Virus record (IMG/VR): IMGVR_UViG_3300025570_000047 | Coordinates: 1 to 35,933 of that record | Reading direction: 5' to 3' (one strand) | DNA: 35,933 nt | From: a virus | In this document: piece after piece, positions 1-35,933 of the stretch | How positions within the stretch are numbered: the first letter of the stretch is position 1 | Layout of the letters: each line of letters starts with the position of its first letter | Program-made: the position numbers and the translations under genes | Notes under the pieces: model-generated | The model's database searches: none | Seen by the model: the letters and a program-made list of their open reading frames with translations, nothing else | What the model was told of the DNA's origin: nothing

Positions 1-153
1 GATGGTCTAACCAATTGCTTTAAATATTGGGACAAGAGCATTCGTGATACTATCATCTGGCCTGAGATATGTAAACTGGCTAAGAACTATGCACCATTTA
101 TGTCATATGATCGGGATAAGATGAAAAAGTTAATCGTAGAAAAGTATAAATAA
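1..153 (+). CDS. C-terminal end of an upstream gene, possibly gp59-like helicase loader (partial)
   Basis: An open frame enters from the left edge and gives the last 50 residues of a protein rich in Lys, Tyr and Trp, ending in a basic stretch (KLIVEKYK) before TAA. It lies directly upstream of gp32 on the same strand. In T4 the gene before gp32 is 59, the loader of the gp41 replicative helicase, so gp59 is the first guess. The fragment (pattern WPEICKLAKNYAPFM) is compatible with the helical C-terminal domain of that family, but it is too short to prove it. The last codons double as a late promoter box. The identity is inferred mainly from position; another small replication protein is possible. 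Confidence 0.5.
   Translation, partial: DGLTNCFKYWDKSIRDTIIWPEICKLAKNYAPFMSYDRDKMKKLIVEKYK
145..152 (+). promoter_or_regulatory. T4-type late promoter box TATAAATA upstream of gp32
   Basis: This is an exact TATAAATA octamer, the consensus read by the T4 late sigma factor gp55. It is embedded in the last codons (TAT AAA TAA) of the upstream gene and lies about 120 bases before the gp32 start. It would give gp32 a late transcript in addition to the sigma70 promoter just downstream. A chance match inside an AT-rich stop region cannot be excluded. Confidence 0.55.
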
Positions 154-168
154 AAATGTCAGAAAGAC

Positions 169-197
169 TTGACAATACATCGTATATAACGTATAAT
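169..197 (+). promoter_or_regulatory. Perfect sigma70 promoter (TTGACA-17-TATAAT) for gp32
   Basis: TTGACA lies at 169-174 and TATAAT at 192-197, separated by exactly 17 bases, so both hexamers and the spacer match the bacterial consensus. Transcription should begin near 204 and leave an A-rich leader of about 68 bases before the gp32 ATG, with a Shine-Dalgarno (AGGAAAG) at 260-266. This is an early-type host-polymerase promoter. T4 gp32 represses its own mRNA by binding an unstructured AU-rich leader, and this leader would suit such control, but no clear pseudoknot was seen. Confidence 0.85.
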
Positions 198-271
198 ACA
201 CGCAAGACGAAAAGAAGTACACATTCGTAATAAATCGCTAATACTAGCACAACCAATACAGGAAAGAAATT

Positions 272-1198
272 ATGTCATTCGCATCATTAAAGAAAAATCG
301 TAGCTCATCATTCGATAAGTTGAACTCTCAGTTGTCCTCTATGGACGGTAAGAAAAAATCATACGGAAACGAAAACCATTGGAAAGCTTCAGTTGACAAA
401 GCTGGTAACGGCTATGCTGTCTTGCGCTTTTTACCTGCTCCAGAAGGCGAAGATATGCCTTTCGTTCGCTATTGGGATCATGGATTTCAAGGCCCAGGTG
501 GTTGGTACATCGAGAACTCTTTAACAACTATCGGTCAAGAAGATCCAGTTTCTGAATATAACTCTAAGCTATGGAACTCTGGTCACGATGAAGACAAAGA
601 GACTGCACGTAAGCAGAAGCGTCGATTGAGCTATGTCGCTAACGTACTCGTAGTATCTGACCCATCAAATCCTTCAAATGAAGGTCAAGTTTTTCTATAT
701 AAATTTGGTAAGAAAATCTTCGACAAACTGAACGATGCTATGAATCCTCAGTTCGCTGATGAAGATCCAATCAACCCATTCGACTTTTGGGAAGGCGCTG
801 ACTTTAAACTTAAGATTCGTCAAGTAGAAGGCTATCGCAACTACGACAAGTCTGAGTTCTCTTCCCCTGCTCCTGTATCTGACTCAAGTGGTACTGCATT
901 ATCAGATGACGACATGGAAGCAACATGGAAGAAACAGCACTCCCTAGCAGATATTGTTGATCCTAAAAACTTTAAGTCTTACAATGAACTGAAAGCTAAA
1001 TTGAATAAGGTTCTAGGACTTAATGGCGGTTCACACGCACCCGCTCAAACCGCTGAGGACAGCAATGTAGGGATGGACTTTCAGCCTAGCTTTAAAGAGC
1101 GTTCAGCTCCAGAAGCTACTACTGCTGAAGCTTCACCCGCCGCTCAAGAGTCAACGGACGACTCTCTTGATTTTTTCAAGAGTCTAGCTGAAGACTAG
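272..1198 (+). CDS. 32: gp32 single-stranded DNA-binding protein
   Basis: This protein coats single-stranded DNA during phage replication, recombination and repair, and recruits partners through its acidic tail. The core matches T4 gp32 closely: AGNGYAVLRFLP near residues 44-55, HGF at 70-72 followed by WYIEN, KRRLSYVANVLVVSDP after residue 115, EGQVFLYKFGKKI, and WEGADFKLKIRQVEGYRNYD. The N-terminus is basic, like the cooperativity domain, and the C-terminus (DDSLDFFKSLAED) is the usual acidic partner-binding tail. At 308 aa the length is normal (T4 301). The protein contains no cysteine: the position of T4 Cys77 is serine and the other two zinc cysteines are absent, so the zinc site is not formed, although the histidine is kept. 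The start is supported by AGGAAAG 5 bases upstream. Confidence 0.97.
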   Translation: MSFASLKKNRSSSFDKLNSQLSSMDGKKKSYGNENHWKASVDKAGNGYAVLRFLPAPEGEDMPFVRYWDHGFQGPGGWYIENSLTTIGQEDPVSEYNSKLWNSGHDEDKETARKQKRRLSYVANVLVVSDPSNPSNEGQVFLYKFGKKIFDKLNDAMNPQFADEDPINPFDFWEGADFKLKIRQVEGYRNYDKSEFSSPAPVSDSSGTALSDDDMEATWKKQHSLADIVDPKNFKSYNELKAKLNKVLGLNGGSHAPAQTAEDSNVGMDFQPSFKERSAPEATTAEASPAAQESTDDSLDFFKSLAED

Positions 1199-1206
1199 AG
1201 GGGTCA

Positions 1207-1226
1207 AAACTCAATATAACGAGTTT
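1207..1226 (+). repeat. Small hairpin directly after the gp32 stop
   Basis: AAACTC (1207-1212) and GAGTTT (1221-1226) are perfect complements around an 8-base loop, 9 bases after the gp32 stop. No T-tract follows. It stands immediately before the true terminator and may protect the 3' end of the mRNA or hinder read-through. A chance origin is possible for a stem of 6 bp. Confidence 0.4.
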
Positions 1227-1228
1227 AT

Positions 1229-1267
1229 GGGGAGATGGATGCCACAAGCTGAAGTCTCCCCTTTTTT
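1229..1267 (+). terminator. Intrinsic terminator downstream of gp32
   Basis: GGGGAGA (1229-1235) pairs with TCTCCCC (1255-1261) and is followed at once by TTTTTT (1262-1267), a classic Rho-independent terminator. It separates gp32 from the convergent tape-measure-like gene that ends at 1287. The stem also lies in the path of transcripts from the other strand, but there it has no U-tract, so it should act mainly on the gp32 transcript. Confidence 0.88.
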
Positions 1268-1286
1268 AATTCAAGAAGAAAGACGA

Positions 1287-2984
1287 TTAGCCCATTAGAA
1301 CTGGTAAATGTCCACCATTTGCCAACGAGTTACCACCACCATTTATGATGTTATATGTGGTGCTATTACCACCGACACTGGTGTTGTTCATAGTATCTCC
1401 ACCTTTAGCAACATTCACGTTATTAGTGTTTGCCAATACAGCTTGTGTGCCTTCTTGCATAGCATCAACTTTAGATGCATTTCTTCTGCCGCTTCTTCCG
1501 CCAGTCTTAATAGGCTTTTCTACTGGCTCACTATCCACCAAATCATCGCTTGCGATTGAGGCTGCCCCACTGTCGCCGACTGGAGTAGGTGGAGTCACTG
1601 AACTGCTCGCAGCTTCCACTCTCGTATTGACACCTTTAGAGCCGCCTCTACCACTGCGCCTTTTTGTGCCACTATTCAGCTTCTTAGCATCATCTTCCGA
1701 GATATCGCTACCAGATAAAACTGCCTCAGCAATTGATTCTGTTAACGATTCTCCCATGAAAGCGCCCAGTCCCAAGCCGACAAATCCACCAATTGCCGAT
1801 CCAACTCCTGGGAATATTCCTGTTCCTAGTGCAGTGCCTGCAAGACCACCCAGTGCTGCCCCACCAATAGTTCCTAATGCTCCTACGGTTTGCTTAGTGA
1901 TTTCTTTTTTATCCTCACCTCTATAGATAGCCATTAGGGGATCTATTAGGGCGGGTACTATAGCCATTGCAGGCCCAGCAAACTTAAAGAACTTCGCATA
2001 CTTCGCAACTTGGCCCATTCTGCCTTCGAGCTTCATCGCATTTGCTATTCCTTTAGCACTAACTAACTTACTACTTACTGCTTTACTAACCTTTCCAGCA
2101 GCGCCCACATTACCACCGCTAGGCAATTTGCCTTTAGGAACTTTAGCAGCTTTAGGAGCTTTAGTACTACCGGCGGGTTTAACTGCTTTCACGGTTTTGG
2201 GCTTCTTCAATGCTGTCACGGCAGCACCGCCGACCGACTTAATTGCTTTAGCAGCCAGAGAGCCACCACCCTTGACCATCTTGAGTGCTAATTTTCCCGT
2301 ACCAATGATAGCTTTCTTGAGTAGAGACGGCACAAAGAGTCCTAAGGCAGCCCCAACAGCGGCTACTACACCGCCAAGAGTTCCTTTATCTATGCCAAGT
2401 CTAGCTAAACCCTCACCGTCTAAACCATCTACTAATTTCTTACCCAGATATCCCATAATTCCTGCGAAAAACAATGGAAGAATCGCCATTGGCCCGAATA
2501 ATAAACCGCCAATAACAGCTAATATTGATCCAACTTTAATCATGCCGCCATATTTATCTGCGGCTTCTTCACCAAAGACTGCTGTGAGAGCGCCATCGAC
2601 AAATCCACTGATAAACTTGATGATCATAGGCGTAATCAATGCTATTCCCATGCCCTTCAGCAAGAAACTGCCTATACTTTTCATCATACCTAGGCCTTTA
2701 CTAGCACCATCTTTGACGCCTTTTACTGCGTTACCCATTTTAGACCTGAGACTATCGCCCGTATCATCCTTGGAATCTTCTCCGCTCACAGAATCAGCTC
2801 TATCTTCTCTCTCTTTGGCTTGTCTGGCCGCCTTATCTTCTTTGCTTTCTGCTCTGATGAACTCTAGATTCTCGTTAAACGATTTAACCAGGGACCCAAA
2901 CATAGACTCAAACCTAGGATTATTGTCTAAGAGTGCGTCTTTTTGCTCAGGCTTCTGCTTAGGCTGCTTTCGTTTTTTGGCCAT
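1287..2984 (-). CDS. Probable tail tape measure protein (membrane-like, Gly/Ala-rich)
   Basis: This is a 565-aa protein with a highly charged N-terminus (residues 1-80, Lys/Glu/Asp-rich). Long hydrophobic Gly/Ala segments follow at about 109-135, 150-182, 203-222, 334-352 and 368-412. A Lys/Pro/Ala-rich tract lies at 257-286, and the C-terminus is Asn/Gly-rich. No enzymatic motif was seen. T4 gp29, the tape measure, is 590 aa, so the length fits a T4-sized tail. The gene sits downstream of the gp26-like gene and its frameshift ORF, the place tape measure genes occupy after the tail assembly chaperone pair in long-tailed phages. The Shine-Dalgarno (AGGTG) overlaps the end of the preceding gene. 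The assignment rests on position, length and composition; another tail-lumen or structural protein is possible. Confidence 0.5.
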   Translation of the reverse strand: MAKKRKQPKQKPEQKDALLDNNPRFESMFGSLVKSFNENLEFIRAESKEDKAARQAKEREDRADSVSGEDSKDDTGDSLRSKMGNAVKGVKDGASKGLGMMKSIGSFLLKGMGIALITPMIIKFISGFVDGALTAVFGEEAADKYGGMIKVGSILAVIGGLLFGPMAILPLFFAGIMGYLGKKLVDGLDGEGLARLGIDKGTLGGVVAAVGAALGLFVPSLLKKAIIGTGKLALKMVKGGGSLAAKAIKSVGGAAVTALKKPKTVKAVKPAGSTKAPKAAKVPKGKLPSGGNVGAAGKVSKAVSSKLVSAKGIANAMKLEGRMGQVAKYAKFFKFAGPAMAIVPALIDPLMAIYRGEDKKEITKQTVGALGTIGGAALGGLAGTALGTGIFPGVGSAIGGFVGLGLGAFMGESLTESIAEAVLSGSDISEDDAKKLNSGTKRRSGRGGSKGVNTRVEAASSSVTPPTPVGDSGAASIASDDLVDSEPVEKPIKTGGRSGRRNASKVDAMQEGTQAVLANTNNVNVAKGGDTMNNTSVGGNSTTYNIINGGGNSLANGGHLPVLMG

Positions 2985-2993
2985 AACTTACAC

Positions 2994-3314
2994 CTATTTC
3001 TTTTTAGAACTTATTGCTTGTGATGTAAAGAACGCCGCAACGATACCAGCAACAGCAACAAAGTATGTTGGTGCCATATCGCCTAATGTAGCTTGAGCTT
3101 GATCCAAACCTGCTAGAGAGGCTAGAACAACAGCGAAGGGATAGAGCAACAAACCACCTAGTGCAAACCAGGTCATGTTTCTCTGCGCATCTCGCATAGC
3201 GTCTTGATCTTCAAGTTCTTTTCGTTTAAATTCAAGGTACATTGCTTCTTCTTCACTAGATACATTACCATCACCGTTAGTATCGGCTGGGTGAAATACT
3301 TTTTCTTCTGACAT
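2994..3314 (-). CDS. Small EF-hand protein with two membrane segments
   Basis: This 106-aa protein has three parts. Residues 11-22 (DTNGDGNVSSEE) are a textbook EF-hand calcium loop, with Asp/Asn at positions 1, 3, 5 and 7, Gly at 6, Val at 8 and Glu at 12. A charged helix follows (23-46). Two hydrophobic segments lie at about 47-70 and 82-102, before a short Lys tail. Only one EF loop is present, whereas cellular EF-hands usually come in pairs. The gene has a good Shine-Dalgarno (GGAG) just upstream and lies between the chaperone-like ORFs and the tape-measure-like gene. As far as I recall, similar proteins occur in marine T4-like phages without known function. A role in tail assembly at the membrane or in calcium-dependent DNA entry is speculation. 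Confidence 0.8.
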   Translation of the reverse strand: MSEEKVFHPADTNGDGNVSSEEEAMYLEFKRKELEDQDAMRDAQRNMTWFALGGLLLYPFAVVLASLAGLDQAQATLGDMAPTYFVAVAGIVAAFFTSQAISSKKK

Positions 3315-3324
3315 TATTACTCCG

Positions 3325-3492
3325 TTATTTTTGTTGAGCTTTCTGATCTTCTATGAAATCGACTAGCATATCCACATATAAGTCTCTTTCATATGGCAAT
3401 AAATCTTCTATATCCGCTATACTATATTTATGATGTTGAGCCATCGAGAAGACTGTTTTATAGTAATTCCCTAAGCTGGTGTGACTCAACAT
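3325..3492 (-). CDS. 55-aa ORF, likely the -1 frameshift extension of the gp26-like chaperone
   Basis: This ORF begins at an ATG that shares one base with the TAA of the gp26-like gene (TAATG) and encodes 55 residues including HHKYSIADIEDLLPYERD. It is acidic and predicted helical, with no membrane segment. No Shine-Dalgarno precedes it: the upstream bases are a T-tract. A -1 slip at T-TTT-TTT (3498-3504) would enter this frame through Ser-Leu-Met and yield a 289-aa fusion with the first 232 residues of the upstream protein. Expression by reinitiation at TAATG or from an internal ATG at codon 17 is the alternative. Short ORFs of this type follow the same gene in related phages, as far as I recall. 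By analogy with lambda T in the gpGT fusion, it would bind the tape measure protein. Confidence 0.78.
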   Translation of the reverse strand: MLSHTSLGNYYKTVFSMAQHHKYSIADIEDLLPYERDLYVDMLVDFIEDQKAQQK

Positions 3493-3504
3493 TAGAGAAA
3501 AAAA
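3420..3504 (-). promoter_or_regulatory. Candidate -1 programmed ribosomal frameshift signal
   Basis: Read on the - strand, codons TTT TTT preceded by T form a perfect X-XXY-YYZ slippery heptamer at 3504-3498. A 5-base spacer (CTCTA) follows, and then an 11-bp stem: AUGUUGAGUCA (3492-3482) with UGGCUCAACAU (3443-3433), all Watson-Crick except one G-U pair. A loop heptamer (TACTATA, 3465-3459) is exactly complementary to TATAGTA at 3426-3420, just beyond the stem, so an H-type-like pseudoknot is possible, although this second helix is almost all A-T. The distance, frame and direction of shift all fit. It is not experimentally shown here. Confidence 0.68.
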
Positions 3505-4193
3505 GTGTCTGTGCCCTCTAGTACGATTTCTTTACTCTCACCTGCGCTATTAATATAATCAGTCTGAAATCTCAGCTTGGGCATAGTATCGAAGAATTGC
3601 TGAAGAGCGTCAACAGTGGCACCAGGAAATGACTCTATGAAATCAGATATCTCTTCCTTAGAGAAATCTTTTAAGCTCTGAACTTCATCTCCTGCTACTA
3701 CAGATTCTATACATGAAGCTATTACATCAAACAACGATTCTGTGGGATGTTCCACTACTTTTAGAAACAGCGAAACTTCATCAAGTCTAGGATAACGCAT
3801 CATTAGATACATATCATCATTTACTGGGATTTCTTTTGTGTGTCCTTCTGGTATGACTAGGTGTATATCGTCAACCTCTAACTCTATTTCAATAGGACCG
3901 CCTGTTTCTGGATCACTGATAATAAATTCAATCTTATTATTGACCGACTTAGCTCTGACTTGCAACATAATATACTCCAAATCGAACATCGCTATGGAGT
4001 CAACATCTAAACCCGGGCAACAGTTTGTCGCAATTTGCCTCATTGCCAATACCATTTGATTGGGATCTTTTGATTCTTGAGCTATCAACAGAATCTTCTC
4101 TTCTTTTACAGTAAATGGTCTATACTTGACAGTCTCGTCTGTTGATGGCAACTTTGTCTCAAATAGAGGCAAATCAATCTTTGGCAATTTCAT
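3492..4193 (-). CDS. 26: gp26-like protein (T4 baseplate family PF12322), candidate tail assembly chaperone
   Basis: This 233-aa acidic protein has the layout of the T4 gp26 'baseplate hub' family. The start is a basic-hydrophobic segment, with KYRPFTVKEEKILLIAQE at about residues 23-40. DLEYIMLQVRAKSV (about 71-84) matches the T4 gp26 stretch LEYVIFQLRK, and a beta-rich middle and helical C-terminal half follow. T4 gp26 is 208 aa. In T4, gp26 is needed to assemble the hub. Here the gene ends at a slippery T-tract and overlaps a small ORF, and a candidate tape measure gene follows, the arrangement of lambda G/GT. I infer a chaperone role during tape measure folding or tail assembly. An AGGAGA Shine-Dalgarno precedes the ATG. 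Family membership is well supported; the chaperone role is inference. Confidence 0.85.
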   Translation of the reverse strand: MKLPKIDLPLFETKLPSTDETVKYRPFTVKEEKILLIAQESKDPNQMVLAMRQIATNCCPGLDVDSIAMFDLEYIMLQVRAKSVNNKIEFIISDPETGGPIEIELEVDDIHLVIPEGHTKEIPVNDDMYLMMRYPRLDEVSLFLKVVEHPTESLFDVIASCIESVVAGDEVQSLKDFSKEEISDFIESFPGATVDALQQFFDTMPKLRFQTDYINSAGESKEIVLEGTDTFFL

Positions 4194-4224
4194 GGCACTT
4201 CTCCTATAATATAATAATGATTAC

Positions 4225-4983
4225 TTAGAACGAATCTATAATGTTGTTTATGTTACTTACTTGGTTTAAAGCATCTTGTATGCCTGTTGGACGTTTAATG
4301 CTCTGTATCATGCTTACAGTTGTGTTAATACTAGAGAACCAGCCCAATAGATTACCTGTGAATGAGCCTGGTCTGTCAGATAACACTTTACCTCTGGTTG
4401 AGCCAGATACTTTGAGTTCATCGTATGAGAATCCCACTGGTAACGTCATCACATCGCCTGTGCTTTCCCATGACGTTTCAATACCGCCTACGTTGATAGG
4501 ATATAGTCCAGAGAACTCGTATAGATACTCGACCTCTTGGGTGTTCTGAGAGTATACGGCAACCTGCATCGTAGCAGAATAATCGCTCTTGTATCCCATC
4601 TCAAACGGCAACTGATTATTTACTCCTGCAAACTGACCACCGCTCGTATCGTAATTGACTATCGATTGCGCCCATCTATGAAACAGCTTCATGACACCGA
4701 AGTTAGAGTCTACCATAAATGATACTGGTAATACGGGGAAGCTCATCGACTGTGGTCTACGAACAATTGGTCCAAATGCCTGTGGCTGAACTTCGCTTGT
4801 TTGTATATCCATCTCTGGTAAAGTCACAGTCTTACAGTAAAACTCTAGATCACGGGTGATTGGTATCTCATTCAATTCATTCAACAATGATCTAGGCATA
4901 GTTATTCTAGCAAAGAATAGGTTAGTCTTAGCTACCCCATGCTCGCTTAGTTTTGAGTTAAAATCGCTTATGTTAAATGGCAT
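4225..4983 (-). CDS. 54: gp54-like baseplate tail-tube initiator (tail tube fold)
   Basis: This 252-aa protein belongs to the tail-tube protein superfamily. In T4, gp54 sits on gp48 at the top of the hub and starts polymerisation of the gp19 tube. Matching stretches are LEFYCKTVTLPEMDIQT (46-62), FPVLPVSFMVDSNFGVMKLF followed by WAQSIV, as T4 gp54 has LVISFRMD and MQDWVNSV, and LYPINVGGIETSWES before a beta segment, as T4 has CIPISVSAPELSYDG. It is shorter than T4 gp54 (320 aa). It could instead be another tube-fold paralogue, but gp19 is usually about 163 aa and none is seen nearby. The Shine-Dalgarno is AGGAAA. Its partner gp48 is on the opposite strand at 6884. Confidence 0.72.
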   Translation of the reverse strand: MPFNISDFNSKLSEHGVAKTNLFFARITMPRSLLNELNEIPITRDLEFYCKTVTLPEMDIQTSEVQPQAFGPIVRRPQSMSFPVLPVSFMVDSNFGVMKLFHRWAQSIVNYDTSGGQFAGVNNQLPFEMGYKSDYSATMQVAVYSQNTQEVEYLYEFSGLYPINVGGIETSWESTGDVMTLPVGFSYDELKVSGSTRGKVLSDRPGSFTGNLLGWFSSINTTVSMIQSIKRPTGIQDALNQVSNINNIIDSF

Positions 4984-4992
4984 TACTGTTTC

Positions 4993-5586
4993 CTATATCT
5001 TTTTCTTAGACTGTGACCACACAGTTGCTTTGGATGCGCCGACAAATCTCTCTGTAGGCAAGAAGAGTGCTATATCCCACTCAGACGGATACACATACAT
5101 AAATCTACTTTGCACTTGTGATGTTAGGTATCTCTTCACGCAAGGTTTAAACGGTTCAAATTTAGCCGCTTTAGATAATATCTGATAATTAATTTTTAAT
5201 TTTGTCGTCTCATCATATGCTTTGTTGTTAGTTGTCTCATATAGAGCATCCATTAATTTGGCACGTAGAGGTAGTGGTAAATAGTGCATATTGAGTCCAT
5301 AGAATCCACCCTTTACCATCTTAAATGGGAATATCAAAGGAAGTCTATCGTAATATGGAAGAGTTTTTCTACCCTTAGCCATGTACTCATACATATACAT
5401 CCCACCAATCATAGGACGAGAAGCCATTCTGTCTTTATCACTCTTCTTTCCGAAGAGCTGTTTCTCACTAACTTTACCATAATCTTGAGCAGTCTTACGA
5501 TACCAGTCACGAGCCTTAGCTGTCTGAGCAGGAATCTTTCCTGATCTAACACCCTGAGTTAGTATTTCATCAAATAGTACAGCCAT
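4993..5586 (-). CDS. Conserved T4-like phage protein, 197 aa (virion assembly, possibly gp2-like)
   Basis: This is a soluble, basic, aromatic-rich protein with no membrane segment or signal. Distinct stretches are TAKARDWYRKTAQDYGKV (22-39), TLPYYDRLPLIFPF, GGFYGLNMHYLPLPLRAKL, and a C-terminal YPSEWDIALFLPTERF. I recognise this as a type found in many marine T4-like phages, but I cannot name it firmly. In T4, gene 4 lies next to genes 2 and 3 (DNA end protector and tail completion), and the gp4 orthologue is nearby here, so a gp2-like role is one possibility. Its ATG shares one base with the stop of the nuclease gene (TAATG), indicating coupled translation. Confidence 0.7.
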   Translation of the reverse strand: MAVLFDEILTQGVRSGKIPAQTAKARDWYRKTAQDYGKVSEKQLFGKKSDKDRMASRPMIGGMYMYEYMAKGRKTLPYYDRLPLIFPFKMVKGGFYGLNMHYLPLPLRAKLMDALYETTNNKAYDETTKLKINYQILSKAAKFEPFKPCVKRYLTSQVQSRFMYVYPSEWDIALFLPTERFVGASKATVWSQSKKKI

Positions 5587-6029
5587 TACAGTGTCACAAT
5601 CCCTTCAGCGATTAATCGATCTCTGTTGGCTAAATGTTGTGCATCAACATCATCTTTAGAGCCACCGAAGTAAGGAACAGCGTGACCTTCTTCAACTAAT
5701 ATCTTTGTAGCTGGGCGCCATGCATCTGTCTTAGCACAATATACATCAAAGTCTCCTAATACACGACCAAACTTGCCTCGCATATCTTCGCCTTTCTTAC
5801 TGATCTGTGTCTTCAATACTGGATTCTTACCCAGTAGAGACTTCAGTCGTGCTTTAGCAGCTAAGCCAAACTTCTTCTCAACTTTGTCACGAGTTCTTGA
5901 TTCTGGTGTATCAATGCCCATAATACGTACACGTTCCTTATACAACCAGATACCAAATCCTAGATCGATGTCAACATCAACGGTATCACCGTCTATTACT
6001 CTTACTATTTTACATTTGTACTCGTACAT
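5586..6029 (-). CDS. Staphylococcal-nuclease-like (SNase/thermonuclease) protein
   Basis: This is a 147-aa single-domain protein of the SNase OB-fold family, calcium-dependent nucleases that cut DNA or RNA. VIDGDTVDVDIDLG (11-24) supplies the Asp that binds calcium (Asp15, equivalent to SNase Asp21). RIMGIDTPES (35-44) carries Arg35, Asp40 and Glu43 in the spacing of S. aureus nuclease, and KFGRVLGD (86-93) supplies the second catalytic Arg (Arg89, equivalent to Arg87). All active-site residues are present, so it should be active. No signal peptide was found, so it acts in the cytoplasm or in the virion. It lies within a tail/head-completion cluster. Host DNA degradation or trimming of packaged DNA are possible roles, neither shown. 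Confidence 0.9.
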   Translation of the reverse strand: MYEYKCKIVRVIDGDTVDVDIDLGFGIWLYKERVRIMGIDTPESRTRDKVEKKFGLAAKARLKSLLGKNPVLKTQISKKGEDMRGKFGRVLGDFDVYCAKTDAWRPATKILVEEGHAVPYFGGSKDDVDAQHLANRDRLIAEGIVTL

Positions 6030-6032
6030 AGT

Positions 6033-6323
6033 CTATTCTCGCTCTAGTATTCGTTCAAGTTTTGTTTCTAGTCTAATGGTATCTAATTCTAGTATTCTTA
6101 CTCGATCAATGGCATCTTGAACTTCTTTTGGTGGTTTGAACTCATCTATCCACGTATCATTTTCTTCGATCTCTTCGAAGTTGATCTCTACTGCTCTCTC
6201 AAGGAATGCAATTCTCTCTTCTATACCAAAGTAAGCCCACACAGCAATGCCCGTGCCAAGAATCAATGATAGTAGATTCTTTAATGGTATGGTGAATTCG
6301 CTGTCTTCGTTGATCTTAGCCAT
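6033..6323 (-). CDS. Small membrane-anchored coiled-coil protein
   Basis: This 96-aa protein has a short acidic N-terminus, one strong hydrophobic segment at about 13-33 (PLKNLLSLILGTGIAVWAYF), and then a long charged helical region (34-96) with heptad-like Leu/Ile/Val spacing, e.g. RVRILELDTIRLETKLERIL. This predicts a type II or type III inner-membrane anchor with an oligomerising coiled coil. Similar N-terminal signatures (EFTIPL, WAYFGI) occur in marine T4-like phages as unassigned proteins, as far as I recall. Holin-like or i-spanin-like functions fit the topology, but there is no lipoprotein partner beside it. An exact late promoter box lies 31 bases before the start. Confidence 0.75.
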   Translation of the reverse strand: MAKINEDSEFTIPLKNLLSLILGTGIAVWAYFGIEERIAFLERAVEINFEEIEENDTWIDEFKPPKEVQDAIDRVRILELDTIRLETKLERILERE

Positions 6324-6353
6324 GTACTTTACTCTTTATTCTACTCTATCTTG

Positions 6354-6361
6354 TATTTATA
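6354..6361 (-). promoter_or_regulatory. T4-type late promoter box on the - strand
   Basis: TATTTATA on the + strand reads TATAAATA on the - strand. It stands in the 41-base gap between the gp4 stop and the start of the membrane coiled-coil gene, 31 bases before its ATG, a typical late-leader distance. It would drive the - strand run from the coiled-coil gene through SNase, gp54, the gp26-like gene and the tape-measure-like gene. Confidence 0.8.
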
Positions 6362-6364
6362 CGA

Positions 6365-6820
6365 CTACCTAATACCTAACTCACGCTCAGTCATGATTAC
6401 AAACTTCCACCCCTTATCTTTACAGTATTCTTCTGCGGCATTCCACTTAGAGCTATTCGTGCCCCAAGTCTTAACTTCATTCAAATACCGCTTGGTTGGC
6501 TTATTTTTCTTAGTATTCTGAACAGTCGGAGGCACCGTCTCTTTGTATGGCTTTATCTCTATCAGTAGCTTTTCTTTCTTACCCATCTTATTAGTCATTT
6601 CAACATAGAAGTCTGGAAAATATCGATGCATCTTACCGTCAACGCATGATCTATACGGCACAATTATCTCTTCCGACGACCACTTTGTGACTCCGGGGTG
6701 AGCATCGATATATCGGCAGAAATGAAACTCCCAGCTCGAACGATATACGATATTAGTGTAGTCACCCTTATATTTGTGAGGGTTCTTGGGATTAAATTTG
6801 CCTTGGTGATACTTTGCCAC
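6365..6820 (-). CDS. 4: gp4 head completion protein with a PD-(D/E)XK nuclease-like core
   Basis: This 151-aa protein is about the size of T4 gp4 (150). It opens with the family hallmark YHQGKFNP followed by KYKGD and IVYRSSWEFHF. gp4 acts on filled heads, stabilising the packaged DNA or closing the portal before tail joining. Residues arranged like a PD-(D/E)XK nuclease are visible: Glu31 (WEF), Pro69-Asp70 (PDFYV) and Glu88-Ile-Lys90 (IEIKP). The nuclease motif is therefore intact, and a DNA-trimming role is possible. It is divergent from gp48, and its own late promoter lies at 6859-6866. Confidence 0.9.
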   Translation of the reverse strand: MAKYHQGKFNPKNPHKYKGDYTNIVYRSSWEFHFCRYIDAHPGVTKWSSEEIIVPYRSCVDGKMHRYFPDFYVEMTNKMGKKEKLLIEIKPYKETVPPTVQNTKKNKPTKRYLNEVKTWGTNSSKWNAAEEYCKDKGWKFVIMTERELGIR

Positions 6821-6835
6821 AATTACTCCAAATCA

Positions 6836-6843
6836 TATAAATA
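6836..6843 (+). promoter_or_regulatory. T4-type late promoter box for gp48 and the baseplate operon
   Basis: An exact TATAAATA lies 41 bases before the gp48 ATG. It faces the - strand late box at 6859-6866, so each polymerase must cross the opposite promoter as it leaves. Confidence 0.83.
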
Positions 6844-6858
6844 GCTATAACCAATCAA

Positions 6859-6866
6859 TATTTATA
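6859..6866 (-). promoter_or_regulatory. T4-type late promoter box for gp4
   Basis: TATTTATA on the + strand is TATAAATA on the - strand, 39 bases before the gp4 ATG. It lies downstream of the oppositely oriented box at 6836-6843, so the two promoters interleave. Confidence 0.8.
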
Positions 6867-6883
6867 TATAAAGGTCAAAGAAG

Positions 6884-8092
6884 ATGTCAAAGGGTTTACT
6901 TAAAACGAGTCCACAACAAGCTATGGCACAACGTAAAGTTGAGCAAAAGGGTCCGACTGGTATCATGAAGTTTCCTGCCAATCTTGGAGCGCATGGCACT
7001 CTTATGCGATTCTTCGAGTATAACTATGGTGGCGACAAAGGTAGTCAATCAACACCACTCGCTGAAATACTTCTTCCTTTACCAAAGCAGATTCAAGACA
7101 ACTATAAGATTAATGTTGGCTCTAACGAATTAGGTATTCTAGGCACAACAGCCGCACAGTTAGCAGGCGACCCAAACGCTGTTGGATCTATTGGCAAAAG
7201 TCTAGGTGGAGCTGCTGTAAATGGTGCGAAAGGACTTGCATCTGCCGCTTCCGGTGCCTTTAATGGAGACACCTCTCAATTGAGCGAAGCAATGAGCACC
7301 GCAACAGATGCAGCACTATTCCTCACAAGCGCAGGTCTAGGCTCAGTAGCGCCCGATATTTCTAACGGTATTGGTGTAGGTCGTGGCACAGCAATAAACC
7401 CATTCGCTACTCTAGTGTTTAGTGGTGTTGATCTTAAGGTACATTCACTTGAGTGGCTATTATCGCCAGAGAGTGAGAAAGAATCTCGTGAATTAAAGAA
7501 GATTATTCGTACACTTCAGCGTATGGTATTACCTAAGACTGGTAGCCCTCTTGGTGACACTATAACAGGAGCTACTGTGCTTGATAGGGGTATATTGAGA
7601 TATCCAGCTATGGTTGATACATATTTTCAGGGCATTGACGAGTCATATTACTTTAGATTTAAGACATCGATGATCTCTTCATTAAGTATTGATTACACGC
7701 CTAACGGCATAGCGATCAACAAGGGCGGTAAGCCAAGCGCCATTCGTATTACAATGTCATTAAATGAAGCCTATATTCATACAGCAGAAGATAATTCGGA
7801 AGCAGATTTATTAGAAGAAGTACGTGCAGAGAAGATTGCTGACGCGGCAGCTGATGGAGAGACTCCAGTATTTGATCCATCTCAAATATTAACTCCTGAT
7901 GGTAAAGCGCCATTAGTTAGTAATGCCGCATCGTCCGATGAAGTTACTATGAGTAAAGTACTAACATCTGGCGAAGTAGAGACTAAGGTAATGTCGAAAG
8001 CAGATTTGGCAGCAGAAGGATTCACAGAAGCTCAAATAGCGGGCACAACACCAACAGGTATTAGTGGCGTATCATTCACGCCAGGAGCATAA
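6884..8092 (+). CDS. 48: gp48-like baseplate tail-tube cap protein
   Basis: This 402-aa protein (T4 gp48 is 364) belongs to the family that caps the hub and joins it to the tail tube via gp54. Evidence is the N-terminal beta region (MRFFEYNYGG, LAEILLPLPKQIQDNY), an inserted Gly/Ala-rich loop at about 85-165, and then the tube-fold core. The core includes FATLVFSGVDLKVHSLEWLL, SPESEKESRELKKIIRTLQR (a helix typical of gp48), and later YYFRFKTSMISSLSIDYTPN. The C-terminal 100 residues are acidic and low in structure. It is the first gene of the + strand operon, 41 bases after a late promoter. Its partner gp54 is on the opposite strand. Confidence 0.82.
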   Translation: MSKGLLKTSPQQAMAQRKVEQKGPTGIMKFPANLGAHGTLMRFFEYNYGGDKGSQSTPLAEILLPLPKQIQDNYKINVGSNELGILGTTAAQLAGDPNAVGSIGKSLGGAAVNGAKGLASAASGAFNGDTSQLSEAMSTATDAALFLTSAGLGSVAPDISNGIGVGRGTAINPFATLVFSGVDLKVHSLEWLLSPESEKESRELKKIIRTLQRMVLPKTGSPLGDTITGATVLDRGILRYPAMVDTYFQGIDESYYFRFKTSMISSLSIDYTPNGIAINKGGKPSAIRITMSLNEAYIHTAEDNSEADLLEEVRAEKIADAAADGETPVFDPSQILTPDGKAPLVSNAASSDEVTMSKVLTSGEVETKVMSKADLAAEGFTEAQIAGTTPTGISGVSFTPGA

Positions 8093-8093
8093 T

Positions 8094-8654
8094 ATGTATT
8101 TCTCAGCATTTCCGACAACAGACTTTAATGGAACAACACTATTAGACATCACCCGAAAGGCTAAATTAAGTAGTGTTGTTGAGTTTGATGCGTTATCATA
8201 TATGGACTACAGAGTAGAAGAGGGCGAGAAGCCTGAGGATGTAGCATTTTATTACTATGATGATCCCACATATGCTTGGTTAGTACTACTAGCTAATGAT
8301 ATTGTTGATCCATATACACAATGGCCTAAGACTATATTCGCATTCGAAGAGTATTTAAAGGTTCAATATGCTGATAAGTCTGGTACGACAGGAGATGCTG
8401 TAATAGAATGGTGTAGAAATGCTACTATCGGTGCTAATATTCTATATTATCAGAGTCATATTGATCCTGATATCACTCTTAATAGAGCAAGCTATCTTAA
8501 TGCTAGTAATGAGGCTCGGGTTGAGTTCTATCCAGTAAGAGTATATGAATATGAGTTTAAATTAAATGAGCAGAATAGAGAGATAGTTTTAATTAACAAA
8601 TCACTTGCTCCTTATATCAAAGATAAGCTTGAGGCCACATTAAATGACGAGTAA
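8094..8654 (+). CDS. 53: gp53 baseplate wedge protein
   Basis: This 186-aa protein (T4 gp53 is 196) is a baseplate wedge component, added last in T4 wedge assembly and linking neighbouring wedges. The hallmark region is at about 44-80: YRVEEGEKPEDVAFYYYDDP followed by YAWLVLLANDIVDPYTQWP, equivalent to T4 RPEELANAIYGNPQLYWVLL. I chose the ATG at 8094 rather than an in-frame ATG 30 bases upstream. It lies just after the gp48 stop, has AGGAG upstream, and gives an N-terminus (MYFSAFP) like other family members. The 3' end overlaps the hub gene by 11 bases. Confidence 0.9.
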   Translation: MYFSAFPTTDFNGTTLLDITRKAKLSSVVEFDALSYMDYRVEEGEKPEDVAFYYYDDPTYAWLVLLANDIVDPYTQWPKTIFAFEEYLKVQYADKSGTTGDAVIEWCRNATIGANILYYQSHIDPDITLNRASYLNASNEARVEFYPVRVYEYEFKLNEQNREIVLINKSLAPYIKDKLEATLNDE

Positions 8655-9996
8655 GTTAGCATCAGCAGGGTTTTATACACTCGACAGCGCCACTATTCGT
8701 CCACTATTTCCTGATTCTAATAGATCAAGACGATCTAACGAGCCAGATAATATCGATGTAACGAAGACAGTAATAGGTCTTGCTATGAGCGAGAGTGTGG
8801 ATAGTCCTTTCGTCTCAGGTCATATCATACTAAGCGAGAGTAATAATCTATTAGAAGACGTACCACTCCGCGGAGAAGAAATATTAACACTAACAATCAC
8901 TGATTTCTATAATAAAACTGTCACATATACCTTCTATATCTACGCAATAGACAACATCAAAGTTGGTAGTAGCATTAATGATAGAATGGTCAAGTATACA
9001 TTAAGATTCACAACTAATCAAAAGCTTATATCAGATACTAAAGAGATAAGAAAGTCATTTGGCAATACAAAGATAAGTGATATGGCAAAAACTATCTATG
9101 ATGAATACTTCACTACTGGTGATAATAAGATAGATAAAGAGCTAGAAGTAGAAGAAACAGATGGAGAACAGACTCTAGTCATACCTAATCTAAGAGCAGA
9201 TGCAGCAATGCAGTTTTTATCTAGAAGAGCATACGCCTCTAATAATAAATCATCTTTATATAGATTCTTTGAGACAAGAGAGAAGTATTTCTTCTGTACG
9301 CATGAGTATCTAATCAATAAATACGGCGGTTTTGAGGGTAAAAGCGAGCAAGAAATAAACCAGTTATTTTTTATATACAACACTGTAGATGATAACACAG
9401 GCCTTGGCCAGATCATAGCACAGCAATCGATCAATGATGTCCAGTATGGTGATAAGGTAGACTCAATGGCCGATATAAAGCAGGGTGCATATAGACGTAC
9501 CGTTACTGAACTCGATATCAACTATCGAACACGCATATCACGCCAGTATGATTACAGTACTGAATACAAAGACTACAAGGCACCAGATCCACTGAAGCTA
9601 ACACACTCGACCGAGTTTGTCAACGCTTATATGGGACCCGACGAAGCGCCTGAGACTGTCTTAGTGACTGACTTTCCTCAGATAGGCCAGAACGAAGGCA
9701 CTCAAAATATGCTGAAGCCTTATCAACACTTCTATGAGAACTACACCACGAAGCCTGTAGTAGACTATCATATGAATAAGAATTCGTTTCAGATCGAGGT
9801 CAATGGTAGACATGAGCTGTATCCTGGCATGATCATTAACGTCGAGTTGTATAAGTTCAGTAATACATTAGCGGGTACCAAAGAAGTTGATAGAGAGAGA
9901 AGCGGCAAGTATATTGTATTGGGTATGACCAGTAAGTTTGATGCTGACATATTCAAGCAGACATTGGCCATTACTAAGGGTGGACTAGCTGCATGA
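8644..9996 (+). CDS. gp27-like baseplate hub protein
   Basis: This 450-aa protein is beta-rich with a few helices. In T4, gp27 is the trimeric hub ring that holds the gp5 spike. It starts with ASAGFYTLDSATIRPLFPDS, contains ILTLTITDFYNKTVTYTF and YTLRFTTNQKLISDTKEIR (about 118-136), a helical RADAAMQFLSRRAYAS and a C-terminal barrel (NGRHELYPGMIINVELYKF). This is the hub layout (tube-like beta barrel, inserted domain, second barrel), and the position just before gp5 supports it. Sequence similarity to T4 gp27 (391 aa) is not obvious to me, so the name rests on context and fold-like pattern. Its stop overlaps the following 31-aa ORF (ATGA). Confidence 0.72.
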   Translation: MTSKLASAGFYTLDSATIRPLFPDSNRSRRSNEPDNIDVTKTVIGLAMSESVDSPFVSGHIILSESNNLLEDVPLRGEEILTLTITDFYNKTVTYTFYIYAIDNIKVGSSINDRMVKYTLRFTTNQKLISDTKEIRKSFGNTKISDMAKTIYDEYFTTGDNKIDKELEVEETDGEQTLVIPNLRADAAMQFLSRRAYASNNKSSLYRFFETREKYFFCTHEYLINKYGGFEGKSEQEINQLFFIYNTVDDNTGLGQIIAQQSINDVQYGDKVDSMADIKQGAYRRTVTELDINYRTRISRQYDYSTEYKDYKAPDPLKLTHSTEFVNAYMGPDEAPETVLVTDFPQIGQNEGTQNMLKPYQHFYENYTTKPVVDYHMNKNSFQIEVNGRHELYPGMIINVELYKFSNTLAGTKEVDRERSGKYIVLGMTSKFDADIFKQTLAITKGGLAA

Positions 9997-10088
9997 TTGA
10001 GTTGAGTACTAATGAAGTATACTACTTACTACTGCACATTATAACGATATCATGGCTAGCTTACTATGCCTATGGAGATAAGAGATGA
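9993..10088 (+). CDS. 31-aa membrane peptide between hub and spike genes
   Basis: This ORF begins in an ATGA overlap with the hub stop (9993-9996) and ends in an ATGA overlap with the gp5 start (10085-10088), so it fills the whole gap between them. A Shine-Dalgarno-like AAGGGTGGA lies about 10 bases upstream. The peptide has an acidic N-terminus (MIELSTNE), one hydrophobic segment LLLHIITISWLAYYAY and a charged end (GDKR), predicting one membrane helix with the N-terminus outside or inside undetermined. No known family was recognised. Double four-base overlaps argue for genuine coupled translation. The alternative is a chance reading frame in an 88-base spacer that otherwise holds only the gp5 ribosome binding site. 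Confidence 0.65.
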   Translation: MIELSTNEVYYLLLHIITISWLAYYAYGDKR

Positions 10089-11647
10089 GTGGCTTTAATA
10101 ATATGTTACATTTCGTGGGTGTTGTAGAAGACGCACATGATAAGACTAATAGTGGTAGAGTAAGAGTGAGAGCATTTGGCATTCATCCTCCTAGATCAAG
10201 CGCAATCGATGCTGATAGTGTTCCTACTGCACACTTACCATGGGCGACTGTATTAGATGGTACTTATGGTGTATCGCCAGTCATACCTTCTGTTGGTGAT
10301 TGGGTGTTTGGTTTCTTTATAGACGGAAGAGAAGCACAGCAGCCTATGATAATGGGTAGATTGCCAGGTATGCATATGCAGATGCCTAGTGGATCTGGTC
10401 AAGAGGGTGAAGATGGTATGTTACCTCCAGAGAGTGTGAGCAAGTTCGGTAAGCCAGACTTACACAGATATCAAGGGGGTGAAGGAGCTAGTCAGGGTCA
10501 GACTCTTGCACAACGAGTATTCTCTAACACAGCGATACCACAAGCCGATGGTGAGACGTTTGACGAACCACCTATTATGATGCCAGAGAACAACTATAGT
10601 AACACTGTTGTGAAGTCAAAGGATGGGGATAACTTCATTGTACTAGGATCAGGTGAAGATGGAGAGAATAGTGATTACTTTCTGATCTCTCATAGCTCAG
10701 GATCAGTCTTTCAAATAGATGCGAATGGTACTATCTTTGTTAAAGCATTTGCTGACAAGTATAACACAACTCAGGGCATCGAGTCAACCTATGTTAGAGG
10801 CTCTTCTCATAGTACTATAGACGAAGACTATACACTGAAAGTTGGGAAGTCTGGTAAGATCAGTGTGAATGGCCGATTAGATATCGAGTGTACAGACTTT
10901 AGTGTACGGGCTGCTCGTAACATCAATCTAGATGCGGGGGTGAAAGTAAATATCTCTGGTGCTGGTGTTGGGATGTATGCGACTGCTGATGATATCAATC
11001 TTGTGGCTAAGACGAATCTAAAAGCATTATCAACACTTGGTGGCATGTACTTCAAGTGTTTAATGCCGGGTAATATAGCAGGAGATGGAGGAGACTTTCA
11101 TGTTGACTCATATAAGACTAATCTCTATAGCGTATCATACACGAAGATACATAGCACCGGGTTACCAGCTATCTCTAAGCAGACGTTACCCTTTCCTGAT
11201 GTAGGACATCTAGGTATAGACATCAGTAGTAAGACATCTATGAGATTAGACGCATTAGCTACAATGAACATCAACTCAACTGGTATTATGGGCATTAGTG
11301 CTGTCGCTGCAATAGGTATCAAATCTACAGCAACACTTGACATTCACTCAACAGGCCTGCTTGGAATAGGAACTGCTGGCATATTGAGCATGGATGGAAC
11401 GCTAGTTAATATCGGTAATGGTACAGCAGCCGCAACAGGTGCATTAGCAACAACATCTATCACAGCATCTATAGCACCACAGTTAATACAGAAAGCAACA
11501 GGAGCTGTACCTAATATAAGTTTAGCAGAGATAGCGAAAGTTGTCAAGCCCCAAGAGATAACAAACGTAGTCACGCCCGAGATGCCAGCTGTCACTAAGA
11601 GATGGTGGCATGGTATTACTAGCATCATGAGATCAGACGATGATTAA
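10085..11647 (+). CDS. 5: gp5-like central spike protein without a lysozyme domain
   Basis: This 520-aa trimeric cell-puncturing spike starts with the gp5 OB-fold (about residues 1-100): FVGVVEDAHDKTNSGRVRVR, then LPWATVLDGTYG and VGDWVFGFFIDGREAQQPMI. Loop sequences rich in Gly, Ser and Pro come next. From about residue 170 the chain becomes a repeated beta pattern (LKVGKSGKISVNGRLDIECT, ARNINLDAGVKVNISGAG, further short repeats to residue 470) typical of the triple beta-helix. The T4 gp5 lysozyme domain, which lies between these parts, is missing. The C-terminus (KRWWHGITSIMRSDDD) is unlike a PAAR-binding tip. GGAG lies 8 bases before the start, and the ATG overlaps the 31-aa ORF. Confidence 0.88.
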   Translation: MSGFNNMLHFVGVVEDAHDKTNSGRVRVRAFGIHPPRSSAIDADSVPTAHLPWATVLDGTYGVSPVIPSVGDWVFGFFIDGREAQQPMIMGRLPGMHMQMPSGSGQEGEDGMLPPESVSKFGKPDLHRYQGGEGASQGQTLAQRVFSNTAIPQADGETFDEPPIMMPENNYSNTVVKSKDGDNFIVLGSGEDGENSDYFLISHSSGSVFQIDANGTIFVKAFADKYNTTQGIESTYVRGSSHSTIDEDYTLKVGKSGKISVNGRLDIECTDFSVRAARNINLDAGVKVNISGAGVGMYATADDINLVAKTNLKALSTLGGMYFKCLMPGNIAGDGGDFHVDSYKTNLYSVSYTKIHSTGLPAISKQTLPFPDVGHLGIDISSKTSMRLDALATMNINSTGIMGISAVAAIGIKSTATLDIHSTGLLGIGTAGILSMDGTLVNIGNGTAAATGALATTSITASIAPQLIQKATGAVPNISLAEIAKVVKPQEITNVVTPEMPAVTKRWWHGITSIMRSDDD

Positions 11648-11653
11648 TAAATA
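11646..11653 (+). promoter_or_regulatory. Variant late promoter box AATAAATA
   Basis: TTAATAAATAC overlaps the gp5 stop and precedes the next gene by about 70 bases. The same 11-base string occurs at 19868-19878 before gp8, again overlapping a stop codon. It differs from TATAAATA by one base. Both occurrences lie in intergenic start regions, which makes a promoter role plausible. Confidence 0.45.
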
Positions 11654-11721
11654 CAGAACCAACAGATGCAACTTCTATTATAACACAAATCTGCCAATTG
11701 TCAACAAAAAGAGTGAACTAA

Positions 11722-13866
11722 ATGTCGATAGTATGTAATAACACAACGCCAATTACTAGTAAGTTCTCTGATCTCACTACTAAGCCTGGGCAGATCATTG
11801 ATTTATCAGCATTAACATCGCAAGCTGATCCTCTTGACAGAGTAGATCGAGCGACGATTATTGATGTCACGAATAGACTGAATGGTATACTAGATGAGGC
11901 TGTTGGCTCTAGTACAGGAGGTGGTACAGGTGGTGCCAATGGTACTGGTGGTGCCACAGACACAGGCGTTGACACTGTTACAGGTAATACTAACAATAAC
12001 AACAACGGCGCTAACAATAACGCAATCCTATTAACTGACTATCCTACACTATTTGACAGATTTAGTCAATCACCTATCACATTCACTGAGATAGCAGCCT
12101 TCGCAATAGATAGCAATATTGACATGAGCGATATTCTTTTTGCTCTTGAGAACTTCAATGTACTTAACGGTCTATCGTCAACGTTGACTGATTTTCTAAA
12201 ATCTCTTGACTTCTTCCTTAATGTCAATTTCGGGTCTGCTATCAATGCAGGTGTATGTGGACAGTATCAGAAGATACTTGACTTGCTATCAGCTGGACTT
12301 CTTCTACTTGACAACACTATTGCTGATCTAGCCGGGTTAACATTTCCAGATCTCGACATAACTAAGTTGGCCATCTCTTTAGCTCAGAAGATTACTCTAG
12401 AAGAGATGAAGAAGAAGCTATTAGAGGCCGTGGATGAACTAGTAAAGAAGATAACCAAGAAGATCGACGATGCTATCAAAGCCGCACTCGCTAATCTGGC
12501 TAATATAATCGGGGCTGCTCGTGCTAAGATTGGTAAGATAATTGATAAGATTCAGACTGAGATAGTAGAGTTCTTTTCGCCTGAGAATATACAGCGTATC
12601 AAAGATGAAGTAAGCGCATTCATCACTGGTATGGTTAGTAACTTTGAACGACCTACACTAGAGAATGTTGGTCTTATTATGTTCAAACTATGTAACTTCA
12701 CCGAGATACTAAAAGATATGCTATTAGGACCAGTTGATGAGCTTAATGAGATAGTGAGTGAAGTTAATAAAGAGACTGCGGTGCTTGACACACAGGATAA
12801 AGTAGAAGAGAAGAAAGCTGTTGATGCAGGTGCTATAAGAGTAGATAAGGTCATTGCCGAAGAGAAGAAAGAGATTGCAAGCGAGAAGATCAATGAAGCT
12901 GCTCTTGATAATAACCCAAATAGATATGTTGTGCGAGTTGGTATCAAGAATGCTCGTGGTCAAGTATCATCATTCAGAAACGAAGTCAAGTATAGACAAC
13001 CAGGTGAGCTAGGATATATTGATCCCTCTACTGGTTCTCTTGCTATCCCTACTAACGTAGATTATATCACACTTACTGTACCTAGTCAAGACGAACTTCA
13101 ATATATTAATACGAGAAGTGAAGATGGCGTAGGTCCAGCTGGATTGATTACGTTTAGTGATAAAGTAGTAAGCGATGAAGAATGGAAGGGTGTTGATAGC
13201 TCTATATGGATGAGACTACTACGTCTATCATCTCTCACTGGCGAGAAGTATGTATTGAAGCAAGGTCAAGCCAGAACATCGAGCAGATCGTCTAGTAGAA
13301 CAGCCGGCAAGATCAGACAACAAGGTCAGTCTGCATATCATCACAAGTACTCTGGATTCGCTGTAGAGTTATTTGTGCCTGCAGATATAAGAGAGAAGAC
13401 TATCATAGCTGCTAGTAGAGTAGGCTTCTCTGGTATTGCCGTGGGTAAATCATATCTTCGTCTACATCTTGGTGCTAGAGATGGTACTGTTGCTGACGAG
13501 AACAATGTTCGATGGATTCCCAGTGAAAGATTTGCTTCAAATGAAACTCCTATCTACAATGCTATGATGAGAACTCATAGTATAGATGGTTATAGAAAGA
13601 GACGTGAGCCTGATGCATCGTTTAGATTCTATGATAAGTCTACATTCAAAGAAGAGCCTAGTACTAATGATGGTTCTGGTATACCAAACATCGTTGACAA
13701 TACTAGTATCACGAGTAAAGTAGAAGAGACTGAAGTGCCGTTTAGCTTGCTGAGACCTGAAGAGCCCGAAGTAGCACCGAAGAAGAAGTTTGTGCCACCA
13801 ACTGGTATCGTACCGTTTCAGCCTGGCAGCACTCTGACTAATAGAGATAGAGGACCAGGTTGGTAG
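11722..13866 (+). CDS. Hub/tail-associated structural protein with a C-terminal M15-peptidase-like domain
   Basis: This 714-aa mosaic starts with an N-terminal part (1-65) and a Gly/Thr/Asn-rich linker (about 64-101). A helical region (105-390) follows, with strong heptad-like charged segments. An Ig-like or fibronectin-like beta stretch lies at about 395-450, a Ser/Arg linker (SSRSSSR) at about 515-523, and residues 534-600 resemble zinc D,D-carboxypeptidases (M15_3 type). The visible signature is SAYHHKYSGFAVEL (537-550), then VGFSGIAVG (567-575) and YLRLHLGAR (578-586). In active relatives the pattern is SxHxxGxAxD and HxD, so the final His/Asp pair is here Arg580/His582 and the Asp is Glu549. 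It may have been the peptidoglycan-cutting part of the hub, now inactive. I know no T4 orthologue. Confidence 0.7.
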   Translation: MSIVCNNTTPITSKFSDLTTKPGQIIDLSALTSQADPLDRVDRATIIDVTNRLNGILDEAVGSSTGGGTGGANGTGGATDTGVDTVTGNTNNNNNGANNNAILLTDYPTLFDRFSQSPITFTEIAAFAIDSNIDMSDILFALENFNVLNGLSSTLTDFLKSLDFFLNVNFGSAINAGVCGQYQKILDLLSAGLLLLDNTIADLAGLTFPDLDITKLAISLAQKITLEEMKKKLLEAVDELVKKITKKIDDAIKAALANLANIIGAARAKIGKIIDKIQTEIVEFFSPENIQRIKDEVSAFITGMVSNFERPTLENVGLIMFKLCNFTEILKDMLLGPVDELNEIVSEVNKETAVLDTQDKVEEKKAVDAGAIRVDKVIAEEKKEIASEKINEAALDNNPNRYVVRVGIKNARGQVSSFRNEVKYRQPGELGYIDPSTGSLAIPTNVDYITLTVPSQDELQYINTRSEDGVGPAGLITFSDKVVSDEEWKGVDSSIWMRLLRLSSLTGEKYVLKQGQARTSSRSSSRTAGKIRQQGQSAYHHKYSGFAVELFVPADIREKTIIAASRVGFSGIAVGKSYLRLHLGARDGTVADENNVRWIPSERFASNETPIYNAMMRTHSIDGYRKRREPDASFRFYDKSTFKEEPSTNDGSGIPNIVDNTSITSKVEETEVPFSLLRPEEPEVAPKKKFVPPTGIVPFQPGSTLTNRDRGPGW
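11911..12024 (+). repeat. Low-complexity Gly/Thr/Asn linker-coding repeat
   Basis: Short imperfect GGTGGT(A/G)C(C/A) and AACAATAAC units code for a flexible linker of Gly, Thr, Ala and then a run of Asn (about residues 64-101). It separates the N-terminal part of the 714-aa structural protein from its helical body. Such tracts evolve by slippage and may vary in length between relatives. Confidence 0.75.
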
Positions 13867-13885
13867 TGCTTATCTATTCTCATCG

Positions 13886-13893
13886 TATAAATA
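13886..13893 (+). promoter_or_regulatory. T4-type late promoter box for gp25-gp6-gp7
   Basis: An exact TATAAATA lies in the 47-base gap before gp25, 21 bases before its ATG. AAAGGG (13910 region) gives the Shine-Dalgarno. It would start the wedge-gene block. Confidence 0.85.
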
Positions 13894-13913
13894 CTCCATA
13901 AAGGGTAAAATAA

Positions 13914-14321
13914 ATGTTATTATCACCACGTACAAGATCACAAGAGTTCTTCTCGGACTTCACAAGGAATCTGGATCAGATACCAGGCCGCACAGACCTA
14001 TCTCGTATAGTGAATGAGAATGCTGTACGAGAGAGTATCTTTAATCTAGTTATGACTGATCGTGGTGAACGACTGTTTCAACCTAACATAGGGTGTGATA
14101 TAAGAGGATCGCTATTCGAGAACATTGATCCTAGTAGCATACTCATACTCAAAGAGAATATTAAATCTACTATAAAGACTTACGAACCAAGATGTAATCT
14201 ACGAGACGTAGAAGTATCAGCTAACTTAGATACAAACGAACTCTCAGTGAAGATTGTATTCAGTGTCATAAATAGTAACAATACATCATCACTTACAATT
14301 GATCTTAATAGGGTAAGATAG
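13914..14321 (+). CDS. 25: gp25 baseplate wedge protein (GPW/gp25 lysozyme-like fold)
   Basis: This 135-aa protein (T4 gp25 is 132) belongs to the sheath-initiating wedge subunit family, conserved in contractile tails and type VI secretion systems (TssE). The family core is NAVRESIFNLVMTDRGERLF at about residues 37-56, then QPNIGCDIRGSLFENID and IKTYEPRCNLRDVEV, in which the EPR triad is diagnostic (about 94-96). It sits directly before gp6, its structural partner, with two bases between them, and follows an exact late promoter. Confidence 0.95.
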   Translation: MLLSPRTRSQEFFSDFTRNLDQIPGRTDLSRIVNENAVRESIFNLVMTDRGERLFQPNIGCDIRGSLFENIDPSSILILKENIKSTIKTYEPRCNLRDVEVSANLDTNELSVKIVFSVINSNNTSSLTIDLNRVR

Positions 14322-14323
14322 AA

Positions 14324-16084
14324 ATGGCCGATATGTCACCAATTACAAATCTAGACTTCGCTGAAACTAAAGAAGCACTCAAGACGTTTCTAAAGAATCA
14401 GAGCAAGTTTAAAGACTTTGATTACGAAGGCTCTAACATGAATGTCCTGTTAGATGTGCTGTCGTATAACACATATTACAATAACTACTACTATAACATG
14501 GCCATCTCAGAGATGTTCCTTGATAGTGCTACACAACGTAATAGCGTATTGAGTCATGCAAAGGAACTTAACTATCTTCCTACAAGTAGAAGATCGTCTG
14601 TTATTAAAGCAACCATCACAGTTGTAGCGCCTGGTCTAGATAGTAACTATTTTAGTATTCCCGCTAACAAAGCGTTTATAGGAAGATGTGGTAACAAGAC
14701 ATACAATCTACTCACAGACAAGAGCTATAATGCTGTACGGTCTACTGCCGATGATACTCTATACACTGTAACAGATGTTGATCTATACGAAGGTCGTATG
14801 ATTAATGAAACATTGTCTACCACTGATACAGTACTGTCTAATGCTGGTATCGACACACGAAGTCTTACACTCACCGTGAATGGCGAAATCTACACATATC
14901 GAGCTGATATCTTTGGTGTCTTATCAAATGACAAAGTGTTCTATCTACAGCCCGAGAATGATGGCAAGTACTCTGTACAATTTGGTAGAAATAAGTTTGG
15001 TCTTGAGCCAACGGTCACTGATTCTATTATAGCAAACTATCGGGTAACTAACGGTCCTAGTGCGAATGGAATCGGGTCCCTTACAATCGGTAACTTTGGC
15101 GGTGCGTCTTCGATCAACGTAACGATAACATCATTGTCTTCTGGCGGCTCTCTGGCGGAAGACATCGAGTCTATTCGGACGTTCGCTCCTAAGGCTCTCC
15201 AAGTGCAGGAGAGAGCAGTAACGAAACGAGACTATGAAACTCTGCTTCGTGCTAGATTTCCCAACATTCAAGCGATTAGTGTATATGGTGGTGATGAAGT
15301 AATACCTCCTCAGTTTGGAAAGGTTATCATCTCAGTTGATGTTAGTGGTGGTGAAGGTGCGGCTGATTACGAGATCGCCAACTTCCGATCATATCTATCT
15401 GATAAGACTCCTCTTACTATTGAGCCTGTCTTTGTTGTTGCTAAGTTTATGTATGTTGGCTCTGTTGTTAAAGTAGTGTATGATGCTAATCTAACTAGCA
15501 AGAGTCCTGCTCAGATACAGAGCGAAGTCAATGCTGGTATTATAACATATCAGAATACTAATCTCAATGACTTTAATAAGACGTTCCGTCAATCAAGACT
15601 AGCGGCATACTTAGATGCTATTGACGGCTCTATCGTATCGACTGATATCGTAGCAAAGCCTATCATTGAATATGTTCCAATTCTGAACTTTGCTACTAGC
15701 CCATCATTCTCTTTTGAGTCTGCTCTAGTACAGCCATATCCGTTTGATGCTATATCTGGCTTCTCTACATTCAAGCCTGCTATAGAGTCTACTAAGTTTA
15801 CTGTAGACGGAACACTTGTTACAGCGAAAGATGATGGTAACGGTAACATTATGCTTGTGACTGCTAACACTGACGTTGAAAGTGTCTTTAAGTCTTCAGT
15901 TGGTACTGTCAATTATAGCACAGGCGCTATCAAGTTGTCAAATCTAAATATAAGTTCTTTCGAGAATAAGGCAATCAAGTTCATAGCTAATAGCGTGAAT
16001 AAAGATATTCGACCACCTAAAGATAGAATATTAGTTATTCGTGGCGAAGACGTAACGGTAACAGTAAGTCCATTGGAATCATAA
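14324..16084 (+). CDS. 6: gp6 baseplate wedge protein
   Basis: This 586-aa protein (T4 gp6 is 660) is the main wedge subunit, whose dimers form the inner baseplate ring that drives the change from hexagon to star. The N-terminal region is typical: KEALKTFLKNQSKFKDFDYE, then MNVLLDVLSYNTYYNN and MFLDSATQRNSVLSHAKELN, with NYLPTSRRSS ahead of the beta domains. A J-like segment (VTKRDYETLLRARFPNIQ at about 298-315) matches the shared gpJ/gp6 fold of contractile tails. gp25 precedes it and the gp7-like gene follows, the T4 order of wedge partners. Confidence 0.95.
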   Translation: MADMSPITNLDFAETKEALKTFLKNQSKFKDFDYEGSNMNVLLDVLSYNTYYNNYYYNMAISEMFLDSATQRNSVLSHAKELNYLPTSRRSSVIKATITVVAPGLDSNYFSIPANKAFIGRCGNKTYNLLTDKSYNAVRSTADDTLYTVTDVDLYEGRMINETLSTTDTVLSNAGIDTRSLTLTVNGEIYTYRADIFGVLSNDKVFYLQPENDGKYSVQFGRNKFGLEPTVTDSIIANYRVTNGPSANGIGSLTIGNFGGASSINVTITSLSSGGSLAEDIESIRTFAPKALQVQERAVTKRDYETLLRARFPNIQAISVYGGDEVIPPQFGKVIISVDVSGGEGAADYEIANFRSYLSDKTPLTIEPVFVVAKFMYVGSVVKVVYDANLTSKSPAQIQSEVNAGIITYQNTNLNDFNKTFRQSRLAAYLDAIDGSIVSTDIVAKPIIEYVPILNFATSPSFSFESALVQPYPFDAISGFSTFKPAIESTKFTVDGTLVTAKDDGNGNIMLVTANTDVESVFKSSVGTVNYSTGAIKLSNLNISSFENKAIKFIANSVNKDIRPPKDRILVIRGEDVTVTVSPLES

Positions 16085-16087
16085 TAT

Positions 16088-18970
16088 ATGTCAGTTACTA
16101 TAAGAGATGATATCTACTCGGGAATAGCAGAACAGTTTCCTGACTTCTATAAGGAGAATGGCGAATTTCTTGTAGATTTTGTCAAGGCATACTATCAGCA
16201 TAATGATGCAACGAATGATCGTGATATTCCTAAGTTAAAGGACATTGACACGACTCTCACTACGTTTCTTGTTTACTATAAGAAGAAGTATCTTGCTGAT
16301 CTTCCTATTGACACAGCACTTGATGTACGGTTCATTATTAAGCACATCCAAGATATGTACAAGAGGAAGGGTACTCAACAGTCTCTTGAGCTTATGTTCA
16401 GACTCTTCTTTGATGAATCAATTGAGATATTCTATCCTAGTACTGCTATTCTACGGCCGTCAGACTCTATCTGGGGCGGTGACATATATCTAGAAATGAA
16501 GCCAGTATATACTGTAGATGATTATCCTATCAAGAAAGGGAATAGAATACGTGGCGACATATCGCTTGCTACAGCCTTTGTTGATGAGGTACTCTTTGTC
16601 AACTTCTCGGGCTCACTATCTCCTATCATTTATCTATCGAATATCGCAGGCACCTTCTCGTCTGATGACTCTATCGTTATCGTGACAGTTGATAATAACG
16701 GTGTCGAGTCAGTATTTAATGCTGGTAAGCTAATATCTGGATCCATTAGTTCGGTAACAGTGAGTCCACTGAATAGACTTCCTTCTCAGAGAGTGGGCGA
16801 TACGGTTAAGTTTAAATCTAGTCTTACTGGTATTGATGGCGAGGGAAGAGTTACAAAGACTTCTCAGACTCAGACCGGAAGGATTGAGTTTGATATTGAA
16901 GATGGTGGATTCGGCTATGTTGATCCTACTTCATTGGCTGCAACTAACAACGTCGGAATCAGTAATCAAGTAATGATTATCGATTCATCAAATACTCCTA
17001 CTAATGCTGACGGAACGACAAACAGCAACTATGTAGATTTTCTGCCGGGTGACGTTATCGTCTGTTCAGGCAGCAGTATCTCTTATACAGGATCGAGTGA
17101 CGCAGGTGCAACTCAGTACTCTGTCAGTGGATCTGCTAAAGTAATCGAATATGTTCACCCCCTCTTGTTTATAGAGTCTAATACATTAGGCGAAGTTCAA
17201 GCGTTTCATAGCAAGACTTATCCACAGGGTGGCAATGATATCAATCTTCTCGCAGCGGCATTTGCGAATCTAATTACGCCGAACAGCTACAATATACCTA
17301 ATGAGTATTTTAACTATACTAGAAACTTTAAAAAGACTGACGCAGTAGATGGTACAGGTAGCATTGCAGACTTTATGAATACTGGTACAGTGACGACAGA
17401 CGACTTTCAAGTTATAACGTCATACAGTACAGTACATTCTTCAACTGCGATAACACCAGTGACGGACTTTGTAGGATTGAACCCAGCGGCATATGATGCC
17501 TCCGAATGGGGCAGATATCTTTATAGGCTGTTTACACTTTATTCCAGGTTCGATATCTTTCCGAAGTTCGTTGTGAGTAGCACACCAGACTACTTACCCA
17601 GCAACACGGGATTCATAAGTCCTGGTAGCGGTAATCAGGCAGGCACGACAGTGACACTACCTAATTTGCCTAATCCAAGATTTACTATTGATAGACATAG
17701 AGGCGACTCTCCGCTTAGTGAAAACTCTCCTTATTCAGTGACAGTAGATAGCTTTGGCGCTTTCAACGGGTCAGCCTCATATGAGATTGGCGAATTATCT
17801 AACGTAGAGACAGTCACTCTGGTTATTGATCAGATCGGCGACTTCGTTGATGAGATTATCGATGAAAACAACAGCGGCACTGGAGATAATGGTGAAGATT
17901 ATGGAATGTCTGGTCCTTCTGCCGAAAACTATGATACTGCATTCAGAGACGCATTTGCCGCTATCACAGTAAAGATAGGCACAATCGACTCTTTGAAAAT
18001 ATTATCTACCGGTACTGATTATGAGAATAACGTCAAGTCTCTAGTGATACATGATAACATTGCTAAGTTCGGTAAGAGAGACATTATACTGACTTTCGAT
18101 ACGGTCGATTTCTTCTTAGAAGCTGGTGATATAATCACCCAGAATAGAACAATAGAAGACGTAGAGATTAACCAGTCTGGTAACATCACTGAATCTGGAC
18201 TAGAGGCTTTGGGTGCAAGCACTGTAGGTACAGGATATACTAACTCTCCAACTACTTTCACACTCACTACAGGTGGCACATCTCCATATACAGCGAAAGC
18301 TAAGTATATTAAGAGGGTCGATAACGGATTCTACTTTCGACCCCTTAGCTTTCACGGATTCGACGAAAATCTTCCAGTAAAAATAGTAAACACTAATAAG
18401 AATATCGCTACAGCGTCAACTGATCCAACGTCTTTGCCTATGGGCTCGAATGCTGTTGTCAGTGGAGTAGCATCTTACGAAGTGGGACAGATAGATGAGA
18501 TATCGATTATCAAAACTGGATATAGATATGATGATAAAGAATCTATTGAGATTGTTAATATAGACGAAGACAGCGCATATTATAATAAGACGGTTGCGAC
18601 TGCTTCAATTCGAACACTGAGCCAAGGAAAGACAGAAGGAAGATGGAAAACAAAAACATCATTTCTTAGTGACAAGACCAAGCGACTCCATGACAACAAT
18701 TATTATCAAGAATATTCATACGATATATCCTCAATCGTAGATCCTAAAAAATATGAGCCGTTGATTGAGGACACTGTCGGTGTTGCGGGCACGAAACTGT
18801 TCAGTACGCCTATGATAAATAGTGATAATAACTTAGATAGTGACCTAAGTGTTCAGTTTACATTTTATGAAATACGATCAGGTCAGCTTTTGACTACAGA
18901 TGGAGATTTCTATGTAGACGAAGACGGGAATAATATTATGGTAGCAACAACTACTGTAGCTCAAATATAA
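16088..18970 (+). CDS. 7: gp7-like baseplate wedge protein
   Basis: This 960-aa protein (T4 gp7 is 1032) lies between gp6 and gp8, as in T4. The N-terminal 140 residues are helical and well conserved in marine T4-like phages: QFPDFYKENGEFLVDFVKAY, then TTLTTFLVYYKKKYLADLPI and YKRKGTQQSLELMFRLFFD. Beta-rich segments follow, with repeated domains of the type GGFGYVDPTS, GTGYTNSPTTFTLTTGG and TDYENNVKSL. These short beta units recur at irregular intervals. gp7 connects the gp6 ring to gp8, gp10 and gp53 at the wedge periphery. Name by position and N-terminal similarity; the C-terminal domains are not T4-like. Confidence 0.78.
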   Translation: MSVTIRDDIYSGIAEQFPDFYKENGEFLVDFVKAYYQHNDATNDRDIPKLKDIDTTLTTFLVYYKKKYLADLPIDTALDVRFIIKHIQDMYKRKGTQQSLELMFRLFFDESIEIFYPSTAILRPSDSIWGGDIYLEMKPVYTVDDYPIKKGNRIRGDISLATAFVDEVLFVNFSGSLSPIIYLSNIAGTFSSDDSIVIVTVDNNGVESVFNAGKLISGSISSVTVSPLNRLPSQRVGDTVKFKSSLTGIDGEGRVTKTSQTQTGRIEFDIEDGGFGYVDPTSLAATNNVGISNQVMIIDSSNTPTNADGTTNSNYVDFLPGDVIVCSGSSISYTGSSDAGATQYSVSGSAKVIEYVHPLLFIESNTLGEVQAFHSKTYPQGGNDINLLAAAFANLITPNSYNIPNEYFNYTRNFKKTDAVDGTGSIADFMNTGTVTTDDFQVITSYSTVHSSTAITPVTDFVGLNPAAYDASEWGRYLYRLFTLYSRFDIFPKFVVSSTPDYLPSNTGFISPGSGNQAGTTVTLPNLPNPRFTIDRHRGDSPLSENSPYSVTVDSFGAFNGSASYEIGELSNVETVTLVIDQIGDFVDEIIDENNSGTGDNGEDYGMSGPSAENYDTAFRDAFAAITVKIGTIDSLKILSTGTDYENNVKSLVIHDNIAKFGKRDIILTFDTVDFFLEAGDIITQNRTIEDVEINQSGNITESGLEALGASTVGTGYTNSPTTFTLTTGGTSPYTAKAKYIKRVDNGFYFRPLSFHGFDENLPVKIVNTNKNIATASTDPTSLPMGSNAVVSGVASYEVGQIDEISIIKTGYRYDDKESIEIVNIDEDSAYYNKTVATASIRTLSQGKTEGRWKTKTSFLSDKTKRLHDNNYYQEYSYDISSIVDPKKYEPLIEDTVGVAGTKLFSTPMINSDNNLDSDLSVQFTFYEIRSGQLLTTDGDFYVDEDGNNIMVATTTVAQI

Positions 18971-19016
18971 CAGAGATTAAAAATGCAGATCGACAATATT
19001 AACGGGAATTAACTAG

Positions 19017-19871
19017 ATGGCTACATTACAGATTACAAGTGACGGTGATCCATATCCTGTGAAAGCAGGAGTTCCTTTATTGAATAACGGAACCACTAGA
19101 GTATTTCCAGATAGCTCGACTATACAGGATCAAGTCAATGACTTTTCGTTTAAGTATAGAGGAGGAAGTAACACTGTTGATCCCGAGGCTGTATCACTAA
19201 CTAGTCCTGTGGGGATTACTACAAATGGAGTAGTGATATATACCTCAGCATCTAGTAGCCTCACTTTACCAGTATCTTCTACAGCGGCACCCAGTAACTT
19301 CACATGGAACACTGTAGACAATCCAACTGAATTTCGAGTTGATGCTTGTGGTGGTAGACCTGAAACTGGTGGAGAGTATAGATATAGAAGTGGAGCATTC
19401 TATAAGAATGGAATGCAGAATAATTCGCAGTATATAGCGTCTACTACATATCTTAGCGCAACTGCTTTTGGTGGTGATAATACGAGACATCCTGACGGAC
19501 ACTCAAAGATATTGGGATTTGCATTTGACGGATATCCCATATACGGTCCCTATGGATACACGAGTGCGACTGAAGTCGGCTCAGTTTCAAATCCTGCTAT
19601 TCAGATGACAAGCTCATATAGAACGAAGTATAATGCAGAGGGTGGAAGAGGCTTTACATATGCTGAATTGCCAGCGGGGTCATTTGTAGAGGATTATGAA
19701 TATGTGTCTAGTCTAGGCACACTAGATGTATATAATGGAAGATTTTGTAAGACTCCTGATTACGATACAGGAACTTATGCATACTTCTTAACGTTCTCGC
19801 CTGGCAACTTAAATACTCCGGTATACCCATATATAATAGGTCCTAGCACTAGAGAGCAACGCCCAGTTTAA
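19017..19871 (+). CDS. YHYH-domain protein inserted between gp7 and gp8
   Basis: This 284-aa protein contains a YHYH domain (PF14240 type). The clearest parts are VDACGGRPETGGEYRYR (108-124), HPDGHSKILGFAFDGYPIYG (158-177), EDYEYV and NGRFCKTPDYDTGTYAYFLT near the C-terminus. In cellular YHYH proteins the name-giving tetrad follows NGRxxxxGxYHYH; here both His are Arg (YRYR at 121-124). The N-terminal 100 residues are beta-rich and probably attach to the baseplate. No signal peptide was found. It lies in the wedge operon, so it should be a virion protein. T4 has no equivalent at this position. Its biochemical role is unknown. Confidence 0.85.
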   Translation: MATLQITSDGDPYPVKAGVPLLNNGTTRVFPDSSTIQDQVNDFSFKYRGGSNTVDPEAVSLTSPVGITTNGVVIYTSASSSLTLPVSSTAAPSNFTWNTVDNPTEFRVDACGGRPETGGEYRYRSGAFYKNGMQNNSQYIASTTYLSATAFGGDNTRHPDGHSKILGFAFDGYPIYGPYGYTSATEVGSVSNPAIQMTSSYRTKYNAEGGRGFTYAELPAGSFVEDYEYVSSLGTLDVYNGRFCKTPDYDTGTYAYFLTFSPGNLNTPVYPYIIGPSTREQRPV

Positions 19872-19877
19872 TAAATA
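19870..19877 (+). promoter_or_regulatory. Variant late promoter box AATAAATA before gp8
   Basis: TTAATAAATAC overlaps the stop of the YHYH gene, 13 bases before the gp8 ATG. It is identical over 11 bases to the copy before the 714-aa protein gene (11644-11654). The leader would be very short, and the Shine-Dalgarno (GGAAAAG) is just behind it. Confidence 0.45.
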
Positions 19878-19889
19878 CGGAAAAGAATA

Positions 19890-21884
19890 ATGGCAAAGGT
19901 AATTACAGAAAATTTTAAGATTGAGACGACCAATGAGTTGTTCAGGTCATTTAAGAATCAGAATAGTACTCTGGGCGCAAATTTCTTGAATCAGCTTCAG
20001 GCATATGACAATCAACAGTCTCTGGGTCTGTCGTCTGAAAACGAGACCGTTATAAAGACTATGGTAGACGATCAGCTCACTCTATTGAGACCTGAAGCAA
20101 ACTACTATATTATGGCGTCCACCGCTCTACCATCAATAGATGGAGTGCCATCAATAACAAACACGCAGACATCTAAGAGAAGCTTTCAGAGAAAGGTTAT
20201 ATTCGGCAATAAGATTGAAGAATCATCCGCAAGATATATGTTTTACGAAAACGATTGGACTACAGGAACGAAATATGACTCGTTCGACGATACGGCGAAT
20301 ATCGAAAACTTAAACATGATAGTCACGATACGTAACACAGAAGGCGACTATTTAGTATTCAAGTGTATAGAAAATAATAATGGGTCTGAGTCTACCGTTA
20401 GTCCACAGTCTGTTATTGTCCAATTCACTACAACCAACTATCAATCTGTTGAGACTGAAGATAAATATATTTGGCAATATATGTTCACAGTAAGCTCCGA
20501 CGAGGTAGCCGTATATAGAAATGTGGACAGCTTGCCCCTACCTACTACAAACGGTGACGTAAATGTCATCGCTAATGCCCGAGAGAATATATCTCAGATT
20601 ATTATTAATAGTACTCCTACTGGACTGTTTAACCAATATCTATTTGGCGAAGCAGACAGCCAAGCGAATTCGTCTAATGTTCTTCTTAAGAGTACTAGTG
20701 TCACAGAAAACACGACGACTTTAGTGTTGGGTGTTACTGACAAACTCGGTAGAAGTTTATATCAAGACCTCGATGCATACAAATATATGTACTTCAGGTC
20801 GGGCACAGGCGAAACAGCAGGTAAACTTTATGACGTTATATCCTCTAAAACAAACGACTCATCAAAAGAGATAAGTGTTGTTGTAAAAGGTACTGACAAT
20901 TTCGAGCAAGGCCTAGCTCAACTAGTGCCTAAGATAGAAGTTAGTTCTAGTACATTAAGCGGAACTAGAGCTAAAGCTTACGGCGTTATAGATCAGTTCG
21001 GAACACTTACTAGGGTCGCATTTGAGACTAAGGGTACTGAATATAAATTTGCTTCTGCAAAGGTTATCTATCCTAAAAGTCTGACCACACCCGGCGTAAC
21101 GATTTTACGTGCTATAGTTTCTCCTAGAGGCGGCCACGGCTCTAATCCTATCGACGAGATGGCTATGAGTAGACTATCTATCGTAACCAACTTTTCCGGA
21201 GAGTCTGAATCTATTCCTAATAGTAACACATACACTCAAGTAGGACTAATCAAGAATCCTACGTTTACTGACAATACAGGAGCTTCCACTATTCCAGAGT
21301 CGTTTGATAACCGTGTAGTCTTGACAGTATCGGGTGACAAGACATCCGAAGCTCCTGCTGATACTGTGTTCGAGCAATATATCAGAACAATAGATGTTAA
21401 AGATATTGTTGGTGGTCAGAATTATGTCATCACTGACGTTGGTAACTTATCGAATAGCGAATGGGATGCTCTAGGGATTGGCACTATCTCTGCTACTCTG
21501 GGAACAACATTTGTATCTGTATCGACTCCTGCGGTGGGTCTAGATAAAATCGGCAAAGTTTCTTATGCTGTTGATACTATATCGGCCGATGAAGAAGAAG
21601 AGATTATAACGGCTAAAGTGCATGATAGTGTGTACGATGGAACAACTAACACAAAAATTTATCTAGTAGACTATTATGGAGACTTTGAGAGTAAGGTACA
21701 GATAGGAAATATAAGAATAAAAAGTACCCCATCTTCATCCAACGCCACTACGATCAGTATAAATACTATTGAATACGGAGACTATGACCCGTATAGTGGA
21801 GAACTACTACACTTCATAGACTTTGCTCCTATTCCAAGGTATGCAAGCACAATAGAAAAAGTAAAGTTCACATTCGACTTTTAA
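19890..21884 (+). CDS. 8: gp8-like baseplate wedge protein with extra domains
   Basis: At 664 aa this is about twice T4 gp8 (334). The N-terminal 230 residues carry the family features: NFKIETTNELFRSFKNQN, YYIMASTALPS, KVIFGNKIEESSARYMFYEN, YLVFKCIENNN and EDKYIWQYMFTVSSDEVAVY. The C-terminal end (YDPYSGELLHFIDFAPIPRY) is also typical. The middle adds beta domains. Residues 510-558 (YVITDVGNLSNSEWDALGIG onward) form a small module also found in two other proteins of this window. In T4, gp8 binds gp7, gp10 and gp6 in the wedge arm. No frameshift was found. Confidence 0.88.
   Translation: MAKVITENFKIETTNELFRSFKNQNSTLGANFLNQLQAYDNQQSLGLSSENETVIKTMVDDQLTLLRPEANYYIMASTALPSIDGVPSITNTQTSKRSFQRKVIFGNKIEESSARYMFYENDWTTGTKYDSFDDTANIENLNMIVTIRNTEGDYLVFKCIENNNGSESTVSPQSVIVQFTTTNYQSVETEDKYIWQYMFTVSSDEVAVYRNVDSLPLPTTNGDVNVIANARENISQIIINSTPTGLFNQYLFGEADSQANSSNVLLKSTSVTENTTTLVLGVTDKLGRSLYQDLDAYKYMYFRSGTGETAGKLYDVISSKTNDSSKEISVVVKGTDNFEQGLAQLVPKIEVSSSTLSGTRAKAYGVIDQFGTLTRVAFETKGTEYKFASAKVIYPKSLTTPGVTILRAIVSPRGGHGSNPIDEMAMSRLSIVTNFSGESESIPNSNTYTQVGLIKNPTFTDNTGASTIPESFDNRVVLTVSGDKTSEAPADTVFEQYIRTIDVKDIVGGQNYVITDVGNLSNSEWDALGIGTISATLGTTFVSVSTPAVGLDKIGKVSYAVDTISADEEEEIITAKVHDSVYDGTTNTKIYLVDYYGDFESKVQIGNIRIKSTPSSSNATTISINTIEYGDYDPYSGELLHFIDFAPIPRYASTIEKVKFTFDF
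21758..21765 (+). promoter_or_regulatory. T4-type late promoter box inside the 3' end of gp8
   Basis: An exact TATAAATA lies within the codons for Ile-Asn-Thr, 138 bases before the DUF4815 gene. It could give that long gene its own transcript, but it may equally be coding sequence by chance. Confidence 0.4.
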
Positions 21885-21902
21885 GGAAAGAGAATATAGC
21901 CC

Positions 21903-24900
21903 ATGGGTATTAACACAGATTTAAACGTAGATCCGTATTACGATGACTTCAATGAAGAGAAGCAGTTCAACCGTGTTTTGTTCAAGCCCGCAAAGGCTGT
22001 TCAAGCTAGAGAGCTAACTCAGCTTCAAACAATTCTGCAAAAACAGGTAGAGAGGTTTGGTTCTAACATATACAAAGAAGGAACTATCATAAGCGGCATT
22101 AACATGACTGCTCGTGACGACCTTTTCTACGTGAAGCTGAATGACCAAACAGGCTTTACCGATCCTTCAATTTATGACCAGATCGCTAATAATGATGGGA
22201 CGAAAAGTACTTACACTATCACTGGCTTAACGTCTGGACTGAAAGCTGAGATTGTGAAAGGTGAACCAGGATTCCAAACTCAAGATCCTAACCTAAAAAC
22301 TTTCTTCATTAAGTACTTGAACACCTCTCAGGACAATCAAACAGATGTTAAGCAATTTCTTCAAGGAGAAAATCTTAAGATTAGAGATTCGATTGAAAAC
22401 CTAGTTGGTGACGTAACCGTAGCTAGTGTTTCTAATCATGTCGGTAAATCTTTCGGTGTGTCGTGTGAAGAGGGTGTTATATATCAGAAAGGACATTTCA
22501 TCTTTGTAGATAACCAATTTATTATTGTGTCGAAGTACACTAATACTCCTGGTACAGTATCTGTTGGTTTTACAGTTAAAGAAAATATTATCGACTCCGA
22601 TGCTGATACAACACTTCTAGATAATGCATCAGGCTTCAACAACGAGAATGCGCCAGGCGCCGACAGACTTCAGCTTGTTCCTACCCTTGTATCATATAAT
22701 ACGGCTTCAGAGCCAACAGAGTTCTTTGCTTTAATTAGATATGTGGAAGGTAAGCCTGTTCGTATTCGTGACGTTACCGAATTCAACACTGTCAACAAAG
22801 AGTTGGCTAGACGAACATATGAGGAGTCTGGAAACTATGTAGTCAACGGACTTAAAGTATCTCTTGAGAAAGAGGGCAATAGCGCATATGCGGTAGTGTC
22901 ACCCGGTAAGGCATACGTTTACGGTAAAGAAGTTATCGGCGTATCGCCTACTAAACTACTTATCCCACCTGTGACTGCAACACAGAGCAAGACTTTACAA
23001 CACACCGGAGTAAGCTACGGTCAATACTTCACATACAACTCAGATGCAGAAGCAGTACTAGATAATTATGAGTTTGACGGATCAAGATATAATCTATTGA
23101 ATGGGTCTACGGTCATAGGCACTTGCTCAGTGGCGAATGTCACACCAGGCAAGATATATGTTTACGGCATAGTTAAGAATGTCGGCCAAGAAGTCACGGC
23201 TATCACTAAAGTGGGAATAACCACGTTGACGAATAGTGGAAAACTTTTCGATGCTGCCCAAGGATCAATGATCTTCGATACGGGCAAGAATGGAATCAGC
23301 TCTATCGATAACGTCTCAGTAGTTAAGAGAGTTAGAGACACATCTATCAGCTTGTCTTCATCCACACTCACACTCACTGGCACAGCTACAGAGAAGCCTC
23401 TGATAACAGACATCTATGCGCTCGACAGTGGTGGTCAAATTATCACGGCTACTGCTTTGTACGCTGGCAATAATGTCAATGTAACACTCTCAGCCACTGA
23501 CGGAGAAGTGCTATATTACAGTGTCGTCGAGACTAACGTGGCACACGACACTCTAGCCGAGACTGTAGCTTTCGTTAAGACTGTTTATGATACAGCTAAC
23601 GGTGGACATCTAGGTGTTTCTAATGCAGTAGAGATCGTAAGCGTTAAAGATAATTTCGGCGCAGCAGGATCACTAGACGTTACGTCTAAGTTCAGACTTG
23701 TTAGAAATCAGAAAGACGGGTATTATGGCAGATCCTATATCACTCTTTATGCGGGAGAGACACTAGCCAATAGCAATCTACTTATCGAGTTTAGATATCT
23801 GAAGAGAACATCTACTGTTAGCGGTGGATATCTCACTGCAAACAGTTACGCCAACGTCACTAGCAAAAATCTAGTACACAACTACACGTCAAAGTCTTTG
23901 GTTGAGCATAACTTAATTGATTCTTACGACTTCAGACCATATGCGACTGATGCCGTTAATCCTAGTTTGGGTTCGGCTGGTGCACCCACAGTACTGTCTA
24001 CCAATCCTTTAGCACTATCAATATCAAGAGGAATAGCGCCTGCTAATTCTGCAACCATTATGGGCGATCAAACATACTATATGTCTAGAATAGACAGTGT
24101 GGTACTAGACGAATATTCTAACATAACTCTACTCAAGGGTGGAGAAGATGAGAATCCTAGTGTGCCCACCTCTAGAGAGCTTTATGCAATTGGTAATATT
24201 ACAATTCCCGGTAACACTAGCGAAATCTCTGGGGAAGACAAGATTACCGTCAGTAGCGTATCGACTAAAAACTATACAATGAAAGATATTGGACAGATCG
24301 AGCAGAAAATAGACGGCTTGATCGACATAGTTTCATTGAGTCTACTTGAGAAAGAAACTAGCAATCTTGAAATTAGAGATGGCAACGGCTTGAATAGATT
24401 CAAGAACGGTATTCTAGCAGACTCTATTCGTGACTTAAATATTGCAGATATTCGAGATCCAGAATTTAGAGCTGCAATTGATAATGGTAGAACCGTAGCT
24501 ACTCCTGCAGTAACACAGTTTCCAGTAGACTTAAAAGTAGGAAGTGGCAGTGGAGTGAATACTGCGTTTCCGGATGTCATAACACTAGCAGACACCGGCA
24601 CTAAGGTAGAGGTTATCTCACAGCCGTACGCAACAAACTTTAGAAACTGTGTATCAAACTTCTACAGCTTTGAGGGTAAAGCAGTTATCGATCCTCCGTT
24701 CACATCTGGGTATGATGTGATTCAGAATCCTGCTGTAAATATTGAAATAGATATCGCTGGTCCTATGTTGGATCTTGTGGACAATCTTCAAGAGTTTATG
24801 CCTCTTACCACAGAGGCTATAATAGGCGAAGAGCGTACTGGAACAAATCGACCAAGACGTAGAGTTATAATGGGAGAGTTTACCCAGACCATCAGCCAAA

Positions 24901-27296
24901 CTCGTCTTGCGAGTTCTACAAGCTCCCTCAATCAAGAGGTAGGCAACTTCATTACAGATATAAACATGAAGCCGTATCTGAGAAGACAACAAATTAAAGT
25001 TCTAGTAACTGGATTAAGACCAAACACTAGACATTACTTTTTCTTTGATCAGAAGTCTGTCGATTCTCATGTGTCACCTGGCACGGGAATTACATACGGT
25101 AGGCAAAATAGCTCTAACCTAGACGTTAGACGAGTGGGATACTTAGCATCAAATGCAGGAGAGGCAGTAAGAACTGATAGCAACGGAGTACTAAGTGCAG
25201 TATTCGTACTACCAGCAAGCACATTCTTTGTTGGAGAGAATGTTTTAGAGGTGGTCGATGTGGACACATATGGCTCTATAGACTCTGCATCAACGTCTTA
25301 CAGCAGAGCAACTTACAGAGGATATAACTTCGCTGTAAACAAGACCGACTTGAGCGTTACCACCAGAACTCCAGACTTCGACACCTCAGTTAGCATCACA
25401 ACTAGAGAAACTCAGCGACAAGTGGGTGATCCTATTGCTCAGACTTTCCGAGTGAAGTCATCTAGCACCAATAACGCAAATGTTGCTATGATCAGTGATA
25501 TAGACGTTTACTTCAAGCAGAAGAGTGCCACTACTGGTGTGACTCTACAGATAAGAGAAGTTGTCAATGGATATCCATCGAAGAAAGTTCTTCCGTTTGC
25601 ATCTAAGCATCTAGATGCATCTCAAGTTCTTATATCTCCTAATGGAATTACTGCAACGACATTTACCTTTGACAATCCAGTCAGATTGAGTGCAAATGCC
25701 GAGTACGCATTTGTAGTTATACCAGACGCTAACTCTCCAGACTATCTCATCTATACTTCTAAAGTTGGATCTACTAGCCTATCTAAAGGAACTGCGGCAT
25801 CGCAAGTTGCTGTTACTAATGACTGGGGTGATGGGGTATTATTTACATCAACAAACGATAGTGCTTGGAAATCATATCAAGATGAAGACATTAAATTTAT
25901 ATTGAAAAGGTATGACTTCAACGCATCTGGTACTATAGATTTAGTACCTAATGATATGGAGTTTATGACAGTTCGTGAGAATATACTATCGTTTATAGAT
26001 GACGAATATGCATATATTAAGAAGGCTGATTCTTACACAGCAGGCATATCTGGCGATCAATTGAATATTGTGACTATATCTGGCACTACGATATTCGCTG
26101 TAGGCGACTACATGTACCTTCAAGATAGCACAGCTACAAACGATATTGTCGCTAAGATCCTGGATCTACAGACGACTGCTGCATCGACTATAATAACATT
26201 AGACACGCCTTTCTTTGAAGCTACAACTACTGCTGTTGCGTTTGTTTGTGTAGCGGGTAGAGTATCACACTACAATTCCAGAAAAGCTGATGAGTTACAC
26301 ATTAAAGGCAGTTCTGCTACGCCAACCAACTTCATTGATGATAATGCAGTCTCGACTATCGGAGCGTTCACGCCTCAGCAGACTTATACGATTACTAGCT
26401 TGGGATCATCCACAACACAACAAAACTGGACTGATGCTGGCGCAGGATCTTCTCCTTATCTCGGACAAGTATTCGTAGCATTAATTGCTGGTACACCAGG
26501 TGACGGTACTGCCAGAAAAAATAGTCAAGTGATAAAAGGAATAGATAGTGGAGCCACGGCTATAGTCACTAGCGTAAACAATAAGAAGATTTCATATTTT
26601 CAGGCACAAATTTACACTAGCGACACTACGAACACTTCTAGCGACCTGACACTCTATAACGGAAACACGATAGATAAGTCTATATCTAAGAACGCTAACA
26701 CGTACACCCATAATAGCTTAAGATCAATTATGAGTAAGAGTCGTATAGTGAATGCCGCAGATACTACCACAGAAGACTTCAAGGTAAGAGTCTCTATGGC
26801 AAACAATAGCTACTCTTCAGCTACTCCTATCGTCGATAAATCTCTATCTGAAATCAACGCTTACGAGTATCACATCACAAATTCTGCGTCATCCACTTCT
26901 AGTTGGATATCAAAAGAAGTAGTGTTGAAGGCCGGGCTTGAAGCTGACGGAATGAAGGCGTTAGTATCAGCGTATCGACCTGCAGGAACATTCGTTGATG
27001 TATATGCGAGATTTGTGTATCCTGAAAACATAGAGACTAAGAGTGCTTGGATTGAACTCGACAATGCTAATCCTGATCTATACTCTAACACGAGTAATAC
27101 TAAAGACTATAGAGAGTTCGAATACAATTTAACCAATGAGACCACTTCTTTCAGGTCTTTCCAATTAAAGTTTGTTTTGAGACACGGCACTACAGGATCA
27201 GGCAATGAGCTAGATACGCCAGAGCTAGGTACGTTAACTCCTGATATCAACTTGTTTGCGCACATATACGACTATCGAGCAATTGCGTTAACATGA
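21903..27296 (+). CDS. Giant DUF4815-type baseplate/fibre structural protein
   Basis: At 1797 aa this is the largest complete gene of the window. The N-terminus is the DUF4815 hallmark: INTDLNVDPYYDDFNEEKQF followed by RVLFKPAKAVQARELTQLQT (27-46), QVERFG and YKEGTIISGI. Many beta domains follow. A helical stretch with QIEQKIDGLIDIVSLSLLEK lies near residue 800, and residues 1492-1537 carry the small YxIxxxG module shared with gp8 and the spike. The C-terminal part contains jelly-roll-like stretches. By position after gp8 it corresponds to the T4 gp9-gp10 slot (outer wedge/fibre attachment), but there is no sequence similarity to those that I can see. AGGAAAGAG precedes the ATG; the stop overlaps the next start (ATGATGA). 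Confidence 0.87.
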   Translation: MGINTDLNVDPYYDDFNEEKQFNRVLFKPAKAVQARELTQLQTILQKQVERFGSNIYKEGTIISGINMTARDDLFYVKLNDQTGFTDPSIYDQIANNDGTKSTYTITGLTSGLKAEIVKGEPGFQTQDPNLKTFFIKYLNTSQDNQTDVKQFLQGENLKIRDSIENLVGDVTVASVSNHVGKSFGVSCEEGVIYQKGHFIFVDNQFIIVSKYTNTPGTVSVGFTVKENIIDSDADTTLLDNASGFNNENAPGADRLQLVPTLVSYNTASEPTEFFALIRYVEGKPVRIRDVTEFNTVNKELARRTYEESGNYVVNGLKVSLEKEGNSAYAVVSPGKAYVYGKEVIGVSPTKLLIPPVTATQSKTLQHTGVSYGQYFTYNSDAEAVLDNYEFDGSRYNLLNGSTVIGTCSVANVTPGKIYVYGIVKNVGQEVTAITKVGITTLTNSGKLFDAAQGSMIFDTGKNGISSIDNVSVVKRVRDTSISLSSSTLTLTGTATEKPLITDIYALDSGGQIITATALYAGNNVNVTLSATDGEVLYYSVVETNVAHDTLAETVAFVKTVYDTANGGHLGVSNAVEIVSVKDNFGAAGSLDVTSKFRLVRNQKDGYYGRSYITLYAGETLANSNLLIEFRYLKRTSTVSGGYLTANSYANVTSKNLVHNYTSKSLVEHNLIDSYDFRPYATDAVNPSLGSAGAPTVLSTNPLALSISRGIAPANSATIMGDQTYYMSRIDSVVLDEYSNITLLKGGEDENPSVPTSRELYAIGNITIPGNTSEISGEDKITVSSVSTKNYTMKDIGQIEQKIDGLIDIVSLSLLEKETSNLEIRDGNGLNRFKNGILADSIRDLNIADIRDPEFRAAIDNGRTVATPAVTQFPVDLKVGSGSGVNTAFPDVITLADTGTKVEVISQPYATNFRNCVSNFYSFEGKAVIDPPFTSGYDVIQNPAVNIEIDIAGPMLDLVDNLQEFMPLTTEAIIGEERTGTNRPRRRVIMGEFTQTISQTRLASSTSSLNQEVGNFITDINMKPYLRRQQIKVLVTGLRPNTRHYFFFDQKSVDSHVSPGTGITYGRQNSSNLDVRRVGYLASNAGEAVRTDSNGVLSAVFVLPASTFFVGENVLEVVDVDTYGSIDSASTSYSRATYRGYNFAVNKTDLSVTTRTPDFDTSVSITTRETQRQVGDPIAQTFRVKSSSTNNANVAMISDIDVYFKQKSATTGVTLQIREVVNGYPSKKVLPFASKHLDASQVLISPNGITATTFTFDNPVRLSANAEYAFVVIPDANSPDYLIYTSKVGSTSLSKGTAASQVAVTNDWGDGVLFTSTNDSAWKSYQDEDIKFILKRYDFNASGTIDLVPNDMEFMTVRENILSFIDDEYAYIKKADSYTAGISGDQLNIVTISGTTIFAVGDYMYLQDSTATNDIVAKILDLQTTAASTIITLDTPFFEATTTAVAFVCVAGRVSHYNSRKADELHIKGSSATPTNFIDDNAVSTIGAFTPQQTYTITSLGSSTTQQNWTDAGAGSSPYLGQVFVALIAGTPGDGTARKNSQVIKGIDSGATAIVTSVNNKKISYFQAQIYTSDTTNTSSDLTLYNGNTIDKSISKNANTYTHNSLRSIMSKSRIVNAADTTTEDFKVRVSMANNSYSSATPIVDKSLSEINAYEYHITNSASSTSSWISKEVVLKAGLEADGMKALVSAYRPAGTFVDVYARFVYPENIETKSAWIELDNANPDLYSNTSNTKDYREFEYNLTNETTSFRSFQLKFVLRHGTTGSGNELDTPELGTLTPDINLFAHIYDYRAIALT

Positions 27297-27484
27297 TGAG
27301 TACGGATAAATACACTAGAACGTCTAATGATGTCGGGTTAGTGAATACCGACATCACGGCATATAGGGACGCTCTTGCAAAAAAGAAACGAGCTAAATAT
27401 ATCAACGGACTAGAGCAGAGAATAGATAAACTGGAGTCTGCTATGGATCTATTACAAAAAACTGTCAAAGAGATAACGAAATGA
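27293..27484 (+). CDS. 63-aa coiled-coil protein linking two fibre genes
   Basis: The ORF starts in a four-base ATGA overlap with the DUF4815 stop and ends in another ATGA overlap with the fibre start (27481-27484). The protein has a polar N-terminus (TRTSNDVGLVNTDITAYRDA) and then a basic patch (KKKRAK) and a short leucine-zipper-like helix (LEQRIDKLESAMDLLQKTVK, about 40-59). Such a helix suggests an oligomerising adaptor or assembly chaperone for the fibre. No family is recognised. Two adjacent ATGs (27293 and 27296) are possible starts. Confidence 0.8.
   Translation: MMSTDKYTRTSNDVGLVNTDITAYRDALAKKKRAKYINGLEQRIDKLESAMDLLQKTVKEITK
27305..27312 (+). promoter_or_regulatory. Weak late-promoter-like box GATAAATA
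   Basis: GATAAATA followed by C lies inside the first codons of the 63-aa ORF, 169 bases before the collar fibre gene. It differs from the consensus in the first base. It is coding sequence as well, and I regard it as only a possible promoter. Confidence 0.25.
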
Positions 27485-29235
27485 GTGTAATTATTACTAC
27501 TATATCAAATACAGATACTTTTGGTACTTGGAAAACAAAGACCAATGATCTCATCGCTGTAGCTGCTAAAGCCGTGACTATGGGAGATGCTAACGCAGGA
27601 AACATTGCGCTCGATGGTGATATTACCTTAGAAACTGGTCACACAATCACAGTTGATAATATAATCAAGAGTTCCACAGCTTCGATCATATCTCTGAAAA
27701 GCGACACGAAAGTCGAAGGCGATCTAACAATAGATAACGGTGCGCAGGTCGCTAAGATTCAGATAGCTAGAGCTGATTCCAATAAGTGGACAATCGAGAC
27801 TAATAATACTCACAGCGAATTGAAGATAAAGAATGTTGGTGGAAACTTTATACAGTTCACATCTACCGCAATAACGACATCCCCCGGCATGACTATGAAT
27901 GAGGATGTGTTACCTGCAACACTCACTAAAAGGATAACACATACTGGCACTGGCTCTAGTGGATCTTCTTTTGCAGATTGTGATATTGCCGCAGGCAATA
28001 TTACTGGATTGAGTACTCTTGGAACATCGGGTAGTCCCATTGTGAGTTCGGTATTAACTAGTGTTGACATTAATGGCGGTGCTATCGATGGTACACCTAT
28101 TGGCAACAGCTCAAGATCAACAGGCAAATTCAGTACAGTTAATGCTACAGGTACAATCACAGCAAATGCATTTAGCGGGAGCTTAACAGGTAATGTCAAT
28201 GGCAACCTTGCTGGTAACGTTACAAGTAGTGGTACATCGACTTTTGGAACACTTACTGCGTCTACTATCAACATGATCAATATTACATCCACTGGCCTTG
28301 GCACATTCTCCACTGTAGATATCAATGGCGGTGCTATCGATGGTACACCTATTGGCAACAGCTCAAGATCAACAGGCAAATTCAGTTCAGTTAATGCTAC
28401 ATTGTCAGTCCAAGGATTAACCCTCAGTGCAACAGGTCAAGTGAGTGGCGGTAGCTTAGATATAAATGGTAACGCAGATATCAGTGGTAATCTTGTCGTT
28501 GGAGGAACACTTACTGCAAATGTATCAGGTAGTTCTGGTACTGCTGGTGGGTTGACAGAATCTGGCCTCGTCGCAGTATTGAAGGCAGTATATCCTATTG
28601 GCTCATTATATACTACAACAACTGGTGTAGATCCCAGTACTGATAGATCCACTAATAATACAGGTGGTCTAGGTTTTGGTACTTGGCAAAGATATGCAGA
28701 AGGTCGCACCCTCGTAAGCCAAGATAGTGGTACTACAATAAATTCTGCAAGCTGTACTTATGCTGCAGGCGGCGAAGGCATTATCACACTAGGTCTCGCT
28801 GACACGCACCCATACCGCCGGGGTGATTCCGTCGATATTTCCGGATTTTCGAATCAGGATATGAATCGTAACTACATAATTTATCGTGACCGCCCCACCA
28901 ACATCGAACTGAAAAACATTCAGGGAATTCCTGCCACTTCCAATTTGTCAGCGGCAAACGGACAAACCAGAAGTCTTTCCAGTAACTACTATGATACTTT
29001 GGGTTATGTTGACGGTTACAGTGAAGTCTACTTAAAGGATACTGAGTCTGGATTACCTAGACATACACATACTTTGCTTGGTGGCGGATTTAATGGTAGT
29101 TCAGGCGCAGAACCCGGCAGCAACACAGGGAATCAGTTAGGGAATGTCGGCTTTGCTGAAGGTCAAGACGCCGTCCACTCCCACACCAATAGGATGCCAT
29201 ATAAAGTTGTATCTATCTGGATACGAACTGCTTAA
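27481..29235 (+). CDS. Collar-type tail fibre (gp12-like receptor-binding region)
   Basis: This is a 584-aa fibre. Residues 1-150 are a beta-rich attachment region. Residues 150-375 carry triple-helix repeats, including two nearly identical copies of a unit around DINGGAIDGTPIGNSSRSTG. The head begins at about 375 with AVLKAVYPIGSLYTTTT and LGFGTWQRYAEGRTLV, the phage tail collar domain. It ends with SGLPRHTHTLLGGGF and AVHSHTNRMPYKVVSIWIRT, where the HxH motifs bind metal in T4 gp12. An additional segment (about 420-505) is inserted in the head loop, with different codon usage. It overlaps the preceding gene by ATGA. It probably contacts the host receptor. Confidence 0.85.
   Translation: MSVIITTISNTDTFGTWKTKTNDLIAVAAKAVTMGDANAGNIALDGDITLETGHTITVDNIIKSSTASIISLKSDTKVEGDLTIDNGAQVAKIQIARADSNKWTIETNNTHSELKIKNVGGNFIQFTSTAITTSPGMTMNEDVLPATLTKRITHTGTGSSGSSFADCDIAAGNITGLSTLGTSGSPIVSSVLTSVDINGGAIDGTPIGNSSRSTGKFSTVNATGTITANAFSGSLTGNVNGNLAGNVTSSGTSTFGTLTASTINMINITSTGLGTFSTVDINGGAIDGTPIGNSSRSTGKFSSVNATLSVQGLTLSATGQVSGGSLDINGNADISGNLVVGGTLTANVSGSSGTAGGLTESGLVAVLKAVYPIGSLYTTTTGVDPSTDRSTNNTGGLGFGTWQRYAEGRTLVSQDSGTTINSASCTYAAGGEGIITLGLADTHPYRRGDSVDISGFSNQDMNRNYIIYRDRPTNIELKNIQGIPATSNLSAANGQTRSLSSNYYDTLGYVDGYSEVYLKDTESGLPRHTHTLLGGGFNGSSGAEPGSNTGNQLGNVGFAEGQDAVHSHTNRMPYKVVSIWIRTA
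28072..28148 (+). repeat. 77-bp direct repeat, copy 1 (in the collar fibre gene)
   Basis: This is identical to 28324-28400 except for one base (CAGTACAG versus CAGTTCAG). The copies are 252 bases apart, exactly 84 codons, so the reading frame is kept. It codes for a shaft unit around NGGAIDGTPIGNSSRSTGKF. Confidence 0.97.
28324..28400 (+). repeat. 77-bp direct repeat, copy 2 (in the collar fibre gene)
   Basis: This is the second copy of the unit at 28072-28148, with one mismatch. The near identity means either recent duplication or continuing gene conversion, and recombination between the copies would delete 84 codons of shaft in frame. Confidence 0.97.
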
Positions 29236-29253
29236 TGATCTACACACGAACAT

Positions 29254-29261
29254 TATAAATA
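29254..29261 (+). promoter_or_regulatory. T4-type late promoter box before the spike-like gene
   Basis: An exact TATAAATA lies in the 56-base gap between the collar fibre and the next gene, 31 bases before its ATG. AGGAAATAGG follows as ribosome binding site. Confidence 0.85.
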
Positions 29262-29291
29262 TAAAGTAATTACCAATCTAAGGAAATAGGA

Positions 29292-32279
29292 ATGTCGAAT
29301 AAGAAGTTTACAGATTTACCGGAATTAGATGCCCTGGCGGATGCGGATTTGTTCGCCGTCACGGACAGTGACGCCACCACATCTAAGCACATAGTCGCTT
29401 CTAATGTTACTAACTTTATTCTATCCGATGTTAACGTAGCGTCAAAAGCTGCCACTATAGTTGATAAGATTAATCTCATAAATCCTACCCTCGGTAATAA
29501 TCTTGGTGCTCAACGATTGTGGATCACTGACGCATATCAGCCAGGAGAATACTTTTTAAACTATTCGAACCTGACTAATAAGCCTACGATACCTACAAAT
29601 ACTTCTACATTCGGCACTGTAGAAGGATTCACTAACGACGGCAATCTCGTATCACATGATAGTACTGCCAACCCACCAAAAATGGTGGTATCTGGCACTG
29701 GATCGACAACACAGGTAATGACATCCGATTATGTGAATGAAGGCGCTGTTAATCTATTCTACCAAGATCAGCGAGTTGACGATAGACAAGCCCTGAATTT
29801 TGGTAACCTGTTCAACACATACAGTAGCACATTTGATGGCGGTGAAGTTCGAGATAGCTTGCAAGATGTTCTAGGAACATTTCAAAACATTGCTGACAAT
29901 CAATCGAATGTTCTGAGAATATCAGATAAAAATGTAGAAGCTAACTTCTCAGCTGGCCAACTGATAAGAATATATGGCGCATCGGCAAACACTGCCAATA
30001 ACATAACAACCTCGCCCGGATTAACGCTGACAGTTTCGAATGGGGGCGGATTCACGGCTTCCTCAGGTACAAATTCTAAACTTTTTGAATATAGAGTAGC
30101 ACTCTTTAATCTTCAGACAGGCGAAGTAGGCCCACCATCAGCCACATCATCTGTAACAGTATATAATGAAGGCAATGATGTGTTGGGCGAATTCAATACT
30201 AATAATTTTATCAGTCTTGCACTCACAGGGCAATCAGGAAGCCAAGGTATTTTGGTGTATAGACAGGTTGCAGGTGCAGGTGGGTTTAAGCTACTGGCCG
30301 TATTGGGATCTAAAGATTTATTAGTCGCTTGGAAAGACTATCACACATTCGACTACACTAGTTGGTCTGGAAAAAACTCTACCGACAATACGTACATTAG
30401 CACCACACACTTTCCTGTAACTGTACACACTGGCGCACTTAGAGGTTGGACTGATGTGACTATATCTAGCATAAGCAGTCAGGCTACATCTTTCGACTTA
30501 AACTTCGACACAGCATACGTTTATGTGGACACTTCTGGCGGTGCTCAAGTAGCACACAACGACACAAACAAGATAAATGAAGCTATTGTGACGAAGGCGA
30601 CACAGGGTAGAAAGAGTGTAGAGTTGAACGCTAAGACGTATAACGTATCTCATATCGCAGTACCCAGTAACTTTGGTCTTATAGGAACAGCTAACATCAC
30701 ACAGATTAAGAAGCTGCCATGGGCGTCTTACGCTGTTAACGAGCCAGATAATTCGATCATTAGGTCTACAGTAACATCTAATGCAACGGCAATATCTCTT
30801 GTAGGCATAGATATGGACGGCAATATAAAAAGTCAATTCTTACATAACGATGATGAAGACGTTACTATAAACTATGCACTAGATTTTGGATTAAATCCAT
30901 CGTCGATTCTTTTGGATATGTGTAGAGTTAAAAATATAATTGGCGGTGGCGTTTACGCATCGTCTCCTGTTGAGTTTAAACTAACTACAAGTGAAGTTGT
31001 AAATAGCGGCGTGACAGACAGATGGTCATTCTCTCCTCTAATTGTAGATAATGGAACAAGCACACTCATTACTGGTAATAGATTTCAAAATTTCACAGAC
31101 TCTGTTGATGCTTCTGTAACAGCTCAAGGCGTTATAGCAAATAACGTGGTTAAGGCATGTGGCGCTGGCATATTCACTTACGGATCATCATTCTTAGTAT
31201 CTTCTCCTAACGTATTGATCGGTGCGGCTAACGAGTATCTATCTAGTCCAGACATCTTGAATAGTGAGTACGATTCAATCAATATAAATCTAGGCATAGC
31301 CGAATCGACTGCGCCATATGGTAGCTCTGCGCACGTATATCAAGAAAACGGAGCAGCTTTCAATCTGGCTCAAACTAGCATAGAAGCTCAGCCGGCAACG
31401 ATTGAGTATAGAGTAAAATTAATAAGGAAGCTCTCTAACGGAGATGAAGAAGTATACGGCAATCTAGTTGGCGCAGGCGCAAAGGGCATTGACGGAGTTA
31501 ACTGGTCGACAATCGCTAATGATGGATTCATACAAGGTAAACGATATAGAATAATCGCTCCAGGCGATACAAACTGGACAGCAATTGGTGCACCTAACGC
31601 CAACGTAGGCACATCATTTGTTAAGAACAATGTTGCTGTGACAGGTACCACAGGCACAGCAACTCCCGACGAGTTTGTTGGATATAGTGCTAATAAGCCT
31701 ATTTACATTAAAGATATTGATTCAGGCATGAATAGAGCATTAGGTCAATTTAAGTTTGAGATAAACGACACTGAAGGCAGTACTGCGAGCTGGACAAATC
31801 TGACTAGTGGAATATACTCTAAGGGTCAGCTTGCGACACTGTACGCTGGGCAAATAACAGCAGGGAATCATCCTGCTGGCTCTGCTCATGTCGGCGTAGC
31901 GTGGACAGCGAATTATAGAGGTTACGCTAATGCGGGTTCAATAATCGCATCGGGCACTTGGGATGCAACAGATACAACAAACCCTACATATACTGTAACT
32001 GTAACACCGTCTTCTTTAAATGTGCCTCTAGCTATTGGTCACGTTATTAGAATTGATGGACACGGCACTTTCGCTTTAGGTAGTGCCATTAATTATGGAC
32101 AAATAGCTAACATAGCCGACAGTGGCGATAATAAGATACTAGAAATCAAGTATTGGAAAGGCGGTTCAGGTGATGCTGGTGCTGGTGTTACTCCAGGCAA
32201 TGCTTCAGGCACACCAGCATCATACGGCACTATAAATATAATAGACGACTTCGTAATGGCTCAAGGGCTCATTAAATAG
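29292..32279 (+). CDS. Large tail fibre/spike with beta-helix-like body
   Basis: This is a 995-aa protein. The N-terminus (KKFTDLPELDALADADLFAV) is a type common at the start of phage fibres that attach to the baseplate. Residues 190-380 are beta-sandwich-like, with FEYRVALFNLQTGEVGPPSA. From about 420 to 650 the pattern (NDTNKINEAIVTKATQGRK, AKTYNVSHIAVPSNFGLIG, ITGNRFQNFTDSVDASVTA) resembles a pectate-lyase-type right-handed beta-helix, as in spike depolymerases. No catalytic residues can be assigned. Residues 748-794 carry the module shared with gp8 and the DUF4815 protein. The C-terminal 200 residues are Gly/Ala/Thr-rich. Receptor binding or polysaccharide recognition is inferred from the fold pattern only. 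Confidence 0.75.
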   Translation: MSNKKFTDLPELDALADADLFAVTDSDATTSKHIVASNVTNFILSDVNVASKAATIVDKINLINPTLGNNLGAQRLWITDAYQPGEYFLNYSNLTNKPTIPTNTSTFGTVEGFTNDGNLVSHDSTANPPKMVVSGTGSTTQVMTSDYVNEGAVNLFYQDQRVDDRQALNFGNLFNTYSSTFDGGEVRDSLQDVLGTFQNIADNQSNVLRISDKNVEANFSAGQLIRIYGASANTANNITTSPGLTLTVSNGGGFTASSGTNSKLFEYRVALFNLQTGEVGPPSATSSVTVYNEGNDVLGEFNTNNFISLALTGQSGSQGILVYRQVAGAGGFKLLAVLGSKDLLVAWKDYHTFDYTSWSGKNSTDNTYISTTHFPVTVHTGALRGWTDVTISSISSQATSFDLNFDTAYVYVDTSGGAQVAHNDTNKINEAIVTKATQGRKSVELNAKTYNVSHIAVPSNFGLIGTANITQIKKLPWASYAVNEPDNSIIRSTVTSNATAISLVGIDMDGNIKSQFLHNDDEDVTINYALDFGLNPSSILLDMCRVKNIIGGGVYASSPVEFKLTTSEVVNSGVTDRWSFSPLIVDNGTSTLITGNRFQNFTDSVDASVTAQGVIANNVVKACGAGIFTYGSSFLVSSPNVLIGAANEYLSSPDILNSEYDSININLGIAESTAPYGSSAHVYQENGAAFNLAQTSIEAQPATIEYRVKLIRKLSNGDEEVYGNLVGAGAKGIDGVNWSTIANDGFIQGKRYRIIAPGDTNWTAIGAPNANVGTSFVKNNVAVTGTTGTATPDEFVGYSANKPIYIKDIDSGMNRALGQFKFEINDTEGSTASWTNLTSGIYSKGQLATLYAGQITAGNHPAGSAHVGVAWTANYRGYANAGSIIASGTWDATDTTNPTYTVTVTPSSLNVPLAIGHVIRIDGHGTFALGSAINYGQIANIADSGDNKILEIKYWKGGSGDAGAGVTPGNASGTPASYGTINIIDDFVMAQGLIK
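32231..32238 (+). promoter_or_regulatory. T4-type late promoter box before the last gene
   Basis: An exact TATAAATA lies within the final codons of the preceding spike-like gene, 51 bases before the next ATG. Spacing is suitable, although the site is also coding (Thr-Ile-Asn-Ile). Confidence 0.55.
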
Positions 32280-32288
32280 GAAAAAGAA

Positions 32289-35200
32289 ATGTCAAGTATA
32301 ACGAATGTAAACAACAACTCTAGTGTAGTAAATGTAGGCAGAACCACTCCAGTGTCGCCAGGTCCACAGACTGCTGAAAAGTCTATTCCTGTAGTAATGT
32401 CATCCGATCAGACTGCTATTCCTGTAGTAGAACAGAATAAAGTACAATCTGAAGTGGCACTATCTCTCTTAGGTATTCCTAGAGCAGAAGTTGCATTGGG
32501 CATCTTCGCAGATGTTAACACATATGATGTTAACCCATCAGAGTGGTCTATGTCACCCGCATACCATGTATCGGGCTATGGAGTTAAACATTTACCAACA
32601 GAAGCTGGCGCTCTTGTTGAAGCACCCAGAAACAAAGTTTCAGTATTAACATCTAAGCGTTTCTTTAGATATCAGCCTGGTCGTGTATCAGCCGCTACAT
32701 TTGGTATAAGAAGCTCTGTAGGATCAACTGACTTTTCTCAAAATCCAACAATCCGCAAATATGGCATCTACGATAAGTACGATGGCTACTACTGGGAAAC
32801 TAGAAACAGCGGTAAAGAAGATAACTTCTCTGTTGTTCGTAGAACTCAGTCTATTGCATATTCTCCTGTAAGCCCTTACGGCATTGGTAGCACTGGTGCA
32901 GGCACCGGTACTCTACTAAGAGGTAATACAGCAACAGGAGAAGTCTCAACTACTCAGGTAGACGACTATAGAATCGTTGGCCAAGGCGCAGGCGAGACTG
33001 AAGTTAGCGAGGGGAAACTAGTATCAGATAGACAGATTATAGCAGACAATCGTTTTGAGATTATCGACAACGCACTATTAGCCGCATACAATCAATATCC
33101 TGCGCCAGGGACTGACTACGATACTACAGGTGCAGCCGGTGCCACAATTACTGTCGATGATGACGCTTCAACCACATTTGTCGCCGCAGGCTTTGCTACT
33201 GAAGCGGAACATAGATATTATCTCGATCTTGCCGCAGGCATCAACGCAGAAAACGGTGGCGCCCCAGACATCACACCTATACAAGTTAGAGACAAGTGTA
33301 AACGTGACTTAGATTACTGGATTGACAACTTCCTACTCGATATGAAGCATGATGGTAAGGCACACACTATAATTAACACATCTAACTTTGCGCTATCAGA
33401 CGGTGCGTCCGACTGGTATGATATAAAAGTAGGGCTATTTCCTAAAATCACTAGATTTGAGAAGCCTGTACACTTAGCACTTCGACAGATATTTAAAGAG
33501 GGTAAATTATACCTTGCGGATGGCAGCGACACCAGTGTGGGCACTATCGGTGTTCCGACTGGAACATCTCTTGGTCTTAGTGATGACGGTAGAGAATTCT
33601 TAGGGGATGATACCAATGGCCTACTAACAACAGTAACAGAAGTTGCTTTCGCTAATGACGATTTCTATGATAATGGCATTACTGCACCTAGCGCCATAAG
33701 TGCTGCCGATTACGGAACTAAGAGTAAGCTAGACACATTCTTCGACGTTAAGAAGAACTTCTGGGCATACTGGGTAACAATTAAGACATTAGCCGGTACT
33801 GCGACATACGATACCAACACTAAGGTAAATTACTATCTTCCTGCTGGCGGTCTTAGTCAAGCAAACGGCGATGGCAGTATCATAACGACAGAAGATATCA
33901 AATATAAATGTCAACGTGACGTTGGCTACATCATTGATGGTTACAAGAATGATCTTATTGGTGGTGGAGACGCAGAGACAATATACAACGCATCTATGTT
34001 CCTCAGAGGAACAGGATTATCTGTATACTCTCAGCAGGGTGGCGCAGGAAACAATGACGGAAACATAAGCGAGCCAGAGCGTCACGCACATTTAAAGACT
34101 AGAATACTGAACGACCTAAAGGCGTTTGGATATGCAGATGGATCAACAGAACACGATAAAATAGAGACTCTCGCAGAATTGATTGTTGATAACTTTGACA
34201 CGGAAGAGGTCAAAGGTATGGAGGTCGGCAACAGAGGATTTGCAGGTAACTTAATAACTCTTCGTGACGGTCTAGTTCATGTTCATGCTGGTGTTTACGA
34301 TCCGTCCATGCTTAAAGACTCTAAGAAGATTGTAGCTAAAGTTACTGCTGGCACTAATGATGGCACTGATGCTTGCAGATTCAAACTTACTAGCGGAGTT
34401 GTAACATTTGGACAACATATCAAAATCAGTTGGACAGATACAGCGTCTGTAAAAGACGGCATAAATAAAGGAGAAATCCTAAAGGTCACTAGAGTATATG
34501 GACCAAAAGGAAATGAATTTACAGCATCAAAAGAAGATGGCACAGCAGTGACATTTACTCAAGCCGAGAGTGATAGTCTCACGAAAATTTACATAGAGAC
34601 TGTTGTACCTTTCATATTCCCTAAAGACTATGACATCACGTCTTCAAATATCCAAAGCTTTGCATCTAAGATTGATACTACTCCTGCAACGATCAATAAT
34701 GCGGCGGCAGCGGTGGACGGAACTGATGCTAGAGTATTCAACACTAAGGCATCAGACTTTGATACAGGTCTAATACCTAAGGGCGCATCTTTCCCATATA
34801 TGTATTCAAAAACAGATGATCTACTATCGACCACATTCTACGGTATTAACGATTATGTTGGCTTTGTCAACACCGCAATTGATCCCGCAGTTAGCCTAGC
34901 TAATGTGAACACAATTCGCTCACAGGTGGATAACGTGAACTTCTATCCAGAATATGTAAATTGGATCAAGAACAATGTTAAGCCTGAATACTATGGCGTT
35001 TACGAGTATAGAATTCCAAGATCACGATTCACTCACGATGCTTTAGATGGCATTAAGTCTACAGATGATGCTAAGACTTCCGCTGCTCCAGGCTCAAGAA
35101 ATAGAGTGTACAGCGATGTAGCAACAGGATCTTCAGGTATCGCTAGACCGGGTGAGAACTATGTAATCACCGACAATGTAGCAGAGAAGCAAGATAGTTT

Positions 35201-35933
35201 ATACGCATTCGACTTCACTAAAGTAACTATGCTTAAGATTGAATTCTCGTGGTACGGTGCGGTAGGTGCATTATTCTTAGCATATGTTCCTGTTGGTAAC
35301 GGTGAAGCTAGATGGGTGCGAGTCCATCACTTGAGAGCTTCTAATCAGTTAAAGATTGCGTCTCTAGGTAACGCAACACTGCCTATCACCTACACAACAT
35401 ATGGTGGTGGAGATCAATACTCTCTAGGCGATCTTGGTGACGTAACTGAGAATCAAATACCACAGGGATATGGCAATATCTCACACAACATCGTTAAGTA
35501 TGGTGCATCGTATTATATCGATGGTGGTGATAGAGGTACTGTAAGATTATACAGCTACAATAACGATGCTCAAGTTCCTACTGTTGGTAAGCAGTTTATT
35601 CAGACTAGCACCAAAGCCGGTACTGCCTACCTATACACTGCGGAAGATACTACTATCACAGGATCTACGATGCCGTCAATTGTAGTCAACGCTCTTGATG
35701 ATGCTGGTGCTATAATTTCTCCAGAGTTCTATATTGGAGCTACAGTCAAGACTGCCAGCAGACTAGATCAAAATGTTAAAGTGGTGTGGACAGATGCAAC
35801 TAAAGTATATCTATCTGGCCCGCTGTCTGGCGCAACCACATCCGCCACACTATTACCAGACAGAGCTGAGACTATATACGGATTAGAAACAAAGAAAGTT
35901 ATTCTTAGCACAAGAGAAGGTAACGCAGTAAGA
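32289..35933 (+). CDS. Very large virion structural protein (partial, runs off the right edge)
   Basis: An open frame of 1215 codons has no stop before the window ends. It starts 10 bases after the preceding stop, with GGAAAAAG as ribosome binding site. The N-terminus is Asn/Ser-rich, with TAEKSIPVVMSSDQTAIPVV (33-52), a short repeated 'IPVV' element seen in marine T4-like structural proteins. A conserved block follows with SKRFFRYQPGRVSAATFGIR and YDKYDGYYWETRNSGKEDNF. Residues 260-560 contain repeated units of the form DIxxIKxKCxRDxxYxIDxxxxD (two clear copies, near 33280-33345 and 33892-33951). It is probably a long fibre or a peripheral baseplate protein. No enzyme motif was found. Confidence 0.85.
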   Translation, partial: MSSITNVNNNSSVVNVGRTTPVSPGPQTAEKSIPVVMSSDQTAIPVVEQNKVQSEVALSLLGIPRAEVALGIFADVNTYDVNPSEWSMSPAYHVSGYGVKHLPTEAGALVEAPRNKVSVLTSKRFFRYQPGRVSAATFGIRSSVGSTDFSQNPTIRKYGIYDKYDGYYWETRNSGKEDNFSVVRRTQSIAYSPVSPYGIGSTGAGTGTLLRGNTATGEVSTTQVDDYRIVGQGAGETEVSEGKLVSDRQIIADNRFEIIDNALLAAYNQYPAPGTDYDTTGAAGATITVDDDASTTFVAAGFATEAEHRYYLDLAAGINAENGGAPDITPIQVRDKCKRDLDYWIDNFLLDMKHDGKAHTIINTSNFALSDGASDWYDIKVGLFPKITRFEKPVHLALRQIFKEGKLYLADGSDTSVGTIGVPTGTSLGLSDDGREFLGDDTNGLLTTVTEVAFANDDFYDNGITAPSAISAADYGTKSKLDTFFDVKKNFWAYWVTIKTLAGTATYDTNTKVNYYLPAGGLSQANGDGSIITTEDIKYKCQRDVGYIIDGYKNDLIGGGDAETIYNASMFLRGTGLSVYSQQGGAGNNDGNISEPERHAHLKTRILNDLKAFGYADGSTEHDKIETLAELIVDNFDTEEVKGMEVGNRGFAGNLITLRDGLVHVHAGVYDPSMLKDSKKIVAKVTAGTNDGTDACRFKLTSGVVTFGQHIKISWTDTASVKDGINKGEILKVTRVYGPKGNEFTASKEDGTAVTFTQAESDSLTKIYIETVVPFIFPKDYDITSSNIQSFASKIDTTPATINNAAAAVDGTDARVFNTKASDFDTGLIPKGASFPYMYSKTDDLLSTTFYGINDYVGFVNTAIDPAVSLANVNTIRSQVDNVNFYPEYVNWIKNNVKPEYYGVYEYRIPRSRFTHDALDGIKSTDDAKTSAAPGSRNRVYSDVATGSSGIARPGENYVITDNVAEKQDSLYAFDFTKVTMLKIEFSWYGAVGALFLAYVPVGNGEARWVRVHHLRASNQLKIASLGNATLPITYTTYGGGDQYSLGDLGDVTENQIPQGYGNISHNIVKYGASYYIDGGDRGTVRLYSYNNDAQVPTVGKQFIQTSTKAGTAYLYTAEDTTITGSTMPSIVVNALDDAGAIISPEFYIGATVKTASRLDQNVKVVWTDATKVYLSGPLSGATTSATLLPDRAETIYGLETKKVILSTREGNAVR

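Follow-up and report, generated by a model that had tools for sequence, protein, structure and literature searches.

What does a small membrane protein with a calcium-type loop do among the tail genes of a T4-like phage? The question is raised by the window, i.e., the whole stretch of DNA analysed here, a virus record of 35,933 bases with T4-like genes, in which the product of one open reading frame, called X below, combines such a loop with two predicted membrane helices (Table 1). The results presented here indicate that X is more likely to belong to the host-bursting machinery than to tail assembly or DNA entry.

Table 1. Features of the window that bear on the role of X.
Feature	Position	Strand	Basis and remarks
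X	2994..3314	-	106 aa, ATG at 3314; N-terminal calcium-type loop and two predicted membrane helices
Calcium-type loop, 12 residues, DTNGDGNVSSEE	3249..3284	-	X residues 11-22; pattern match and conservation
Long helix, residues 20-67	3114..3257	-	AlphaFold2; the loop is followed by the E-D-x-D...D-A-Q-R segment and TM1 (about 48-67)
TM2, about residues 81-101, small-residue-rich	3012..3074	-	AlphaFold2 helix 81-105
Basic C-terminal tail SSKKK, short	2997..3011	-	Charge counts; basic tail common across the X family
gp51-like baseplate hub assembly catalyst	3325..3492	-	phrog_634, E 3.4e-22; 10 nt upstream of X
gp26-like T4 baseplate hub protein	3492..4193	-	PF12322, E 8.6e-57; phrog_150; upstream of X
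Tape-measure candidate, 565 aa	1287..2984	-	Position and HTVC008M counterpart annotated as putative tail tape measure; 9 nt downstream of X
Exact TATAAATA	6859..6866	-	Upstream of the gp4-to-tape-measure gene run that contains X

Loop and membrane anatomy of X

The loop of X fits the 12-residue EF loop, with D at position 1, N at 3, D at 5, G at 6, V at 8 and E at 12. A glutamate at position 12 of an EF loop usually marks a preference for calcium over magnesium. The strict pattern is matched only once across the six frames of the window, arises in 23 of 200,000 residue shuffles of the X protein and occurs in one of 2,806 other called genes of related loci; this rarity makes a chance origin of the loop improbable. 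The Pfam family EF-hand_5 aligned with residues 6-22 of the window X at 16.6 bits, below its cut-off of 25.9, and was found at E up to 1 in 51 of the 57 X representatives (best 3.9e-7; the cut-off was not applied individually). Dockerin_1 was matched weakly by three of the 57 (best E 0.1), and the best NCBIfam match was XopAW (2.6e-4), to which the window X aligns through its loop region.

The AlphaFold2 model of X, built from 52 sequences (mean pLDDT 84.6, pTM 0.51), contains helices at residues 20-67, 71-79 and 81-105. No entering helix precedes the loop in this model, where the first helix starts at residue 20, and only 4-7 residues lie ahead of the loop in several homologues. X therefore appears to carry a DxDxDG loop with an exiting helix and not a complete EF-hand, and the loop would cap a long helix that continues into TM1. 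The perfect EF-hand loop described in an earlier, sequence-only reading of this DNA thus holds for the canonical loop and not for the full EF-hand. The two membrane helices of that reading agree with the predicted helices and the hydropathy peaks; the peaks of the Melnitz homologue start at residues 54 and 81, and the CRP-810 homologue has a single peak at the threshold used.

Averaged over the 57 representatives, the segment between the helices holds 0.42 K/R, the part before TM1 3.02 (with 4.35 D/E there) and the tail 2.32, and the tail exceeds the inter-helix segment in 53 of them. This charge bias favours a predicted topology with both ends in the cytoplasm (N-in/C-in). The fold search against the PDB gave nothing useful and no known fold, and one viral relative was retrieved (A0A516M8G9, E 1.1e-5).

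The X family and conservation of the loop

In four viral contig scans, at least 583 to 598 relatives of X per scan were confirmed among the matches listed. The family of X, which has no name, is widespread in aquatic phages, and the combination of loop and membrane helices, which the sequence-only reading had supposed to be unusual for a phage, is not unusual there. The strict loop pattern is kept in 245 of 248 X loci (211 distinct proteins); each scan covered its best 80 loci, beyond which looser relatives without the loop are possible. The exceptions are L247, whose loop residue 1 is unread, and two loci with a replacement of Gly at position 6, L150 and L165. Among the 57 representatives (below 80% identity), loop positions 1, 3, 5 and 12 are kept in all 57 (one with Ser at 5), Gly at 6 in 56 and V/I/L at 8 in all 57, while the residues ahead of the loop are variable. 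Within X, residues D38, D42, A43, Q44, M47, W49, G54 and P59 are invariant or nearly so.

Homologues that keep the membrane part and lack the loop were sought, and none were found among the best 80 loci per scan. A search with the membrane part only returned, among its best 80 loci, four that were already known (including L165) and 76 new ones, all 76 of which have the loop. The X profile found X in four of 11 phage records (Melnitz-3, HTVC008M, CRP-345 and DC31) and had no match in the remaining seven, i.e., Mosig, four cyanophages and two Vibrio phages. The homologue from DC31, a freshwater Limnohabitans phage, has the loop DINGDGTVSDEE and a diverged membrane part, and is 31.7% identical to the homologue L162. 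A perfect loop in a freshwater phage weakens the idea that the protein responds to calcium-rich seawater. Likewise, the proposed connection with a nearby SNase-like enzyme was abandoned, as an SNase cluster occurs in only 24 of the 248 loci and no specific link with X was found.

X in lysis gene cassettes

The T4 tail cluster is absent from the fetched flank of 160 loci (81 after 90% non-redundancy), a set that still includes at least three T4-like contigs (L020, L058 and L214). The neighbours of X at +1 and +2 in the 160 loci include many holin-like and endolysin families; the gene caller picked some antisense ORFs among 150 X neighbours, so the neighbour family counts are lower bounds. Within 2.5 kb of X in the 81 loci, an endolysin lies downstream in 31 and upstream in two, and a holin-like gene downstream in 30 and upstream in none. 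Both genes are present in 27 of the 81 loci, either in 34 and neither in 47; for the 40 loci with 2.5 kb on both sides, the numbers are 18 with either and 22 with neither. These lysis counts are also lower bounds, because the search relied on no more than four endolysin and two holin-like profiles and many contigs are cut short. The clusters from which the profiles derive are themselves neighbours of X, each named by one or two members. Cluster 82, made up of seven antisense ORFs, is left out of the profiles, and the counts for the 81 and the 160 loci are identical with and without it.

The 30 holin-like genes comprise 24 of the phrog_2524 type and six of the PF11351 type. As the function of phrog_2524 is given as unknown in PHROGs, its share of the count weighs against the holin reading of X. 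The phrog_2524 protein (L132:6303-6686, cluster 13) behaves in a holin-like manner, having C-terminal hydrophobic segments and lying between X and the endolysin, and over 29 residues at the N-terminus it is similar to the PF11351 cluster (hhalign probability 94.5). Another neighbouring family, phrog_32327 (L117:1681-2154, cluster 6), has a length of about 157 aa and a membrane helix at its C-terminus; it precedes X by one or two genes in 45 of the 248 loci and in DC31, and is possibly a further lysis-module protein.

X is followed by a spanin-type lipoprotein and an M15 endolysin in CRP-345, and by a PF11351 holin (3-TM) and a GH108 endolysin in CRP-810, while the order in freshwater DC31 is phrog_32327, X, an Rz-like spanin and an endolysin. 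Judged by gene order, X fills the putative holin slot of a spanin-endolysin cassette in the cultured phages CRP-345 and DC31. Three called proteins of CRP-345 of up to 200 aa have at least two hydropathy peaks, namely X, the candidate spanin and, at the opposite end of the genome, a protein of 56 aa; the fetched stretches of DC31 encode six such proteins, of which only X stands beside the endolysin. An endolysin and/or spanin gene thus lies close to X in CRP-345, CRP-810 and DC31, as a downstream endolysin does in 31 of the 81 loci, whereas around X the lysis profiles used had no match in any of the 88 loci that have T4 tail genes, the window's own setting included. In CRP-207, gp73 (L083:3292-3873) is annotated as a putative lysozyme; it has an N-terminal membrane segment and a long coiled-coil-like stretch, and no lysozyme family match was obtained for it in Pfam or PHROGs.

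As the lysis module is the factor that recurs across phage types, the best explanation of X is that of a late lysis membrane protein, to which we assign a rough probability of 0.58; it would most likely act as a holin or as the partner of one (an antiholin or co-holin). For such a protein we infer late expression, an N-in/C-in topology, an oligomeric pore and calcium binding. Against a holin stands the window itself, which offers only a tail setting, together with the silence of the lysis profiles in the 88 loci. The 47 of 81 other loci with neither gene, the origin of the profiles in X's own surroundings and the lack of any holin family match above a cut-off count against it as well. In CRP-810, moreover, a recognised 3-TM holin adjoins X, which would not be needed as the holin there.

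A possible, though less probable, sub-case of this explanation, with odds that overlap with it, is that X acts as an antiholin or timing partner of the downstream 3-TM holin-like protein. The strictly downstream position of the holin-like gene is in line with this, as is the gap between the two genes, a 4-nt overlap in 15 of 30 cases that suggests coupled translation. However, a PF11351 holin was found only in CRP-810 of the six records searched and is absent in CRP-345, DC31, CRP-207, Melnitz-3 and HTVC008M, so in those five X has no such partner.

Comparison of Melnitz and HTVC008M

X is the sole protein of up to 250 aa with at least two hydropathy peaks found to be common to Melnitz and HTVC008M, in a simple comparison by hydropathy and blastp that could miss a diverged pair. 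The available part of the Melnitz paper names no holin; it proposes that the curli proteins CsgGF, an outer-membrane pore, are analogous to a pinholin and that gp67 is the endolysin, and reports no lysin-like genes other than gp67 (PMC9004378). In contrast with that part of the paper, the Melnitz record contains a second endolysin-like gene (L261:42214-42741; phrog_938, E 2.3e-22), annotated as a cell wall hydrolase. HTVC008M (L250) encodes a 75-aa membrane/coiled-coil protein (117049-117276) and a 46-aa lipoprotein-like protein (117442-117582), which look like an Rz/Rz1 spanin pair; the putative pair adjoins a gene whose Melnitz relative is annotated as DUF1353. DUF1353 is also the cluster of the gene upstream of X in L020.

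Comparison with holin families and other known systems

No match above the cut-off was obtained for X with the holin families in Pfam, PHROGs and NCBIfam. PF11351 is absent from its matches, including the 25 families listed for the representatives, and the profile comparison of X with the neighbouring clusters 13, 51, 82, 6 and 10 was not significant. Pfam Phage_holin_3_6 was touched weakly by 15 of the 57 representatives (best E 2.1e-4), and the unrelated DUF2157 (5.2e-4) and MscS_TM (1.9e-3) came nearly as close. The searches with PF11031 (11 records) and phrog_2524 gave no match, and their controls were likewise silent, which makes them uninformative on absence.

Class II holins (S21 type) have two membrane helices and an N-in/C-in topology. 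X shares with them a length near 100 aa, two predicted helices, a basic C-terminal tail, a K/R-poor inter-helix segment and, in CRP-345 and DC31, the putative holin slot in a spanin-endolysin cassette; it differs in having no match above any holin cut-off and in its conserved N-terminal calcium-type loop, a feature that is not known from class II holins. The T4 holin gene t sits among tail genes, away from the endolysin, a setting comparable to that of X in the window. Its product gpt, however, combines a single membrane helix with a periplasmic domain, compared with the two predicted helices of X. In CRP-810 and a further nine cluster 51 loci, the gene immediately after X encodes GTA_holin_3TM (PF11351/phrog_3427), but this is a separate family, and X aligns to cluster 51 without significance. 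DxDxDG calcium loops outside true EF-hands are known from dockerin-like contexts; as in those, the loop of X has an exiting helix and no entering one, whereas X is a phage protein in which a single loop is fused to a two-helix membrane hairpin.

In the literature searched, no report of a calcium loop or EF-hand in a holin was found by title, and the titles on EF-hand, holin and phage mostly concerned endolysins or lysins. The EF-hand protein described in the available part of a paper on an EF-hand and a lysis cassette is unrelated to X (PMC5795418). The main texts of the HMO-2011, CHUG-phage and pelagimyophage papers contain no word beginning with "holin" or "EF-hand" (PMC9038755, PMC11288001, PMC7029224).

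X among tail genes

The window carries an ssDNA-binding protein gene (272-1198, with a DNA match to cyanophages) and the tail-tube cap gene on the plus strand, and gp4, gp2, tail tube, gp26 and gp51 on the minus strand. The placement of X between a presumed chaperone pair and a tape-measure gene was borne out by the family matches of gp26 and gp51 and, for the tape measure, by position and the HTVC008M annotation; the 565-aa candidate itself has no direct family match in Pfam or PHROGs.

Among the 88 loci with T4 tail genes, many of them on short contigs, gp51 lies less than 100 nt upstream of X in 75, gp26 less than 400 nt upstream in 82 and a match to the tape-measure profile less than 100 nt downstream in 52, with all three neighbours in 40. 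By the X profile, X is absent at the gp26-gp51/tape-measure junction of S-SM2, P-SSM4, S-PM2, S-B64, C48C1, ACG-2014f and MED4-213. All seven junctions read are Kyanoviridae-type, and the profile had no match anywhere in the genomes of four of these seven relatives, nor in that of the pelagiphage Mosig. The gene after gp51 in S-B64 is unannotated and an open frame of 831 aa is present there, while the arrangement at the tail-hub region differs in Vibrio phage K476.

PF12322 (gp26) was sought in ten X-bearing records picked for size and found in six. In three of these six, the sole X is distant from gp26: by about 80 kb in L020 (G001; X 30,117-30,419, gp26 at 110,758), about 25 kb in L058 (G006; X 18,833-19,132, gp26 at 43,898) and about 11 kb in L214 (G002; X 106,811-107,128, gp26 at 118,026). 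In all three, a large ORF (476, 470 and 555 aa, respectively) comes straight after gp26 and gp51, and no small membrane gene intervenes. X is therefore not tied to the tail slot, and the slot works without X. The order gp26-gp51-X-tape measure is genuine, yet not all T4-like phages share it.

In Mosig, the slot occupied by X in HTVC008M and Melnitz contains an unrelated 90-aa membrane protein (phrog_10198; L345:5893-6165, record 103992-104264). Matches to this protein were found in 348 records including Mosig, of which 346 are Vibrio phages. In the two regions read, no lysis gene is annotated directly beside its homologues and one peptidase lies about 4.5 kb off; without an adjoining lysis gene, this lead does not prove a lysis role.

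The tree of X (58 rows, 110 columns; 17 of 55 inner branches open and seven starred) gathered the majority of the members with a lysis context into a single large group, from which DC31, L194 and L216 stand apart, and placed the T4-slot members in more than one group. At least six label changes were counted for lysis and nine for T4, and four for lysis against T4 alone when the unlabelled rows were left out; the labels of L084 and DC31 were set by hand. The tree is too weak to tell whether the lysis or the tail setting came first.

The tail neighbours could also be taken at face value, X then being a membrane-bound factor of tail or baseplate-hub assembly, or part of the virion and ejected alongside the tape measure; its place in lysis cassettes elsewhere would be a case of re-use. 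The close spacing to gp51, gp26 and the tape measure suits such a role, and the T4-tail setting in more than one part of the tree makes a tail-linked function possible. We nevertheless consider it doubtful, because the seven junctions without X, the unrelated protein in Mosig and the three contigs with a remote X and an empty slot suggest that the hub can be built without an adjoining X. The same absence or remoteness of X from related T4-like tail clusters, together with its presence in lysis cassettes elsewhere, led us to drop, as the preferred reading, calcium sensing during adsorption or DNA entry, which the sequence-only reading had put forward.

Late-promoter-like sites and expression

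The motif TATAAATA, which we take to be the T4-type late promoter consensus, occurs with up to one mismatch at 70 sites in the window compared with a chance mean of 75, i.e., not above chance, so the late-promoter reading of the site upstream of the gene run with X is argued by position alone. Two exact sites on opposite strands lie at 6836-6866, between the divergent gp4 and tail-cap genes, and further sites stand just ahead of the window genes at 13914 and 29292. The window also encodes, at 6033-6323 (minus strand), a 96-aa protein (phrog_20984, E 1.4e-6) with an N-terminal membrane segment and a coiled-coil-like tail. It has a weak relationship to phrog_18771, to which an HTVC008M gene near csgF that Melnitz shares belongs.

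T4 has small two-helix inner-membrane proteins such as Imm, and X, with a comparable size and anatomy, might serve in superinfection exclusion or in the takeover of the host membrane, its metal site then being structural. Phage exclusion genes are usually early, whereas X stands in runs of structural and lysis genes, which are normally late, and has a late-promoter-like site upstream, making this role improbable. Finally, the loop could be an acidic motif that arose by chance and has no role with metals, for which the sub-threshold Pfam score and the missing entering helix could be cited; this is very improbable given ligand positions that are kept while the residues ahead of them vary and a loop present in every new locus retrieved through the membrane part.

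Proposed mechanism and significance

If X is a late lysis membrane protein, it would build up in the inner membrane late in infection while its loop stays empty, as free cytoplasmic calcium is low. A first membrane leak would let calcium enter and fill the loop; the filled loop may stiffen the helix between loop and TM1 and favour the open, assembled state, and sharp lysis would follow. In a tamer version, the loop would be an always-filled structural site for calcium or magnesium. In T4-like pelagiphages, the X gene may sit among tail genes, away from the endolysin. The full proposal, that X founds a family of calcium-gated holins in which leak calcium bound by a cytoplasmic DxDxDG loop, fused to TM1, would cause cooperative opening and through this positive feedback set lysis timing in phages of SAR11, OM43, Roseobacter and freshwater hosts, and that it would also be the missing holin of T4-like pelagiphages, is speculative and unlikely.

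How phages lyse SAR11 and OM43 hosts is unsettled, and X is a direct holin candidate for them. Other accounts of lysis timing are framed in terms of membrane potential and the accumulation of protein; if a holin-like protein had a metal-binding loop, an ion signal would come into play as well.

Follow-up and report, generated by a model that had tools for sequence, protein, structure and literature searches.

The window analysed here is the whole of IMG/VR virus record IMGVR_UViG_3300025570_000047, a metagenome contig of 35,933 bases. The tail genes considered lie on its minus strand in the order tail tube, predicted chaperone, tape-measure candidate. The first of them (4225 to 4983) encodes the tail tube protein, and this assignment of the gene upstream of the chaperone is borne out by matches to phrog_45 (E 2.6e-35) and, above its cut-off, to Pfam PF23849. 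It is followed by the gene for gp26 (3492 to 4193), a 233-aa protein that matched PF12322 (E 8.6e-57; 192.8 bits against a curated cut-off of 24.5) and phrog_150 (E 1.1e-59).

The 3' end of the gp26 gene reads ACT TTT TTT CTC TAA and contains, in frame with gp26, the slippery heptamer T_TTT_TTT (3504 to 3498). A spacer of 5 nt (CTCTA) separates the heptamer from an 11-bp stem with one G-U pair, the 5' arm of which occupies 3492 to 3482 and the 3' arm 3443 to 3433. In the loop, TACTATA (3465 to 3459) is exactly complementary to TATAGTA (3426 to 3420), downstream of the stem. The -1 frame remains open for 57 codons after the slip (3498 to 3328) and stops at 3327 to 3325, giving a predicted fusion product of 289 aa. 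Read from an ATG at 3492 to 3490, which overlaps the gp26 stop as TAATG and is preceded in the window by no Shine-Dalgarno sequence, the same frame would encode a small ORF of 55 aa. Heptamer, stem, loop complementarity and 57-codon frame all lie where the original prediction had placed them. Among window ORFs of at least 80 aa there are four in-frame TTTTTTN sites, and the gp26 site is the only one that opens a long -1 extension past the stop; at the other three the -1 frame closes 3 codons beyond the gene's own stop, or before it.

Downstream of the extension lies a gene for a 106-aa protein (2994 to 3314); its positional counterparts in Methylophilales phage Melnitz-3 and Pelagibacter phage HTVC008M are 79% and 67% identical to it, respectively. 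The protein matched no family above cut-off; it has an EF-hand-like N-terminal motif (DTNGDGNVSSEE) and two hydrophobic segments. Next is a gene of 565 aa (1287 to 2984), the product of which is hydrophobic and rich in Gly, Ala and Ser. The original prediction had placed a candidate tape measure gene downstream after one small gene, and on position this gene is a plausible tape measure. Sequence backing is weak and comes by way of HTVC008M, whose gene in the tape-measure place matched several tape-measure PHROGs (best E 8e-12). The 565-aa gene has no direct tape-measure PHROG match of its own, and BLAST found no similarity between this candidate and T4 gp29 or the positional counterparts from other phages, HTVC008M among them.

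Relatives of gp26 were gathered by searches with the gp26 peptide, which were blind to the slip site, and isolates were added. The site was covered in 257 loci, of which 144 were nonredundant (under 85% DNA identity); as the loci are mutually related, the counts given here are descriptive and are not probabilities, and the number of loci overstates the independent evidence. A heptamer of the form T_TTT_TTY precedes the gp26 stop in 257/257 of these loci, including KVP40, P-SSM2, S-SM2, HTVC008M and phiN3, with the qualification that in two Rhizobiaceae phages it ends in G. The forms found outside the Tevenvirinae were T_TTT_TTT, T_TTT_TTC and, in those two phages, T_TTT_TTG; one or other was present in 144/144 nonredundant loci, and six T then C was the commonest (95/144). 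The heptamer sits at -7 to -31 from the gp26 stop, usually with one codon intervening.

The nucleotides of the site are constrained beyond what the protein would require. The base preceding the T run is T in 144/144 loci, though the codon to which it belongs encodes S, T, D, N, A, G or H, and the first Phe codon of the site is TTT in all 144 loci versus 68% elsewhere. As a control, internal Phe-Phe pairs of the same genes were found to be encoded as T_TTT_TTN in 1/138 cases. A conserved -1 frameshift signal joins gp26 to the small ORF, and frameshifting at it is what we infer from these patterns. The lone apparent exception (L171) has a stop within gp26, and its T run and slip site are still present. 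This sequence (1501 to 1989) is from a 99% identical relative of HTVC008M, and the TAA inside its gp26 reflects a misassembly or else a disrupted gene.

A metagenome contig such as the window might carry a homopolymer sequencing error in the T run, with gp26 and the small ORF really forming one continuous frame. However, the same two-frame layout is found in the complete isolates KVP40, P-SSM2, S-SM2, HTVC008M and phiN3, as well as in all contigs examined. Because isolate genomes share the layout, an error of this kind is refuted, and its probability is vanishingly small.

An open -1 frame of 54 to 73 codons follows the heptamer in every related locus. Over 6,450 codons this frame contains 0 stops; the other two contain 626 and 633. 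Thirty-nine loci lack an ATG within the first 12 codons of the -1 frame, and there pN/pS over codons 3 to 11 was 0.23 in the -1 frame versus 1.40 and 0.96 in the other frames. When GTG and TTG were excluded too, the values were 0.21 to 0.33 in the -1 frame versus 0.86 to 3.1 in the others. By these measures of sequence change, coding selection on the -1 frame sets in at the slip site rather than at a start codon.

This result bears on whether the small ORF stands as a gene in its own right, as its annotation as gp51 has it, and is translated from its own ATG by coupling to the gp26 stop. The TAATG of the window would also allow coupled initiation of a 55-aa protein, and a separate 'baseplate hub assembly catalyst' gene is annotated in several records. 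However, coding selection is already in force before any start codon is reached, and conservation of the ATG fails even among close relatives, where the overlap with the stop varies (TAGCG, TGACG, TAACG). There is no ATG, GTG or TTG among the first 8 codons of the -1 frame in 38/144 loci, and none anywhere along the -1 ORF of Desulfovibrio phage 7757. Within the first 25 codons of the -1 frame, a potential start is preceded by a Shine-Dalgarno sequence in 15/144 loci, compared with 100/144 for gp26's own start. A separate gene would also leave the invariant heptamer unexplained, and is considered very improbable. Comparison of relatives had been proposed as a check on the frameshift, and it came out in its favour: heptamer and -1 frame are conserved while the stop-ATG overlap varies. 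Relatives with the small ORF but with no slippery site, or with a strong Shine-Dalgarno sequence, which the original prediction had named as evidence against frameshifting, did not turn up.

The downstream stem was compared within the window's clade, where 93% of cells are paired and double-sided changes occur at 4/11 pairs, among them a change from U-A to C-G seen in 14 sequences. The 70 bases 3' of the heptamer gave a mean z of -2.3 against shuffles, versus -0.6 for random windows inside gp26. The 11-bp stem covaries across relatives, and its stimulatory role is putative. The stem of the original prediction therefore stands, but the pseudoknot proposed with it holds only as complementarity in the window. 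In the clade 67% of the pseudoknot cells are paired, there is a double-sided change at 1/7 pairs and many relatives break pairs, so that neither the loop heptamer nor its downstream partner gains support from relatives. The bases concerned fall within codons for conserved residues.

Other clades have other elements. The cyanophage clade has a short hairpin of another kind; a count found each of its five pairs to have double-sided changes, although RNAalifold predicted no consensus structure for the cyanophage group. This hairpin, the self-complementary GGTCC-ATAT-GGACC of loci L091 to L168 (alignment A2, columns 18 to 31), starts 10 nt after the heptamer and replaces the long stem as a putative stimulator. 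Two further loci (L027 and L032) have a compact hairpin (TGCTAGGTTATTGCAACCTAGCA in L027) in place of the long stem at near-equal spacing, which suggests a swap of one putative stimulator for another.

The covarying stem, at the usual ribosomal spacing, also counts against slippage of RNA polymerase rather than of the ribosome on the T run. Transcriptional slippage would fit a signal that consists of a run of T, and there are 8 T at the HTVC008M site, for which a near-identical relative is likewise cited. However, the commonest form has just six T followed by C, and a run of six T is short for polymerase slippage. Furthermore, the run always lies in the ribosomal X_XXY_YYZ frame; the search required this frame, and no locus failed it. 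Polymerase slippage is accordingly rated as a highly unlikely source of the long product.

Comparison with T4 indicates what the two products correspond to. The short product of gp26 aligned by profile with almost the entire length of T4 gp26 (E 2e-18), whereas the fused product aligned with T4 gp51 (hhalign, E 1.8e-14), covering gp51 residues 6 to 244 of 249. The -1 tail alone gave a profile match to gp51 residues 203 to 244 (E 8e-7), and the -1 peptide matched phrog_634 (E 6.4e-23), a family named 'baseplate hub assembly catalyst', which is T4 gp51's name. T4 gp51 itself matches phrog_150 lengthwise and phrog_634 in its C-terminal part. The T4 counterpart of the fusion is one continuous protein, a further point against the small ORF being a gene of its own. 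Because the short product aligns with gp26 and the fusion with gp51 end to end, T4, as judged from sequence, uses two genes for the products that this phage obtains from one.

Genes 26 and 51 are separate in T4 and in Acinetobacter phage 133, and full-length gp51 relatives are present in over 1,300 records, mostly from enterobacterial, Acinetobacter and Aeromonas phages. T4, which has gene 51 for the long form, has lost the slip site in gene 26; outside the subfamily to which T4 belongs, essentially all the T4-like phages examined retain the slip signal. In T4 gene 26 (L088, 4303 to 4929, minus strand) the final Phe-Phe is kept but coded TTC TTT, without a slip site.

The AlphaFold model of gp26 has a pLDDT of 87. 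When PDB matches of its N-terminal 84 residues were re-ranked with VIA-align, the best were 3fgx (Z 7.5) and the HK97 tail assembly chaperone gp13 (2ob9; Z 7.4), with the next at 4.7; these Z scores are under 8 and can arise by chance. The HK97 match, at 11% identity, covers only one domain of gp26, and Foldseek alone gave E 0.37 for 2ob9_B. The fold match agrees with a chaperone for the modelled domain but cannot establish one on its own. The -1 domain was modelled with low confidence (pLDDT 71) as three helices. Pfam scans of the small ORF found no homology to chaperone families, and a PDB sequence search with both profiles gave nothing meaningful.

Taken with the conserved slip signal, the collinear homology to T4 gp26 and gp51 supports the view, put forward in the original prediction, that gp26 acts as a tail assembly chaperone and is not a structural component of the hub. 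Judged on these sequence comparisons, gp26 and the -1 ORF very probably form a frameshifted chaperone pair, with a short form of 233 aa (TAC-N) and a long form of 289 aa (TAC-NC). The majority of ribosomes would end at the gp26 stop and release the short form. On T_TTT_TTT a minority would move back by one base, with the stem beyond the 5-nt spacer as an aid; they would then read past the gp26 stop and append 57 residues, so that the -1 extension (3325 to 3498) would become the C-terminal domain of the long form. If the pair works as lambda G/GT does, the tape measure protein would be coated by the short form, and tail tube protein would be brought in by the long form; both binding roles are presumed from lambda G/GT (PMC5009743), and the proportion of ribosomes that slip is likewise presumed. 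In T4 and its subfamily the long form comes from the separate gene 51.

The products of lambda G/GT and P2 E/E' resemble those of the window, being a short and a long product of one gene with a -1 slip near its 3' end (PMC5009743), the frameshift of the window being predicted from sequence. The lambda and P2 chaperones likewise lie between the tail tube and tape measure genes (PMC5009743), the tape measure of the window being a candidate. They differ in that Pfam scans detected no sequence similarity between the window and the lambda and P2 families, and the window's phage would have a contractile T4-like tail. The T4-like gp26/gp51 chaperones belong to the same family as the window's proteins, its short and long products corresponding to T4 gp26 and gp51, but T4 has two separate genes without frameshifting and the window one gene with a -1 slip site. 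In the work of Vladimirov and colleagues the chaperones of T4-like phages are reportedly gp26 and gp51.

A conserved poly-T -1 signal (GTTTTT motif) also ends the myovirus chaperone gene of Vandenendeviridae and Andersonviridae (PMC12846349). These are other phage families, and their likeness to gp26 is by the slip signal (PMC12846349). A 2016 review described the chaperone frameshift as widespread in long-tailed phages, with T4 as the exception (PMC5009743). Going by its title, a later paper identified the tail assembly chaperones of T4-like phages (Vladimirov, Gautam, Davidson, Virology 2022, 566:9-15). According to PMC10885494, which cites Vladimirov et al. 2022, there are T4-like phages that have, in place of frameshifting, a short gene together with a longer fused one, consistent with gp26 and gp51. 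Poly-T -1 signals in the TAC-N genes of T4-like phages are credited to Vladimirov et al. 2022 in PMC12846349.

The supposition that this family had gone unreported was therefore wrong for the family, on the title of the 2022 paper, and probably wrong for the frameshift, on the credit in PMC12846349. The chaperone identity was already reported in 2022 and, to judge from that credit, the frameshift probably was too. The small ORF was also already catalogued, as phrog_634 or 'gp51 baseplate hub assembly catalyst'. Two things may be unpublished: how far the signal reaches over the T4-like superfamily, and the RNA elements specific to each clade. A broader picture, in which -1 frameshifting is ancestral and nearly universal for the chaperone of the T4-like superfamily, RNA elements are clade-specific, the two-gene state of T4 arose by later duplication and loss of the slip site, and the whole is unpublished, is speculative and rather doubtful.

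Frameshifting at gp26 would connect the marine T4-like phages, as well as KVP40 and T4, with the tail-length machinery that long-tailed phages share. It would also correct annotation, in which gp26 is called a baseplate hub protein and the extension is omitted or begun at an internal ATG. The gp26 gene is present in about 590 phage genome records, and in none of the isolate records examined is a joined gene annotated. The -1 region is left unannotated in ACG-2014j, ACG-2014d, S-BM3 and Aeromonas phage G2 (L270, L271, L269 and L263, respectively), while other records have it start roughly 50 nt beyond the gp26 stop, at an internal ATG.
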